From Leptotrichia sp. oral taxon 847 (GTDB taxonomy: Bacteria > Fusobacteriota > Fusobacteriia > Fusobacteriales > Leptotrichiaceae), in NCBI RefSeq assembly GCF_001553645.1, contig NZ_CP014231.1, forward strand, positions 372,001-436,000: 64,000 nucleotides of DNA, read 5' to 3'. A model generated the notes under the pieces. The model was not told the origin of the DNA. It did not search any database and saw only the letters and a list, made by a program, of their open reading frames with translations. A program made the translations under genes and the position numbers. Below are positions 1-64,000 of this stretch, in pieces. Numbering within the stretch: the first letter of the stretch is position 1; the number at the start of each line of letters is the position of its first letter.

Positions 1-238
1 TGTATGCTGCCAGACTCTCTTCCAATGACTTGTAGACATTGTCCACATTTACTTCCGAAAACACAGTCTTTTCCAACTTTTGTAGATCATTTTCACTCAA
101 ATTAAAAATGTCATAAATGTTCAAAACTCTTACGTCCGAAAGTCCCGAAAGCCCGATATTTTCTTTCAAATCACTAAATAAATTTTGTGCCTCCACCCTA
201 AAATCTTCTTTTTTTTCCACAAAGATCCTGTAATTCAT
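1..238 (-). CDS. purL: Phosphoribosylformylglycinamidine synthase PurL, N-terminal part (runs off window)
   Basis: The reverse strand is open from an ATG at 238 to the window edge. It encodes about 79 residues starting MNYRIFVEKKEDFRVEAQNL, which I recognise as the N-terminus of the long single-chain clostridial/fusobacterial PurL. That enzyme converts FGAR, glutamine and ATP to FGAM in purine synthesis. Only the start of the N-terminal PurS-like domain is present, so no catalytic residues can be checked. The ribosome-binding site is weak (AAGAG about 6 nt before ATG). The IS110 element lies directly upstream, so the native purL promoter may have been displaced. The call rests on recall of family N-termini without an alignment. 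Confidence 0.8.
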   Translation of the reverse strand, partial: MNYRIFVEKKEDFRVEAQNLFSDLKENIGLSGLSDVRVLNIYDIFNLSENDLQKLEKTVFSEVNVDNVYKSLEESLAAY

Positions 239-331
239 TTTTTTCTCTTGTATGATAAATATATAAATAATTATATAAAATACCACACACTCCTTTCTTT
301 ATATTTCTTATTTTTTTCTTTTCTGTTCCTA

Positions 332-361
332 TTGCTTTTCTCTTCCCTTATTTTGTATAAT
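332..361 (+). promoter_or_regulatory. Sigma70-type promoter for the IS110 leader RNA
   Basis: TTGCTT (332-337) is followed by an 18-nt spacer and a perfect TATAAT (356-361). A start about 7 nt downstream would fall on the GGG at 369-371, which is the first base-paired strand of the predicted leader RNA. In IS110 elements studied elsewhere, a full promoter can form across the circular-junction ends, so the -35 may belong to flanking DNA. Confidence 0.6.
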
Positions 362-368
362 TATTTTA

Positions 369-540
369 GGGAAACTGCGGACTTTTTATTTTTCTTAAGG
401 AGCTCTCGCTACTTTTCAAAGGAGATTATTGCCGCTGTTTTATCTTTAACCCTTATAGTTGGATAAGTTTTTAAATTTTTATGTTTAGCAAGAATGCGCC
501 TGATAAAACTTTGCGGTTCCTACAGTTCCCCTATTTCTTC
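369..540 (+). ncRNA. Candidate IS110 bridge (seek) RNA in the transposase leader
   Basis: The leader between the promoter and the transposase start is non-coding and strongly foldable. GGGAA (369-373) pairs with TTCCC (526-530), and CTG (375-377) with CAG (523-525), closing the whole segment. Inside, CCGC (432-435) plus GTTTTATC (437-444) pair with GATAAAAC (502-509) plus GCGG (513-516). A further hairpin is CTTAT (452-456) with ATAAG (463-467). A structured RNA of about 160-180 nt in the 5' leader is what IS110-group elements use to pair with target and donor DNA. The guide loops were not identified, and the 3' end is approximate. Confidence 0.6.
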
Positions 541-557
541 TTAAAGGATGTGATCTT

Positions 558-1727
558 ATGTTTTTTTTAGGCATTGATATCGCCAAGCTCAACCACGTTG
601 CTTCACTTGTTTCTGACAATGGAAATATCGTTTTTTCTAATTTTATGTTCAAAAACAGTCTTGAGGGCTTTCTTTCCTTAATTGATAAAGTAAAGTCCAT
701 CCCCAAAGACGACATTGTTATTGCTCTTGAATTTACTGGACACTATTCTGACAATTTTGTTAATTTCTTCTTTAACAGAAAGTTTAATGTCACTCTGGTC
801 AATCCTGCAAATGTCGCCAACTTTAGAAAATCTTATGGCAGGGATTCCAAAAACGACAGGATTGATTCCATCAATATCGCTAAAATGCTGCTTTCCCGTG
901 AATACTCTCTCGTTACACAGAGCGATATTGAGTATCTTTCATTGAAAAAACTCAACAGAATCAGAGATTCCCTTGTCAAGCAGAAAAGTAAATGCAAAAT
1001 TTTGCTGACCAGAAATCTCGATTCCATATTCCCTGAGCTTCACCTGCTGCCTTCAGGCATCCACTCTAAAGCTGTCTATACCCTTTTGAAGAAATATCCT
1101 TCTTCAGAAGAAATAGCCGCCTTAGGAATTGATGTTTTAACAAATATTTTAAAAACTAATTCCAGGGGGCATTTCTGTGAAAAGACTGCCTATATTATCA
1201 AAAGTCAGGCTAGATCTTCTGTCGGTTTTGAGGACATTTCCTTAAGTTTTCATATTTCACAGCTGATTTCCTCTATTGAGCTGCTGGAAGAGCAGATAAG
1301 AAATACTGAAAAGCAGATCAATGCCATCATTGAAAAGCTTAAACCTGTTATCCTGTCTATTCCTGGCATAAGCAATGTTGCCTGTGCCTGCATTCTGGGA
1401 GAAATCGGAAATATATCAAGATTCCGTTCCCCTTCAAAGCTATTAGCATTTGCAGGCTTAGATCCTAAAGTCAGACAGTCAGGGCAGTTCAGAGCCTTAT
1501 CATGCCGAATGTCAAAACGTGGCTCAAAATATTTACGATATTCCCTAATCTACACTGCCTGGAATGCTGTCCGAAACAATGAAGTTTTCAGTAATTACTA
1601 TGCTCTTAAACGTTCACAGGGGAAAAATCATTACAAGGCACTGGGTCATGTTGCCCATAAGCTCGTAAGAGTTATTTACAAACTTATGAAAGATAATATT
1701 CCATTTAATGCTGAGCAGCTTATTTAA
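558..1727 (+). CDS. IS110-family transposase (DEDD/RuvC-like)
   Basis: This 389-residue protein is a bridge-RNA-dependent DNA recombinase. The N-terminal RuvC-like DEDD domain is visible: D7 in GIDIAK, E58 in ALEFTGHY, and D100/D103 in KNDRIDSINIA. A central coiled region follows. The C-terminal Transposase_20 domain (about 255-345) includes SIPGISNVACACILGEIG and a QSGQF segment whose Ser308 is the likely catalytic serine. The length is normal and the frame is intact, so the element may be active. ATG at 558 follows AAAGGATG. The gene stands alone on the plus strand between purL and small minus-strand genes, as expected for an insertion. Family confidence is high; activity is inferred. Confidence 0.93.
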   Translation: MFFLGIDIAKLNHVASLVSDNGNIVFSNFMFKNSLEGFLSLIDKVKSIPKDDIVIALEFTGHYSDNFVNFFFNRKFNVTLVNPANVANFRKSYGRDSKNDRIDSINIAKMLLSREYSLVTQSDIEYLSLKKLNRIRDSLVKQKSKCKILLTRNLDSIFPELHLLPSGIHSKAVYTLLKKYPSSEEIAALGIDVLTNILKTNSRGHFCEKTAYIIKSQARSSVGFEDISLSFHISQLISSIELLEEQIRNTEKQINAIIEKLKPVILSIPGISNVACACILGEIGNISRFRSPSKLLAFAGLDPKVRQSGQFRALSCRMSKRGSKYLRYSLIYTAWNAVRNNEVFSNYYALKRSQGKNHYKALGHVAHKLVRVIYKLMKDNIPFNAEQLI

Positions 1728-1890
1728 AAAAAACTATACAAAATATTTAAGAAAATCTATTTTCAATAGGTTAATTTAAATTCGCCCAAAATTCAAGATC
1801 AAAAATTTAAAAATTTTTTTTAAAAAGGGCTTGACAAATCATAGTTGATCTCCTTTTGTATCTTTAAATTAAGAAATTTTCTAAATTTTT

Positions 1891-2031
1891 TTACAAAAAA
1901 AATCCAAGCAAACGAAACTGCTCAGATTTTAACACATATTTTCTCCATAACAAAGCAGACAATTTAACAATTTGTCTGACAATAAAATTTATCTTAATTG
2001 TTGCCGTTCTGATAAAAAAATTATTTTTCAT
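1891..2031 (-). CDS. Possible 46-residue basic small protein
   Basis: An ATG at 2031 is preceded by a strong ribosome-binding site, GGAGGAG, at about 6 nt. It opens a 46-codon frame that begins MKNNFFIRTATIKINFIVRQ and ends with LLGFFL. The peptide is basic and rich in hydrophobic residues. I recognise no family. It lies alone between the IS110 element and the Imm49 gene. An internal CAGACAA/TTGTCTG inverted repeat could be structural instead. It may be a real small protein, a leader peptide or a gene remnant; the good ribosome-binding site is the main support. Confidence 0.3.
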   Translation of the reverse strand: MKNNFFIRTATIKINFIVRQIVKLSALLWRKYVLKSEQFRLLGFFL

Positions 2032-2340
2032 CTTCTCCTCCAAATAAAATTAATTTTAAACATTTTACCAAAAATAAAAATTTTTGGATAAAAATTTATT
2101 ATGGATTTCTCTATTTTTGCAAAAAAACTTATATAAAAAGTATAACAAAAATTTTGGTATTTTTCAAGAAAAAAAACTTTAATGAATCTAAAAAGTAAAT
2201 TGCAAGTGTAAACGTCTATTTTAAAGAAAAAAAATCAAAAATTTTAGTCTTCACTCTTCTTTTACTATAAATTTTAAAAATATACTGTCTAACCATAAAA
2301 AATATCATTTAAAAATATTCAAATTATATACAATATAGAA

Positions 2341-2376
2341 AAAAATAACCGCTGTCTTTTACAACAACGGTTATTT
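2341..2376 (-). terminator. Rho-independent terminator of the immunity gene
   Basis: Read on the minus strand, AATAACCG and CGGTTATT flank a partly paired TTGT/ACAG and a short loop, followed by a run of T. It sits just after the stop of the Imm49-like gene. The region 2040-2340 upstream of it is AT-rich and I see nothing else in it. Confidence 0.75.
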
Positions 2377-2383
2377 GAAAATT

Positions 2384-3271
2384 TTATAAATTTAAATTCC
2401 AGCTATTTTTCCATTCCTGCCATTCCTTCGGTGTTACTGTTGCCAAATCAAAATCTTTCATAAAATCATACGGATCTTCATATTTTTCAAGCGGAGTTAT
2501 GTCTATTAATTCTTTTGGTGCTACTTCATTGTCAATTTCCAAGTCTATTCCATGATATAATGCTATTTTGGCGTATATTATGACATATACATGCAAGTAA
2601 AATTCATAGTTTGGATTGTTATCATTTGAAAATTTTCTTGCCACTTTCTGTTCCATCATTCCGTCTATCGCTTTTTTCATTCCATCAATATCTTTATCTG
2701 CCAAAGCACTTAAAAATTCATAGTGCAGTTCTCCATATTTATAATAACTATCTTTCAGTGGCTTTTCCAAATATGCAGTACATCTTTTTTTGACTTCTTC
2801 AAAATCTCCTCTTATTGCATGAAGAATTACACGAATTAAGAAAAATGTTCCATAATCATTTTTTAAATAACCATATTTATTTTTTTTACTATCATAATCA
2901 TCAGGCATTATCATATCAATATTATTTTTGAAAAATGTTATAAAATCCGGATTATTAGACATAAACATTTCAAACATTTGAGTTGGGTGAGTAACAAGCA
3001 TACTTGATCTACTGGTTGATAGTATTCTCAATTTTCCACCTATATGACAATTTAACCTATGTTTTTCAATATTTTTTTCTATTAATAAATTTATTGAAGA
3101 GAATTTATTATAATAATTAGATAAAATTTGCATACAAGCAAATTGATTCCCTTTTTTATTTTCTATATACTCCAATTCATCTTTATCAAAATTTTCTTCT
3201 TTTCCTAAAAAACTTGAAATTAAACTAATTCCTTTTTCGTATTTTTTCTCTCCTGCTAATATGTTCTTCAT
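2384..3271 (-). CDS. Imm49-family immunity protein
   Basis: This 295-residue, mostly helical soluble protein has no signal peptide. The pattern of a central YGTFFLIRVILHAIRGD helix, a YKYGELHYEFLSAL segment and a C-terminal DLEIDNEVAPKELID stretch matches the Imm49 immunity family as I know it. It follows the toxin-tail ORF on the same strand by 18 bp, which is the standard toxin-then-immunity order. The expected role is to bind and neutralise the cognate nuclease in the cytoplasm and protect sibling cells. Family assignment is from memory and position; the partner specificity is inferred. Confidence 0.7.
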   Translation of the reverse strand: MKNILAGEKKYEKGISLISSFLGKEENFDKDELEYIENKKGNQFACMQILSNYYNKFSSINLLIEKNIEKHRLNCHIGGKLRILSTSRSSMLVTHPTQMFEMFMSNNPDFITFFKNNIDMIMPDDYDSKKNKYGYLKNDYGTFFLIRVILHAIRGDFEEVKKRCTAYLEKPLKDSYYKYGELHYEFLSALADKDIDGMKKAIDGMMEQKVARKFSNDNNPNYEFYLHVYVIIYAKIALYHGIDLEIDNEVAPKELIDITPLEKYEDPYDFMKDFDLATVTPKEWQEWKNSWNLNL

Positions 3272-3289
3272 AGTTTTTTCCTCTCTTAA

Positions 3290-4273
3290 TTATTTTTTTA
3301 TATTAGTAATTCTTGTTGGAATAAAAATTAACTTTTCCGTTTTTTTATCTACTCCTACTAATCCTGTGTTTAATTTTCCACTTTTCTTAGCATTTTCAAT
3401 TGCATGTTTAACAGGATTCCCGTCTTCTAATTTATTTAATACATTATCTACCCAATCAGGAGACATCTGTCTTGTTCCACCTACACCTTTATTTGAAACT
3501 CTCATATTTCCTGTTTTTGCAATCTGTTTACTATCAAGTATCCAAACTTCTCCAGTTTTTTTATTTCTGAATACATGGTCAAATCCATTATTAGATCCAT
3601 ATTTACCACCATCTAATAATTCTACATTTGGGTCTCTTTTTAATATCTCATTTACAACCTCTTCTGTTTTAAATCCTTTATAATCACCCTTTTGTGCTAT
3701 ATCAGTAATTTTAGATTTTAAATCTTTAGGAACATCTAATTTAACTCCATTATTTCTTATTTTTGAAGCACTTATATTTCTATTGGATGTAAAAGCAGTT
3801 GAATTTGTGTTATTAGTAATTCTAGAATTATGATTCTGTTTAGAGTTATTTTTAGGATTTTTATTTTTTAAAGAATTATTGTTATGAGCATTATTGTTAA
3901 CATTTGAAGCCACTTTAACTGCATTTGATAATGCTGCTCCTGCTTTAGTTCCTCCTGTTATTGTTATTGCTGGTGTTGAAACTGTTTTCGTTGTTAATGT
4001 TACCCCTCTTGTTAAACTTCCAGAAGAATTTATTGATATTGCTGGTTCTACTTGTGGAAATGTTATCTTCCCACTACCTATATTTTTAGGAAGATTAAAT
4101 GTTACCGTTATATCTGTAGTAGTTTTTACTATAGCATTTTCTGTTGCTTTTCTTTTTTCTACTTCCTTTTTTGTTCCATATTGTACTTCTTCTGGTTTAA
4201 ATCTTGCATAATTATCTCCAGCCCATGAACCTACTCCTAATGTAAGTGGACTTGTTAAGTTTCCTATTCCTTT
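3290..4273 (-). pseudogene. Orphan CdiA-CT-like toxin tail (5'-truncated haemagglutinin C-terminus)
   Basis: The frame is open from a stop at 4274-4276 to 3290 (327 residues) without a convincing start; a GTG at 3913 gives 207 residues. The first 110 residues (GVGSWAGDNYARFKPEEVQY and a Thr/Gly-rich stretch) look like the pre-toxin tail of a large haemagglutinin. An Asn-rich linker follows, then a C-terminal domain with GFDHVF and EVWILDSKQ. The D...DxK spacing suggests a PD-(D/E)xK nuclease fold. The N-terminal secretion parts are absent, and the open frame begins about 50 bp from a repeat copy, so it is probably a displaced cassette like orphan cdiA-CT modules. The immunity gene lies 18 bp downstream. 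The nuclease call is inference. Confidence 0.65.
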
Positions 4274-4321
4274 TTATTATATTATATTTAATATAGATTA
4301 GTCAAATTTAGAATCAACTTT

Positions 4322-4728
4322 GACAGAGTAAAATAGTTAGGGGTAAATAAAAAATCTTATTTTAAGTTTTTCATTCAATCCAGAAAGTTACTAAAATATT
4401 TTTTTATTTTTTAAGCAGAAGTGCTCATCGCCGCACCCCTGCACCCCGGCAAGGCTCAAGACATTTTTATGCACTGCCAAAAAACTCGCACTAATCGTGC
4501 TCAAACAGTTTTGTCAGCACATAAAAATGCTCCGACGGTTTAAATTTTACTACCATACAAAAGTGTCGTGATTTTTTTGGAGTAAAGACGACTGTCTGAA
4601 CGAAGTGAGTTTCGGCTTTGACGCAGAAAAAATGCTTAGACGAGCGTGGGGATTATAAGGGGAAATGGCGGTCCTTTCCCCTTATGTAAAAAATAGGAAA
4701 ACAATACTAAACAAAATAACATCTTTTT
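4322..4728 (-). repeat. MITE-like repeat copy A (truncated)
   Basis: This is one of three copies of a GC-richer block within AT-rich DNA. The end reading GACAGAGTAAAATAG starts at 4322. The sequence matches the copies at 16291-16758 and 53780-54239 in opposite orientation, but stops matching near 4728, before the second terminal repeat. It contains the ATAAGGGGAAA/TTTCCCCTTAT hairpin and a CATTTTTATG/CATAAAAATG hairpin. Two hairpin tips differ from the other copies. Confidence 0.85.
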
Positions 4729-4737
4729 GAAGAAAAA

Positions 4738-4956
4738 ATGACTTTAAAAAAACAATATTTTGAATTTGAGAAGCAATTTAAATTAGAAGAGAAAAATATA
4801 AAGAAATTAAGTTCAGGAAAAGAAAATCCTGTTACTAAAATTATGGAATCTGCAACTAGACTTTCCAGCATTCAGAAAGAAGTAAAAGACTATTTTTTAA
4901 GTAAAGAATTTAATGAAAAAGTTAAAGATTTAATTTCAAAATTTTTGGAAAGATAA
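4738..4956 (+). CDS. Small Lys/Glu-rich hypothetical protein
   Basis: This 72-residue ORF begins MTLKKQYFEFEKQFKLEEKN and is charged and helical, with no signal peptide or membrane segment. I do not recognise a family. Its ATG lies about 10 bp from the point where repeat copy A loses similarity, and its ribosome-binding site is weak (GAAG). An IS256-type deletion remnant begins 11 bp after the stop. It runs opposite to the surrounding toxin-locus genes. It may be a cargo remnant or a chance ORF; amino-acid composition favours a coding origin. Confidence 0.4.
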   Translation: MTLKKQYFEFEKQFKLEEKNIKKLSSGKENPVTKIMESATRLSSIQKEVKDYFLSKEFNEKVKDLISKFLER

Positions 4957-4966
4957 ATAAAAAAAA

Positions 4967-5101
4967 GGGAGTGTCCATTTATAATTTTAGGAGTTTATAC
5001 AAAAAAATTTATGCTCCCAAGAATTTAAAAACAGGATGATAAAAATACCATCCTGTACCATATATTATATTTTGAGTTTACATAAAATTTTGGACACTCT
5101 C
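4967..5101. mobile_element. IS256-type deletion derivative (ends only)
   Basis: GGGAGTGTCC at the left and its near inverse GGACACTCTC at the right bound 135 bp. Positions 5020-5101 match the right end of the degraded IS256-type element at 27163-27246, including the ACAGGATG...CATCCTGT hairpin. No transposase coding sequence remains. The minus-strand gene at 5078-5884 terminates inside its right end. Confidence 0.75.
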
Positions 5102-5884
5102 ACAAATTTTAAACTTGTTTGGTATTAAAATTTGCTTTTCGATTAATGTATCTGAATTTTTTATTTTTATTTTAAGTTTGTTATTATTTATTTCATAATT
5201 TCCCTCTTTTAAGTATAATTCTTTTTTATAACTAAAAATTTTTATTCCATAATTAGTTTCAAAGTAACTATATTCTCGCGATTTTAAGCGAATAAAAATA
5301 ATTAAAACTAAAAAAATCGCTATTTTTATCTTATAAAAAATCCAAAGAACATAAATAATAAAAATAATGTAAGAAAATAAATAATAAAATGTAATTTTAG
5401 TTTCTAGTATCTTTTTTTCTGATAATATTTCCTTAAAATTCATTTTTTCAATTAATTTGTTTTTTATATTTTTATAATTTTTTACATTATTTAAAGCAAT
5501 ACTTTTTTTATCATCTAACATTTTTGAACCTAAATTATGAATAATATTATTTGTTGGAAAATTTATCAATATGTCATAACTTCCTAAAATATTTTTTGCG
5601 ATAAAAATCATTTCAATTTCATTATAAAAAATTTTTTTCTTTTTACTACTGTCAAAAAAAATTTCTAAAAAATCTTCTCTAAAATTAAGTGTCCAATTTC
5701 TAGTTCTTAAGTATCCAATATATTCTAAAATTCCTATAGAACCCAATATAAATAAATATAATAAAATCGTAATGATAGTATTCCATATTAACATTTTGAT
5801 TTCTTTGCCTTTCAAAAAATAAACTGCAAATATTGGATTCACAAAATAAAAATATATACATCCTACAAAATTATAGATTACCAA
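5078..5884 (-). CDS. Membrane protein downstream of tpsA, possible immunity or accessory protein
   Basis: This frame of about 268 residues starts 14 bp after tpsA on the same strand; the start is uncertain (TTG at 5884, or ATG at codon 31). Hydrophobic segments lie near residues 32-58 and 165-200. Between them a soluble part with WTLNFREDFLEIFF resembles YcxB-like or bacterial PH domains. Close linkage after a polymorphic-toxin-type gene fits an immunity or accessory role, but no family was recognised with certainty. The last residues, ESVQNFM, are encoded by the terminal repeat of an IS256-type remnant, so the original C-terminus has probably been replaced. Whether it is functional is unclear. 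Confidence 0.55.
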   Translation of the reverse strand: MVIYNFVGCIYFYFVNPIFAVYFLKGKEIKMLIWNTIITILLYLFILGSIGILEYIGYLRTRNWTLNFREDFLEIFFDSSKKKKIFYNEIEMIFIAKNILGSYDILINFPTNNIIHNLGSKMLDDKKSIALNNVKNYKNIKNKLIEKMNFKEILSEKKILETKITFYYLFSYIIFIIYVLWIFYKIKIAIFLVLIIFIRLKSREYSYFETNYGIKIFSYKKELYLKEGNYEINNNKLKIKIKNSDTLIEKQILIPNKFKICESVQNFM

Positions 5885-5898
5885 TCCTAAAGATAAAT

Positions 5899-8800
5899 CT
5901 ATTTTTTTCTTTTTGATTTTAATTTAAATACCTCCTTTTTTAAATCGTTAAAAATTTTTAATCCTTTTGGAATTTTTGATAAATAATCTCTAACTTTTTC
6001 TAATGGAATTAACCAAGTATAACCTGGATTATAAGTAATTGTTGCCCCCATCTTTTTAACATTATTAAAATCTTTAAGATCTTTAGGTCCTAATTTAAAA
6101 GAACCTGAAATTGTTCCATCAAATCCTGCTGATAATCCTACTGAAAGTCCTGAAAATCCAGCATTTACACTAAAAGATTGTCCAAATCCCGCAAAATTCT
6201 TTATTGTTTTAGCATTTGGATTCATACTTGATACTGGAACTAGGACATCTATTCCTCCACCTACTCCAAAACCAAAAGAACCACTCAAACTTTTAAATCC
6301 TGTTATTCCACCTTTATCATCTAAAACGACTCCTACTGTTACATTACCACCTATAGAAAGTATTTTTGATGCACTTCCCCCAAATGAAATTCCAGCACTA
6401 TATGTTGTGTCCCCAACATGAGTACCCAGCTTGCTAGTATCAATCTTCCCGTCAGACTTGTACGTCATATTCTGGTTGCTTCCCTTGTACTCTTCCTTGA
6501 AGTAAGCATTTGAAGCTCTTCCTGTGCTTTCAAGCCCTTTTTCATCTGTTCCAGTTGCTATCTGTCTTCCTGCCACTCCATTTACAATATGGCTTGCCTC
6601 TTCTGCAAGTGTTCCGATTAATCCTGCCTTTGTTGAGTTCTCTTTTGCATTTATGTTGATTATTATTGTATGTACTCCATCTTTTGAAACATATGCTGTT
6701 CCTGCCTTGTTTTTCATTTCAGGAGTATCTTCGCCAGTTGTATATTTTACATCAAGGTTGTATCCTAAATCCTTGTACGCATCTTTCCAAGCTGAAACTA
6801 CATCTTCTGAATTATCAGCCCTTTTCAACCTTTCCCCAGCAATATTTTCTATAGTCTCAGAAAGTCTAGTTTCTCTCAACTGTCCAAAGAAATTTCTGTT
6901 GTCATCTCCTGGGTCATGAATTGAATTATCAAGTGCCTTTGTAACATCCTTTATTTCATCTTTAGCCTTATTCAAATCTTCTTTCAACTTACCAGGATTA
7001 GTAGCATACTCAATAGTCTGACTCTCAACATTAATATTAGTCGAATGCTGTACATCTTTTGTAACTTCATTAGCTTTTGTAACATCCTTATTTATTGGAC
7101 TTCCAGAAGCTTCTCCTATTTCTACATTTCCAACTACTGTATTTCTAGTTACTCCTTGTTTATCTCCTGTTTCTTGATTAAATCCGATATTTGTAACTCT
7201 AGGAGATTTTCCTAATGAAGTCCCTACTGAAATTCCAGTTGTTGTCATTGTATCGTAGTTTTGAATATCGTGGCCAACATACTTATCAACTTTAAATGTA
7301 GTACCGTTTTCACTCTGTTTTCCAATAATTGCTCCAGTATTTTCAACTGTACCAACATGAAGATTACTTCCCTCTCCAACAATAAAGCTGCTTTGATTAT
7401 CTACAAATGCTCTACTTCCATTTGTTCTGCTTCCATTTACATTTAAAGAACTAGGAACTCCATTTGCATTTATTCCTACACTTGCACCGCTTGATCTTCC
7501 AGTTGTCGTGCTTGTGTTCTGTCTACTTTCTACAACCAACTTGCCGATATTACCTGTAACTTTTCCGCCTTCCTGGTTAAATCCTGAAAGTGTCATTGTA
7601 CCAGTATTATTGTGAACTTCATTTACATTTTGAAAATTACCATTTTGATAAATAGTTTCATTCGTATTTTGATTACTTCTATTTGCAGAAACACTTCCAC
7701 CATTTCCAGTAATCTGTGTTCCGTAGCCATATCCAATTGTCGCTCCCGTACTTATTCCAAAATTTGAACTTCTTGAACTGCTGCTGTTATGAAGTTCTAC
7801 TGCTTCCTTCCGAATATTTTTAACATTGTTGTAAATGAATGTTCCACCTTGAGCCTGTGTTCCTTGATAAGTTATGTTGTTTACATTGTTGTAAGTTATG
7901 CTTGAATTTTCATGCATTGGTTTCATTGTCGTAACTACGGCACTTTCATTGTGGGAGTTGTTACTGTTTTTAGAAGTAGAATATCCTGCATTTACTCCAA
8001 TATTTGCATAAAAGTTATTGTTTGCACTCGCATTTCTTACTTCACTTTGACTTAAATTTCCTGTGTGATAAGCCTGTCTTGTCCCTTGATTTCCTGCAAG
8101 TCCTGAAACCATTCCAGTTCCTGCATTTACTCCCGCTACAAGACCACCTATCGTATCTCCCCTTCTAGCTTGCTTTACAGCTCCAGCTGCTTGTTCAATT
8201 CTATCTTTAATTGGACTGTTTATTCCAATTGACACACCAAAATTACTACTTCTTGAAGTAGTTTTTACATCTCTTGTATCAATTCTTGCACCATATTTTA
8301 CGTCACCATTATTAATTTGAATATTTCCATACTCAAAATTTGTGGCAGTAATTTCCGCTCCGTTATTTAGCACACTTCCATCGCCAATTCTTAAATTTGA
8401 TTTGGCATTTATCGTATCTTTTTCATCATAGGTGCTGCCTGATTTTCCATAATTTAATGAAGCCGTTCCGTGACTAATTCCTGCACTAAATCCTCTGGAC
8501 GTATTTTTTTCATAAAAACTATTATGTAATTCTCTCGAATCTGTTGTCAATTTCCCGCCAACAAAGGTATTTTCACCTAAATCAATGTTACTTCCGATTC
8601 CTGTCAAGTTTCCTTCAATTCTTGCTCCGCTAAGCTGTAAATTTCCTGCAACATTTTCTTCCTGATGAGATTTTATGTATGTACTGCTTTTAGAAACCGT
8701 ATTCTTACTTGTCTGTTTTGACTCCAAGTCGTAACTGTTTACAGCGGATTCTACATTCACTTTCCCAATTTTCAGACCTTGTGTATCTCCGCCAATAAAT

Positions 8801-11800
8801 GCTGAGCCTGTAAGGTTTAAATCTCCTATTCTTCCTGAAGTAGAATTTGCAGTTACTTCTCCGCCTAAATGTTCTGTTGCACCATATTTTGTGTAATTAT
8901 TGCTGCCCTTGCCGAATTTATCTTCACCGCTTAAAGACAATGCCGATACATTGAATTTATTTACATCAAGTTCAAGATGATTTGTGTTTAGAATTCCTCC
9001 TGTTGACTCATAGCTGTTACCCTTAATAAAAGTTAATCCATTTGAAGAAATTTGCCCAATTGAGCCTATTTCTTCATGCCAGCTTCTGTCAAACTCGCCA
9101 TTATTGAATCCTACTTTTCTTTTGGTTGTATTGTTGATTACATTTCCATTTTCAGAAATTAAACCTACAACTTCATTTCCCTTTATTTTTCCGCCGATAT
9201 TTTCAATATTTCCAACTGAACTTATGAATGTTCTATCTCCTGAAATTTCAGAAAGAAGATTTGTTGTAGTCTCATTTCTCACAGTATTCGCTTCAACATA
9301 GGTAACTCCGCCGTTACCCCATTTTGTCCCGTCATTTACAAAATCTTTAGTCTTGACATAAGTTCCATTTATTCCACCAATTCTATTTCTAGTGTCATCG
9401 CTTATGCTTTCCCTAGTTCTGCTTGACAAGTAAATTTGTGGTGTCAAAACACTGACTCCATTCACTTCCTTTGAGACATACCAGATAATATCTTCATTTA
9501 AGGCATTTATCTGATCCTGAGTCAATGCCTGACCGACAACAAGACCAAGCCTTGCTTTTTCATCAGCCGCATTATCCATCATTGACTGAATCAATTCCTG
9601 ATTAGATTTTCCGTTCAAAAAGCTTGTTCCAAGCTTTTCATTTAAAGCTCTTGTAAGCAATTGATTTTCATAAAAGGCATCTCCTAATCTTTTACTTCTG
9701 TCCCAAATTTCCGAATACCCAACTCTTGAAGTGAAGTAGTCGCTTCCATAGTATTGACCTAAACTTATGTATTTTGAACGAGTTTCTAGAAGATATTTTG
9801 AAGATGGACTCATATTCATCGTAAACATTGCGCTGCTTAATAGTGGGTTTACATCAATTGTTCCAGTTTTTTTAATATTTTGAATAACTGAATTATTCCC
9901 TGAAATTTGTATTGCCCTGTCAAAACTATTATTGCTGCTGCCATTAACCTGTAAATTTCCATTAAAGCCGCTATTTACTTTGGATAGTAAAGCATTTCCA
10001 GCAACCTGAACCGCTCCATTTGCTGAACCTGTACCCTTGTTAATTCCTATTGAATTTGAAGAAATCAAGGCTCTACCAGTTGCCCCACCATTATTCAGTA
10101 CTTTTCCATTTCCTGCCTCAATGGAATTTTTTATGATATTTGGAGCATTTACATTTACTACAGCCCCTTCAATGATGGAAGGCTGTCCACTTTCATATCC
10201 GATTCCACCATTTTCTAAATATCTATTGTAAGTTCCATTTGCAGAACTTTTTCTGCTTCCATGTCTATAAGTTAGATACAATTTTTCCTGTCCATTTTTT
10301 AGCTGAACAGCATTTCCTAAAGTTACTGAATTTTCAAAATTAGTTGCATTTATGTCAACAAGTCCACCACCTGAAATCAAACTGTCCCTATTTTTAACAT
10401 TCCCTGAATTAATTATGATATTTCCACTTGCAATTATTTTACCATATTCCGTATCTGCATTACTTTTAATTTTTCCTGTCAGCATATTACCAGGTACTTC
10501 TGTTGTATTTGTTTTAGTTGTCTTGCTTCTCTGATACAATTTAGAACGTGCAACATCAGGATATTTTGAAAACATTAATGAGTTTATTTTGGAATTTCCA
10601 GTATGTTTTTTTATCATCTCTTCAAGCCAGTTTTTTTGATGTCTTTTCACACTTGACCTATGACTGCTTGAATGTTGAAAATCAGGTTCACTAAATACCC
10701 ATTCATTGGCAACTTCGGATTCAGACAATCTTATTCCATCCCAAGTTTCATAGTATTTTTCATAGCTTCCAAGATTTGATACTCTTCCGATATTCTGAAA
10801 ATCATTTGAAGTAACAAAAATATCCCCAGTTGACTGAACAGTTCCAACATTATTAGTGATTTTAGAAGCATTCAGGTCCATATTTCCACCAAGAATCTCA
10901 CCTTCATCATTCAAAATTTCAGAACCTTTGATTATCAGAGCATTTCCACCATAAATACTTTTATCTTTATTATTTAAGACCTTACTTTTAGCATTCATCT
11001 CAAGATAATTGTCAAAAGCAATCAAATCATTGTTAGTAATGCTGTTTCCATTAATTTTACCATCATTTCCAGTAATCATATTATTGTTTACAACATTCCC
11101 ACGGCCATCAATAATCACAGCATTTGAAGCCAGTTCCTTATTATTTGTAAAATCATTAGAACTTATTTTAATAAGCCCCGCCCCTGTCGTATTTCCATTG
11201 TTTGTAATGTTGTTTCCTGAAATTTCAAGCAAACTTTCTCCATGCAGATTTCCAACCAGATTTAGATCCTGGTCAGTTGTAAGAACTGTCTTATTCCCTT
11301 TTACAGTTCCAGTATTATCAAATTTTTTCGCATTTTGCATAGAAATTTCTCCAGACAAAATCTGTCCAATATTTGTAATACTCGAATTATTTAGCAGTAT
11401 TTTACCATTTGAAGCCATTTTCCCTGAATTTGAAACTGTCGCATTATTTGAATTTATGTCGTTTACTGCCAGCATTTCTTTTGTATTTGTTAAAGTATTT
11501 GTCGTTAAATCAATGTCATTTGCTGAAGAAATACTTCCATTATTTTTAGTGTCATTAACTCTTGCCCTAATGTTGTCAGCCGATATTTTACCGCTATTTG
11601 TGAATTCCCAACCAGTTATATCAAGATTTTTGCCTTCAATATTTCCGCTGTTGATCATTGAATCTGAAGTCGTAATATTCCCATTTGTTGCCAGAACTCC
11701 TGAATTTTCAAGCCTTTGCGATGTAACATCACTTCCTGCGGCAATTTTTCCAATATTTTTAACATTTTTAATATTCAATGTTCCATTAGTCAAAATTTTC

Positions 11801-14358
11801 CCAGAATTATTGACATTTTTTCCTGAAATTTTTCCAACAGCTGTAATATCTTTAGTATTTTCAATATCCGCCGTCTTCAAATCATTTCCAACTTCAACTT
11901 TTCCATCATTTTTCAAATTATCAGTTTTAAGATTTTTAGAATACATAGTTCCTGAATTTTGAGTATCTTTCCCTGAAATATCCTCATTTACAGCAATCTT
12001 TCCAGTATTCTTAATATTTTTTGAAACAGTCAGACTTTTTCCTGATTCTAAATCCCCACCATTTTCAAGTTCTCCTGAAACTGTAATTTTTCTATTTGCC
12101 CTAACTTTTCCTGAAGTTTTTAAATTATTTCCTGATATTGATCCTACAGCCTGAATTTCTCCAGTATTTTTAATATTTCTAGCTTTTACATTCTCATTTG
12201 AAGAAATTTTACCATCATTATCCAAATCTTCAGATTCCAAGTTTTTAGCAGAAATTCTTCCCGAAGTTTTCAAATCATCTGTAGATACATCTTCAGCAGC
12301 TGAAATCTCTCCTGCATTCTTAACTTTTCTAGCTTTTACTTTTCCATCTGCCAAAATTTTTCCATCATTTTCTAAATCATGGGATTCAAAATTTTTAGAA
12401 ATGATTTTTCCTTTTGAAACCACATTCTTACCAGAAAAATCACCATTTGTCGCTATCTCTTTAGTGTTTCTTACATTTCCTGAAACCTTTATATCTTCTA
12501 CAGCTTCCAAATCCCCATCATTTTCAAGCTTCCCTGAAACTGTAACTTTTTTATTAGATTTTATGCCTCCTGAAGTTTTCAAATCATTTGTGGAAATATT
12601 TCCAGCAGATGCTATTTTACCAGTATTCGTAACATTTTTAGCCCGAAGATCTTCATTTGTAAAAATTTCTCCATCATTTTTAAGGTCATTCACTCTTAAA
12701 TTTTTAGAAACTATTTTCCCGCTTGAAACAGCATCTTTTCCTGATAAATTTCCGCCAGCATAAATTTTACCGCTATTTTTAATGTTACTTGAAACCGTAA
12801 TATCTTTAGCACTCTGTAAAGTTCCGTCATTATCCAAATCACCTGAAATATCAAGAGCTTCATTTGTTCTAATGCTTCCACTTGAAACCATACTGTCGCT
12901 TGATATTTTCCCAACGGCTGAAATTTCTCCAGTATTTTTGAAATATTTTGTTTTCAAATCCGCATTAGTAAAGAGTTTTCCATCATTCTGCAAATTACTT
13001 GTTGTAAAATTATTTGCAACAATTATACCTGATGAAACTGCATTTTTACTTGACAAATCTCCATTAGTTGAAATATTTCCGGAATTTAAAATATCATTTT
13101 TTACAGTTATTTTGTCTATAGAAGTCAAGTTACCTGAATTATTTAACTTCCCGTCAATCCCTGTGCTTTTAGAAACTTGAATGTTGCCACTGTTTTCCAA
13201 GTTTTTAACATTCAAATTTCCACCTGTATTAACAGCTGCCAAAACATTTTTAAAATCATCAGCCTTAAAATTCCCAGCAACATTAATATCGCCTGTATTC
13301 AAAAGACTTCCTGTATTAAAATTCCCTTCAGAATATATTTTAGAGTTATTTTGAGTATTCCCATTTAAATTAATATCCCCAGCTGCCTGTGTTTCTCCAT
13401 TTAGCTTAATATTTTTAGCATTGATATTAATTCCTTTATCAGAACTGGCAAGTTCAGCCTGATCGTACTCCGTACCATTAATTTCAATACCGTTCCCTTT
13501 AATTTTAGCAACATTAATTTTCCCATCTGCTGTAATTTCAAGTTTTTTATCTCTTGAGTAAACAATTCCCCTTGAGTTTACTCCTGCACCCTTATCAGTA
13601 CTGATTATGCTGATCTGCCCTGCATACATCGAACCCAGTTTACTTGCGTCAATTGCAACAGAATTTATTCCGTGCTTTGAAGTAACTGCACCATTTTTAT
13701 CAACTGTATTTTCTCCAAGAGTTACATCAACCTTGTTTCCGACAAGACTTCCCTGCAATTCAAGAGCTTTTGCAATTACATTGACATAATCCGTAGTCGA
13801 TGCGTCAAACCCATTTGAGCCTATCACGACTCTTCCCTTTTCAACATCAATTCCTACGAAGTCTCCATTCTGAAGCTTTACTCTTCCTGTAGTCGGAACA
13901 AAATTTCTAATATTAATGGTTCCCGCACCATTTAAGTAAATACCATTTTCATTACTCAAAATCACATTTACCTTCTGACGGCTCAAAGCTTCCAGATACC
14001 CTTCAATATCTGAACGGTTAGACCCGTTTACCTGAAGGATTATCAAGTTTGCAGCCTGGTTGGCAGCCAAATTCGGATTAGCATTAATAATCCCGGCAAG
14101 ATGGCTACGCCCAATGTTATCAGCATTATTAAGCACTTGCCCTTCATGACCGACATTGTAGTCAAGAAACTCATTAATACTTATTCCACGACCATTCGGA
14201 GTAGAAATATTAACGATTGGAGTTCCATTTCGTGACATGTCAAGTTTTGTATTGTATCTTGAGTTAGGATCTAGTTCAAGATTTGCTGCAAAGCTATTCA
14301 TATTCATTGATAACAATAATAAAAATGCGATTGTTTTTTTTAAAATTTTATTTTCCAA
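5899..14358 (-). CDS. Filamentous haemagglutinin/CdiA-like exoprotein TpsA
   Basis: This 2,819-residue secreted giant starts at TTG (14358) behind AAAGGAGG with 7-nt spacing. A signal peptide of about 25 residues (LLLLSMNMNSFA) is followed by the TPS domain, with NPNL at 94-97 and the NRSDIEGYLE segment near 113. Residues about 330-960 are degenerate 20-22-residue repeats (pattern DLKNDG, NTGEI, TSGKI), expected to form a beta-helix. The C-terminal third has haemagglutinin repeats, then LIGTLAEEASHIVNG near 2560, then a glycine-rich tail ending KLKSKRKK. I recognise no known toxin domain at the tip. It is second in an operon with tpsB (25-bp gap). The likely role is adhesion or contact-dependent competition. 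Confidence 0.92.
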   Translation of the reverse strand: MENKILKKTIAFLLLLSMNMNSFAANLELDPNSRYNTKLDMSRNGTPIVNISTPNGRGISINEFLDYNVGHEGQVLNNADNIGRSHLAGIINANPNLAANQAANLIILQVNGSNRSDIEGYLEALSRQKVNVILSNENGIYLNGAGTINIRNFVPTTGRVKLQNGDFVGIDVEKGRVVIGSNGFDASTTDYVNVIAKALELQGSLVGNKVDVTLGENTVDKNGAVTSKHGINSVAIDASKLGSMYAGQISIISTDKGAGVNSRGIVYSRDKKLEITADGKINVAKIKGNGIEINGTEYDQAELASSDKGININAKNIKLNGETQAAGDINLNGNTQNNSKIYSEGNFNTGSLLNTGDINVAGNFKADDFKNVLAAVNTGGNLNVKNLENSGNIQVSKSTGIDGKLNNSGNLTSIDKITVKNDILNSGNISTNGDLSSKNAVSSGIIVANNFTTSNLQNDGKLFTNADLKTKYFKNTGEISAVGKISSDSMVSSGSIRTNEALDISGDLDNDGTLQSAKDITVSSNIKNSGKIYAGGNLSGKDAVSSGKIVSKNLRVNDLKNDGEIFTNEDLRAKNVTNTGKIASAGNISTNDLKTSGGIKSNKKVTVSGKLENDGDLEAVEDIKVSGNVRNTKEIATNGDFSGKNVVSKGKIISKNFESHDLENDGKILADGKVKARKVKNAGEISAAEDVSTDDLKTSGRISAKNLESEDLDNDGKISSNENVKARNIKNTGEIQAVGSISGNNLKTSGKVRANRKITVSGELENGGDLESGKSLTVSKNIKNTGKIAVNEDISGKDTQNSGTMYSKNLKTDNLKNDGKVEVGNDLKTADIENTKDITAVGKISGKNVNNSGKILTNGTLNIKNVKNIGKIAAGSDVTSQRLENSGVLATNGNITTSDSMINSGNIEGKNLDITGWEFTNSGKISADNIRARVNDTKNNGSISSANDIDLTTNTLTNTKEMLAVNDINSNNATVSNSGKMASNGKILLNNSSITNIGQILSGEISMQNAKKFDNTGTVKGNKTVLTTDQDLNLVGNLHGESLLEISGNNITNNGNTTGAGLIKISSNDFTNNKELASNAVIIDGRGNVVNNNMITGNDGKINGNSITNNDLIAFDNYLEMNAKSKVLNNKDKSIYGGNALIIKGSEILNDEGEILGGNMDLNASKITNNVGTVQSTGDIFVTSNDFQNIGRVSNLGSYEKYYETWDGIRLSESEVANEWVFSEPDFQHSSSHRSSVKRHQKNWLEEMIKKHTGNSKINSLMFSKYPDVARSKLYQRSKTTKTNTTEVPGNMLTGKIKSNADTEYGKIIASGNIIINSGNVKNRDSLISGGGLVDINATNFENSVTLGNAVQLKNGQEKLYLTYRHGSRKSSANGTYNRYLENGGIGYESGQPSIIEGAVVNVNAPNIIKNSIEAGNGKVLNNGGATGRALISSNSIGINKGTGSANGAVQVAGNALLSKVNSGFNGNLQVNGSSNNSFDRAIQISGNNSVIQNIKKTGTIDVNPLLSSAMFTMNMSPSSKYLLETRSKYISLGQYYGSDYFTSRVGYSEIWDRSKRLGDAFYENQLLTRALNEKLGTSFLNGKSNQELIQSMMDNAADEKARLGLVVGQALTQDQINALNEDIIWYVSKEVNGVSVLTPQIYLSSRTRESISDDTRNRIGGINGTYVKTKDFVNDGTKWGNGGVTYVEANTVRNETTTNLLSEISGDRTFISSVGNIENIGGKIKGNEVVGLISENGNVINNTTKRKVGFNNGEFDRSWHEEIGSIGQISSNGLTFIKGNSYESTGGILNTNHLELDVNKFNVSALSLSGEDKFGKGSNNYTKYGATEHLGGEVTANSTSGRIGDLNLTGSAFIGGDTQGLKIGKVNVESAVNSYDLESKQTSKNTVSKSSTYIKSHQEENVAGNLQLSGARIEGNLTGIGSNIDLGENTFVGGKLTTDSRELHNSFYEKNTSRGFSAGISHGTASLNYGKSGSTYDEKDTINAKSNLRIGDGSVLNNGAEITATNFEYGNIQINNGDVKYGARIDTRDVKTTSRSSNFGVSIGINSPIKDRIEQAAGAVKQARRGDTIGGLVAGVNAGTGMVSGLAGNQGTRQAYHTGNLSQSEVRNASANNNFYANIGVNAGYSTSKNSNNSHNESAVVTTMKPMHENSSITYNNVNNITYQGTQAQGGTFIYNNVKNIRKEAVELHNSSSSRSSNFGISTGATIGYGYGTQITGNGGSVSANRSNQNTNETIYQNGNFQNVNEVHNNTGTMTLSGFNQEGGKVTGNIGKLVVESRQNTSTTTGRSSGASVGINANGVPSSLNVNGSRTNGSRAFVDNQSSFIVGEGSNLHVGTVENTGAIIGKQSENGTTFKVDKYVGHDIQNYDTMTTTGISVGTSLGKSPRVTNIGFNQETGDKQGVTRNTVVGNVEIGEASGSPINKDVTKANEVTKDVQHSTNINVESQTIEYATNPGKLKEDLNKAKDEIKDVTKALDNSIHDPGDDNRNFFGQLRETRLSETIENIAGERLKRADNSEDVVSAWKDAYKDLGYNLDVKYTTGEDTPEMKNKAGTAYVSKDGVHTIIININAKENSTKAGLIGTLAEEASHIVNGVAGRQIATGTDEKGLESTGRASNAYFKEEYKGSNQNMTYKSDGKIDTSKLGTHVGDTTYSAGISFGGSASKILSIGGNVTVGVVLDDKGGITGFKSLSGSFGFGVGGGIDVLVPVSSMNPNAKTIKNFAGFGQSFSVNAGFSGLSVGLSAGFDGTISGSFKLGPKDLKDFNNVKKMGATITYNPGYTWLIPLEKVRDYLSKIPKGLKIFNDLKKEVFKLKSKRKK
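11480..13370 (-). repeat. In-frame degenerate repeat array within tpsA
   Basis: About thirty units of 20-22 codons alternate three motif types, ending in NDG, NTG and SSG/TSG. These combine into a longer period of roughly 60-66 residues. The units are diverged, so this is an old protein-level repeat and not a fresh tandem expansion. It would encode the rungs of the extended beta-helix. Confidence 0.75.
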
Positions 14359-14383
14359 ATTTTACCTCCTTTTATATTAATTA

Positions 14384-16189
14384 TTAAAAACTAATTTTCA
14401 TATTTCCGCTAAAGTATATATCCTGCTTTTTAGGATTTAAATAATCTGAATGTGCCATTGGCTTTGCATATCCAAAATCAAAATCAAGATATTTCGTATT
14501 AAGCCTTAATCCTGTTGTAATTCCTGTTACATACCCTCTTGCATATTTTGAATTATCCTTGTTGTATTTTGCCGTTCCATATCCATAACTCAAATATGGT
14601 GAAATTATTGCAAATTTTTTTATAGGAATGTTGTATGAAATCTCATTATCAATTTCAACTGCTTTATCCCCTTGTATCGTATCATTCTTGAATCCTCCGA
14701 CACTTCCGACACCGCCTATTGTCTGTCTTTCGCTTCCGTAAAGCACATCATTTGAATAACTGCTGTAAATATTTGCCCTGTATACAAATTTATTTGTAAT
14801 AGGCTTATAGTAGCTTACATCAAGAGTATATTTATCGAATTGAGCCTTTGGATTTATATCCAGCTTTCCATTATCCCTTTCTGCCCCAAAAATTTTAAGT
14901 CCTCTTTCATATCCTAAATTTACTCCTAGAATACCACTGAATAATGATGTTGTTGTATTTAAGCCAACTGTCCCTATTGACAATTTTCTATTTGATAGAA
15001 CTGACTTTTCCAAATAGTTCTGATTATGCTTCTGTTTTATCCCCGCTTCAAAACTTACTTTGCTCTTTTGATTTCTGAACAATATTTTTTCCAAATTTGC
15101 TTGTGTAGTCCGACTCGATGAGTACATATCATAAACTGTGTTGCCTGAATAGAAACTGCTTTCCTGAATACTTTTACTTGAATTAAGTCTTAAAGTATAT
15201 GTTCTAAATTTCATCGTATATCCAAAATTAAACATATCAAGCCGTCTTTTATATGGCAATGTATCTCCCTTTGAAGGATCATAACCAACTGGACCAATTG
15301 GTAAAATTTCTCCCGGAGCTAAATCTTCTATGTTTTTCTTCCAGCTTCTGTCAGGATCTTTTTTAGGAACTGTCATGTATGTGAAATAGAAGTTGTCCCC
15401 AATTCCAAGAGGGCTGTCAATATTAAGGTTTATACCTCTTCTCCAAATTCCGTTCTGCTTATCGTCCCCATAGTTGTTAGTCAAAATTCCAACAGTATAT
15501 TTATTCTTTAATCTGTTTTTTACTTCAATTCTTGAGTAGTTTTCACGGCTTGAAGGAACAATATCCATCTTCATATTGTTAGCTCCAATAGAGTTAAAAT
15601 TATCCGTAGCAGTATCCAGATCTCTTATATTCAACACTTTCCCTCTGTTTTTAGGGAACATAAAAAATTCCTTATATTTATCAAGTCCATTGCCAGAATT
15701 AATTCTGACGTCTTCAATCTTCCCTGCGATAACTTTTAAATTTAAAGTACCTGTAGTCAAATCATTTTTATCTGAAACTGTCGCAATACTTGTAATATAC
15801 CCTTTAGAAACTAATTTATTAGTAATTTCAACCAGAATATTTTGAATATCGCTGCTTCCCATTTCCAAATATTCATATTTTTTAAGTATGTTTTTCTTTT
15901 CTTTCTTAGAAAGTAGTTTGTCTTTATCTTCAATATCAATTTCATTTATCAAAAACTTTTTAGAATTTTTATCATCAAAGTTGCTATCTTTATCAATTTT
16001 TGGAACATCATTAAATCTAGTATTTTCAAATTCTTCTTGACTTTTTTGCTGCTCCATCCTGCTTCTTTCCTGCTCTTGTTGTCTTTGTTGAATATCTAAA
16101 ATTTTAGTAGCATCATCAACAGGTGCTGAAAAATTAATAGTGGCTAGGGGAAAAATTAGTATTGTTATATATTTTTTTATGTTTTTCAC
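14384..16189 (-). CDS. TpsB/ShlB-family outer-membrane transporter
   Basis: This 601-residue two-partner secretion pore exports the adjacent TpsA through the outer membrane. A signal peptide (about 1-21) leads to a Gln/Glu-rich stretch with SRMEQQKSQEEF, as in the N-terminal plug-helix and linker region. A POTRA_2 domain (about 80-165, with NKLVSKGYITS and GKIEDVRI) and a second POTRA precede the 16-strand barrel, which ends in FSGNMKISF with a terminal Phe. The conserved L6-loop VRGF motif reads VGGFKNDTIQGD here (near residue 495), so its arginine is replaced. ATG follows AGGAGG. It is the first gene of the tpsB-tpsA operon. Confidence 0.92.
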   Translation of the reverse strand: MKNIKKYITILIFPLATINFSAPVDDATKILDIQQRQQEQERSRMEQQKSQEEFENTRFNDVPKIDKDSNFDDKNSKKFLINEIDIEDKDKLLSKKEKKNILKKYEYLEMGSSDIQNILVEITNKLVSKGYITSIATVSDKNDLTTGTLNLKVIAGKIEDVRINSGNGLDKYKEFFMFPKNRGKVLNIRDLDTATDNFNSIGANNMKMDIVPSSRENYSRIEVKNRLKNKYTVGILTNNYGDDKQNGIWRRGINLNIDSPLGIGDNFYFTYMTVPKKDPDRSWKKNIEDLAPGEILPIGPVGYDPSKGDTLPYKRRLDMFNFGYTMKFRTYTLRLNSSKSIQESSFYSGNTVYDMYSSSRTTQANLEKILFRNQKSKVSFEAGIKQKHNQNYLEKSVLSNRKLSIGTVGLNTTTSLFSGILGVNLGYERGLKIFGAERDNGKLDINPKAQFDKYTLDVSYYKPITNKFVYRANIYSSYSNDVLYGSERQTIGGVGSVGGFKNDTIQGDKAVEIDNEISYNIPIKKFAIISPYLSYGYGTAKYNKDNSKYARGYVTGITTGLRLNTKYLDFDFGYAKPMAHSDYLNPKKQDIYFSGNMKISF

Positions 16190-16290
16190 CTCCTGCTAAT
16201 ATAAATTAAATAATTTTAACATAAATCAGAAGGAATGTCAATTAAAAATCTTGCTACTGCAATTCTTCAGATAAATTGTAGTTTTTTTAA

Positions 16291-16758
16291 GATGGTTTAA
16301 AAATTTTAGGGGCAGATTTTTAATTTTAAATTTTTTAAGTTATTCTTGATTACAAAATGTTATTTTGTTTAATATTATTTTTTTATTTTTTACATAAGGG
16401 GAAAGGACCGCCATTTCCCCTTATAATCCCCACGCTCGTCTAAGAATTTTTTTGAAGAAAAGCCGAAACTCGCACTAAACGTGCTCAAACAGTCGTCTTT
16501 ACTCCAAAAAAATCACGACACCTTTTGTATAATAGTAAAATTTAAACCGTCGGAGCATTTTTATGTGCTGACAAAACTGCCCCGCCGTAAGCGAGTTTTT
16601 TGGCAGTGCATAAAAATGTCTTGAGCCTTGCCGGGGTGCAGGGGTGCGGCGATGAGCACTTCTGCTTAAAAAATAAATAAATATTTTAGTAACTTTCTGG
16701 ATTGAATGAAAAACTTAAAATAAGATTTTTTATTTACCCCTAACTATTTTACTCTGTC
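16291..16758 (+). repeat. MITE-like repeat copy B
   Basis: Both termini are present. GATGGTTTAAAAATTTTAGG reads inward from 16291, and the other end, read inward on the minus strand, is GACAGAGTAAAATAGTTAGG. The two share GAC/T-G, TAAAA and TTAGGGG at matching offsets, giving imperfect inverted ends. Internal hairpins match copy C closely. It is inverted relative to copy A, so the two bracket the tpsBA locus. No target duplication is evident. The rest of 16190-16290 shows nothing beyond AT-rich sequence. Confidence 0.88.
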
Positions 16759-16775
16759 CAAGTAAAATAAATAAT

Positions 16776-16804
16776 TTGATTTTTAAATCCAAATATTGTA
16801 AAAT
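16776..16804 (+). promoter_or_regulatory. Promoter of deoD
   Basis: TTGATT (16776-16781), a 17-nt spacer and TAAAAT (16799-16804) lie about 52 bp before the deoD start. They sit just outside the end of repeat copy B, so expression of deoD does not appear to depend on the repeat. Confidence 0.6.
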
Positions 16805-16856
16805 ATAAAGAAGTGTTATTTAAGTAAATATTATAAAAAATTTAGGAGGTAAAAAA

Positions 16857-17567
16857 ATGGCTACACCACATATTGGAGCGAATAAAGGAGATATTGCTCA
16901 AACTATATTATTACCGGGAGATCCACTTAGAGCAAAATATATTGCAGAAACTTTTTTGAAGGATGTTGTTCAATATAACAATGTCCGTGGAATGCTTGGA
17001 TTTACTGGAACTTATAAAGGGAAAAAAGTGTCTGTTCAAGGAACTGGAATGGGAGTACCATCAATTGGGATTTACTCACATGAGCTTATTTCTGAATTTG
17101 GAGTGAAAAATTTAATCAGAATTGGAACTGCCGGTTCTTATCAAAAAGATGTAAATGTAAGAGATGTCGTACTTGCAATGTCAACTTCGACTGATTCAGC
17201 TATCAATAGACTTAGATTTAATGGAGCAGATTACGCACCAACTGCAAATGCCGAAATGCTTTTTAAAGCGTACGAAATTGCAAAACAAAAAGGACTTAAT
17301 GTAAAAGCTGGAAATGTCTTTACAAGCGATACTTTTTACGGGGATGACCCTAACGCTTGGAAAAAATGGGCAAAATTTGGAGTACTATGTGTAGAGATGG
17401 AAACTGCACAGCTTTACACAACTGCTGCAAAATTGGGAGCAAACGCATTGACTTTGCTTACAATAAGCGATTCGTTCATAACTCACGAAGTTACTAGTGC
17501 CGAAGAAAGACAAACAACATTTAACGATATGATAGAAGTTGCACTTGAAACTGCAATAACGCTGTAA
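16857..17567 (+). CDS. deoD: Purine-nucleoside phosphorylase, DeoD type
   Basis: This 236-residue enzyme cleaves purine (deoxy)nucleosides with phosphate to the free base and (deoxy)ribose-1-phosphate in the cytoplasm. It matches the hexameric DeoD family: [20 protein letters not shown] at the start, a [10 protein letters not shown] phosphate-binding segment, [23 protein letters not shown], and [11 protein letters not shown] with the nucleoside-binding Glu. SDSFITHE carries the catalytic Asp. The length is normal. ATG follows AGGAGG. It heads a plus-strand run with a small ORF and pepD. The aldolase DeoC of the same salvage route is encoded 12 kb away. Confidence 0.96.
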
Positions 17568-17577
17568 AGGAGATAAA

Positions 17578-17727
17578 ATGGAGTTTTATAAAAGACTGAT
17601 TATAAAAATTTTGGAAAAAAGTTCGGTTGGCTCTGACAACAGACTTTTAGAAAAACTGAAAAGTGGTTATGATTTGACTCAAAGAGAAATGAGCGAATTA
17701 GAAGAATTATTGGATAGTATTTTATAG
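17578..17727 (+). CDS. 49-residue hypothetical protein
   Basis: A short frame starts at ATG 17578, only 10 bp after deoD, with AAAGGAG correctly spaced. It encodes MEFYKRLIIKILEKSSVGSD, then LLEKLKSGYDLTQREMSELE, then ELLDSIL. It is soluble, acidic at the end and helical, with a DLTQREMSELEELL segment typical of small helix-turn-helix-like proteins. No family was recognised. The tight spacing and good ribosome-binding site suggest translation in the deoD-pepD transcript. It falls below common gene-calling cutoffs and may be missing from automatic annotation. Confidence 0.6.
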   Translation: MEFYKRLIIKILEKSSVGSDNRLLEKLKSGYDLTQREMSELEELLDSIL

Positions 17728-17757
17728 CTAGAATTACAAAAAAGGCAGGAATTTAAA

Positions 17758-19230
17758 ATGGAATTAAAAAATTTATATCCTCAAAAAGTTTTTCACTATT
17801 TCAGTGAAATTTCAAAAATACCAAGAGGTTCGAGAAGAGAGAAAAAAATCAGTGATTTTCTTGTAAATTTCGCAAAAGAAAGAAATCTTGAAGTTGTGCA
17901 AGATAAAGCATTAAATGTTTTAATAAAAAAAGAAGCCACAAAAGGCTACGAAAACTTTTCTCCCCTTATTTTACAAGGACATATGGATATGGTCTGGGAA
18001 AAGAATAAAAATACTGACTTTGACTTTGAAAATTGCGGAATTGAACTTGTTGTAAAGGATGGATTTTTAACAGCAAATGGAACTACATTAGGTGCCGATA
18101 ACGGAATTGCCGTTGCGATGGCTCTTGCAATTTTGGATAGTGATGATATAGCTCATCCAGCGCTTGAAGTTATTTTAACAACTGATGAAGAAGAAGGAAT
18201 GACAGGAGTAAATAACTTGGATTTCAGCCTTTTTTCAGGAAAAACTTTGATTAATCTAGATACTGAAGAATACGGTCAAGTGTATGTGAGCAGTGCAGGT
18301 GGAGCTAGAATTGAAAATGAGTTTGACCTTGTCAAAAAGGACTGTGAAGATGATGACACAGTTTTCTCAATCGAAGTAAAAGGCTTAGATGGAGGGCATT
18401 CTGGCGCTGAAATTCATTTGGGACGTGGAAATTCAAACAAGATATTAAATGAAGTGCTGTATCATTTAAACAAAAGATATTTTATGGAATTAATTGACTT
18501 TGATGGTGGTGAAAAAACTAATGCAATTCCTCGTGAAGCGATATGCCATATTAGCATAAAATTGGATGAACCAGGACATAGACTTGAAGAATTGGCTCAA
18601 CTTGCTTTTAAAAATATTATAGCTGATTTTGGTGTAATTGACAAAAATCCAGTTTTAGAAATAAAAAAAATAGGCAACGCTAAAAATTTCAAAAAAATAT
18701 CAACCGCTGACACAAACAGAGTTCTTTCATTTTTCCACGAATTTCCAAATGGCGTAATTTCGATGAGCAAAGATGTCGAAAATCTTGTGGAAACATCAAT
18801 TAATTTAGGCGTTATAAAGTCTGAAGAAATTTCAAACCAATTAAGAATAAAAATTCAGTCGCTACCGAGAAGTTCTGTAAATCATTCACTTGAAAAATTA
18901 ATCGAAGAAATTAAAGAACTTTGTAAAAAATATGATGTGAAAATGAAAGTTAGTGCTCCGTATCCATCTTGGGAATACCGAAAAGATTCAAAAATACGAG
19001 AACTTATGATAAATTCATTTAAAAAAATTAATAATTCTGAGCCAGAAATAAAAGCAATTCACGCTGGACTTGAATGCGGAATTTTTGATGCAAATATGGA
19101 TGTGGATATTACGTCTATTGGGCCTAATATTTATGGTGCTCATACGCCTGAAGAAAGAATGGAAATAAGTTCAGTCGGAAAAACTTGGGATCTACTTTTG
19201 ACTGTTTTGAAAAATTATGACATTAAGTAA
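17758..19230 (+). CDS. pepD: Aminoacyl-histidine dipeptidase PepD (M20C)
   Basis: This 490-residue cytosolic metallodipeptidase cleaves Xaa-His and other dipeptides. M20 zinc ligands are visible: QGHMDMVW (His and Asp), GADNGIAVA (bridging Asp), TTDEEEGMTG (catalytic and metal Glu), NLDTEE (Asp), and the late IHAGLECGIF and GAHTPEE histidine segments. The lid (dimerisation) domain carries GGHSGAEIHLGRGN. Length fits the bacterial PepD family (about 480-490). Its ATG follows AGGCAGG at about 11 nt. It lies 30 bp downstream of the small ORF and 19 bp before rnmV, so all are probably cotranscribed. Confidence 0.95.
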   Translation: MELKNLYPQKVFHYFSEISKIPRGSRREKKISDFLVNFAKERNLEVVQDKALNVLIKKEATKGYENFSPLILQGHMDMVWEKNKNTDFDFENCGIELVVKDGFLTANGTTLGADNGIAVAMALAILDSDDIAHPALEVILTTDEEEGMTGVNNLDFSLFSGKTLINLDTEEYGQVYVSSAGGARIENEFDLVKKDCEDDDTVFSIEVKGLDGGHSGAEIHLGRGNSNKILNEVLYHLNKRYFMELIDFDGGEKTNAIPREAICHISIKLDEPGHRLEELAQLAFKNIIADFGVIDKNPVLEIKKIGNAKNFKKISTADTNRVLSFFHEFPNGVISMSKDVENLVETSINLGVIKSEEISNQLRIKIQSLPRSSVNHSLEKLIEEIKELCKKYDVKMKVSAPYPSWEYRKDSKIRELMINSFKKINNSEPEIKAIHAGLECGIFDANMDVDITSIGPNIYGAHTPEERMEISSVGKTWDLLLTVLKNYDIK

Positions 19231-19249
19231 ATTAAATTAAAGGGAAAAA

Positions 19250-19801
19250 ATGGAAAAAATTAAGATAAAAGAAATAATCATCGTTGAAGGAAGGGATGAC
19301 ATCACAGCTCTAAAAAGAGTTGTTGATGCACATATTATAGCATTAAATGGATTTTCCGCTCTTTCAAAAAAGACAATAAATAAAATTGTAAATTTAGCCA
19401 AAGACAATGAGTTAATTTTATTTACAGACCCTGATTATGCGGGGAAAAAAATTCGCGATACGTTAAGAAAATATATTCCGAATATAAAACATGCTTTTAT
19501 CTCAAGAAAAGATGCGACTAAAAATAAAAATATTGGTGTGGAGAATGCAAATGATAAAGCCATATTGGAAGCACTACAAAATTTAGTTACAAAAAAAAAT
19601 GAAGATAATGGTTATACATTTACAGTACAGGATTTACTTAAAAATAATCTTTGTTTGGGTGAAAACGCTAAAAAAAGAAGAATGGAATTAGGAGATAACT
19701 TAAAGATAGGCTATTACAATTCAAAACAGCTTTTAAATGCACTAAATTCCTTTAATATAACTAAAGAACAATTTGATTTGGCAGTAAAAAATTTAAAATA
19801 A
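19250..19801 (+). CDS. rnmV: Ribonuclease M5
   Basis: This 183-residue Toprim-domain endonuclease matures the ends of 5S rRNA in low-GC bacteria. Toprim motifs are visible: IIVEGRDD at residues 9-16 with the catalytic Glu, and LFTDPDYAGKKIR near 62-74 with the DxD pair. The C-terminal part (GDNLKIGYYNSKQLLNALNS) is the family-specific domain. Length is typical. ATG at 19250 has a modest AAAGGGA site and closes the deoD-pepD run. An IS256-type fragment follows directly. Confidence 0.93.
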   Translation: MEKIKIKEIIIVEGRDDITALKRVVDAHIIALNGFSALSKKTINKIVNLAKDNELILFTDPDYAGKKIRDTLRKYIPNIKHAFISRKDATKNKNIGVENANDKAILEALQNLVTKKNEDNGYTFTVQDLLKNNLCLGENAKKRRMELGDNLKIGYYNSKQLLNALNSFNITKEQFDLAVKNLK

Positions 19802-19812
19802 TTACTGTTTTT

Positions 19813-19901
19813 GAGAGTGTAAACTTTTTTTGTAAATAAACTAGAAAAAACTTATACTACTGGATTCATATACAAATTTACACAAAATTGTGGACACTCT
19901 C
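19813..19901. mobile_element. Solo IS256-type end pair (89 bp)
   Basis: GAGAGTGT at the left and ACACTCTC at the right delimit an element with no coding capacity. The right end GTGTCCACAATTTTGTGTAA (minus strand) matches the right end of the IS256-type remnant at 27246. The left half matches 52568-52627. It probably arose by internal deletion. It sits at the 5' edge of the ABC-permease gene, and its right end supplies a GTG in that reading frame. Confidence 0.7.
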
Positions 19902-19919
19902 ATTTTTGAATACACTTTT

Positions 19920-20729
19920 ATGAGAAACGCCCTTATTGTAGGGCTTCTTTCAAGTATATGCTGCGGAATAATAGGAACTTATATTGTAAATAAAAAAATG
20001 GTCTTTATTTCATCAAGTATCAGCCACGCATCTTACGGCGGTATCAGAATAGGAATTTACCTGATTTATTTCTTTAACTTGCCAATAAAAGATCCGCTGT
20101 TTTTTGGACTAATTTTTTCAATATTATCAGGTGTACTAATTTTGATTTTAAAAGATGCCCTGCACGTTGACGGTGATTTGGGAATAGGTATCGTTATGTC
20201 AATGGGAATGGCTATCGGAATTATTTTTTCCTTCTTGACACCAGGCTATCAGTCCGATATGTCAACTTACCTATTTGGAAATATTCTTTTATCCAATACC
20301 CTAAACATAATTTTACTGCTAATACTGGACATAATCACAATCACATTTTTCATCATCTTCTACAAAAGTATCGTCTACACCAGCTTTGATGAAAACTTCT
20401 AAAAAATCCACAGCGTCCCAGTAACTTTCATAAACTACTTTATGATAATCCTAATATCCTCCGTCATAATAATAAACATAAAAATAATAGGAATCATCCT
20501 AATAATCTCAATCCTGACAATCCCACAGGCAATCGCAGCCTCACTCGCAAGGAAATACTCAACAATCATAATTCTATCCATAATTTTCTCATTCATCGGA
20601 ATACTATCAGGACTGTATTTTTCCTACACGCTGAATATTCCGTCAGGCCCTTCGATTATTGTGTTACTTACAGTTTTGTTGGCGTTAGTTAAGATGGGAG
20701 GATTTGTGAAAGGAAAATTTTTGAATTAA
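19920..20729 (+). pseudogene. Metal (Zn/Mn) ABC transporter permease, ZnuB/TroC family, interrupted
   Basis: The reading frame encodes an ABC-3 family permease with a GLLSSICCGIIGTYIVNKKM start, the SSSISHASYGGI segment and the late PQAIAASLARKYS coupling-helix region. A TAA at 20400-20402 interrupts it in frame after TSFDENF, and the frame resumes with KIHSVPVTFINYF to 20729. The frame also runs upstream to a GTG at 19890 inside an IS256-type end, so the native start may have been lost; ATG 19920 is the first internal choice. No ATPase or binding-protein gene adjoins it. It is a probable pseudogene, unless the stop is a sequencing error. Confidence 0.85.
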
Positions 20730-20745
20730 TTTTTATTATAAATCA

Positions 20746-20834
20746 AATTAGAATCAGAACTTTTAAAAAAGTCAAGACTACCTCTAAAAGGGGCTTCATA
20801 CTTTGCGTACTCAACTGACTGACTAAAGTCAATA
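20746..20834 (-). other. Possible right-end remnant of an IS200/IS605-type element
   Basis: On the minus strand this stretch contains GAAGCCCCTTTTAGAGGTAG followed by TCTTGAC. I recall similar short hairpin segments at the 3' ends of IS605/TnpB elements. There is no tnpB or tnpA nearby. It could be an unrelated intergenic structure, and the call rests on resemblance only. Confidence 0.3.
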
Positions 20835-20870
20835 ATTAAAAACATGAGGTGAGCGACTATTACTCACCTC
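20835..20870 (-). terminator. Terminator of the lipoprotein gene
   Basis: GAGGTGAG (20846-20853) and CTCACCTC (20863-20870) form a perfect 8-bp stem with a 9-nt loop. On the minus strand it is followed by ATGTTTTTAATT. It begins 18 bp after the stop of the lipoprotein gene. Confidence 0.7.
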
Positions 20871-20887
20871 CTTACAATTACTAGACT

Positions 20888-21878
20888 TTATTTTTGTAAC
20901 ATTAAGACATTAAACACATTTTCTAAATCTGTTTTTGCACTTAAAATATTGCTGGCGCTCATTACTACATCCTGAATATTCTGATTTTTTACACCTATTA
21001 GCATTTTTTGCATATTTTCTGATAACGTTTTTGAACTTTCCTTTATTTTTTTGAAATCTGCCTCGCTTATGTTTTCTTTTTTAGCATTTTCCAGCGTCAT
21101 TTCAGATACTGCCTTGTATGCGCTTTGTACGTCGTTATTTGCCTTTTCCAGCATTTTTACTTCATTTTCATCAAAGTTTAAATTGTTTTTTCCGAAGGCT
21201 GTTTTTCCAAATTTATCTACTGAATTTACAAATTTCAAAATATTTAATTTTACTGTTTTTCCATCCTTCTGTAATTGGTTTTCCATTTTTTGATTGATTA
21301 TCTGGGCAATTTCATGTAATGAATTAGCAAAAATTTTGTGATTTTCCTGTCTGTTTTGCAGTACAACTTTGTATTTATCATTCAGTTCTCCTGCTTTTGC
21401 CAGTTTATCAGTTTTATAATCACCTTTTTCAAAATAATCATTAATTTCTGTCAGTACCTTTTGTTCCTCTATCAATGAATTTATCAGATTTTCAGCATTT
21501 TTGTCAATTGCTTCCATTTTTGGACTTTTTTGCATTACATCTGTAATTTCTTTTATATATTCGCCAGTCAGGTTAATTGAATTATTCAGATTTCCCATAA
21601 ATGCAGGCACTTCTGAAATATTTTTTATATTTCCAGCTTCATTAGTAAATTCCTCTTTTTTTATTTCTGTAAAAAATGTGTTCCATTCTTCAGAATTTGG
21701 CACATCGCTTAATTTTGAATATTCATTATATTTCGCAATTTCCTCAGTCGAAATGTCCCTTTTCACATCCGTTACTTCCACTTTATTCTTGTCATTCTTA
21801 CCACTGCCCTTGTTATCACAACCAGCAAGAACCAGCAATGCCATTATTTCCAATCAAAACATATTTTTTCAATTTCAT
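20888..21878 (-). pseudogene. DUF3829-like lipoprotein with frameshift in the signal peptide
   Basis: The main frame (about 320 residues) is a helical, Lys/Glu/Asn-rich exported protein with the lipobox LVLAGC followed by DNKGSG. It resembles DUF3829 lipoproteins, with EEIAKYNEYSKLSD near the mature start. A proper start with ribosome-binding site (GGAGGG) exists at ATG 21878 and encodes MKLKKYVLIG. That n-region is one base out of frame with the MALLVLAGC h-region and lipobox. In the lipobox frame the only upstream start is TTG 21853, directly after a TGA, which gives a signal peptide without positive charges. One missing base near 21851-21856 would explain it. Lipidation and export are therefore doubtful as written. 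Confidence 0.7.
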
Positions 21879-21967
21879 TGTCTTCCCTCCAGAATATTTT
21901 ATTTTTACAAACTTATTATTTTCACAATACCTGTTATTATACCAAATTTTTATTTATTTAACAAATT

Positions 21968-22891
21968 TTATACCAATCCTGCAAGCTTCAAAATGTAAAG
22001 CCATCCCGTCAACGTAAAAATGCTCATAATTGTCGTAACCATCACAGTTCCCGAAGTTACAGCCCCATTATGCCCCATCCCTCTTGCCATCGTAAATGAA
22101 GTCGGAGTTGTCGGGCTTCCCAGCATTCCAAGCACAGCAACCAGCTTTTCGTCCTTAAATCCAAATTTTATGGCTATTGGCAAAAATATCGCCGTAAGAA
22201 TTAGGAGCTTGAATGAAGACGAAACTAATACAATCTTCAGTTTTGAAAAAACTTCCTTTACATCAAAACTCGCTCCAAGTGCAAGCAGCCCAAGGGGAGT
22301 TGCCGCTGCAGAAAACGTTGAAATTGATTTCTTCATAATTACTGGCTGCGGGATTTTTAATAATGCCCAAACCATTCCATCCAGAATTCCAAGTATCAGA
22401 GGATTTCTCATAACTTCCTTTAACGTATTTTTCAAAACTGTTCTATTCAATTTCCCCTGCTTTGGACGCAGCAACATCAAAATTACAACCGAAGCGACAT
22501 TGTACAAAGGGACAGCTCCGATTACCATAAGTGCTACAATCTTAGCCTCTCCATACACATTCTGCACAAAGGCATAAGCAAGCAGAGCAGCGCTGCTTCT
22601 AAATCCCGCCTGAATAAATTCCCCACGGATTGACTTATCTCTTAAAAAAATTGAAACAATGCACATTATCGTTATCGAAAAAAATGTTGCAGAAAAGCAA
22701 AAAAGCAAATATTTCAAATCCCAGATTGCCGAAAAATCAGACAACGACAATTCCTTAAATAATAGCACAGGCAAAAGTGCCAGAAATACAAATCTATTCA
22801 TCTTATCTGCAAATTCCAAGTCTATAATCCCTATTTTTCTAAAGACGTATCCAAGTATCATCAGTAAAAATACAGGCATTGTTGCATTCAA
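21968..22891 (-). CDS. AEC-family (auxin efflux carrier/MleP-like) transporter
   Basis: This inner-membrane carrier has about ten hydrophobic helices: MPVFLLMILGYVFRKIGI at the start, a broken-helix FVFLALLPVLLF, and the C-terminal TTPTSFTMARGMG and VTTIMSIFTLTGWLYIL. The family includes the malate permease MleP; substrate is not readable from sequence. With mleS 1.9 kb away, malate is a fair guess. The start is uncertain. The frame opens at GTG 22933 inside the upstream gene, but the only ribosome-binding site (GGAGG, 22916-22920) lies inside that frame. Usable starts after it are TTG 22891 and ATG 22879, both rather distant. The start given here is the TTG. Confidence 0.8.
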   Translation of the reverse strand: MNATMPVFLLMILGYVFRKIGIIDLEFADKMNRFVFLALLPVLLFKELSLSDFSAIWDLKYLLFCFSATFFSITIMCIVSIFLRDKSIRGEFIQAGFRSSAALLAYAFVQNVYGEAKIVALMVIGAVPLYNVASVVILMLLRPKQGKLNRTVLKNTLKEVMRNPLILGILDGMVWALLKIPQPVIMKKSISTFSAAATPLGLLALGASFDVKEVFSKLKIVLVSSSFKLLILTAIFLPIAIKFGFKDEKLVAVLGMLGSPTTPTSFTMARGMGHNGAVTSGTVMVTTIMSIFTLTGWLYILKLAGLV

Positions 22892-22920
22892 GCAAAATAT
22901 TAATTCTTTCGTTTTCCTCC

Positions 22921-23367
22921 TTAACTTCCACACACTACATAAAACACTGGAATTCCGTCTTTTTCATTACCTGAATCCATACCTTCAAAAAATACATGAT
23001 CTCCTAATTCTTTATTCGCCTGCTGATTATGAACTTTTGTCATTAATTCAAGATTTGTAAAATATTTTCCATTATCAGCCTTTAACAATGCTCTTACATC
23101 AATTTGAAAATAACCATTATCTGCATATTCTTCCGACAATCCTTCTTCATCAGTCGTTTCATTTTCCAGCAAGTCTTCTTCTCCCTTTATCCATACCTCA
23201 TAATCAACATAAATTTCTGACTGGTTAACAGCTATTTCATCAGGATTCCATTCTCTATCAACATATTCACGCATTTTGTCATAATATGCCTTAATATCCT
23301 TATTAAATTCTTCTGAATTTTCATAAATTTTCTTACTAAACGTCCACATAACATCATCAAGTGCCAT
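22921..23367 (-). CDS. Hypothetical acidic cytoplasmic protein
   Basis: This 148-residue protein begins MALDDVMWTFSKKIYENSEE. I chose ATG 23367 because GGTGGAG lies correctly before it; a longer frame reaches 23418 without such a site. It is very acidic (GEEDLLENETTDEEGLSEEY) with a C-terminal EKDGIPVFYVVCGS, and has no signal peptide. No family was recognised with confidence. Its stop overlaps the ribosome-binding region of the AEC carrier gene, so the two are probably coupled. Confidence 0.7.
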   Translation of the reverse strand: MALDDVMWTFSKKIYENSEEFNKDIKAYYDKMREYVDREWNPDEIAVNQSEIYVDYEVWIKGEEDLLENETTDEEGLSEEYADNGYFQIDVRALLKADNGKYFTNLELMTKVHNQQANKELGDHVFFEGMDSGNEKDGIPVFYVVCGS

Positions 23368-23480
23368 ATTTTCTCCACCTTTCAAATTTTTATATTTTAC
23401 ATTAATTATTTTTAACAACTAAATATTTTTAATTCCTGAATCATAAATTTTAAATTTTGAATAAACTCTACTAAACAAAA

Positions 23481-24597
<1,117 letters not shown>

Positions 24598-24694
24598 TTA
24601 AACTTCTTTCAAAACCTTTCTTTCTATAAAAATAAGTATATCACAATATATTGCAACAGACAAGGAAAATAATTTAAGTAACAGGATAAACAAA

Positions 24695-24723
24695 TTGATT
24701 TTTCCATATTTCAGTGTTATACT
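24695..24723 (+). promoter_or_regulatory. Promoter of mleS
   Basis: TTGATT (24695-24700), a spacer of exactly 17 nt and TATACT (24718-24723) lie 58 bp before the malolactic enzyme start. GAGGTG precedes the ATG. I see no LysR-type operator, which accompanies mle genes in some lactic acid bacteria. Confidence 0.65.
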
Positions 24724-24781
24724 TATGTTAGTAGATTATTGTAAAAAATAAATTTAAAATATTATTTAGAGGTGATTAACT

Positions 24782-26422
24782 ATGAAATCAGGCTATGAGA
24801 TTTTGAACAATCCATTTCTCAACAAAGGAACAGCTTTTACCAAAGAAGAGCGTGAAAAATACGGATTATTAGGACTTTTACCGCCGTATATTCAAACTAT
24901 AGATGAACAGGCAAAACAGACTTATGGGCAATTTCTGAAAAAAGACAAGTTAATTGAAAAAAGACATTTCTTAATGGAAATTTTTAATACAAACAGAACA
25001 TTATTTTATTATTTATTTAGCAAACACGTAGTTGAATTTATGCCAATTGTTTATGATCCTGTAATTGCAGAAAGCATAGAAAATTACAGTGAATTATTTG
25101 TAAATCCTCAAAATGCGGCTTATTTGTCAGTAAAAGAGCCAGAAAACATAGAAACTATTTTAAAAAATGCTGCTGACAACAGAAAAATCCGTTTAATTGT
25201 AGTTACTGATGCAGAAGGAATTCTTGGAATTGGTGACTGGGGAACTAACGGGGTTGACATTTCGGTTGGAAAACTGATGGTTTACACTGCCGCCGCTGGA
25301 ATTGATCCCGCTACTGTCCTGCCAGTTGTAATTGATGCTGGAACAAATAGAAAAGAATTGCTAGAAAACGACTTGTATCTAGGAAATAGATTTGAGAGAG
25401 TTCGAGGAGATGAATATTATAACTTTATAGACAAATTTGTAAAAACAGCTGAAAAACTTTTCCCAAATTTATATCTTCACTGGGAAGACTTTGGAAGATT
25501 AAATGCGGCAAATATTTTAAATAAATATGAAAATGAAATCGCAACTTTTAACGACGATATACAGGGAACTGGAATTATCACTTTAGCTGGAATCTTAGGC
25601 GCATTAAAAATTTCAGGCGAAAAGCTTACTGAGCAAGTTTATATGTGTTTTGGTGCAGGAACTGCTGGAGCTGGAATTGCTAGACGTATTTTTAATGAAA
25701 TGGTTACACAGGGTCTTTCTGAAGAAGAAGCAAAAAAGCGGTTTTATCTAGTTGACAGACAAGGCTTATTATTTGAAGACACAGAAGGACTAACTCCAGA
25801 ACAAACTCCTTTTGCAAGAAAACGAAGCGAATTTACAAATGCAAATGAATTAACTACTTTGGAAGCTGCTGTAAAAGCTGTAAAACCAACTATACTTGTC
25901 GGAACTTCCACAGTGCCAAAGACTTTCACAAAGGAAATCGTTCAGGAAATGGCAAAACACACTGCAAGACCAATAATTTTTCCACTTAGCAACCCAACAA
26001 GGCTAGCAGAAGCCAGTGCAAAAGATCTTATCGAATGGACAGACGGAAAAGCTCTCGTTGCAACAGGAATACCATCAGATCCAATAGAGCTTAACGGAAT
26101 CACCTATGAAATTGGACAAGCAAACAATGCTTTAATCTATCCTGGGTTAGGACTTGGAATTATCGCAACAAAATCAAAAATTGTAAACGACAAAATAATC
26201 TCAGCAGCCGCACATTCACTAGGTGGAATCATCGACACAGCAAAACCTGGAGCTGCTGTACTTCCTCCAGTATCAAAACTGACAGAATTTTCTGAAACTG
26301 TGGCACTGTCAGTTGGACAAAGCGTACTAGATCAAAAATTAAATACAGAACCCATAAGCGATTTAAAAGAAGCAATAAAAAATGCAAAATGGATTCCTGA
26401 ATACAAGGAGATGATTTTATGA
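24782..26422 (+). CDS. mleS: Malolactic enzyme
   Basis: This 546-residue NAD- and Mn-dependent enzyme decarboxylates L-malate to L-lactate. It belongs to the malic enzyme superfamily: [54 protein letters not shown] and the Rossmann [11 protein letters not shown]. Several segments match lactic-acid-bacterial malolactic enzymes as I recall them, more than ordinary malic enzymes: [14 protein letters not shown] at the start, [28 protein letters not shown] and the terminal [10 protein letters not shown]. It is cotranscribed with an rpiB remnant whose ATG overlaps its TGA. A malic enzyme proper is the alternative; biochemical distinction from sequence alone is not absolute. Confidence 0.85.
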
Positions 26423-26523
26423 AAATAGCAATGGCTGGAGATCACGCCGGATTTAATTTAAAAAAAGAAATTAAGGAATTGCTGGAGTCACAAGGTTATA
26501 GCGATTGCCAAAAAGCATATTAG
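26419..26523 (+). pseudogene. rpiB: Truncated ribose-5-phosphate isomerase B
   Basis: The ATG at 26419 overlaps the mleS stop (ATGA). The frame encodes [20 protein letters not shown] and LLESQGY, the unmistakable RpiB N-terminus with the GDHAG phosphate-binding segment. It then shifts into SDCQKAY and a stop at 26521-26523. The remaining family length of about 110 residues is missing. An IS256-type remnant begins 45 bp later, so deletion at or near an insertion is the likely cause. Translational overlap suggests an ancestral mleS-rpiB operon. Confidence 0.85.
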
Positions 26524-26568
26524 AAAAGATGTTTAATTAAAGATTTATTTAACAAAAAACGGAAGTTA

Positions 26569-27246
26569 GGGTGTGTAAAAATTTTTGTGTAAACCTCTAG
26601 ATAATATATGGTAAAATAACTGTATAATATTTGGAGGTTTTTGTTATGGCTAAAAAGAAAATTGACAACGAAATTTTTTAAACACTGATTGAGGATTACA
26701 ATATTAAAGATACTAATGATATTAAGGATATGCTTAAGGATTTGCTTTCGGGTACTATTCAAACTATGCTTGAAGCTGAAATTGAGAATGAACTGGGGTA
26801 TGCTAAACATTCTATGAAAGATAAGATTACTTCTAATGCTAGAAATAGGCATTCCAAGAAAACTGTCAGAAGTGAGTACGGCAATCTTGACTTAGATATT
26901 CCTAGAGATAGAAATGCTGTTTGAGCCTCAGATTATCCCTAAAAATATGATACAAAGATAAGAAAGCTGATATATACGACAAATCCAATAGAAAGCTTAA
27001 ACAAACAATTAAGAAAGTATACGAAGACAAAATCACTTTATCCTACAGATGAAGCATTAATGAAATCGGTATACCTAAGCTTAAAGGAAGCAACAAGGAA
27101 ATGGACTGGAAGAATATCGGGCTGGGGAGAAATATACTCTCAGTTAAGTATTTATTTTGAAGGAAGAATTTAAAAACAGGATGATAAAACTACCATCCTG
27201 TACCATATATTATATTTTGAGTTTACACAAAATTCTAGACACTCTC
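26569..27246 (+). mobile_element. Degraded IS256-family insertion sequence
   Basis: The left end (from 26569, with ATTTTTGTGTAAAC) and the right end (to 27246, minus strand GAGAGTGTCTAGAATTTTGT) are inverted matches. They enclose a decayed mutator-type transposase. The right end recurs at 5020-5101 and in part at 19880-19901. At 678 bp the element is about half of a full IS256-type element. Confidence 0.8.
26646..27173 (+). pseudogene. IS256-family transposase remnant
   Basis: One reading frame can be followed from ATG 26646 to TAA 27171-27173, with internal stops at 26679, 26922 and 26937. The N-terminal part carries MLKDLLSGTIQTMLEAEIEN and ELGYAKHSM. The C-terminal part has IYTTNPIESLNKQLRK, the diagnostic mutator-family motif with the final Glu of the DDE triad, and the WTGRISGWGEIYSQLSI tail. 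The central catalytic domain with both Asp residues has been deleted between IPRDRN and the C-terminal part. It cannot encode an active transposase. Confidence 0.85.
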
Positions 27247-27289
27247 TTTTTATATATAAAAAATTTTTTATTTCAAAGTTTTTCTTGAA

Positions 27290-27610
27290 TTAATGCGTTC
27301 CTTTTTTATTGTAGTCTTTTTGTTTTTCTTTATATTTTCTGACTTGTCTTTCCAATCTATCAGATAATTCATCAATTGCTGCATACAAGTCTTTGTCTTC
27401 AGCTTCAATTTTTATTTTTGTACCACTTGCATAAACTAAACCGTCAGCTTTGTGAACTGGTCCTTCAGATTTTGTATCTTCTACAGTCAGAACAACATCG
27501 ACTTCTGTTATAGCGTCTGAATATTTAGAAATTTTATTTATTTTTTCCTCCGCATATTTTCTGATTGCATCTGTAACTTTAAGTTGTTTTCCGCTAATAA
27601 TGATTTTCAT
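27290..27610 (-). CDS. hpf: Ribosome hibernation-promoting factor, short form
   Basis: This 106-residue protein binds the 30S subunit in stationary phase and favours inactive ribosomes. It shows the HPF/RaiA fold: MKIIISGKQLKVTDAIRKYA, DVVLTVEDTK, HKADGLVYASG and IKIEAEDKDLYAAIDELSDR. It lacks the long-form C-terminal dimerisation domain. ATG 27610 is chosen because AAGGGAG precedes it; an in-frame extension to 27628 adds MKGSDF within that site. It lies last in the minus-strand run from deoC, about 100 bp from its neighbour. Confidence 0.92.
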   Translation of the reverse strand: MKIIISGKQLKVTDAIRKYAEEKINKISKYSDAITEVDVVLTVEDTKSEGPVHKADGLVYASGTKIKIEAEDKDLYAAIDELSDRLERQVRKYKEKQKDYNKKGTH

Positions 27611-27713
27611 AAAATCACTCCCTTTCATCTATGTCAATATTATTTTACCCTTAAAAACATAATAAGTCAATAGAAAAATTTAAAAAAAATTAAATTATCT
27701 TTTTTTATTTTTT

Positions 27714-28199
27714 CTAAAAATCTATTCTCATATCGTACCAAACTGCGCCGCCATGCAAAGATTCTGAAATCCCGTAACTTCTAAATCCAAATTTTTCATA
27801 ATAATTGACCAATTTTTCTTTACAAGTAAGTACAACTCCTTTTCTTTTCTGTTTTTTTGCATCTTTTATAACTCGTTTTAAAAGTAAACCTGCATATCCA
27901 TTTTTTCTGTATTCAGGCAGTGTATTTACTCCAAAAATCATTTGCCAGTCCCCATTTTCATCATGTAAATTAGGATTTTTAAACATTTCATCTATCAAAT
28001 TTTTGTTATCCGCTACCATTCCATTCACAAATGAGATTATTTTCCCAAAATCATCTTCCAAAATCCAGAAATAATTTGGATAAACTTTTAATCTTGCCTT
28101 AAACTCTTCTTCTGTTGCTGCTTCTTTAGAAGGAAAACACTTTGCCTCAATTTTTGTCAGTTCTTTCAAATCGTTTATTGTCGCTTTTCTAATTTTCAT
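27714..28199 (-). CDS. GNAT-family N-acetyltransferase
   Basis: This 161-residue protein has the GNAT fold: MKIRKATINDLKELTKIEAK at the start, the acetyl-CoA-binding stretch GVNTLPEYRKNGYAGLLLKR (motif A, R/Q-x-x-G-x-G/A) near 95-114 and a late YYEKFGFRSYGIS segment. The acceptor substrate cannot be told from sequence. It is preceded on the same strand by the EEP-family gene (81-bp gap) and followed by hpf, and may be cotranscribed with both. Confidence 0.85.
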   Translation of the reverse strand: MKIRKATINDLKELTKIEAKCFPSKEAATEEEFKARLKVYPNYFWILEDDFGKIISFVNGMVADNKNLIDEMFKNPNLHDENGDWQMIFGVNTLPEYRKNGYAGLLLKRVIKDAKKQKRKGVVLTCKEKLVNYYEKFGFRSYGISESLHGGAVWYDMRIDF

Positions 28200-28280
28200 T
28201 TTTTCTCCTGATGTTTTTTTATTCTGTTTTGCAAACTTTTTTTATTTCTACCTTCTTCTTTTTAAACAATCTACAAATTT

Positions 28281-29006
28281 TTATTTCACGTCAAAAACTG
28301 CCATATAAGGCAAATGATCTGATAATTTTGTCCAATCTGTCGAATTGTCATTGATATAAAAACTCTCTTTTACTTTGTACTTTGCATCTTTTTGAGCCAT
28401 TATATAATCAATTCTAGCTGTTTCCATATCTCTTTTTACATTATTTTTATTTCCAAATAAATCTCTTCCTTCAAAATAGCTGTCATTCCACATTTTTCTA
28501 ATTTTTTCATAATGTTCTGTCGTTGGCAAAAGATTAAAATCACCGCACAAAAATTTTACATCTCCTCTAAATTTACTGATCACGGAAAATAAATCCTCCA
28601 ATTCCTCGTGTTTATTATCTAGTCTGTTGTCCAAATGAGTATTTACAACCAAAATCTTTCTTTTAAATTTTGTTGTACTTAATTTAGCTGCCAAAACTTG
28701 TCTTTTTTCTTTACTTTTTCCAGGTAGTTCGTGAATGTATATAATTTTCACATCATATTTTGAAATAAAGGCAATTCCATATTCTCCTTTGTCAAAATCC
28801 ATCACTTTTTGAAAATAATAATAATTATATCCCAATTCCTGTGCCATTTCTTGAGTAACATCTCGAAATTTACTTCTTTTTGTATTTCTATCCACTTCCT
28901 GTAGTCCAATAAAATCAGGTTTATACTTTTTTATATTTCTTGCAAGTTCTCTTCCATCAGTTAATCTTGCACCAAAGATATTATATGTCATAAGTCTAAA
29001 TTCCAT
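28281..29006 (-). CDS. Endonuclease/exonuclease/phosphatase (EEP) family hydrolase
   Basis: This 241-residue Mg-dependent phosphodiesterase superfamily member has all the signature motifs: MTYNIFGAR, IGLQEVD, VNTHLDNR, LCGDFNLLP, ARIDYIMAQ and SDHLPYMAVFDV. These supply the metal Asn/Glu and the catalytic Asp and His residues. There is no signal peptide, so it should act in the cytoplasm. The substrate may be nucleic acid, a phosphoinositide-like lipid or another phosphodiester. It lies 20 bp after deoC and is probably in the same operon. Confidence 0.88.
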   Translation of the reverse strand: MEFRLMTYNIFGARLTDGRELARNIKKYKPDFIGLQEVDRNTKRSKFRDVTQEMAQELGYNYYYFQKVMDFDKGEYGIAFISKYDVKIIYIHELPGKSKEKRQVLAAKLSTTKFKRKILVVNTHLDNRLDNKHEELEDLFSVISKFRGDVKFLCGDFNLLPTTEHYEKIRKMWNDSYFEGRDLFGNKNNVKRDMETARIDYIMAQKDAKYKVKESFYINDNSTDWTKLSDHLPYMAVFDVK

Positions 29007-29026
29007 TTTTGCTTCCTATCCTTCTT

Positions 29027-29698
29027 TTATTTTTTATATTTTTCACCTTCTACGCTAAGTTCTTTTATTATGTTAATTCCTGAGCTTGTTCCAAGTCTTT
29101 CTGCTCCTAATTCAATGTATTTTCTAGCAGTTTTTAAATCTCTTATTCCACCGCTTGCTTTGACTTTTGCTTTGCTACCAACAGCCTCCTTCATCAATTT
29201 CACATCTTCAAATGTTGCTCCCCCTGTTCCAAATCCTGTTGAAGTCTTTACAAAATCAGCTTTTGCACTAACTGCTAATTCACAAGCTTTCACTTTTTCT
29301 GAATCTGTCAAATAACAAGTTTCTATAATCACTTTTAAAATATTTTTACCAATAGCCTCTTTTACCCCAGCTATTTCTTTTTCTACAAATTCGTAGTCTT
29401 TTGATTTTAACGCTCCAACGTTTATAACCATATCAATTTCTGATGCTCCATTTTCTATCGCATTTTTTGCTTCAAAGATTTTACTTTCCATAGACATTGC
29501 ACCTAGCGGAAACCCTACAACTGTCGCAACCTTCACATTCGTTCCTTTCACTTTGTCATAAGCAAATGCCGTATTTGCTCCATTTACACAAACTGAATAA
29601 AATTTATACTCTTTTGCTTCATCACATAATTTTTTTATTTCTTCTTTTGTTGCTGTTGTTTTTAATAACGTATGATCCACATATCTGTTTAGCTCCAT
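29027..29698 (-). CDS. deoC: Deoxyribose-phosphate aldolase
   Basis: This 223-residue class I aldolase splits 2-deoxyribose-5-phosphate to acetaldehyde and glyceraldehyde-3-phosphate. Motifs are VDHTLLKTTATKEEI, the VATVVGFPLGAM segment, GASEIDMVINVGAL, LKVIIETCYL, ADFVKTSTGFGTGGAT (Schiff-base Lys) and KASGGIRD. ATG 29698 is preferred over the GTG three codons upstream because GAGGGTG then has normal spacing. It heads the deoC-EEP-GNAT run and works with DeoD in deoxynucleoside catabolism. Confidence 0.95.
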   Translation of the reverse strand: MELNRYVDHTLLKTTATKEEIKKLCDEAKEYKFYSVCVNGANTAFAYDKVKGTNVKVATVVGFPLGAMSMESKIFEAKNAIENGASEIDMVINVGALKSKDYEFVEKEIAGVKEAIGKNILKVIIETCYLTDSEKVKACELAVSAKADFVKTSTGFGTGGATFEDVKLMKEAVGSKAKVKASGGIRDLKTARKYIELGAERLGTSSGINIIKELSVEGEKYKK

Positions 29699-30059
29699 TT
29701 TTATCACCCTCTCAAAATCATTTTAAAATATGTCTAAAAACTAGTAAAATGCCAAAAATTTTATTTAAAATTTAAATTTTAAAAACACTAAAATTTTAAT
29801 TTCCAGTTTTTAAAAATTTTTTTAATACTGTCTATTTTACATTTTTTAGGCACTTTTTAAATTATATTTTATAAAAAAATGTTACAAGTATTATTACATT
29901 TTTAAATATGTTTTATTATTATATTATACCTTATTTTTTCTCTTTTTCCCAATTTTTTTTATAAAAATTTTTTCAATTCGGTGCTTTTAAAATTTAATTT
30001 ATCAAAAATAAATTAATATAAAATGTTTAGTAAATCAATCTAATATTTAATAAATTTTG

Positions 30060-30111
30060 TTGACAAAATAGTTTAAATATTATATTATTAATGTATGAAT
30101 AGTTGTTCATA
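30060..30111 (+). promoter_or_regulatory. Promoter and ArsR/SmtB-like operator of the metal ATPase
   Basis: TTGACA (30060-30065), a 17-nt spacer and TATTAT (30083-30088) are followed by a perfect inverted repeat TATGAA-N6-TTCATA (30094-30111) over the expected transcription start. This resembles operators of CzrA/CadC-type metal-sensing repressors of the ArsR family. No such regulator gene is in the window. The remainder of 29708-30059 is AT-rich without other features. Confidence 0.65.
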
Positions 30112-30137
30112 TATTAACTGATTAAGAGGTGAAGAAA

Positions 30138-32276
30138 ATGGAAAAAAATAACGAATGCACTTTGGGTATAAAAGGTCTCAATTGTCCTAACTGCGCGGCA
30201 AAAATTGAAAACAATCTAAATGCTTTAAGCGACATAAAAAAAGCGACCGTCGATATTTTGGGAAAAAAAATTGTAATCAATTCTAATAAAACATTTTCTA
30301 GTGAAGATATTACAAAACTTGTTCAAAAAGAAGTTGACAGAATTGAAGACGGTGTTACTGTCCTTATGCCAAATTTAAAAGTTGAAGAAAACAAAGAATC
30401 GGAGGAAAATTTTAAAAATATAAGAAACAGATTTATTTTAGGTGTAATTTTATTGGCAGCTGCAATCTTTGTTCCAAAAAATTTGTTTGTCCCAAAACTA
30501 ATTTTATTTTTGGTAAGTTATTTTACGGTTGGATACGATGTTTTATTTAAAGCTATAAAAAATATAAAAAAAGGACAGATTTTTGACGAAAACTTTTTGA
30601 TGGTAATTGCAACACTTGGAGCTTTTGCGATAAAAGAATTTCCTGAAGCTGTGTCAGTTATGCTATTTTACCAAATTGGAGAAATGTTTCAAGATATAGC
30701 CGTCGGAAAATCAAGAAAATCCATTACTTCACTTATGAATATTAGACCTGACTACGCCAATTTAAAAATCGAGAGTGAAATAAAAAAAGTTTTGCCAAAA
30801 GAAGTAAAATTAGGCGATATAATAGTTATAAAACCTGGCGAAAAAGTTGCACTGGATGGAAAAATTATAAATGGAAGCTCAACTTTTGACACATCTGCTT
30901 TGACTGGAGAAGCCATCCCCAGAACATTGGAGATTGGAGATGAAATTTTAAGCGGATTTATAAACACTACAAATCTTGTGGAAATAGAAGTTACAAAGTC
31001 GTTTGAAAATTCCACAGTTTCAAAAATATTGGATTTGGTGCAAAATGCAAGTTCTAAAAAATCCAAAACAGAAAACTTTATCACAAAATTTGCAAGATTT
31101 TATACTCCTACAGTTGTAATAATCGCATTGCTTATTGCAATTTTACCAACTATTTTTATAAAAGATGCACAATTTTCAAATTGGCTTTACAGAGCGCTTA
31201 TCTTTTTAGTAGTTTCGTGTCCGTGCGCTTTAGTTGTTTCAATTCCACTAGGATTTTTTGGAGGAATCGGTGGAGCTTCAAAAAATGGGATTTTAATAAA
31301 AGGGGCAAATTATCTGGAAGCGTTAAATGATTTAGAAACAGTTGTCTTTGACAAGACTGGAACACTTACAAAAGGTAAATTTAAAGTCTCAGAAATAAAT
31401 GTACAAAATTCTAAATACACAAAAGATGACTTACTAAAATATGCAGCTATTGCAGAAAGTTTTTCAAATCATCCAATAGCGCAGTCAATCGTTTTAGAAT
31501 ACGAAAAAAATAACAAAAAAATTGAAAAAACTAATAGTTCAGAATTTGAGTTTGAGGAAATTGCAGGTCACGGAGTAAAAGTAAAATATGAAAATAGTGA
31601 AATTTTAGCAGGAAATCTTAAATTATTAAAAAAAGAAAATGTAGAAGCTGCTGAAAAAGAGGCTGTTGGAACAGTTGTCTATGTCGCAAAAGATGGAGAA
31701 TATTTGGGAAACTTAATAATTGCGGACGAAATAAAAGAAGACGCTAAAAAAACAGTTGACGAACTTAATAATTTGGGAATAAAAAATGTTGTAATGCTAA
31801 CAGGGGACAACAAAAAAATTGGAGAAAATGTGGCTAATAAATTAAATATTTCAAAAGTATTTACTGATTTATTGCCGCTTGAAAAAGTTGAAAAAATGGA
31901 AGAAATTTTAAAAAACAAAAGTATGAAAGGAAAAGTGCTATTCGTAGGAGATGGAATAAACGACGCACCAGTTCTCGCAAGAGCTGACATTGGAGTTGCA
32001 ATGGGTGGCGTTGGAAGCGACGCTGCATTAGAAGCCGCTGATATGATTATAATGAACGACGAACCTTCCAAAATAGTAACCGCTTTAAAAATCGCCAAAA
32101 AAACAAAAAAAATTGTCTGGCAAAATATAATTTTTGCACTCGGTGTAAAAGCCATTATTTTAATAATGGGTGCATTAGGATTTGCCACAATGTGGGAAGC
32201 AGTCTTTGGAGATGTTGGAGTTGCATTAATTGCAATATTAAACGCAACAAGAGCATTGACTTATAAAGAAAATTAG
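30138..32276 (+). CDS. Heavy-metal (Zn/Cd/Pb) P1B-type ATPase
   Basis: This 712-residue inner-membrane efflux pump has an N-terminal HMA domain with GLNCPNC (Cys16 and Cys19), about eight transmembrane helices, the ion-binding CPC motif at 361-363 (VSCPCALVV), phosphorylation site DKTGTLT with Asp405, SNHPIAQ and the hinge GDGINDAPVLA. The lone HMA domain and SCPCAL favour the CadA/ZntA group over copper pumps. ATG 30138 is preferred to GTG 30129 because AGAGGTG lies upstream. An ArsR-like operator overlaps its promoter, so metal induction is likely. Metal specificity is inferred. Confidence 0.93.
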   Translation: MEKNNECTLGIKGLNCPNCAAKIENNLNALSDIKKATVDILGKKIVINSNKTFSSEDITKLVQKEVDRIEDGVTVLMPNLKVEENKESEENFKNIRNRFILGVILLAAAIFVPKNLFVPKLILFLVSYFTVGYDVLFKAIKNIKKGQIFDENFLMVIATLGAFAIKEFPEAVSVMLFYQIGEMFQDIAVGKSRKSITSLMNIRPDYANLKIESEIKKVLPKEVKLGDIIVIKPGEKVALDGKIINGSSTFDTSALTGEAIPRTLEIGDEILSGFINTTNLVEIEVTKSFENSTVSKILDLVQNASSKKSKTENFITKFARFYTPTVVIIALLIAILPTIFIKDAQFSNWLYRALIFLVVSCPCALVVSIPLGFFGGIGGASKNGILIKGANYLEALNDLETVVFDKTGTLTKGKFKVSEINVQNSKYTKDDLLKYAAIAESFSNHPIAQSIVLEYEKNNKKIEKTNSSEFEFEEIAGHGVKVKYENSEILAGNLKLLKKENVEAAEKEAVGTVVYVAKDGEYLGNLIIADEIKEDAKKTVDELNNLGIKNVVMLTGDNKKIGENVANKLNISKVFTDLLPLEKVEKMEEILKNKSMKGKVLFVGDGINDAPVLARADIGVAMGGVGSDAALEAADMIIMNDEPSKIVTALKIAKKTKKIVWQNIIFALGVKAIILIMGALGFATMWEAVFGDVGVALIAILNATRALTYKEN

Positions 32277-32291
32277 ATATCCGTATTATAT

Positions 32292-32328
32292 AAAAAATAG
32301 TGAAACTACAAAAGTCTCACTATTTTTT
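32292..32328 (+). terminator. Terminator of the metal ATPase gene
   Basis: AAATAGTGAAACT and AGTCTCACTATTT form a near-perfect stem with a 5-nt loop, followed by T on the plus strand. It begins 16 bp after the ATPase stop. The preceding A-run would also make it work for the minus-strand autotransporter gene. Confidence 0.8.
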
Positions 32329-32442
32329 ATTTTGTCACTAAACACCCAATAGAAATAATACTTCATAATCCACTTAAACAAAATAAGGGAATTTTATCGT
32401 TTACCAAGTTCATTATTAATAACGTCAATTCATCAACAAAAA

Positions 32443-35400
32443 TTAGTAAATCAATCTAAATCCTACACCACTTCTTACATTCTTACCTTTAGTGTCGTAT
32501 CCTGCATTTACTGTTACTCCAAATCTTGTGTTGTCCACTCCGATATTCAAGTCAAACTTACCGTTTCCTTTTCTATCTTCCTTGTCCCCTCTTATTCCAA
32601 ACCAGTCTGCATCTGTGTATCTTACTCTTCCTTCGTTGTTCTTACTTGCCATCTTTCCTAGTTCATTTTCATATGCCGCTGTAAGTCCTACTGTTAAGTT
32701 TGTTCTCACTGCCATTGGTTGGATATATCTAAACTCTAGTCCTGCTTCCGGTTTTACTGAGAAGTAGTCGTTTCCTTTTACTTCCAGTCTCATTTCTCCA
32801 GAATCTTCCTTTATCTTGTTAAATCTTCCATATTCCATCTTCAACGCTCCATATGGTCGCAAGTGTGTTCTTTCACTCAATCTTATATCATATCCCAAAT
32901 CTGTCTTAAGCGCTGCTCCATATGAATTATAGTCTGATTTCGCCTGGAATATATCGTCTACAACTAGATATCTACGTTTCATATTGTTAATTCCAAAGAA
33001 CACATCTCCTCCAATTGTCCATTGTAGTGATCCGTTATGGTCTGTTGCCGGAGACATTGTCTTAAAGATTCCTGCTTTAAGCTGTGTCTGGTTTTCTCTT
33101 GAATGTCCTATATCTTTAAATTTAAATCTGTTTGTTACTGCTCCTGCATACCATCCCTGAGAGTTACCCATCTTAACTGTTTCGTCTTCGTGAACGTAAG
33201 CTACTCCATAGGCATTGCTTGTATAGTCAATAACTCCTGCTGTGTCAGTATTGTATTCGTCCCTTTGACCAAATACTTTAATCTTGTTGTTCTGTTTAGA
33301 TGGATTTCTCCAGTCGTGTTTCAAATATTTGAATTCCTTGTCTAACAAGTTTCCTGTCGCATTTATTCTTTGCTGTAGGTTTCCATACTGGTGTCCCATC
33401 ATTTCATCAAAAGCTTGATATAACAACACTTCTTCGTTATTTCCTATTCCATTTAATTTTTGGAATAATTGATTTTCTCTTGTACCTAAAGCTTCCACTC
33501 CATATCTTTGTTCCAGTCCATCCAAGAAATTATATGTATCTGTACTGTCTACTGGTGTTGTTTCTTTTCCTGCCCATGCTGTGTATGGAATTTTAGCCAT
33601 ATATAGACTTGTTATTACTCCGTTTGAATCCAATGTTGGAGTCGCTATCCATCCTATTGAGCCTGAATATACATTCCACTTGATATTTGGATTGTTTAAC
33701 ATTGCTCTTCTATATGGATTTATTATGTTAGGATCATTTACTAAAATGTATTTGCTAGTTGTTGATTCTGCAGCTTCAGATCCAATAATTAAATCTGCTT
33801 CACTTGTCAAATTTTGCAATCCGTCTATTGATTTTGTATAGTTAACTCCTGAAGTATTTACATATAATCCAATGCTAGAAGCTGATACGGATATTGGATT
33901 TTTTGCCATTGTATTTACAACTACTGGTGTTTGAGGTACGCCATTCACAGTAATTGTGGCAGTTGAGGCTCCCGCAGGTGCATCAATTTTTACTCCTCCT
34001 ACTCCTTTTCCTGTTGCAGGCACTGTATATTCATAAATTGTATCTTCATCTTTTGTGCTTCCATTTACTTTTATAGTTCCGTAGTTCGCCACTGTTCCAC
34101 CTTTTAAGTAAACTCCCACACCGTTTTTCGCATTTATGTCGATAGTCGCACCTTTATTATTTATCAATTTTGAATTTTTTCCAAGATATACTCCAACTGT
34201 ATTTGTGTAAGTTCCGGAACCTGTTGTAATTGAGTTATTGTTTATTGCAGTTGCTCCATTATCAGCATAGATACCTGTTGTGTTACTTGCGTTCAACACG
34301 ATATTTCCGTCATTTGTTGCTGTACTTCCTGCACCACTTGCATACATACCGATACTATGTTTCCCGTTTACATTAATTGTTCCTTTGTTTATTATATCAC
34401 CTGTATCAGTTGTTTCATATCCTGCACCCATACCTATTGAGTACAGAGGAGCCGGATTACCGCTACTGTCAACAGCTGAAATATCTGATTCTCCTACTGT
34501 GATTGTTCCATTGTTTGTTGCAGTTCCACCTTTAATACTGTAAACTGCCACATTTCCTGAACCACTTGAAAAATCAATGTTTCCATTATTTGTTACTGTT
34601 CCAGCTGAATAAATACCGTAATTTTGTCCTCCTGTAGAAGTTATATTTGTAGAGTTTGTTACTGTTCCTGATGTATCACTCGAATACACATATACATTCT
34701 TGTCTCCTAGTCCTACATTTGAAATTTTAGAATTTATTGTATTTCCTGTCCCAACATTTACAAATCCAAATGAATTGTTTCCAATGTTAAATGCAGTTCC
34801 ACTATTTGTAACAGTCTGTCCGCTTCCTACTGTATAAACTCCAACTGCCTCATCTGTTCCTGTTGTTATTGTTCCACCTGTCAAATTTACATTTCCACTT
34901 TGAGAATATATTCCAATTGCTGCATTTCCTATCTTCAAGTTACCTGAATTTTCTGCATTATATCCATAAATTCCAATTGTATTATTTCCAGAATCTATTG
35001 TTCCAGTATTTTCAAGTGTTACAGTATTATGGTCGGTGTAAAGTCCAACGTTAGGACTAGTAATTGAAGCTGAATCCCCCAATGTTATTGTTCCACTATT
35101 CTTGGCTGTATATCCTGGTGTTCCAGTTGCATATATTGCCGTATTTCTATCACCTGTCATAGTGATTTTTCCTGTATTTTCCAATATTACCCCTGGAGAA
35201 AGTGCCGCATCTGGTTTGTAAGAAATTGCAACCGAATCATTTCCTGCTGATTCTATTGATCCTGGATTGTTTATTGCCTGTGTTGTAGAACCTTCTGAAT
35301 ACAATCCTGTTGAATTAGAACCTATTGTAATCTTACCTGCATTTTCAATCAATGAATCCTCAGTTCCATAGATAGCTGTTGACTTATCACCTATTGTCAT

Positions 35401-38400
35401 AACCCCTGTTGCTTTGTTATATAGTTCTCCAAACTTAGCATACATTCCAGTAGATCCTGCACCACTTAAATTAATTGTTCCTTCATTTGACAAGACAACC
35501 TTATTTCTTGCATACAGACCCCTGTTATTTTCCTGAGCCATTGCAACCTGATTAGCCTGTGTTCCTGTAATAGTCTTAGTATTTGCATTCGTTATTGACG
35601 AATTTGAAATTTCAAGCTGATTGTATGCGTCGTTGGCATCATCCAAGTTTACATCCTGATTAATTGTAAGTTTACTTAAGTACAACATAAATGTCTTATA
35701 GTCAGTTCCATTTATATGTGCTCCTGTAGCTTTTGAGACAGCATCTCCTGTTGTATCAGACAAGTCCATTCCAACATTTTGTGCAATAAACAGTCTTGAG
35801 CCTTTATTCATATTTAAAGTTAGATTTCCCAAAGTTGTATTTGTTCCATCTCCAAAATTATTTTTTGCCCATCCTTCAATTTGAGTTTTTCCAAAGTTAC
35901 CACCATTTCCTACATAATAAAAGGCATTTCCTCTGGTATTAGGAGTAGTTCCACCCTCAATAGTCGCATTCATCTTTCCATCTATCGCAACTTTTCCTGA
36001 ACCATCTTCACCAAGATAGAATAGTAATGATTTTTGCCCTGTAGTTGCTGTTCCTGTTCCTTTTAATGTAATCTTACCTTTATCAGCATCATAGTTTACT
36101 GCTCCTTCATATGCTTTTACAGTGTGGTCTCCAACTTCCAGTGTGGCATTTTCACCTGAATATACCCCAATTGATTCTGCTCCTTTCACATTAGCGTCCA
36201 CATTTATACTATTTGTACCGCTGCTTATAAGTTTTGAATTTTTACCGGCAACGATACCGTAGGAACCTTTTTTAACTTTATTTCCTGATCCATCTAAATA
36301 TTCATACACTCCAGCAGAGCCACCTGCACCATCATTTACTTTTACAGTTCCTGTAGATGTAGTTGTTACATCAGCAGTATTAGTTGAATTATCTCCAATA
36401 ATTAATCCTGTAACCCCATTTCCTTCAGCTGTAGTAGTTCCACCATAATTTAATGTACCATTTGTAATCAACACACCTGTTGAATTATCACCTTTTACAC
36501 TAATATCACTTGTTGCAGCAAGTGTTCCCGATGGGTTACCAGTTCCTTTAATCATATATACACCAACGTTAGTTGCTGTTCCTGTTCCCTTCAACTCAAT
36601 TTTTCCTGAGTTATTAAGCTGTCCACCACTGGTTGCCATTCCAATTCCATTGATAATCGCATTACCGCTTATTGTTTTACCTGCATTATTTACAACATCC
36701 GCATTTATTCCAACCATTCCTATTGATGAATCGCCATCTAAAGTGATTGTTCCGTTATTTATTGCTTTAGGTGTCCCAGGTGCATCTGTTGATACTATCC
36801 CTTTACCTACTCTCATAGCTATATTTTGTCTTTTTTCAGTACTGCTGACATTAATTGTTCCACCCGCATCATTTGTTATATCATCAGCGGCATTCGCAAT
36901 CAAAACCATACCGGTATTACCTTTACCACCAGAAACATTTATTATTCCATTATTTTTTACTCTTCCTTGATATGCTCTTATTGCACTAGCATTACTGTAA
37001 CCAGAATCTTCTATAACTGCAATTCCTGATGACAACGAATTTACTGGATTATTCTTGGAATCAACTCCTGCATCCCCACTTACATTAAGCATTCCAGTAT
37101 TTTCCATCGTACTATTAGGTGCTACACGTGAAGACCATTTCATACCATAGCTCGCTGTACCACCTATATTCATCTTATTTGTATTTGCAACTTCTACAAG
37201 CGAAGGTGAACTGGGAGCATAAACTTGAATTCCTATTGATTTTTCACCACCAAAATCAATTGTTCCATTATTTGTTAATACATATTTACTATTAACTCTT
37301 CTATCGTCATTCTCATAGGTTAATATCATACCAATTTTATATCCTGTATACCCAGCAGGAGTTCTAGTTATATCAACAGTTGTTCCACCTAGTAATGGTG
37401 CAAGAGTTAACGGTGCAGAAGCTCCTTTGGCTAATCCACCAATAGTTGCAAGCGTTGTTTCAGAAGCATCTGTTATTGTTCCTGTATTAACCATTTCTCT
37501 TTTACTTCCATTTGGCCCATAATATGTATCAGTTTGAACTTCAAATCCCACTGTCAAAGGTCCAACCAAATTAACTGTTGCCTTGTTATCAAGTTTAATA
37601 TCTGTATTTGCGGGTGCATTATCCATTGTAGCTGCCCGAGAACCACCAACTAAAAAATTTTGTGCATTATATCCTCTTCCCGCATTTCTTTCAGATTGTT
37701 TTTGAGTTTCATTAAGCGGATTTTCTGAATTAACTGTTAAATTAGTTGTTAAATTGTAATTTGTTTCTGTATCAAAGTATGATTTTAATAAAACACTTCC
37801 TGTATTAGTCCAAGAATGTCTTAATGATGGATAACCATCTCTAAGTCTTCCTTTAGTACCAGGAGCATTAGCTAAAACCGAAAAAGCATTAAGATCAAAA
37901 TCATAATTATAAGCTCCACCATCTACACCGCTTCCACAATCTGCCATATAATTACAGTAAGAACCTAGCTGTATATTAAAAGTAGGTGGTGCTGGTAATT
38001 TTGGCAATTCTGGCAACCCAATAACTGGTTTTGGTGGTGTAAAGCTAATTGTTTCTGGTAATGTTGGTGTAATCACACTTTTTGCTGCTATTACAATTGG
38101 CGATTTATTTACATTTCTTGGACGTATTCCTGCACGTACTTCAAAAGGTATAATTGGCTCTTTTACCGATTTTACACTGGCTATACCATATCCTTTTGCT
38201 GAACCTGAAGCGAAATTTGCTTTTCTATTTTTGTCTAATAGTCCATAGTTACTACTGTCTGGAGATATTGCTCTTTCATAAATATTCGAACTTCTTTCAA
38301 ATACCCCTTCATAAGGATATTTTTCTTTTTTATCTCCTCTTCCTTTGTAAGTTCCATTCCAATTATTATTAAAATAATTAATTCCATATTGCCAGCTGCT

Positions 38401-38712
38401 CCAAGGCGATTTTACAACATGATCTCCTTGTTCCATTAACTGAATTAACTCTAAATTTGTATTTTTAAGTAATTTATTATTTTCAGCCCTAGCTCTTTTA
38501 AACTGAGATCTTATATCTTTTATTGAATTATCTATCTGTCTAGTCTGAGTAATTATCTCATCTTCGGCAGAAAGTGCTGGTCTTGAAATCCCTAGCGTCG
38601 TCATTCCAGTCAAAAGGAATGTAATTAATGCTGAATCTGTATATTTAAAGTCTTTGACTCTTTTAGCAAATGTTTTCAAATCCTTTTTTAGTTGTTTCAA
38701 ATTATTTCCCAT
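32443..38712 (-). CDS. Type Va autotransporter with Fusobacteriota N-terminal module
   Basis: This 2,089-residue outer-membrane protein begins MGNNLKQLKKDLKTFAKRVK, then KYTDSALITFLLTG and a signal-like segment ending RPALSA. This is the autotransporter-associated N-terminal domain seen in Leptotrichia and Fusobacterium. A Pro-rich stretch (LPELPKLPAPP, near 250) precedes a long passenger of degenerate repeats built on NNGTI, NTGKI and GSNSTGLYS, expected to be a beta-helix. The C-terminal 280 residues form the autotransporter beta-barrel, ending GVGFRLIY with a terminal aromatic. ATG 38712 is chosen because GAAGGA precedes it; the frame extends 12 codons further without support. Adhesion is the likely role; ligand unknown. 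Confidence 0.93.
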   Translation of the reverse strand: MGNNLKQLKKDLKTFAKRVKDFKYTDSALITFLLTGMTTLGISRPALSAEDEIITQTRQIDNSIKDIRSQFKRARAENNKLLKNTNLELIQLMEQGDHVVKSPWSSWQYGINYFNNNWNGTYKGRGDKKEKYPYEGVFERSSNIYERAISPDSSNYGLLDKNRKANFASGSAKGYGIASVKSVKEPIIPFEVRAGIRPRNVNKSPIVIAAKSVITPTLPETISFTPPKPVIGLPELPKLPAPPTFNIQLGSYCNYMADCGSGVDGGAYNYDFDLNAFSVLANAPGTKGRLRDGYPSLRHSWTNTGSVLLKSYFDTETNYNLTTNLTVNSENPLNETQKQSERNAGRGYNAQNFLVGGSRAATMDNAPANTDIKLDNKATVNLVGPLTVGFEVQTDTYYGPNGSKREMVNTGTITDASETTLATIGGLAKGASAPLTLAPLLGGTTVDITRTPAGYTGYKIGMILTYENDDRRVNSKYVLTNNGTIDFGGEKSIGIQVYAPSSPSLVEVANTNKMNIGGTASYGMKWSSRVAPNSTMENTGMLNVSGDAGVDSKNNPVNSLSSGIAVIEDSGYSNASAIRAYQGRVKNNGIINVSGGKGNTGMVLIANAADDITNDAGGTINVSSTEKRQNIAMRVGKGIVSTDAPGTPKAINNGTITLDGDSSIGMVGINADVVNNAGKTISGNAIINGIGMATSGGQLNNSGKIELKGTGTATNVGVYMIKGTGNPSGTLAATSDISVKGDNSTGVLITNGTLNYGGTTTAEGNGVTGLIIGDNSTNTADVTTTSTGTVKVNDGAGGSAGVYEYLDGSGNKVKKGSYGIVAGKNSKLISSGTNSINVDANVKGAESIGVYSGENATLEVGDHTVKAYEGAVNYDADKGKITLKGTGTATTGQKSLLFYLGEDGSGKVAIDGKMNATIEGGTTPNTRGNAFYYVGNGGNFGKTQIEGWAKNNFGDGTNTTLGNLTLNMNKGSRLFIAQNVGMDLSDTTGDAVSKATGAHINGTDYKTFMLYLSKLTINQDVNLDDANDAYNQLEISNSSITNANTKTITGTQANQVAMAQENNRGLYARNKVVLSNEGTINLSGAGSTGMYAKFGELYNKATGVMTIGDKSTAIYGTEDSLIENAGKITIGSNSTGLYSEGSTTQAINNPGSIESAGNDSVAISYKPDAALSPGVILENTGKITMTGDRNTAIYATGTPGYTAKNSGTITLGDSASITSPNVGLYTDHNTVTLENTGTIDSGNNTIGIYGYNAENSGNLKIGNAAIGIYSQSGNVNLTGGTITTGTDEAVGVYTVGSGQTVTNSGTAFNIGNNSFGFVNVGTGNTINSKISNVGLGDKNVYVYSSDTSGTVTNSTNITSTGGQNYGIYSAGTVTNNGNIDFSSGSGNVAVYSIKGGTATNNGTITVGESDISAVDSSGNPAPLYSIGMGAGYETTDTGDIINKGTINVNGKHSIGMYASGAGSTATNDGNIVLNASNTTGIYADNGATAINNNSITTGSGTYTNTVGVYLGKNSKLINNKGATIDINAKNGVGVYLKGGTVANYGTIKVNGSTKDEDTIYEYTVPATGKGVGGVKIDAPAGASTATITVNGVPQTPVVVNTMAKNPISVSASSIGLYVNTSGVNYTKSIDGLQNLTSEADLIIGSEAAESTTSKYILVNDPNIINPYRRAMLNNPNIKWNVYSGSIGWIATPTLDSNGVITSLYMAKIPYTAWAGKETTPVDSTDTYNFLDGLEQRYGVEALGTRENQLFQKLNGIGNNEEVLLYQAFDEMMGHQYGNLQQRINATGNLLDKEFKYLKHDWRNPSKQNNKIKVFGQRDEYNTDTAGVIDYTSNAYGVAYVHEDETVKMGNSQGWYAGAVTNRFKFKDIGHSRENQTQLKAGIFKTMSPATDHNGSLQWTIGGDVFFGINNMKRRYLVVDDIFQAKSDYNSYGAALKTDLGYDIRLSERTHLRPYGALKMEYGRFNKIKEDSGEMRLEVKGNDYFSVKPEAGLEFRYIQPMAVRTNLTVGLTAAYENELGKMASKNNEGRVRYTDADWFGIRGDKEDRKGNGKFDLNIGVDNTRFGVTVNAGYDTKGKNVRSGVGFRLIY

Positions 38713-39120
38713 TTTTCCTTCTTTCCAAAAAACAAAAACTAAGTGCAAAATAACATTTTTTTTACTTGTTTTTTTTTATTATAAATTAATTTTTTTGAAA
38801 TATGTTATACAAAACAAAGGATTTTCACTTTATTTTATATCATTTTACAAACTTCAAACAATTATATACAATTTTTAAAAAAAAGTAAAGTACTTTTTTA
38901 TTTTTCTTTCAAAAAACTTTTTTATTTCTTATTAAAAATTAAAAAAATATTTTGATTTTATATTTTTTAAATACTATAATTATTACATTTTTGAATAAAA
39001 CACATGTTATACAATATAAAAAATTTAATTATTAATTTTATAAAAATTAATTAATTGTACTTATTTATTTTAATTTTTTTATTCACTAAAATTTATTTTA
39101 AAACACAACTTTAATAAAAT
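38713..39120. other. AT-rich intergenic region with homopolymer tracts upstream of the autotransporter
   Basis: A run of eight T (38756-38763) and one of nine T (38769-38777), which are A-runs on the transcribed strand, lie 44-66 bp before the autotransporter start. Such tracts can change promoter spacing by slippage. I cannot assign the autotransporter promoter with confidence, and I see no gene in this stretch. Confidence 0.4.
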
Positions 39121-39155
39121 AAAAAAAGAAACTACCTAAAAATTTAGATAATTTC
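39121..39155 (-). terminator. Terminator of valS
   Basis: On the minus strand GAAATTATCTAAA and TTTAGGTAGTTTC pair with two G-T wobbles around a 2-nt minimal loop (realistically larger), followed by a T-run. It lies about 60 bp past the valS stop. Confidence 0.75.
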
Positions 39156-39213
39156 TTCAAAAATAATATACTTTTTTATTCAAAATTCTTCAATTAAAGG
39201 ACAAATTATCCAA

Positions 39214-41862
39214 TTAATTTTTATACAAATTAATTGATTCCTTAAATTTGGCAATTTTATTTTCCAACTCTTCTTTTATCCCTTTTTCTTTGTCAATAAC
39301 TTCTTTTGGCGCTTTGGACAAGAATTTTTCATTTGATAATTTTCCTAAAACTTTATTTAATTCTTTTTCTGTTTTTTCTATATTTTTTGTAAGTTTATCA
39401 ATTTCTTTTTCCTTGTCAATTAAATCATTAAGTGGTACATAAATTTCAGTAGTTTCAACTAATTTAAAGCCTACTAATTTAGGAATTTCTGTATTAAACT
39501 CATATTTTTCGACATTTGCCAATTTATCCAATATTTTGGCATTGTGCTGTAAAATATTTTTTTCTGTGTCATTTACAGTTTTGAAAATCACTTCTATTTT
39601 TTTAGCAGGTGAAACATTCGCTTCCCCTCTGATATTTCTAATTGCATTAATGATTTCTCTCAAATAATCAAATTCTTTTTCTGCTTCCAAATCAACAAAT
39701 TTTTTATCCTCTTTTGGAAAATCCGACAGCATTATTGTTTCTTCGTCTAAATCCAATTTTTGCCAAATTTCTTCTGTAATAAACGGCATAAATGGATGAA
39801 GCATTTTTAAACCTTTGTCAAGAACAGTTTTTAATACATACTGTGCAACTCTCTTATCTCTTCCTTCCTGTCCATAAACACGAGTTTTTGCAATTTCAAC
39901 ATACCAGTCACAGAAATTTCCTCTGAAAAATTCGTAAGCAAGTTTTGCCGCAGTGTCAAGCTCATAATTTTCAAAACTTTCATTAACTTGTCTAGCCGTA
40001 TTTTGTAATTTTGACAAAATCCATCTATCTTCTAACTTAAATTCCGAACTATCAATTTTTGCACTTAAATCAAAATCTTTCAAATTTGACAACACAAATC
40101 TTGACGCATTCCAAACTTTATTTGCAAAAGTCGATCCCATTTCAATTAATTTTTCTGAGAAATGGATGTCCTGTCCTTGCGAAGTGTTGTACAAAAAGCT
40201 AAATCTTATCGCATCCGCTCCATATTTTGCAATTAAATCCAACGGATCTGGTGAATTTCCAAGAGATTTTGACATTTTTCTACCAAGTTCATCTCTTATA
40301 ATTCCGTGCAAATATACATAGCTAAATGGAATTTCATCTTTTATGTAAAGACTCATCATAACCATTCTTGCAACCCAAAAAAATAAGATATCCGCTCCTG
40401 TCACAAGTGCGTCTGTTGGAAAGAATTTTTTCAAATCTTCAGTTTCCTTTGGCCATCCAAGTGTTGAAAAAGGCCACAATGCCGATGAAAACCAAGTGTC
40501 TAGCACATCTTTTTCTTCTGTCAATTCAGTTTCAACACCAAATTTTTCTTTAGCCTGTCTTTTGGCATCTTCCAAACTTTTTGCCACAAAAACTGTACCA
40601 TCTTGAGCATAATAAGCAGGAATTCTATGTCCCCACCAAATTTGACGGGAAATTGTCCAGTCCCTTATATTTTCAAGCCAGTTATAGTAAACTTTTTCCC
40701 ATCTTTGCGGAGTTATTTTAATCTGTCCATTTTTTACTACTTCAAGCGCTCTTTTAGCAAGCGGCTTCATTTTCACAAACCACTGTGTTGAAACTCTCGG
40801 CTCAATTACTGAATTACATCTATAGCAATGTCCAACCGCGTGATTATGCTCTTTTACTCCAACTAAAAGCCCTTCTTTTTCCAAATCAGCTAAAATAGCA
40901 TCTCTTGCCTCATATCTGTCAAGACCTTTATATTTTCCTCCGTTTGAATTGATATGCGCATCTTCGGTAAAGATATTTATAAATTCAAGTCCCGTTCTTT
41001 TTGCCACTTCAAAGTCATTAGGATCGTGAGAAGGTGTCATTTTTACAACTCCTGTTCCAAATTCCATATCAACATACTCATCGGCAACCACAGGAATTTC
41101 TCTATTCATAAGTGGCAAAATTACCTTTTTCCCAACCAAATCTTTATATCTTTCATCATTTGGATTGACAGCAACTCCCGTATCTCCAAGCATTGTTTCA
41201 GGTCTAGTTGTCGCAATAATCACATAGTCATCACTATCTTTTATTTTATATTTAATTTCCCAAATTTTTCCTTTTTCGTCAGTGTGGTCAACTTCATCGT
41301 CCGCAAGTGCAGTTTTATCAAAAGGACACCAGTTTACAATATATTCTCCACGATAAATAAGCCCGTCGTTGTAAAGTTTTATAAATACTTCTTTTACAGC
41401 ATCTGAAAGTCCTTCGTCCATCGTAAATCTTTCTCTTGACCAATCCAGAGAAACTCCCAATTTACGAAGTTGCTTAGTTATAAGTCCACCGTGTTTTTCT
41501 TTCCATTCCCAAGTTCTTCTTAAAAACTCATCATATCCGATTTCTTCTTTAGAAGTTCCTTCTTCTTTTAACATTCTCTCAACTTTATTTTGAGTAGCAA
41601 TCCCAGCGTGATCCATCCCTGGAATCCAAAGCGTATCAAATCCGCTCATTCTTTTAAATCTAATAATCGCATCTTGAATGGAATTGTTTAACATATGTCC
41701 CATATGCAAAATTCCAGTCACATTTGGCGGTGGGATAGCGATTGAATATCCTGGTTTTTCAGCATTGTGCTGAGCGTTAAAATATCCATTTTCTTCCCAT
41801 ATTTTATACCATTTATCTTCAATTTCGTTTGGTGAATATGTTTTATTTAGTTCTTCTGACAT
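39214..41862 (-). CDS. valS: Valyl-tRNA synthetase
   Basis: This 882-residue class Ia synthetase charges tRNA-Val and edits threonine. HIGH-type signature HMGH is at 53-56 in PPNVTGILHMGHML, and KMSKS near 530 in GRKMSKSLGNSPDP. The editing domain carries TTRPETMLGDTGVAVNP and GTGVVKMTPSHDPNDF. The anticodon-binding domain and C-terminal coiled-coil arm (DKEKEIDKLTKNIEKTEKEL) are complete. Length is standard. It is the last gene of the minus-strand series beginning at rplS, 48 bp after the helicase gene, and ends at a clear terminator. I saw no T-box leader. Confidence 0.97.
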   Translation of the reverse strand: MSEELNKTYSPNEIEDKWYKIWEENGYFNAQHNAEKPGYSIAIPPPNVTGILHMGHMLNNSIQDAIIRFKRMSGFDTLWIPGMDHAGIATQNKVERMLKEEGTSKEEIGYDEFLRRTWEWKEKHGGLITKQLRKLGVSLDWSRERFTMDEGLSDAVKEVFIKLYNDGLIYRGEYIVNWCPFDKTALADDEVDHTDEKGKIWEIKYKIKDSDDYVIIATTRPETMLGDTGVAVNPNDERYKDLVGKKVILPLMNREIPVVADEYVDMEFGTGVVKMTPSHDPNDFEVAKRTGLEFINIFTEDAHINSNGGKYKGLDRYEARDAILADLEKEGLLVGVKEHNHAVGHCYRCNSVIEPRVSTQWFVKMKPLAKRALEVVKNGQIKITPQRWEKVYYNWLENIRDWTISRQIWWGHRIPAYYAQDGTVFVAKSLEDAKRQAKEKFGVETELTEEKDVLDTWFSSALWPFSTLGWPKETEDLKKFFPTDALVTGADILFFWVARMVMMSLYIKDEIPFSYVYLHGIIRDELGRKMSKSLGNSPDPLDLIAKYGADAIRFSFLYNTSQGQDIHFSEKLIEMGSTFANKVWNASRFVLSNLKDFDLSAKIDSSEFKLEDRWILSKLQNTARQVNESFENYELDTAAKLAYEFFRGNFCDWYVEIAKTRVYGQEGRDKRVAQYVLKTVLDKGLKMLHPFMPFITEEIWQKLDLDEETIMLSDFPKEDKKFVDLEAEKEFDYLREIINAIRNIRGEANVSPAKKIEVIFKTVNDTEKNILQHNAKILDKLANVEKYEFNTEIPKLVGFKLVETTEIYVPLNDLIDKEKEIDKLTKNIEKTEKELNKVLGKLSNEKFLSKAPKEVIDKEKGIKEELENKIAKFKESINLYKN

Positions 41863-41910
41863 CTTGTCCTCCTATTTTTTTCTATTTTTCATTTTTTTAT
41901 TATACTACAT

Positions 41911-44900
41911 TTATCCTAATAATTCCATAAGTTCTTTATCACTCATCTCAAATAGCGCTTTTTCACCATCTTTATTTTCCAAAAGATTTTCACTTAACTG
42001 CCTTTTTTTCTCCTGAATTTTTATAATTTTTTCTTCAATCGTCCCCTCTGTTACAAGTTTTATAACCTGCACACTTTTTTTCTGCCCAATTCTATAGGCC
42101 CTGTCACTCGCCTGGTTTTCCACCGCAATATTCCACCAAGGGTCGTAGTGAATTACAACATCCGCTCCAACAAGGTTAAGCCCTGTTCCTCCAGCTTTTA
42201 GTGAAATTAGCACAACTTGCTTTTCCCCAACATTAAATCTGTTACAAATTTCCACTCTCTCTTTGGACTTTACATTTCCATCGATGTAAAAATACTCAAT
42301 TCCCATATTTATAAGTTCTTTTTCAATTTCTTTTAGCGTTCCCACGAACTGAGAAAAAATCAAAAGTCTATGTCCATTTTCAGTAATATCTGGCATCAAA
42401 TCTTTTAAAACTTCAATTTTAGCCACTTCTCCACTGTAATCTTCCTTAAATAAAGCTGGAGAATTACAAATTTGACGAAGTTTTGTCAAAATTGCAAGAA
42501 TTTTTATTCGATTATTTTCATTTCTATCAAATTTCTTCATTTCTTTTTTTGCCTGTTTTACATATGACAAATAAAGCTGTTTTTGTTCACTGCTAAGAGT
42601 TACATACACATTTGATTCCATTTTTTCTGGAAGTTCAGTAAGCACTTCTTTTTTTGTTCTTCGCAACAGAAATGGAGATATTATTTCTCTCAAATTATTT
42701 ATTTTTGAAGAATTTGGATCTGCAATCGCTTCTTTGTAAGTTCTTTTAAATTTAGCAAGAGTATCCAAATACCCTGGAATGACAAAGTCAAAGATTGACC
42801 ATAATTCCAGAATATTATTCTCCACAGGAGTTCCTGTAAGTGCAAAATTTACTTTGCTGTTAATTTTCATAACAGCTTTTTTAATCTGTGAAGTAGTGGT
42901 TTTGATATTTTGCGCTTCATCTAGTACAACGACGTCAAAAATTCTATTTTTATATTCTTCTATGTCGTTTCTAAGCGCCTGATACGTTGTTATCAAAAAT
43001 CCACTTTTCTGACTTGCGATAATTTTTTTTCTTCTGCTTGCCACACCTTCCACAAGAATTGGAGTAATTCCAGTAAACTTAACAATTTCTTCCTTCCAGT
43101 TGTAAAGCAGCGAACTTGGTACGATGATAAGTCCCAAAAAATTTTTGTTTTCCTGATAAGCTTCATTTAACAAAGAAATTGTCTGAAGCGTTTTTCCAAG
43201 CCCCATGTCATCCGCCAATATTCCTCCAAATCCAATATCGTACATATTTTTTAACCAGTTAAATCCCAATTTCTGATACGGAAACAAGCTCACTTTTATA
43301 TTTTTCGGCTCAACTTCCTTTCGATTCTTTATTTTATGAAAAAGCTCCTTAAACTCGTCTAATTTTTCCAAATCTTCTCTAATATTCTTAGAAATTTGTG
43401 CCAATTGCAGCGCTTTTACTTTGGAAATCCTATTTTTTCCAACTTTTATATTTCCAATTGAATCAACAATTCCAAGCAGCTCTTCCATACTTTTATTTGC
43501 GATTTTAACAAGTTCTCCGCTTGATAGCATTATAAATTTTTTCTCTTTTTTAATCGCTTCTGTAACAATTTCCACATCTTGCGGCTTAATTCCCTCTATT
43601 TCAAAATTTACGTCCAAAAAATTATTACTTGCTTTTTTTATCTCAATTCCAACATTGATATTTCTCGCATTTTTTATTTTATTTTCCAAATGAATTTTCA
43701 CTTTATCCGAATATTTTTTATCAATTATTTCAGAAATTTTACTCAATCCTTCATAATTTAAAATATACGTATCCTTGGTAAAATTTGGATCTGAAATTGT
43801 AAAATTTCCGATAAGCTTTTCCAATTTTTCAAAAAGTTTGACATTTCTTCTAGGTATAAAATATTTGTCTCCTTTCTTTATTGCACAAACTGTATTTGAA
43901 ATATTGACTCTCACAATTTCATCTTCTTCAGTTTCCAGTACGAAAATGTCAATTTTCCCATCTTCTTCGATATATTCAGCAATACTTATATTTTCAAGTT
44001 CAAATATTTTTTGTAGTTTTTTACTTTCCTTCTTTGGCAATAGATTAATTAATTCTGAATCAATATAATCAAACTTTTTTAAAAATTTATCTTCACCCTC
44101 CGACATTTTAAATATTTTAGTGGTATCGTTTTCAAAATGATAAAAAGGACTTGTCTCATTAATTTTCTCAATTTCCCGCATTTTAATTTTACCGTTTTCA
44201 AAAATAAATATTGGTTCATAATTGGGCATAATTTGTTTTGTATCCCCCAAAATCAGAAAATCTTTTCCTTTTTCCATCGCAAAAAGAAGCTTATCTAAAA
44301 GCATGTCATACATCTTTAGTCCTTTTTTGTCCTTTATTCCATTTTCAATCACGCTTTGAATCTCGATACTATATTCATAAATTGCTAAAATAATATTTTT
44401 ATTTATTTCGTTAAAATAGCATTTTTCAGGTTCATACTTAACTTTAGAAGTTATTTCAAAACTTTCTTCCAAAACTACTGCTTTGCAAAATTTTATAATA
44501 TCTTTAACATAATAAGTTTTTTGAAATCCCGTTTTTATTCTTAGAATATAATCTGGAATATTGTTTTCCTGATTGTAGTCATAGCCGTATTTATAGTCGC
44601 TGTAATTCCCTTCATCAATTTCCACTTCCAGTCTTAGCTCTTTTTTATCTTTGTTTAAGATTTTTTCTTTTTGAATGTGAAAATTATAAATTTCATTTAT
44701 TTTTTCACTTATATTTTTGGTATTTTCTAAATTTTCTGCATTATTAAAGTTTTTATCTTCTAAAAATTCCAAATTTTCTTTTTCATTTTTGGAGATTTTT
44801 TCACTTTCTTCAGTTGCAACAAAAATCTCTGCTTTTTTATTTTTTTTCAAAATTTTTTTATCATTTTTTTGAAATTTTATTTTTCTTTTGTTTTCTTCAA

Positions 44901-45318
44901 ATTCTTCAATTTTTTTCTTTTTATTTTTTTCAACTTCTGTTTTCTTATTTTCTTCCTCAAAATCATCTTCAAACAATACCTCAAAATCGTCCGTTCCGAC
45001 AATGTTATTAATTTTTTCAGATTTGTCCGCCATCAAGCACAACACCACAATATGTTTACAAGCTCCGTGCTGCTTGTTATTCTGAAAAAACATACAGTCG
45101 CAAGTCGCTTCTTCAAGCTCGGCCGTTTTCTGATTTAGCGTAAGAGATGTATGATAAAGTTTATTTTCCTGAAATTCCCCATCTAACGTAACAAGATTTC
45201 CGTCTGCATAAAGTGCCGTAATTCCTCCAATTTTTTTCTTATAGTACTCTAGTCCAATTAAATAAATTGTCGGTGTAAATTTTTCTTTTAGCTTCATTAA
45301 AATATTATTTTTTCTCAT
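41911..45318 (-). CDS. SWIM zinc-finger SNF2-family helicase
   Basis: This 1,135-residue protein has an N-terminal SWIM zinc finger (CDC at 73-75 and CKH at 87-89), a long Lys/Glu-rich linker (about 110-220), the bacterial SNF2-associated domain and a C-terminal Swi2/Snf2 ATPase. Helicase motifs include SLFPYQKLGFNWL, the Walker A ADDMGLGKTLQT near residue 704, VVLDEAQNIK near 797, ALTGTPVENN, FLLRRTK and VIHYDPWWNIAVENQASDRA. It is expected to translocate on DNA or remodel protein-DNA complexes. Cellular role in bacteria is poorly known. It sits between rimI (32-bp gap) and valS in an apparent operon. Confidence 0.93.
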   Translation of the reverse strand: MRKNNILMKLKEKFTPTIYLIGLEYYKKKIGGITALYADGNLVTLDGEFQENKLYHTSLTLNQKTAELEEATCDCMFFQNNKQHGACKHIVVLCLMADKSEKINNIVGTDDFEVLFEDDFEEENKKTEVEKNKKKKIEEFEENKRKIKFQKNDKKILKKNKKAEIFVATEESEKISKNEKENLEFLEDKNFNNAENLENTKNISEKINEIYNFHIQKEKILNKDKKELRLEVEIDEGNYSDYKYGYDYNQENNIPDYILRIKTGFQKTYYVKDIIKFCKAVVLEESFEITSKVKYEPEKCYFNEINKNIILAIYEYSIEIQSVIENGIKDKKGLKMYDMLLDKLLFAMEKGKDFLILGDTKQIMPNYEPIFIFENGKIKMREIEKINETSPFYHFENDTTKIFKMSEGEDKFLKKFDYIDSELINLLPKKESKKLQKIFELENISIAEYIEEDGKIDIFVLETEEDEIVRVNISNTVCAIKKGDKYFIPRRNVKLFEKLEKLIGNFTISDPNFTKDTYILNYEGLSKISEIIDKKYSDKVKIHLENKIKNARNINVGIEIKKASNNFLDVNFEIEGIKPQDVEIVTEAIKKEKKFIMLSSGELVKIANKSMEELLGIVDSIGNIKVGKNRISKVKALQLAQISKNIREDLEKLDEFKELFHKIKNRKEVEPKNIKVSLFPYQKLGFNWLKNMYDIGFGGILADDMGLGKTLQTISLLNEAYQENKNFLGLIIVPSSLLYNWKEEIVKFTGITPILVEGVASRRKKIIASQKSGFLITTYQALRNDIEEYKNRIFDVVVLDEAQNIKTTTSQIKKAVMKINSKVNFALTGTPVENNILELWSIFDFVIPGYLDTLAKFKRTYKEAIADPNSSKINNLREIISPFLLRRTKKEVLTELPEKMESNVYVTLSSEQKQLYLSYVKQAKKEMKKFDRNENNRIKILAILTKLRQICNSPALFKEDYSGEVAKIEVLKDLMPDITENGHRLLIFSQFVGTLKEIEKELINMGIEYFYIDGNVKSKERVEICNRFNVGEKQVVLISLKAGGTGLNLVGADVVIHYDPWWNIAVENQASDRAYRIGQKKSVQVIKLVTEGTIEEKIIKIQEKKRQLSENLLENKDGEKALFEMSDKELMELLG

Positions 45319-45350
45319 TTTTCTCCCTTACTTCTCTCAAATTAAAATTA

Positions 45351-45872
45351 TTATTTTTTAATTTTCAGTACCATTATTGACGCATCTTCATTTTCCCCAT
45401 AATAGTTTTTTCGCACAGATATTTTTTCAAACCCTGTTTTTTCATACAATCTTATTGCACGAGAGTTTTTTTCATTCACTTCTAAAAAAATGTTTTTTCC
45501 AAAAAAATTTATCTCGCTAGAAACACCATTTTCTATTTTATAAAAAAACAAATCTTTTATAGAACTTTCCAAAAGAATTTTTCCCAGACCCTTACCTTGA
45601 AAAGTTTTTAAAATAGCAATTTCAAATATATCCGTGTTCTCTATTGTACCATAAAATACAATGTATCCCAAAATTTTTTTTATCTTTTTTTCCAAAAACA
45701 ATTTTTCAGTTTCAAAAATTTCACATATTTTTTTTTCTTTGTCATCTATAAAATCAAATAAGCAGTATATAGCATACTGCTTATTAAATATCATCTCAGA
45801 AAAATATTCAACTTTAACTTTCTTAAAAAAATTTTCGTTGTGAATTTCCACCAATTTTTCCAAAATTTTCAT
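45351..45872 (-). CDS. rimI: RimI-like GNAT acetyltransferase
   Basis: This 173-residue GNAT protein carries IAILKTFQGKGLGKILLESS, the motif-A acetyl-CoA loop (Q-x-x-G-L-G) near 90-109, and FLEVNEKNSRAIRLYEKTGF, the RimI-type motif B. RimI acetylates the N-terminus of ribosomal protein bS18. Residues before the core are more diverged and Lys/Phe-rich than usual. The ATG lies 1 bp after the lepB stop, so translation is coupled. A general GNAT enzyme is the alternative, but the order lepB-rimI supports the call. Confidence 0.78.
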   Translation of the reverse strand: MKILEKLVEIHNENFFKKVKVEYFSEMIFNKQYAIYCLFDFIDDKEKKICEIFETEKLFLEKKIKKILGYIVFYGTIENTDIFEIAILKTFQGKGLGKILLESSIKDLFFYKIENGVSSEINFFGKNIFLEVNEKNSRAIRLYEKTGFEKISVRKNYYGENEDASIMVLKIKK

Positions 45873-45873
45873 T

Positions 45874-47532
45874 TTACATTAGTCCTATTCTGTTTAATGG
45901 CCACCATCTAAGAAGCAATTCACCTCTTATACGTTTTTTTGCAACTAAACCAAAATATCTTGTGTCCATGCTGTTTGCCGTATTATCCCCCATAGCCATA
46001 TAGTAATCTTCGTCAAGCGTTATAGTTTCACCATTTAAAAGTTTTGTAAATAACTCGTCATCATATTTAAAGTCCATAATAGGCATTACCATTTCAGGTC
46101 TACCTTCAACTTTTAATAAAAAAGTATAATAATTTTCGGCATTGTTTACGTCATCATTTCCAATTATATCTTTAAAATTTTTGGTTGTATTAACGGTTTG
46201 TAAAAATTCTTTTCCAGTCATAGTTTTATAATTTTCTCCAAAATTAAATTTTTCCCAGTCAATGTCAAAAATTCTCTCGTTATAAATTGTCATATTTTTC
46301 GATTTTGGGATTGCTATAATTTTATCCAATTTAACTTTATCACCTTTTTTTGGAATATAAATTTTGTTGTTTCCCATAAGTCCTTCTGGAAGATAATTTT
46401 TCTCAGGTTTAAGTTTCGCCAAAACTTGTGATTTTTCACCATTTATGAGCATTTCTCCTCCGACACTTTTCACTTTTAAGCTGTTAAACGCCTTTGTATC
46501 CGCATAATATTTTTTCTCAGCATCTTTAAATGATTTTTTATCCGGAAATTGATTTATGTCAGGATAAAATGGTTGGTTATCCACATTTGCCAACATAAAT
46601 GACTTTAAATCCTGTTGTCCTTTTGAAATTTGAAGCGTATTTCCAGGTGCTCCAACTATTCTTTTAGTAAACATCAATTTGTTATTTACAGGCTCTCTAA
46701 AAGCTATAATTTGTCCAACTTTAGGCGGCTCAAATCTATATTTTATCATATTTGCAAAAACTCTGTCTTTTACTGCGATCGTTGGCTCCATCGAACCTGT
46801 CGGGATGACAAAGTTTCCAAGATAAAAAGTTTGAATCAAAAATACCAGAACTATCGCAAGAACAGTGTTATTAATTCTTGTAAAAGCTTTTCCAAGGCTA
46901 CTTTTTTTTCTTTTTTCCCGTGCCACTACTTCTTCAGTCGTAATATTTTTGTCATTAAATATTTTTTTGAAAATTTCCTGTGTTGATTCATTTTTAATTT
47001 TTGCTTCAGTCAACATCTTATCAAGCTTCTTATTATTCTGTGCAATTTCTTTTAAAATCGACTGCTCTGTTACTTTTTCTTTTGCCGGCTTTCTCAAAAA
47101 ATATACAAGCAATAGCGATAACACAACATTTATTGCAAGATAAACATAATACTTCGTATCTAAAATATTAAACATCGCTTTTCCTAAAAAAAGCATTACC
47201 ACATTTCCCAAAAAAATCCATTCGTGCTGCTCTCTCAAAACATAAAAAACTAAATTTAATAAAAAAATTCCGTAAATCCCTACAATTTTTATTTTAATGA
47301 CATCGTCAGGTGTTCTATCAACAATTGAAAAAAACAGCACAGTTATGACTAAACCTATAATAGTCAAAAAATTTCCTAAAAAAAGCTGATTATTTTCTTC
47401 TACATCAATATTTTTAAGTATTCCATCTTCTTTTTCTCTCAAAAAACTCATCACTTTCTTTTCTCTAAAAAAGAAATACAACAGACACAATGTAGCAATT
47501 ACATAAAATGCTACCCATAATACTATATTCAC
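45874..47532 (-). CDS. lepB: Signal peptidase I, enlarged form
   Basis: This 552-residue S26 serine protease removes signal peptides at the periplasmic face. The catalytic Ser lies in PTGSMEPT (near 245) and the Lys in FTKRIVGAPGN (near 288). Box E is MGDNTANSMDTRYFGLV (near 515), and the C-terminus is LRWWPLNRIGLM. The protein is about twice the usual length. It has an extra N-terminal membrane domain of about five helices plus a charged coiled segment (residues 1-215), and an insertion of roughly 200 residues between the Lys box and box E. It follows rplS and precedes rimI. Confidence 0.93.
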   Translation of the reverse strand: MNIVLWVAFYVIATLCLLYFFFREKKVMSFLREKEDGILKNIDVEENNQLFLGNFLTIIGLVITVLFFSIVDRTPDDVIKIKIVGIYGIFLLNLVFYVLREQHEWIFLGNVVMLFLGKAMFNILDTKYYVYLAINVVLSLLLVYFLRKPAKEKVTEQSILKEIAQNNKKLDKMLTEAKIKNESTQEIFKKIFNDKNITTEEVVAREKRKKSSLGKAFTRINNTVLAIVLVFLIQTFYLGNFVIPTGSMEPTIAVKDRVFANMIKYRFEPPKVGQIIAFREPVNNKLMFTKRIVGAPGNTLQISKGQQDLKSFMLANVDNQPFYPDINQFPDKKSFKDAEKKYYADTKAFNSLKVKSVGGEMLINGEKSQVLAKLKPEKNYLPEGLMGNNKIYIPKKGDKVKLDKIIAIPKSKNMTIYNERIFDIDWEKFNFGENYKTMTGKEFLQTVNTTKNFKDIIGNDDVNNAENYYTFLLKVEGRPEMVMPIMDFKYDDELFTKLLNGETITLDEDYYMAMGDNTANSMDTRYFGLVAKKRIRGELLLRWWPLNRIGLM

Positions 47533-47581
47533 TAATTTTCCCCTTTCTCTCTCATTTTTTTATTTTTATTACAGTTCTAAC

Positions 47582-47615
47582 CTAAAAAGAAAAAGCTAGC
47601 AAAAATATGCTAGCT
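47582..47615 (-). terminator. Terminator between rplS and lepB
   Basis: On the minus strand AGCTAGCA, a 6-nt loop and TGCTAGCT form a perfect 8-bp stem (47594-47615), followed by TTTTCTTTTT. It ends rplS transcription at least partly, so lepB may depend on read-through or its own promoter. Confidence 0.8.
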
Positions 47616-47621
47616 GGCTTG

Positions 47622-47981
47622 CTATTTTCTAATTTCTTTAATTCTAGCAGCTTTTCCTGATAAATTTCTTAAATAATACAATTTAGATCTTCTTACTTTA
47701 CCAATTCTCTTAACTTCAATTTTTTCGATTAATGGTGAATTTAAAGGAATGATTCTTTCTACACCGATTCCAGAAGACACTTTTCTAACTGTGAAGTTTT
47801 TAGCAACGCTTCCTCCACTTACTCTGATTACTACACCTTCAAAAACCTGTATTCTTTCTTTGTTTCCTTCTTTTACTTTGTAGTGAACAGCAACTGTATC
47901 TCCAGATTTAAACTGAGGTACATCAGCTTTCAAATAATCTTTTTCTACTAATTCAATTAATTTCTCTTTCAAGAAATTCAC
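47622..47981 (-). CDS. rplS: Ribosomal protein bL19
   Basis: This 119-residue 50S protein lies at the subunit interface. It is a textbook bL19: [72 protein letters not shown] and the basic tail [23 protein letters not shown] follows AAGGGAG. It has its own promoter and a leader of about 100 nt. Confidence 0.97.
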
Positions 47982-48117
47982 TCCCTTCTTTTTTAAACAT
48001 TCTTTTTATCTATACCAATTTTTCAAAATATAAAATAAAAACTGGTAGCAACAATAAAAGAGGAATATTCATTTTTTATAACTCAAATAGTATACCATAT
48101 TTATTTTTATTTTTCAA
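47982..48117 (-). promoter_or_regulatory. rplS promoter and leader
   Basis: On the minus strand TTGAAA (48117-48112), a 17-nt spacer and TATACT (48094-48089), extended by TGG, make a strong promoter. The leader of about 100 nt contains a CTACCA...TGGTATAG hairpin, which could be a site for ribosomal-protein autoregulation; no known L19 leader consensus was checked. Confidence 0.55.
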
Positions 48118-48190
48118 TTTAAATAACAAAAAAAATATAATTTTTTTTAACTTTAATAATTTATTTTCATTTTTTCTGTATTAAAAAAAA

Positions 48191-49015
48191 TTAACCATTG
48201 TTTTTTGAATTATATCCAAAAACATAATCTAAATTGATATTTTTCATTGAATTAAAGATACTTTGCTTTATCCCTGGATTTTTTTCTTCCAAAATTGCTA
48301 GCATATTCTTAATTTCTTTTCTCTTGCTAGAAGTTTTACCCGCTTCAATTGTACATCCACAATTCATTGCTCTAATTCCATTTGTTCTTGTGTAATCAAT
48401 GATATCACTTTCCTTAACATAGATTAACGGTCTTATAAGTTCCAATTTTCCTGAAGTTGATAAAACCTTCGGAGTCATCGTCTTTAATGTTCCTCCATAA
48501 AACATATTTATTAACGTTGTTTCAATGACATCATCAAAATGATGTCCCAATGTAAGTTTGTTAAATCCCATTTCTTCAACTTTTGTATAAAGTATCCCAC
48601 GACGCATTTTAGCACATAGAAAGCACGGATAATCCTTAGCTTTTTCATTTGCCACTTTCCAAATGTTTGTAGTTATAATTTCACAATCAATATTTAATTT
48701 TTTTAAATTATTTTTAAAATTATTTAAATCATCTTCCCTAAATCCTGGATTTAAACTAACAGCTTTAAACTCAAAATTTCTTCTTCTGTCTTTTTTCAAT
48801 TCATGAAATAATTTTGCTAAGAGTAAACTGTCCTTCCCTCCTGAAACTCCAATCGCAATTTTATCGCCATCTTTAACCATATCAAAATCATTTACAGCTT
48901 TTAAGAATTTTGACCAGATAGTTTTTTTATACGCCGTAGTTATGCTTTTTTCAATTTCGACAACATTTTTCATAGGTCCATCGGGTATAACCGCATCGCA
49001 ATGTAAATTTATCAT
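48191..49015 (-). CDS. TtcA-like tRNA sulfurtransferase
   Basis: This 274-residue PP-loop ATPase has SGGKDS at 58-63 for tRNA adenylation. CxxC at 131-134 (YPCFLCAKM) and CGC at 219-221 are the expected Fe-S cluster and sulfur-transfer cysteines. GHHFDDVIETTLINMFYGGT is typical of TtcA, which makes 2-thiocytidine at tRNA position 32. Paralogues of the same fold modify other positions, so the target is inferred. ATG 49015 follows AAGGA. It begins 15 bp after the TPR gene on the same strand. Confidence 0.85.
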   Translation of the reverse strand: MINLHCDAVIPDGPMKNVVEIEKSITTAYKKTIWSKFLKAVNDFDMVKDGDKIAIGVSGGKDSLLLAKLFHELKKDRRRNFEFKAVSLNPGFREDDLNNFKNNLKKLNIDCEIITTNIWKVANEKAKDYPCFLCAKMRRGILYTKVEEMGFNKLTLGHHFDDVIETTLINMFYGGTLKTMTPKVLSTSGKLELIRPLIYVKESDIIDYTRTNGIRAMNCGCTIEAGKTSSKRKEIKNMLAILEEKNPGIKQSIFNSMKNINLDYVFGYNSKNNG

Positions 49016-49030
49016 TCCTTATTTCCTTTT

Positions 49031-49612
49031 TTAACTAATTTTTTCATCACTCAAATATTTTTTATATTTATTTTCCAGATATTTTATTTTTTCAGCTAAT
49101 CCTTCGTCCCTTGAGTCGATGTCATATGCCGCCTTATATTCATCAAGTGCTTTTTTATGTCTACCCATATGTTCATATTTTCTTGCAAAATCAATGTGCG
49201 CTATATACATATCAAAATCAAAGAAAATGGCCATTTCATAACATTCCACAGCTTTTGTTATCTTCCCTTTTCTGGAATAAATATTTCCTAACAGAAATAA
49301 AACAAAAGGCTCCGTTGGGCATAAATCCAGTGCTTTTTCCAAATTTTTGCAAGCTTTGCTAAAATCTTCATTCTCATAGTGCAAATATCCCAAAAATGCC
49401 CAAATTTCATGATTTTCTGACTGTAATTTTATCAATTTCTCATAAATTTCGATAGCCTTGTCATTCTCTTTTAAGGCGTGATATGTTGAAGCCAATGTTT
49501 GCAATGTTTTGACATCATTCGGATTATCTTTTAGTTTTTCTATGCTCTCTTTTAACAACTCTTCGTTGTTATCGCTATATCTTATTTCTCTAAAAATTAA
49601 AGTTTCTAACAT
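49031..49612 (-). CDS. Tetratricopeptide-repeat protein
   Basis: This 193-residue soluble protein contains four to five TPR units, recognisable as NDVKTLQTLASTYHALKEND, EIWAFLGYLHYENEDFSKAC, PFVLFLLGNIYSRKGKITKA and MYIAHIDFARKYEHMGRHKK. No signal peptide or membrane segment is present. TPRs form protein-binding superhelices; the partner is unknown. It precedes the TtcA-like gene by 15 bp, so a shared transcript is likely. The 268 bp on its upstream side hold the hom terminator and otherwise AT-rich sequence. Confidence 0.88.
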   Translation of the reverse strand: MLETLIFREIRYSDNNEELLKESIEKLKDNPNDVKTLQTLASTYHALKENDKAIEIYEKLIKLQSENHEIWAFLGYLHYENEDFSKACKNLEKALDLCPTEPFVLFLLGNIYSRKGKITKAVECYEMAIFFDFDMYIAHIDFARKYEHMGRHKKALDEYKAAYDIDSRDEGLAEKIKYLENKYKKYLSDEKIS

Positions 49613-49819
49613 TTTTCTCTCTGCTACTGAAAAAAATTTCTATTAATTTATATTCTATCTATTTTTATAATCTTAGTTCTATACTAAAAATAGCTATTTT
49701 GAAAGTAGCCCTTCTCCTTTCTTTTATAAATTTTTTATATTATTTAGTTTATTTTATCATAAATAATAATTTAAGTAAACAATATTTTTTTCCAAAAAAT
49801 AATAGATTTTTTAATAAAA

Positions 49820-49852
49820 GAAACGTACTAAAATTTAGGATTTTTTAGTACG
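49820..49852 (-). terminator. Terminator of hom
   Basis: CGTACTAAAA (49824-49833) and TTTTAGTACG (49843-49852) form a perfect 10-bp stem, followed on the minus strand by TTTCTTTTATT. It begins about 30 bp past the hom stop. Confidence 0.85.
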
Positions 49853-49880
49853 CTTTCTTATTTTAATCTTTTTAAATATC

Positions 49881-51080
49881 TTATTTCAATATTTTTAATA
49901 CCAGTTTTTCTTTAGCATCTTTTATAATTTCATCTATTTCATTTTTGGAAATATTATCTGCCAAAATAATATAGTAATTTTCTATTTTATTTTCCACTTC
50001 AAAAGGGGATTTTTCCACATTGAAATCGTCAGATACCCTTATATAATAAGAACTTTTTATCGTATTTGAATCTACAATTTCAAAAACTTTTGTGGAATTA
50101 AAGAAATAATCTGATTCTATATGATTTCTTGTTACAATTTTTACAATATCTGCAACTACTGCTGAAGCAGTTGGATCCATTCCAGCACCTTTTCCATAAA
50201 ATAATGTCTTATCTGTATATGAACCAATTGTTTCTATTGCATTGTAAACATCATCCACTTTTGACAAAATTCTAGCGTTTGAAACAACTGTCGGCTCCAC
50301 CGAAATTTGAGCAGAAGTTTCTGACAGCAATTTTGATGACGCAATTAATTTAATTGTTGAATCCAGCTGACCCGCAGCAAAAATATCTATTGTACTAATA
50401 TCTCTTATTCCTTTAAGCTGCATATCTTTAAATTTAATTGAACCACCATATGCAAGCGACGCCAAAATATTTATTTTATGTCCAGCATCAATTCCATCTA
50501 CGTCATAAGTTGGATCAGCTTCAGCATATCCTTTTTCAGTTGCAATTTTTAATGCTTCATCAAATGATAAATTTTCATTTTTCATTTTTGTCAAAATATA
50601 ATTTGATGTTCCATTCATTATTCCACGAATTTCCGTAACTGTATTCGCTACAAGGCTTTCCATAAGTGGTGTTACAATCGGTATTCCTCCACCTACTGCC
50701 GCTTCGAATAAAAATGATACTCCGTTTTCTTTAGCAATTTGAAATAATTCCACTCCGTGTTTTGCAATTAGAGCTTTATTTGCAGTAACTACGCTTTTTT
50801 TAGCTCTAAATGCTTCTGTTATAATTGTTTTAGCAAGTGTTTCTCCTCCGATTAATTCCACAACTATTTTAATTTCAGGATCTGAAAGTATTTTTTTATA
50901 GTCATCTATCAAAATACTTTTATCAAAATCGAAAGAAAATTTACGATTAATATTCAAATCACACGCATATTTCACTTCAACTTCAGCTCTTGATTTTTCA
51001 AAAATACTTTCTTTTTCATTTACAAGTACTTTTAACACTCCTTCTCCAACTGTTCCCAGTCCAATAATTCCTATTTTCAT
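49881..51080 (-). CDS. hom: Homoserine dehydrogenase
   Basis: This 399-residue NAD(P)-dependent enzyme reduces aspartate semialdehyde to homoserine for threonine and methionine synthesis. The Rossmann motif GIIGLGTVGEGVLKVL opens the protein. The catalytic domain has ANKALIAKHG, FEAAVGGGIPIVTPL, GIMNGTSNYILTKM and the signature EADPTYDVDGIDAGHKI. The C-terminal part, about 75 residues from YYIRVSDDF, is ACT-like but shorter than in many Hom proteins, so feedback control may differ. It is a single-gene unit with its own terminator. ATG 51080 is well supported by the GIIGLG start. Confidence 0.95.
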   Translation of the reverse strand: MKIGIIGLGTVGEGVLKVLVNEKESIFEKSRAEVEVKYACDLNINRKFSFDFDKSILIDDYKKILSDPEIKIVVELIGGETLAKTIITEAFRAKKSVVTANKALIAKHGVELFQIAKENGVSFLFEAAVGGGIPIVTPLMESLVANTVTEIRGIMNGTSNYILTKMKNENLSFDEALKIATEKGYAEADPTYDVDGIDAGHKINILASLAYGGSIKFKDMQLKGIRDISTIDIFAAGQLDSTIKLIASSKLLSETSAQISVEPTVVSNARILSKVDDVYNAIETIGSYTDKTLFYGKGAGMDPTASAVVADIVKIVTRNHIESDYFFNSTKVFEIVDSNTIKSSYYIRVSDDFNVEKSPFEVENKIENYYIILADNISKNEIDEIIKDAKEKLVLKILK

Positions 51081-51298
51081 ATTTTCACAAAGTTTCTATT
51101 CTTTAAAGAAACTTTCTCCTTTCATTAATTAGTGTATTTATAATATGTTTATTATATAAATTTTAAGAAAAAAAGTCAATCAATTTTAAAATTTAAAAAA
51201 TTCTAATCAAAATATAATTTCTTTATATAAATTATAGAAATAAATATTTTTTATATTTTCTTTTTAAGAAAATCTTTCTATTTCTTTTTTAAATAGGG

Positions 51299-51345
51299 TA
51301 TCATCGCCATATCCCTGTATCTTGGCTAGTCTTCAACATTTTTAT
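51299..51345 (-). repeat. Degenerate fragment of the MITE-like repeat
   Basis: CATCGCC, CCCTG and GGCTAGTCTTC followed by ACATTTTTA occur in the same order and spacing as in copy C read on the opposite strand (54080-54140). The G/C positions between them have decayed to A/T. This appears to be an old fourth copy. The rest of 51081-51478 is AT-rich; a five-codon ORF (51445-51462) with GAAAGGTG precedes the next gene. Confidence 0.5.
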
Positions 51346-51478
51346 TTTATCAAAATTATAAAATTTTATTTTATTTTTAAATAAAAATATGTTAAAATAA
51401 TAATAGGATACTTGAATATTACACTTTTAAGAAAGGTGAAAATAATGTTTAAAATATATTAAACATTAGAAAATAACG

Positions 51479-52228
51479 ATGAAAAATTTAAATATTTTAG
51501 GAATGGCAACTTTAATTGCAACAAATGTAGCAAATCAAGAACTTAAAGGTGCACAACAGGAGATTGACAAAAAAACAGAAGTAAAATACATTAATAAAAA
51601 CGAAAATAATCCCACAAACAATACTAAAAAAACTAACACACAAAAAAATATGAAAAAGAAAAACTCTCACAAAAAATTGAAAAACAAAAGAAAAAAGAAA
51701 CATAGAACACGACAAGAAATTTTGTCAGGAATAGATTTCATTGATGTTGCACAATTTTTTCAAAACGACATGGAAAATGAAAAAGTTGATAAAAGAGAAA
51801 GTTTGAACAATAAAGTTGAAAAAGCGGCGTTAAACGAAGAAAACGGTAATAAAAAAAATAAAGTTATTCTCACTTCAAATCCAGATTTAATTGTTATAGA
51901 TAAAAATTTTAAAAATGAAAAAGTTAAAAATATGGGTGAAAACACAGATAAGCAAGATAAATTACAGAAAAAATTGGATAAAAAAATTTTAAAAGACAAA
52001 TTAAAAGAATTGAAGAAGAAAAAAGCCGCGCTAAAAAGAAGAATAAAAATGATGGATAGGGATTTAAAAAAAGACAATACTTTTATCACAGAAGAAATTT
52101 ATGTTCAAAATAAAAAGAATAAAAATAAAAAAGTGGTATCTGCAAAAACAGAAAAAAATCCTCAAAATGAAAAAATACTGAATGCTGATACACTAAATGT
52201 AATTACTTTTTCTAATAACTTAGATTAA
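51479..52228 (+). CDS. Lys/Asn-rich exported or secreted hypothetical protein
   Basis: This 249-residue protein begins MKNLNILGMATLIATNVANQ, a possible but weak signal peptide. The rest is highly charged, dominated by Lys, Asn and Glu, with KKKHRTRQEILSGIDFIDVA in the middle and a coiled-coil (KLKELKKKKAALKRRIKMMD) toward the end. No family was recognised. The best ribosome-binding site nearby (AAAGGTG) serves a five-codon ORF 35 bp upstream, so the real start or a leader effect is uncertain. It lies 36 bp before the His-rich lipoprotein gene and may be cotranscribed with it. Confidence 0.6.
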   Translation: MKNLNILGMATLIATNVANQELKGAQQEIDKKTEVKYINKNENNPTNNTKKTNTQKNMKKKNSHKKLKNKRKKKHRTRQEILSGIDFIDVAQFFQNDMENEKVDKRESLNNKVEKAALNEENGNKKNKVILTSNPDLIVIDKNFKNEKVKNMGENTDKQDKLQKKLDKKILKDKLKELKKKKAALKRRIKMMDRDLKKDNTFITEEIYVQNKKNKNKKVVSAKTEKNPQNEKILNADTLNVITFSNNLD

Positions 52229-52264
52229 TCTATTAAAAATTTATTGGAAAGGAAATGATATATT

Positions 52265-52477
52265 ATGATAAAAAAATTAGTTTTTTCACTTTTAGTAATC
52301 GTAGGAGTAATAAATTGCTCTACGTCTTCGCAAGAATACTCAAATAGAAGATATAGACACAGACACATGGACAATGAATATAGCTGTGGTGGCTACTGTG
52401 GTGAAAACCACCATCATTATTCAAATGGCGACATTCCTTGTGGTGGGCATCATCATATGAGAGACCAGAGATATTAA
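52265..52477 (+). CDS. Small His/Cys-rich lipoprotein, putative metal binder
   Basis: This 70-residue protein has a signal peptide with the lipobox VGVINC (Cys19), so it should be lipid-anchored outside the inner membrane. The mature part of about 52 residues contains HRH, SCGGYCGENHHH and PCGGHHHM, giving three cysteines and eight histidines next to glycines. Such composition suggests binding of Zn, Ni, Co or Cu ions. ATG follows AAAGGAAATG at good spacing. A terminator closes the unit. No family was recognised. cobD, a cobalamin gene, lies next to it on the other strand, but a link is unproven. Confidence 0.72.
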   Translation: MIKKLVFSLLVIVGVINCSTSSQEYSNRRYRHRHMDNEYSCGGYCGENHHHYSNGDIPCGGHHHMRDQRY

Positions 52478-52487
52478 TTAATTTACT

Positions 52488-52530
52488 AAAGGAGATATTT
52501 CGAATTTTTTTGAAGTAGCTCCTTTTTGAT
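52488..52530 (+). terminator. Terminator after the lipoprotein gene
   Basis: AAAGGAG (52488-52494) and CTCCTTT (52519-52525) form the outer stem, with TTC/GAA pairing inside, followed by TTTTTGATTTTTT on the plus strand. It lies 11 bp after the stop. Confidence 0.75.
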
Positions 52531-52567
52531 TTTTTCTAAAATTATCGCAACAAAAATAAAGTATTGA

Positions 52568-52627
52568 GAATGTAAATTTTTTTATGTAAATAAACTAGAA
52601 AACCCTTATATTAATGGATTTATATAT
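52568..52627. mobile_element. IS256-type left-end remnant
   Basis: GAGAATGTAAATTTTTTTAT and the following GTAAATAAACTAGAAAA stretch match 19813-19872 closely. No matching right end is clear. It is a fragment without coding capacity located just beyond the 3' end of cobD. Confidence 0.6.
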
Positions 52628-52668
52628 CTTTTTGGAGAATCTCCAAGTAAAATTCTTTACTAAGTTTC

Positions 52669-53691
52669 TTAAATGAACATTTCAACAAATGATTTTAATA
52701 TCAAATACCCAATTTTTGCAAATAAACCGTTAAAAATTCCTTTTAAAGTTAAATATACGAAAGAAAAAATTATTAAAGTTACAAAACTTGTAACATACAT
52801 CAGACGAATATTTCTTCTTATATCCTCTGTTTTAAATTCCTTTAATTTTTTTCCTATGGTTGGCTTTTCCACAACTTTTCCAAAATATGAAGTAGGACCT
52901 CCAAATTGAACACCTAAAGCTCCAGCGACAGCACTTTCAGAATGAGCAGAATTTGGACTTTTATGTTTTTTTCTATCCCTTTTAAAAGTGTTCCATGCTC
53001 TTTTGTAATTGTATCTCAAAATAAAACTTGCAACAGTTATACATACGCCACTGATTCTTGCTGGAATAAAATTTACGACATCATCAAGTATTGCAGCAAA
53101 TTTCCCAAAATATTCATATTTTTTATTTTTATAGCCAATCATTGAGTCAAGCGTATTAATAGCTTTATAACTCATAGCTAGAGGTAATCCTCCCAAAAAC
53201 AGAAAAAACATAGGCGCTATTATTCCATCTGTTATATTTTCTGAAATAGTTTCCATTGTACTACGGATTACCGTAATTTTATCCATATTTTCAGTATCTC
53301 TCGAAACAAAATTGGATAGTTCCTTTTTTGCTTTTTCCAAATTTCCCATCTTTAAAATTTTGTAAATTTTCTCTCCACATTTACCTAAAGATTTTACCGA
53401 AAAAACTGTATACATCAAATAAATTTCAATTACTGTAAAAATTGTTTTATATTTTTTAGAAAGCAGTAAAACAAGAAACATCAAAAAAAATGTACTAATC
53501 ACAACAATTAAACTCAAAATCGCTCCCCAAAACACCATAACAATTCTATTATTTTTCCCAAATTTATAAAATTTATTTTCCAAAAAAGTTATCATTTTCC
53601 CAATTACTTGCACAGGATGTAAAATTTTTTGTGGATCGCCAAAAATTAAATCCAATATAAATGCAATTAAAATTTTAATAATAAAACTCAT
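52669..53691 (-). CDS. cobD: Adenosylcobinamide-phosphate synthase CobD/CbiB
   Basis: This 340-residue inner-membrane enzyme attaches aminopropanol (phosphate) to cobyric acid late in cobalamin synthesis. Family motifs are FILDLIFGDPQKILHPVQVI at the start, SRDTENMD, STMETISENITDGIIAP, NTLDSMIGY, ARISG and the strongly conserved SPNSAHSESAVAGALGVQFG. Several membrane helices are evident. ATG 53691 is preferred to GTG 53700, as AAAGGTG then has normal spacing. No other cobalamin gene is in the window, so it may serve a salvage pathway or have been separated from its cluster. Confidence 0.93.
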   Translation of the reverse strand: MSFIIKILIAFILDLIFGDPQKILHPVQVIGKMITFLENKFYKFGKNNRIVMVFWGAILSLIVVISTFFLMFLVLLLSKKYKTIFTVIEIYLMYTVFSVKSLGKCGEKIYKILKMGNLEKAKKELSNFVSRDTENMDKITVIRSTMETISENITDGIIAPMFFLFLGGLPLAMSYKAINTLDSMIGYKNKKYEYFGKFAAILDDVVNFIPARISGVCITVASFILRYNYKRAWNTFKRDRKKHKSPNSAHSESAVAGALGVQFGGPTSYFGKVVEKPTIGKKLKEFKTEDIRRNIRLMYVTSFVTLIIFSFVYLTLKGIFNGLFAKIGYLILKSFVEMFI

Positions 53692-53779
53692 TTTGTTCAC
53701 CTTTCAATTTAATTTTATTTTACTTTTTAATATTTTACCATATTTAAAAGGTTTTATCAAAATTTAAAATAAAAAAAGA

Positions 53780-54239
53780 GACGGTTTAAAAATTTTAGGG
53801 GCAGATTTTTTAATTTCAAATTTTTTAGCTTATTTTTGATTACAAGATGTTATTTTGTTTAATATTATTTTTTTACATAAGGGGAAAGGACCACCATTTC
53901 CCCTTATAATCCCCACGCTCGTCTAAGCATTTTTTTGAAGCAAAGCCGAAACTCGCACTAAACGTGCTCAAACAGTCGTCTTTACTCCAAAAAAATCACG
54001 ACACCTTTTGTATAATAGTAAAATTTAAACCGTCGGAGCATTTTTATGTGCTGACAAAACTGCCCCGCCGTAAGCGAGTTTTTTGGCAGTGCGTAAAAAT
54101 GTCGAAGACTAGCCGGGGTGCAGGGGTGCGGCGATGAGCACTTCTGCTTAAAAAAGAAAAAAAATTTTAGTAACTTTCTGGATTGAATGAAAAACTTAAA
54201 ATAAGATTTTTTATTTACCCCTAACTATTTTACTCTGTC
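53780..54239 (+). repeat. MITE-like repeat copy C (complete, 460 bp)
   Basis: This is the clearest copy. One end reads GACGGTTTAAAAATTTTAGG inward. The other, on the minus strand, reads GACAGAGTAAAATAGTTAGG; the two share GAC-G, TAAAA and TTAGGGG at matching offsets. TAAAAAAAGA flanks both sides (53770-53779 and 54240-54249), consistent with a 10-bp target duplication, although the sequence is A-rich. Internal hairpins include ATAAGGGGAAA/TTTCCCCTTAT-type arms and a 15-pair CATTTTTATG stem with two wobbles. No ORF is evident. Confidence 0.88.
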
Positions 54240-54256
54240 TAAAAAAAGAAAAAGTA

Positions 54257-54284
54257 TTGACTAATTAACTAAATATGATATAAT
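54257..54284 (+). promoter_or_regulatory. Promoter upstream of the FtsZ-like gene
   Basis: TTGACT (54257-54262), a 16-nt spacer and an extended TGATATAAT (-10 at 54279-54284) lie just outside repeat copy C. Transcription would start near 54291, almost 200 bp before the coding sequence, leaving room for the leader described next. Confidence 0.7.
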
Positions 54285-54290
54285 TATACT

Positions 54291-54380
54291 GAAATAAGGA
54301 TTTAAAAACAGGTGTTCCACTACCTTAAAATGAAGCAACTTTAAATGTAAAGCTACCAATTATGGTAGTTTTTTATTATT
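54291..54380 (+). terminator. Leader with intrinsic terminator (attenuator or short RNA)
   Basis: CTACC, AATTAT and GGTAG (about 54352-54367) followed by six T form a terminator between promoter and gene. An earlier ACTACC (about 54318) could pair with the same GGTAGT, giving an alternative fold. This is the layout of an attenuator, though it could also end a short independent RNA. I recognise no riboswitch consensus. Confidence 0.5.
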
Positions 54381-54486
54381 ATTGAAAGAAAAGGCAAAAT
54401 TATATGAAAAATAATAAAAAAATTTAACTACATTTTGAGAAAGTATGTTAAAATATAGAAAATTTTACAACTAAAGGAGAAAAAAT

Positions 54487-55332
54487 ATGGACGGTGTTGG
54501 AATAAAAGTTGTCGGAATTGGTACAGCGGGAAATGAAGTTTTGAATAAAATGGTGCAAAAAGAGGTTGCAGAAGTTGAACTTTTGGGAATTGACACCAAT
54601 CAGGAGAATTTGGATAAATTGAATGTAGGATCAAAAATATTGGTTTCTGAAAACTTAAATGAGAAAGTGCAGGATGCATTGAAAAATACAGATTTAGTAT
54701 TTATTTTGACGGAAATGTCGGAAAAGAAGAATAACGAGATAGCCTATGTTGTTTCAGAAGTTGCAAAAACAATGGAAATATTGACAGTGATTGTAGTTGC
54801 TACATCAATTAATTCAAATGGAGAAACTGAGGAAATCAAGAAATTAGAAGAAGTTTCTGATACTGTTATAGTTTTGCCTCTTAAAAAATTAGTGGAAGCG
54901 GATTCTAGTGCAACTTTCGATAAATTATTTGAAAAAAGAGATGAAATTTTTATAAAAAATGTAGAATTTATAACAAATCTAATAAAAAAACAAGGGATAA
55001 TGAATCTTGATTTTGATGATGTTAAAATAATGCTGAAAAATTCAGGAAAAGGCATAACAGCATTTGGTGAAGGGGAAGGACAGGATAAGGTAAAACTTGT
55101 TACAGGACAAATAATAAACAGCCTTTTTGTAAAAAATCTGCCAAAAGCTAAAAGAATACTGTTAAGTATTACAGCAGGATCAGACATTGGGTTAACGGAT
55201 TTACATAAAGTAATTATGAATATAAATGGAAAATTTGGAGCAGATCAAACAAATATGCTATGGGGATACATTGAGGATGCTGAGCTTGAAGATAAAATTA
55301 AAGTGGAAATGCTAATAACGGATTTTTTTTAA
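54487..55332 (+). CDS. FtsZ-like protein with degenerate GTP-binding signature
   Basis: This 281-residue protein follows the FtsZ fold from end to end: VVGIGTAGNEVLNKM (loop T1, 7-21), ELLGIDTNQENLDKLN, NTDLVFILTEM, TVIVVATSINSNGE, the T7 segment MNLDFDDVKIMLKNSGKG (172-189) and a final beta-strand pattern KVEMLITDFF. In loop T4, where FtsZ has GMGGGTGTGAAP, it has EMSEKKNNEIAY (76-87). Lengths match exactly, so the motif is substituted, not deleted. It lacks the C-terminal linker and FtsA-binding peptide. ATG follows AAAGGAG. GTP binding and polymerisation are therefore doubtful. It may regulate or bind canonical FtsZ. Homology is confident; function is unknown. Confidence 0.85.
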   Translation: MDGVGIKVVGIGTAGNEVLNKMVQKEVAEVELLGIDTNQENLDKLNVGSKILVSENLNEKVQDALKNTDLVFILTEMSEKKNNEIAYVVSEVAKTMEILTVIVVATSINSNGETEEIKKLEEVSDTVIVLPLKKLVEADSSATFDKLFEKRDEIFIKNVEFITNLIKKQGIMNLDFDDVKIMLKNSGKGITAFGEGEGQDKVKLVTGQIINSLFVKNLPKAKRILLSITAGSDIGLTDLHKVIMNINGKFGADQTNMLWGYIEDAELEDKIKVEMLITDFF

Positions 55333-55388
55333 TAAATGAAATAAAAGAAAAATGCTAGCAAAAATGTTAGCTGAAGAAAGGGAGAACA

Positions 55389-55817
55389 ATGAATAAAATA
55401 ACTTGTATTTGTTTAGGTGTAAAAAATATGAAAAAAGCATTAAAGTTTTATAGGGATGGTTTGGGATATAAAACAGACTGTAAAGTAGACAATCCTCCAG
55501 TATGTTTTTTTGATACGACTGGAACAAAATTTGAATTATTTCCTTTAGATTTACTGGCAAAAGATATTAATGAAACTAATCCTCCGAAAGGTAACGGATT
55601 TTCAGGAATTACTTTAACATACAATGTAAAAAATAAGAATGATGTAGATAAAATTGTTGAATTGGTAAAAAAAGCAGGAGGAACTATTGTAAAAGAACCT
55701 CAAGATGTATTTTGGGGTGGATACCATGCGTATTTTTGTGATTTAGACGGATACTATTGGGAAGTGGTTTGGGGACCAGATTTTAAATTTGATGAAAATG
55801 GATTATTACAATTTTAG
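55389..55817 (+). CDS. VOC (glyoxalase/bleomycin-resistance) family protein
   Basis: This 142-residue protein has the paired beta-alpha-beta-beta-beta fold of the vicinal oxygen chelate superfamily: LGVKNMKKALKFYRDGLGYK at the start, FFDTTGTKFELFPLD, then the second module GYHAYFCDLDGYYWEVVWGP, with His and Glu as candidate metal ligands. Activity could be lactoylglutathione lyase-like or another isomerase or dioxygenase; sequence does not decide. ATG follows AAGGGAG. A GCTAGCA/TGTTAGC hairpin lies in the 56-bp gap after the FtsZ-like gene but lacks a T-run, so read-through is possible. Confidence 0.85.
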   Translation: MNKITCICLGVKNMKKALKFYRDGLGYKTDCKVDNPPVCFFDTTGTKFELFPLDLLAKDINETNPPKGNGFSGITLTYNVKNKNDVDKIVELVKKAGGTIVKEPQDVFWGGYHAYFCDLDGYYWEVVWGPDFKFDENGLLQF

Positions 55818-55865
55818 TAAATATATTCTAATTTGTAAAATAGATAAAAATTTTATAAATGTTAG

Positions 55866-55906
55866 GAGAAGTAAAAGCAGTAAGCTTATACTTCTTTTTT
55901 TCTTTT
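55866..55906 (+). terminator. Terminator of the VOC gene
   Basis: AGAAGTA (55867-55873) and TACTTCT (55889-55895), with inner AAGC/GCTT pairing, form a strong hairpin followed by TTTTTTCTTTTTTTT on the plus strand. Confidence 0.85.
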
Positions 55907-56033
55907 TTTTTGATGTTTTTTTTTGATAAAAAATTGTGAGAATATTCTTAAACCTTTTTAAAATCAATAGATGTTGCACTTAATTATACAATATACCGTT
56001 AAAAAAAATTGAAAAATTTTTAAATTTTTATGT

Positions 56034-56097
56034 TGACAAAATAAAAATTTTATGATATAGTATATTTGTTAGCAGCTAAAGATGAAGAGTGCTAACA
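56034..56097 (+). promoter_or_regulatory. clpB promoter with CIRCE-like HrcA operator
   Basis: TTGACA (56034-56039), a 17-nt spacer and TATAGT (56057-56062) precede TTAGCAGCT-N9-GAGTGCTAA (56070-56096). The right arm matches the CIRCE half-site exactly. The left arm keeps TTAGCA but has GCT where the consensus has CTC. The N9 spacing is exact, so HrcA repression of clpB is likely, perhaps with reduced affinity. Confidence 0.85.
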
Positions 56098-56142
56098 AAA
56101 AGTAAAAGTGAATTTATAATAATATTTAAAAAGGTGATAAAT

Positions 56143-58713
56143 ATGGAGCAAAAGTTTACGCAAAAAAGTATGAGTGCTATATCGGAAGCACACAACTTTG
56201 CGATTAGATATAAACATTCCGATATGAAAACGGAACATTTGCTACTTGCATTAATTGGTCAAATGGATGGACTTATTCCAAATATTTTACAAAAGATGGG
56301 AATTAATACGACCGAATTGACTAAAAAGCTTGAGGCAAAACTTAACAATATGCCAAAAATTGAAGGTGGAGTTGGTGAAGTAAGACCAAACGCTGAAATG
56401 AACAGAGTAATTGTAGGAGCTGAAGATTATGCTAAAAAAATGGGTGACACTTATATCAGTACAGAGCATCTGTTTTTAGCAGCTTTTGACAATAACTCCT
56501 TTTTGAAAGAAAACGGCATTAATAAAAAACAATTTGAAAATGTTTTAAATGAGATGAGAGGAGGTAGAACCGTTATGACAGATAATCCTGAAAGCACATA
56601 CGAAGCATTGGACAAATTTGGTAAAGACTTAGTTGAAATGGCAAGAAAAGGTAAACTTGATCCAATAATTGGAAGAGACCAGGAAATTCGTCGTGCAATC
56701 CAGATTTTATCGAGAAGAAATAAAAATAATCCAATTTTGATTGGAGAACCAGGAGTTGGAAAAACAGCCATTGCAGAAGGAATCGCTCAGAGAATTTTAA
56801 AGGGCGATGTACCTGAAAACTTAAAGGACAAAACGATTTTTTCACTTGATATGGGAGCGTTAGTCGCAGGAGCAAAATACCGTGGAGAATTTGAAGAAAG
56901 ATTAAAAGCGGTTCTTGAACAAATTGAAAAAAGTGAAGGAAGAATAATTTTATTTATAGATGAAGTTCATAATATCGTGGGAGCTGGAAAAACTGAAGGT
57001 TCAATGGACGCAGGTAACCTTTTAAAACCAATGCTTGCTCGTGGAGAAGTAAAAGTAATTGGTGCGACAACTATTGATGAATACAGAAAATATATAGAAA
57101 AAGATGCAGCACTTGAACGTAGATTTCAGCCAGTAATGGTTAATGAACCAACTATTGAAGATACAATTTCAATTTTACGTGGATTGAAAGAAAAATTTGA
57201 AATTTTTCACGGAATTAGAATTACAGATAATGCGATAGTTACCGCAGCTACAATGAGTGACAGATACATAAATGACAGATTTTTACCTGACAAGGCGATT
57301 GACTTAATCGACGAAGCCGCAGCAAAAGTAAAGACTGAAATTAATTCAATGCCTGTGGAACTTGACGAAATTACAAGAAGATTAATGCAACTTGAAATTG
57401 AAAAAGTAGCACTTACAAAAGAAACTGACAAAGCTTCTAAAGAAAGATTAGTTACGCTTGAAAAAGAAATCGCTGAATTAAAAGAAGAAGAAACTCAACT
57501 AAAATCTCAGTGGGAAAAAGAAAAAGAAGAAGCAGGAAAAGTTGCTAAAATTAATGAAGAAATTGAAAAAGTAAAATTACAAATTGAACAGGCTCAAAGA
57601 AAAAATGACTATAATAAACTTGCAGAATTGCAATACGGAAAGCTGCCTGAACTAGAAAAACAAAAACAAGCTGAAGAAGAAAAAGCTGAAAGTAAATCTG
57701 GCGTAGCAGGAAAATTATTAAAACAAGAGATCGACAGCGAAGAAATTGCCGAAGTTGTTGGAAAATGGACAGGTATTCCAGTTGCAAAATTACTACAAGG
57801 TGAAAGAGAAAAAATATTACACCTTGCGGATCACATAAAAGAACGTGTAATTGGACAAGACGAAGCTATAAAGACAATAAGCGACACAATTATAAGAGCT
57901 CGTGCCGGATTAAAAGATCCAAATAGACCTATTGGTTCATTTATATTCTTAGGACCAACTGGTGTGGGAAAAACTTATTTGACTAAGACACTAGCATTTA
58001 ATCTGTTTGATGATGAAGATAATATTGTAAGAATTGATATGTCGGAATATATGGATAAATTTAGCGTCACAAGACTTATAGGAGCGCCTCCAGGATATGT
58101 AGGTTACGAAGAAGGTGGACAACTAACTGAAGCTGTCAGAAGAAAACCTTATTCCGTAATATTATTTGACGAAATAGAAAAAGCACACCCAGATGTGTTT
58201 AATGTGCTATTGCAACTTCTTGATGATGGAAGACTTACCGATGGAAAAGGTAAAATGGTAGATTTCAAGAATACAATTGTAATTATGACTTCAAATATTG
58301 GAAGTGAAATCATTTTAAATGATCCTATGGTGTCAGAACCAACAAAAGAAGCTGTTTTAGACGAAATGAAACATAGATTTAAACCAGAATTTTTAAACAG
58401 AATTGACGATATTATTGTATTTAAGGCATTAGGAAAAGATAGTATCAAAAATATCGTAAATCTTATTTTAGATGGTATCAACGAAAGATTGAAAGAACAA
58501 TACATCAAAGTAGAATTTACCGACAAAGCGTTGGATTACATTGTAAACGAAGCATATGATCCAGCTTACGGTGCAAGACCACTAAAACGTTTTGTACAAA
58601 AAGATATAGAAACTAATTTATCTAAGATGATTTTAGGTGGCGAAGTTCCTGAAAATAGTGTCGTTAAGGTTGATAGTGACGGTAAGGATTTGATTTATAA
58701 AGTAGAAAAATAA
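56143..58713 (+). CDS. clpB: Chaperone ClpB (Hsp100 disaggregase)
   Basis: This 856-residue AAA+ hexamer extracts proteins from aggregates with DnaK. The N-domain ([20 protein letters not shown]) leads to AAA-1 with Walker A GEPGVGKT at 201-208 and the pore loop [12 protein letters not shown]. The long middle coiled-coil domain (about 400-530) is that of ClpB. AAA-2 has GPTGVGKT at 604-611, pore loop [20 protein letters not shown] and [16 protein letters not shown]. No ClpP-binding loop was seen. ATG 56143 is chosen because AAAGGTG precedes it; the frame extends 18 codons upstream into the operator. A CIRCE-like site controls it. Confidence 0.97.
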
Positions 58714-58750
58714 ATTTGTTAATAAGTAAGTTTTTCTAAAAATAGAAAAA

Positions 58751-58778
58751 GAAGTATCAGAAATGGTACTTCTTTTTT
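58751..58778 (+). terminator. Terminator of clpB
   Basis: GAAGTATC (58751-58758) and GGTACTTC (58765-58772) pair with one wobble, followed by six T. A second hairpin, GGCTTCTTGG (58830-58839) with CCAAGAAGTC (58847-58856) and TTTTATT, lies between the convergent clpB and gltD and may act in both directions. Confidence 0.85.
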
Positions 58779-58861
58779 GATTAATAATGTGATCTATTCT
58801 AAATAAATAAAATTGCGGACATTTTACAAGGCTTCTTGGAAAAAATCCAAGAAGTCTTTTA

Positions 58862-60310
58862 TTATCTATTTTTTCTCAAATATTCATGAATAGCCTTTGC
58901 AGCATTTCTACCTTCACTAATTGCCCAGACAACAAGTGATTGCCCTCGTCTCACATCTCCTGCAGCAAAATATTTTTCTTGAGAAGTTTGGTGGTCGATT
59001 ACATTTGCACTAACATTTCCACGCCCATCTAATTCAACTTTTGAATTTTCCAAAAGCCCTTCAAAGTATGGATGTAAAAATCCGATTGCTAAAAAGACAA
59101 AATCAACTTTCATTATTTCTTCAGAACCTTCAATTTCTCTAAATCCAAGTCTTCCATCTTCATTTACAAAACTTTCAACTTTTGCAATTTTTACTCCACA
59201 TAAATTTCCATTTTCATCTTTTATAAATTCTTTTGTTGTAACATTCCATTCTCTTGGGTCATTTCCATAAACTTCTGTTGCTTCCTTATGAGAAGTCGAA
59301 GTTTTTAGATACATTGGAAATTGTGGCCAAGGATTTTTTGATGTACGAGTTTCAGATGGCTTATTTAAAATTTCAATTTGTTTTACACTTGCAGCACCTT
59401 GTCTTACAGATGTTCCAACACAGTCAGAACCAGTATCTCCACCACCGATTACAAGTACATTTTTACCTTTCACATCAATTTCTTCGTTATACAAAGGAAT
59501 ATTGTTTACTTTTCTATTTTGCTGAGTCAAAAAGTCCATTGCAAAATAAACGCCTTTTGCTTCTCTTCCTTTAATATTTAAATCTCTAGCTTGTTTTGAA
59601 CCACAAGCCATAAGAATTATATCAAACTCTTTTTCTAATTTTTCGTTAGAAATATCTTTTCCAGCTTCAGTGTTGTAAATAAACTTAACACCTTCTTCTT
59701 CCATAAGTTTTACTCTTCTGTCAATTATTTTCTTGTCAAGCTTAAAATCAGGAATTCCAAGTGCAAGTAATCCTCCAGCTCTTTCACTTTTTTCGTAAAC
59801 TGTCACATTGTACCCAAATCTATTTAAAGTTTGAGCGGCAGCAAGTCCAGATGGCCCACTTCCAATTACTGCAATTTTTTTGTCAAATCTTTTTTTCGGA
59901 GTTTTTGGTTTTACCCAGCCATTCTCCCATCCTTTTTCAATAAGGGCAAGTTCAATATTTTTAGTAGTTACAGGCTTATCATTTTTTCCTAAAGTACAAC
60001 TTCCTTCACAAAGTGCTGGACAAATTCGCCCAGTAAATTCTGGAAATGGATTTGTTGACAAAAGCAAGTCCAGAGCCTTTTTCCATTCTCCATTATAGAC
60101 TAGATCCTGCCATTCAGGACAGTGGTTATCTACAGGACAGGCCCAGTGGCAAAAAGGAACTCCGCAGTCCATACATCTAGCCGCTTGTGTTTTTATATAT
60201 TCATCGTTTAAAGGGACATCAATTTCATTAAAATCTTTAATTCTGTCAGAAATTTCCCTAATTTTTTTTTCTTCTCTATGTATTTCTAAAAATCCACCTA
60301 GTTTTCCCAT
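58862..60310 (-). CDS. gltD: Glutamate synthase, small subunit
   Basis: This 482-residue flavoprotein passes electrons from NADPH to GltB. The N-terminal Fe-S region has CMDCGVPFCHWACPVDNHCP (about 47-66) and a second Cys group in GRICPALCEGSCTLG. The FAD-binding motif is VIGSGPSGLAAAQTL (near 150) and the NADPH-binding motif is VLVIGGGDTGSDCVGTS (near 290). The C-terminus has FAAGDVRRGQSLVVWAISEG. Its ATG lies 2 bp after the gltB stop, and the ribosome-binding site GAGGTGAGG overlaps the end of gltB, so the subunits are coupled. Confidence 0.96.
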   Translation of the reverse strand: MGKLGGFLEIHREEKKIREISDRIKDFNEIDVPLNDEYIKTQAARCMDCGVPFCHWACPVDNHCPEWQDLVYNGEWKKALDLLLSTNPFPEFTGRICPALCEGSCTLGKNDKPVTTKNIELALIEKGWENGWVKPKTPKKRFDKKIAVIGSGPSGLAAAQTLNRFGYNVTVYEKSERAGGLLALGIPDFKLDKKIIDRRVKLMEEEGVKFIYNTEAGKDISNEKLEKEFDIILMACGSKQARDLNIKGREAKGVYFAMDFLTQQNRKVNNIPLYNEEIDVKGKNVLVIGGGDTGSDCVGTSVRQGAASVKQIEILNKPSETRTSKNPWPQFPMYLKTSTSHKEATEVYGNDPREWNVTTKEFIKDENGNLCGVKIAKVESFVNEDGRLGFREIEGSEEIMKVDFVFLAIGFLHPYFEGLLENSKVELDGRGNVSANVIDHQTSQEKYFAAGDVRRGQSLVVWAISEGRNAAKAIHEYLRKNR

Positions 60311-60312
60311 TT

Positions 60313-63300
60313 TTAAGCCTCACCTCTCTCAAATATTTCTTTAAATTCAGGTGCAATAACAACTTTAAAGTTTTGTTTTTCAACTTCCCAATTGTTTAAA
60401 ATTTCCTTTGCAACGACACTTCCTGTATAATTAAAGTGCTTTTCCACATAAGTTTTTATTTCATTTTCGTAAACTTCATTAAGTTCGTCAAAATTGACCA
60501 TTTCTTTATTCAAATTTTTCTCAAAATTGTTGTTTTTATCATAAACATAAGCAATTCCACCGCTCATACCAGCGGCAAAGTTTTTACCAGTTTCTCCTAA
60601 AATAACAGCACGTCCACCAGTCATGTATTCACAACCGTGATCTCCAACACCTTCTACAACAGCAATTGCTCCAGAGTTTCTAACACAGAATCTTTCTCCA
60701 ACAACTCCGTTTAAATAAGCTTCTCCTCTGATTGCACCGTATAAAATGGCATTTCCTCCAATTATATTTTCATCTGCTTCGTATTTAGAAACTTCGGGTT
60801 TTTTAATAATAATTTTTGCTCCAAACAGTCCTTTTCCGATGTAATCGTTTGATTGTCCAGTCAAGTTATAAGTTATACCTTTTGCTCCAAACACCCCAAA
60901 ACTTTGTCCACCAATTCCTTCTAAGTTTAACGTAATTGTGTCATCTTCAAGAGTGTATCCACCAAATGTTCTAGCAACTTCTCCACTTAACATAGCTCCA
61001 AAACTTCTGTCAAAGTTTTCAATTTTTTCATTAATTACAGTTTTTTGAACATTATTTTTATCGCTTTCAAAAGTTGCTTTAGCAAGCTTAATTAATTTTC
61101 TGTCAATTATATTTTCCATTTTAAAGTCTTGATTTTGAGTTTTTACATTTGGACTGTCGCTATTTTTGTCAGTATAAAGGATTTTTCCTAAGTTTACATT
61201 TTTAACTTTTTCCAAGTTTGAAACTTTGTTAACTTCTAAAAATTCATCAGCTTTTCCAATTAATTCATCAAGTTTTGTAACTCCAAGTTCAGCCATAATT
61301 TCTCTTGCTTCTTGTGAGATAAATCTAAAGTATCTGATAATATTTTCATATTGTCCAGTAAATTTCTTACGAAGTTCTTCAGACTGAGTTGCAACTCCAA
61401 CTGGACACATATTTGTGTGGCATTTTCTCATCATAATACATCCCAAAATTACAAGTGGCATTGTCGCAAATCCAAATTCTTCAGCTCCTAAAATCGCTCC
61501 AATTACTAAATCTCTACCAGTTTTTAATTTTCCATCAACTTGAAGAGTAACTCTGCTTCTCAATTTGTGTTCCTTTAAAATTTGGTGAGCTTCAGAAAGT
61601 CCTAATTCCCAAGGAAGTCCAGCATGTTTAATTGAAGATAGCGGTGATGCTCCAGTTCCTCCGTCATGTCCAGAGATTAAGATCATTTCAGATTTTGCTT
61701 TAGCAACTCCAGAGGCAACGACTCCAACTCCAGCTTCAGACACCAATTTAACACTAATTCTAGCTTTTTCATTTACATTTTTCAAGTCAAAAATTAGTTG
61801 TGCCAAATCTTCAATTGAATAAATATCGTGGTGTGGTGGCGGTGAAATCAAGCTAATTCCAGGCGTTGTATGACGAGTAGCTCCAATTTCTTTATTAACT
61901 TTAAATCCAGGCAGCTGTCCACCTTCTCCAGGTTTTGCCCCTTGAGCCATCTTAATTTGTAACTCATCGGCATTTACCAAGTAATCAGTTGTAACTCCAA
62001 ATCTTCCAGATGCAATTTGCTTTGTAGCACTTCTTCTGTTATCTAAAAATCTTTCAGGATTTTCTCCACCTTCCCCGCAGTTAGAACGACCACCAATTGT
62101 ATTTAAAGCTCTTGCAATCGCTTCATGAGCTTCCTTTGAAATTGACCCAAACGACATTGCTCCAGTAACAAATCGTTTCATAATTGCTTCAACTGGCTCA
62201 ACTTTGTCAATTGAAACAGGTTTTCTGTCAGAATGGAATTTTAACATTCCTCTTATTGTAAGCAAATGCTGACTTTGGTCGTTTACAATTTTTGCAAATT
62301 CCTTATAAGTGTTGTAATCATCTCTATTTGCGGCATCTTGAACTTTTGCAATCGCATCAGGAGTAAGAATTCTATTTGTTCCTTCTTTCATCCAAGAATA
62401 TTCTCCATCCACATAAAGTGTTTCAGTACCAAGATTTATCGAGTCAATTGCATCATCAAAGTTATTTAGCACTTCATCTTCCAATGTTTTAATTGTAAGT
62501 CCTTCGATTCTTGAAACAGTTCCTGTGAAATATTTTTTAACTAACTCAGTTGATAATCCAACAGCTTCAAAAATTTGTGCTCCTCTGTAACTGTCAACAG
62601 TTGAAATTCCCATTTTTGACATAGTTTTCAAGATTGATTTTTTCTGAGCTTTCAAATAGTTGTATTGCAAATCTTTTATTTCAGATTCATCGGCATTCAA
62701 ATAAAGTTTATTTTTTACCATATATTCAATTGAATCAAGTGCCAAGTAAGGATTAATCGCAGTTGCACCGTATCCAATCAGCAATGCAAAATGCATAATT
62801 TCCCTAGCTTCCCCAGTTTCCACTAAAATATCAATTTCATTTCGTTTTTTATTTCTAATTAAATAGTGATGAAGTCCAGCAACAGCAAGTAAAGCTGGAA
62901 TTGCCACATTTTCAGTATCAGCGTTTCTGTCAGATAAAATAATTGATTTTATGCCGCTATCAATCGCATCTTCAGCAAGCTTAAATATTTTATCCAGTCT
63001 TTCTTCCAAATTTTCAGTTGGCTTGAAAGTTATATCTAAAATAACAGGTTTTTTGCCATCTCTTTCATAATTTTTCAAAAATTCCATAGTCTTGTTGTCC
63101 ATAATTGGTGAATCCAAAACTACAGTTTCTCCAGCTTCAGGAACTTCTTCTAAAATATTTGCTTTTCTGTAAAGCTGAGTTCTAAGCGACATAACAAAAT
63201 TTTCTCTAATTGAGTCAATTGGAGGGTTTGTTACTTGTGCGAATAATTGTTTAAAGTAGCTGTAAAGCAATTTTGGCTTTTTGGAAAAAATAGAAAGTGC

Positions 63301-64000
63301 TGCGTCATTTCCCATTGAACCAAGCGGTTCTTTTCCAGTTATAGCCATTCTTGAAATCAAGATGTGCAAATCTTCCCTTGAATAGCTAAATAATTTTAAT
63401 TTGTTGTAAATGTCATCTAAATCGCTAGTTTTGTTATAGTTAAAATTAGCTTCCTTCATCAAATCATTTACATTTTTCTTATCTTTAATCAATTTTTTGA
63501 AATCTGTTCCATTTAAAACTTTTTCGTTAACTTCGTCATCGTTATACAATTTTTTCTCTTCCAGATCAATTACAAAAACTTTTCCAGGTTTAACTCTTCC
63601 ACTTTGGACAATATTTTCAGGTTTAATTGGCAAAGTTCCAACTTCAGAGCCAACTAACATCTGATTGTCATCAGTCAAAATATATCTAAGCGGTCTAAGC
63701 CCATTTCTATCAAGTTTTGCAACCAAATATCTAGCGTCAGTCATAATCATGGCCGCAGGTCCATCCCAAGGTTCCATTAATCCTGAATAATAGTCATAAA
63801 ACGCTTTTAAATCTTCAGATTTAGTATGATCCTTTTCCCAAGCCGCAGGAACTAAAATTGAAATCGCTTCCATCAAAGTTTTTCCAGAAAATACAAGAAG
63901 TTCAATAACGGCATCAAGATTAGCTGAATCCGACCACTCTTCATCATTTACAGGAAATAATTCTTTTATATCTTCATAATTAGGCGAAGATAGTGCAATT
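60313..64000 (-). CDS. gltB: Glutamate synthase, large subunit (5' end beyond window)
   Basis: About 1,229 codons are open from the window edge to the stop. The edge encodes YEDIKELFPVNDEEWSDSAN, which is the later part of the N-terminal class II amidotransferase domain, so the start is outside; internal Met codons near 63876 are not the start. Following parts are the central domain, the FMN-binding synthase domain with GGRSNCGEGGENPERF and SGHDGGTGASPLSS, the 3Fe-4S cysteines in CIMMRKCHTNMCPVGVATQ, and the C-terminal GXGXG glycine-rich domain. GltB makes glutamate from 2-oxoglutarate and the amide nitrogen of glutamine. Operon order is gltB-gltD. Confidence 0.96.
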   Translation of the reverse strand, partial: IALSSPNYEDIKELFPVNDEEWSDSANLDAVIELLVFSGKTLMEAISILVPAAWEKDHTKSEDLKAFYDYYSGLMEPWDGPAAMIMTDARYLVAKLDRNGLRPLRYILTDDNQMLVGSEVGTLPIKPENIVQSGRVKPGKVFVIDLEEKKLYNDDEVNEKVLNGTDFKKLIKDKKNVNDLMKEANFNYNKTSDLDDIYNKLKLFSYSREDLHILISRMAITGKEPLGSMGNDAALSIFSKKPKLLYSYFKQLFAQVTNPPIDSIRENFVMSLRTQLYRKANILEEVPEAGETVVLDSPIMDNKTMEFLKNYERDGKKPVILDITFKPTENLEERLDKIFKLAEDAIDSGIKSIILSDRNADTENVAIPALLAVAGLHHYLIRNKKRNEIDILVETGEAREIMHFALLIGYGATAINPYLALDSIEYMVKNKLYLNADESEIKDLQYNYLKAQKKSILKTMSKMGISTVDSYRGAQIFEAVGLSTELVKKYFTGTVSRIEGLTIKTLEDEVLNNFDDAIDSINLGTETLYVDGEYSWMKEGTNRILTPDAIAKVQDAANRDDYNTYKEFAKIVNDQSQHLLTIRGMLKFHSDRKPVSIDKVEPVEAIMKRFVTGAMSFGSISKEAHEAIARALNTIGGRSNCGEGGENPERFLDNRRSATKQIASGRFGVTTDYLVNADELQIKMAQGAKPGEGGQLPGFKVNKEIGATRHTTPGISLISPPPHHDIYSIEDLAQLIFDLKNVNEKARISVKLVSEAGVGVVASGVAKAKSEMILISGHDGGTGASPLSSIKHAGLPWELGLSEAHQILKEHKLRSRVTLQVDGKLKTGRDLVIGAILGAEEFGFATMPLVILGCIMMRKCHTNMCPVGVATQSEELRKKFTGQYENIIRYFRFISQEAREIMAELGVTKLDELIGKADEFLEVNKVSNLEKVKNVNLGKILYTDKNSDSPNVKTQNQDFKMENIIDRKLIKLAKATFESDKNNVQKTVINEKIENFDRSFGAMLSGEVARTFGGYTLEDDTITLNLEGIGGQSFGVFGAKGITYNLTGQSNDYIGKGLFGAKIIIKKPEVSKYEADENIIGGNAILYGAIRGEAYLNGVVGERFCVRNSGAIAVVEGVGDHGCEYMTGGRAVILGETGKNFAAGMSGGIAYVYDKNNNFEKNLNKEMVNFDELNEVYENEIKTYVEKHFNYTGSVVAKEILNNWEVEKQNFKVVIAPEFKEIFERGEA

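Follow-up and report, generated by a model that had tools for sequence, protein, structure and literature searches.

The window analyzed here is a stretch of 64,000 nucleotides, bases 372001 to 436000 of the 2.19-Mb single-contig genome of Leptotrichia sp. oral taxon 847 (genome G000). It contains a gene for a 70-residue lipoprotein, designated P0001, which follows a Lys-rich open reading frame (ORF) on the same strand and converges on cbiB (Table 1). Relatives of P0001 occur in three other genomes of the genus, G002, G005, and G007, and residues are numbered below according to P0001 in the alignment of the four proteins (A1).

Table 1. Features of the lipoprotein locus, in coordinates of the window
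Feature	Position	Strand	Evidence and remarks
Palindrome AATGTTTAA-6-TTAAACATT in the strongly conserved leader of the Lys-rich ORF	51444..51467	+	Overlaps a 5-codon mini-ORF (MFKIY)
Lys-rich ORF, 249 aa, 36 bp 5' of the lipoprotein gene	51479..52228	+	3/13 genus genomes (G000, G005, G007)
Probable ribosome-binding site GGAAAGGAAA	52246..52255	+	Sequence; AGGA also ahead of the G005 and G007 starts
Lipoprotein gene, 70 aa, ATG to TAA	52265..52477	+	ORF; relatives in G002, G005, G007
Lipoprotein signal peptide, residues 1-17	52265..52315	+	Read from sequence; K3, K4, L5, F7, L10, I16 invariant in four
Lipobox cysteine C18, presumed lipidation site	52316..52318	+	Invariant in A1
C-x3/4-C with GYC, conserved (C41 to C45)	52385..52399	+	C41, G43, Y44, C45 invariant
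First HHH triplet, H49-51, not conserved	52409..52417	+	HHR in G002; no His there in G005, G007
PCG-(x)-HH-(x)-M end, conserved (P58 to M65), contains second HHH	52436..52459	+	P58, C59, G60, H63, M65 invariant; HH pair in 4/4
Probable intrinsic terminator stem-loop, then T-rich tract	52488..52525	+	Fold -16.3 kcal/mol, z -3.9
cbiB (adenosylcobinamide-phosphate synthase), convergent neighbor outside the lipoprotein unit	52669..53700	-	PF03186 4.6e-103, TIGR00380 4e-79

By reading, the N-terminal segment MIKKLVFSLLVIVGVINC has the basic n-region, hydrophobic h-region, and lipobox cysteine of a lipoprotein of the Lgt/Lsp type, with a signal peptide ending VIN-C18, and P0001 is probably lipid anchored in the envelope. 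The first-pass annotation had counted eight histidines and three cysteines in about 52 residues past the lipobox cysteine. These numbers proved exact: the 52 residues after C18 contain H32, H34, H49-51, and H62-64 along with C41, C45, and C59, and the two strings that had been quoted, CGGYCGENHHH and PCGGHHH, are both present to the letter. His and Cys make up 1.05% and 0.52% of residues, respectively, in a set of 34 large window ORFs, giving binomial probabilities of 9e-8 for at least eight His and 0.0025 for at least three Cys in such a tail (both calculated post hoc). Among the 244 window ORFs of at least 40 aa, P0001 ranked first for His plus Cys in a 52-aa stretch. Given the low background, the small probabilities, and this rank, the His/Cys richness is not composition noise. 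The P0001 frame had the top codon score of the six frames, yet the score itself was near zero (-0.01 bits/codon versus -0.63 to -1.26).

A stem-loop as stable as the one downstream of the gene was obtained in 0 of 200 shuffles, and the structure is recognizable by eye in G005 and G007. The consensus terminator scan did not list this stem; its sole terminator-like site lay inside the lipoprotein ORF. The Lys-rich ORF is a possible operon partner of the lipoprotein gene. Its frame is intact in G000 but broken in G005 and G007, both of which retain an intact lipoprotein gene; the breaks, in A-rich DNA, possibly reflect phase variation, decay, or assembly error. The palindrome ahead of this ORF is perfect and constitutes the single zero-mismatch site in its own genome. 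As a repeated operator it was rejected, sites with two mismatches being found only at the control level.

We then evaluated how widely the lipoprotein is distributed. The absence of orthologues had been named beforehand as refuting the first reading of this gene; a single-sequence search of 100 genomes returned three, all from the same genus (E values of 4e-10 in G002, 5e-9 in G007, and 3e-7 in G005). With a profile of the four proteins, 4 of 389 genomes matched at E<=1e-5, and these were the same four, each with a full-length gene. The carriers thus comprise 4 of the 13 genomes of the genus, with the gene at two loci. That this genus is Leptotrichia is also probable from two of its other genomes, whose Cas13a proteins align over their whole length with the solved chains 5xwp/5xwy and 5wtj, those of Leptotrichia buccalis and L. 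shahii. At the permissive threshold of E<=0.1, some match was found in 60 of 98 genomes of the phylum. The loci that we opened contained other small lipoproteins matching chiefly via the signal peptide (L007, L016, L050, L051, and L055) or, by reading, an antisense frame inside ruvB (L011). At the remaining loci, beyond those of the four relatives, the best E value was 1.5e-4.

None of the four proteins matched a Pfam or NCBIfam model over its cut-off. The matches below cut-off, among them YxzE, Nodulin_late (G005, E 0.0013), PRK07424 (G002, E 0.0012), and EexN, were rejected. Against PHROGs, P0001 had no match at E<=0.1 and the G002 protein had weak ones only (E 0.026 or worse), and profile A1 found no PDB chain at E<=5. 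No relative was found in phage and plasmid collections or in scans of genome_contigs and viral_contigs; the contig scans are weak negatives, having used a few short peptide patterns (a single one in two scans) on collections from which records near the genome of the window were perhaps excluded. Among the matches listed in a search of the open-access literature, there was no paper on this protein or on envelope metal proteins of the lineage. The structure predicted for P0001 from the single sequence was of low confidence (mean pLDDT of 56), and no site was visible in it. The earlier description of a small His/Cys-rich envelope lipoprotein outside any named family therefore stands with respect to Pfam and NCBIfam at cut-off and PHROGs at E<=0.1.

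One locus opened in the phylum search, L007, belongs to another genus (g5) of the family. It contains a 49-aa lipoprotein-like ORF (L007:1498-1647, minus strand) that ends SECGCVDGEHNH, and directly ahead of it is a large ORF (L007:1660-3141, minus strand) that contains the stretch DDGHNHGGH. The two are possibly a separate metal-binding pair.

Leptotrichia also encodes a greatly expanded set of lipoproteins of about 50 to 61 aa with the pattern ERG..CY....G..YC.D.YGN..Y (examples are L081-L100). Matches at E<=0.01, fragments included, numbered 30 in G006, 20 in G008, 16 in G010, 15 in G012, and 9 in G011, and there were none in G000, G005, or G007. Four members tried had no Pfam match at E<=0.1, and their NCBIfam matches (e.g., to EexN lipoproteins) were below cut-off. 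In G012 (contig C13), 15 small lipoprotein ORFs form a tandem array on one strand within 3.1 kb (L016:46-3112); most of their tails follow C-x-Y-x(2)-[KR]-G-x(4)-C, and their mature parts reached 86% in hhalign against the expanded family. The sets of lipoproteins used for hhalign were reduced from 46 rows to 29 and 15 rows by removal of one chance ORF and of duplicates.

The relatives are 52 to 54% identical to P0001 in alignment A1. Nineteen positions are invariant: K3, K4, L5, F7, L10, I16, C18, S19, Y30, C41, G43, Y44, C45, Y52, P58, C59, G60, H63, and M65; the tails otherwise differ. Each tail has three Cys, whereas the number of His drops from eight in P0001 and seven in G002 to three in both G007 and G005. 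The HHH clusters, the title feature of the first-pass annotation, did not withstand this comparison. They are specific to the lineage of P0001, being replaced by HHR and HHY in G002, and in G005 and G007 the first triplet is missing and an HH remains at the end; as the defining feature they are ruled out. The conserved core is C-x3/4-C followed by PCG-(x)-HH-(x)-M.

Ratios of nonsynonymous to synonymous substitution (dN/dS) between P0001 and its relatives were below 1 in all three comparisons: 0.46 with G005, 0.43 with G007, and 0.31 with G002 (one-sided Fisher P of 0.017, 0.011, and 0.0005, respectively). The close pair G005-G007 gave 0.65, which is uninformative, being indistinguishable from 1 (P of 0.5). 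For comparison, cbiB gave 0.12 to 0.14. On nucleotide alignments of the P0001 locus, the indels within the lipoprotein ORF comprised whole codons only (3, 3, 15, 3, and 6 against G005 and 3, 3, 18, 3, and 6 against G007), whereas the upstream ORF and 160 downstream columns also contained indels such as 1, 7, 10, 13, and 34. These sequence comparisons indicate that the lipoprotein is fast evolving and that its frame is kept under selection. It is a real, constrained, and genus-restricted protein.

The gene has the same setting in G000, G005, and G007: the Lys-rich ORF precedes it, and cbiB faces it. In the remaining ten genomes of the genus, the region behind cbiB contains other genes and no such lipoprotein, as judged from flank lists covering ORFs of more than 90 to 100 aa or with a lipobox-like start. 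In G002, the lipoprotein gene is flanked by the type B L31 gene on one side and ybjQ on the other. The family to which ybjQ belongs is named 'putative heavy-metal-binding', but ybjQ occupies this place without the lipoprotein in G003, G004, G009, G010, and G011 as well. In flank lists of the same scope, no lipoprotein was found behind L31 in the other 12 genomes. A link to zinc limitation via type B L31 in G002 was rejected: each of the 13 genomes has a single match to this form of L31, and since the lipoprotein lies behind it only in G002, L31 marks no special zinc response.

The L31-ybjQ flanks were aligned for the 6 of 13 genomes with ybjQ downstream, G002 included. Compared with the other five, G002 has an extra segment that carries the lipoprotein gene and its own terminator-like end. 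Between G002 and G003 (L063:8361-8567 and L115), this region shows 97.3% identity across 664 aligned columns, interrupted by a single gap of 297 and two gaps of 1. The 297-bp segment is cleanly absent in G003, and each junction falls within a T-rich tract of a terminator-like stretch. The distribution of carriers takes two changes on the cbiB tree, one for the group of G000, G005, and G007 (support of 100/100) and one for G002. Gain of the segment in G002 is simpler than loss elsewhere.

Which residues are retained in the tail bears on function. Ligand types for soft or borderline metals among the invariant tail residues are the three Cys, one His column (every protein has an HH pair there), and the Met; the others comprise Tyr, Gly, and Pro. 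Where an invariant position of the tail has a functional side chain, the residue is in most cases of a type that binds metals. DsbB was matched in none of the 13 genus genomes, compared with 6 of 14 control genomes, and VKOR exceeded its curated cut-off in none of the 13; the four that matched below it include no carrier. With no DsbB match and no VKOR over cut-off, exported Cys likely stay reduced. Because the number of tail Cys is also odd, metal is favored over disulfides, and free-thiol metal ligands are likelier than disulfide bonds.

We propose that P0001 may be an accessory, membrane-tethered buffer or scavenger of Zn(II) or Cu(I), and we give this reading about an even chance. In the mechanism that we infer, the N-terminal lipid would tether the small protein to the envelope, and its flexible tail would bind a soft or borderline transition metal, most likely Zn(II) or Cu(I). 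Binding would occur via the conserved, free thiolates of C41, C45, and C59 and the adjoining HH-M, and at the membrane the protein would have an accessory role, buffering or scavenging metal. Lineage-specific histidines, such as the HHH clusters of P0001, would add weak capacity. The metal-binding patch suggested in the first-pass annotation thus remains plausible in a sharpened form, with C-x3/4-C and PCG-HH-M rather than HHH as the candidate ligands.

Two known proteins offer a comparison. SmbP is His-rich and has neither a lipid anchor nor Cys, and the Cu(I) ligands of NosL are Cys, Met, and His. P0001 is small and His-rich like SmbP but has a lipobox and Cys; no link between the two was found, the PDB, which contains SmbP, having yielded no chain to profile A1 at the threshold given above. 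SmbP, a small protein exported to the periplasm, is reported to bind Ni(II), Cu(II), Zn(II), and Fe(III) (PMC7137794). NosL is encoded in the nos operon, has a mass of 18 kDa and two domains, is anchored through a lipobox, and binds one Cu(I) (PMC7558416); P0001 likewise has a lipobox but is 70 aa long. At E<=1, neither Pfam nor NCBIfam gave a NosL match for any of the four proteins, and no nos genes lie directly beside P0001, whose neighbors are the Lys-rich ORF, itself without a family, and cbiB. By analogy, P0001 would work like SmbP or the NosL type of small envelope metal protein without being a member of the NosL family.

A possible, if rather doubtful, alternative is that P0001 is an accessory lipoprotein that evolves fast, acts at the surface or in exclusion, and is carried on a small cassette that is gained and lost; Cys and His would serve for the shape of the tail or for contact with a partner, and any metal would be incidental. 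The patchy distribution over 4 of 13 genomes and two loci, the clean presence and absence in G002 and G003, the rapid divergence relative to cbiB, and the abundance of unrelated small two-Cys lipoproteins in the genus all fit such a role. P0001 resembles the expanded family in size, lipobox, genus, and the presence of tail Cys. However, that family has C-x8/9-C in CY..x.G..YC.D and no PCG-HH-M end, and membership of P0001 was rejected, hhalign of the mature parts giving 0.4% and no detectable homology; the 95.7% obtained at full length came from profile columns 1 to 27, mostly signal peptide. The preponderance of metal-ligand types among the invariant functional side chains of the tail also argues against this alternative.

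A role in scavenging Ni or Co for cobalamin synthesis through the adjoining cbiB is suggested by the His-rich tail of P0001 and by the adjacency of the two genes in three genomes, but we regard it as improbable. Convergent with the lipoprotein gene and separated from it by the lipoprotein's terminator stem, cbiB is matched in all 13 genomes, lipoprotein carriers or not, and the G002 lipoprotein is at another locus. The cobalt or cobalamin link is therefore weak, and the conserved thiols would fit Zn or Cu better. Improbable, too, is a redox-active or disulfide-stabilized peptide with a C41-C45 disulfide and C59 as a reactive thiol. Small redox motifs have two close Cys, as P0001 does, but the odd number of Cys, a C-C spacing that varies between x3 and x4, and the lack of a DsbB match and of VKOR over cut-off in the 13 genus genomes do not agree with it. 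Finally, an untranslated or decaying ORF, for which one could cite its shortness, the broken upstream ORF in two relatives, and the G005-G007 ratio, is scarcely credible for a gene that is full length in four genomes, has indels of whole codons alone against G005 and G007, has dN/dS below 1 in three of three P0001 pairs, and is flanked by signals resembling a ribosome-binding site and a terminator.

The proposal of a metal buffer is favored by the integrity of the lipoprotein gene in G005 and G007, where the upstream ORF is broken, and the clean G002/G003 difference is as expected for an accessory function. Counted against it are the lack of conservation of HHH, the G005-G007 ratio, and the low-confidence model; no metal gene lies directly beside the lipoprotein gene in the window, where its neighbor is the convergent cbiB. 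A more far-reaching reading, which we consider unlikely as a whole, is that P0001 would be the founding member of a genus-restricted class of minimal metallo-lipoproteins (42 to 52 residues), consisting of a lipid anchor and a three-Cys/HH-M site and carried on a mobile cassette of about 300 bp that lands between terminator T-tracts. Such a protein would be near the smallest conceivable membrane-tethered Cu(I)/Zn(II) chaperone.

Small accessory lipoproteins of Leptotrichia escape the general family libraries used here. If P0001 binds metal, it would represent a minimal membrane-tethered metal site in a lineage of oral anaerobes, of a size accessible to peptide synthesis.
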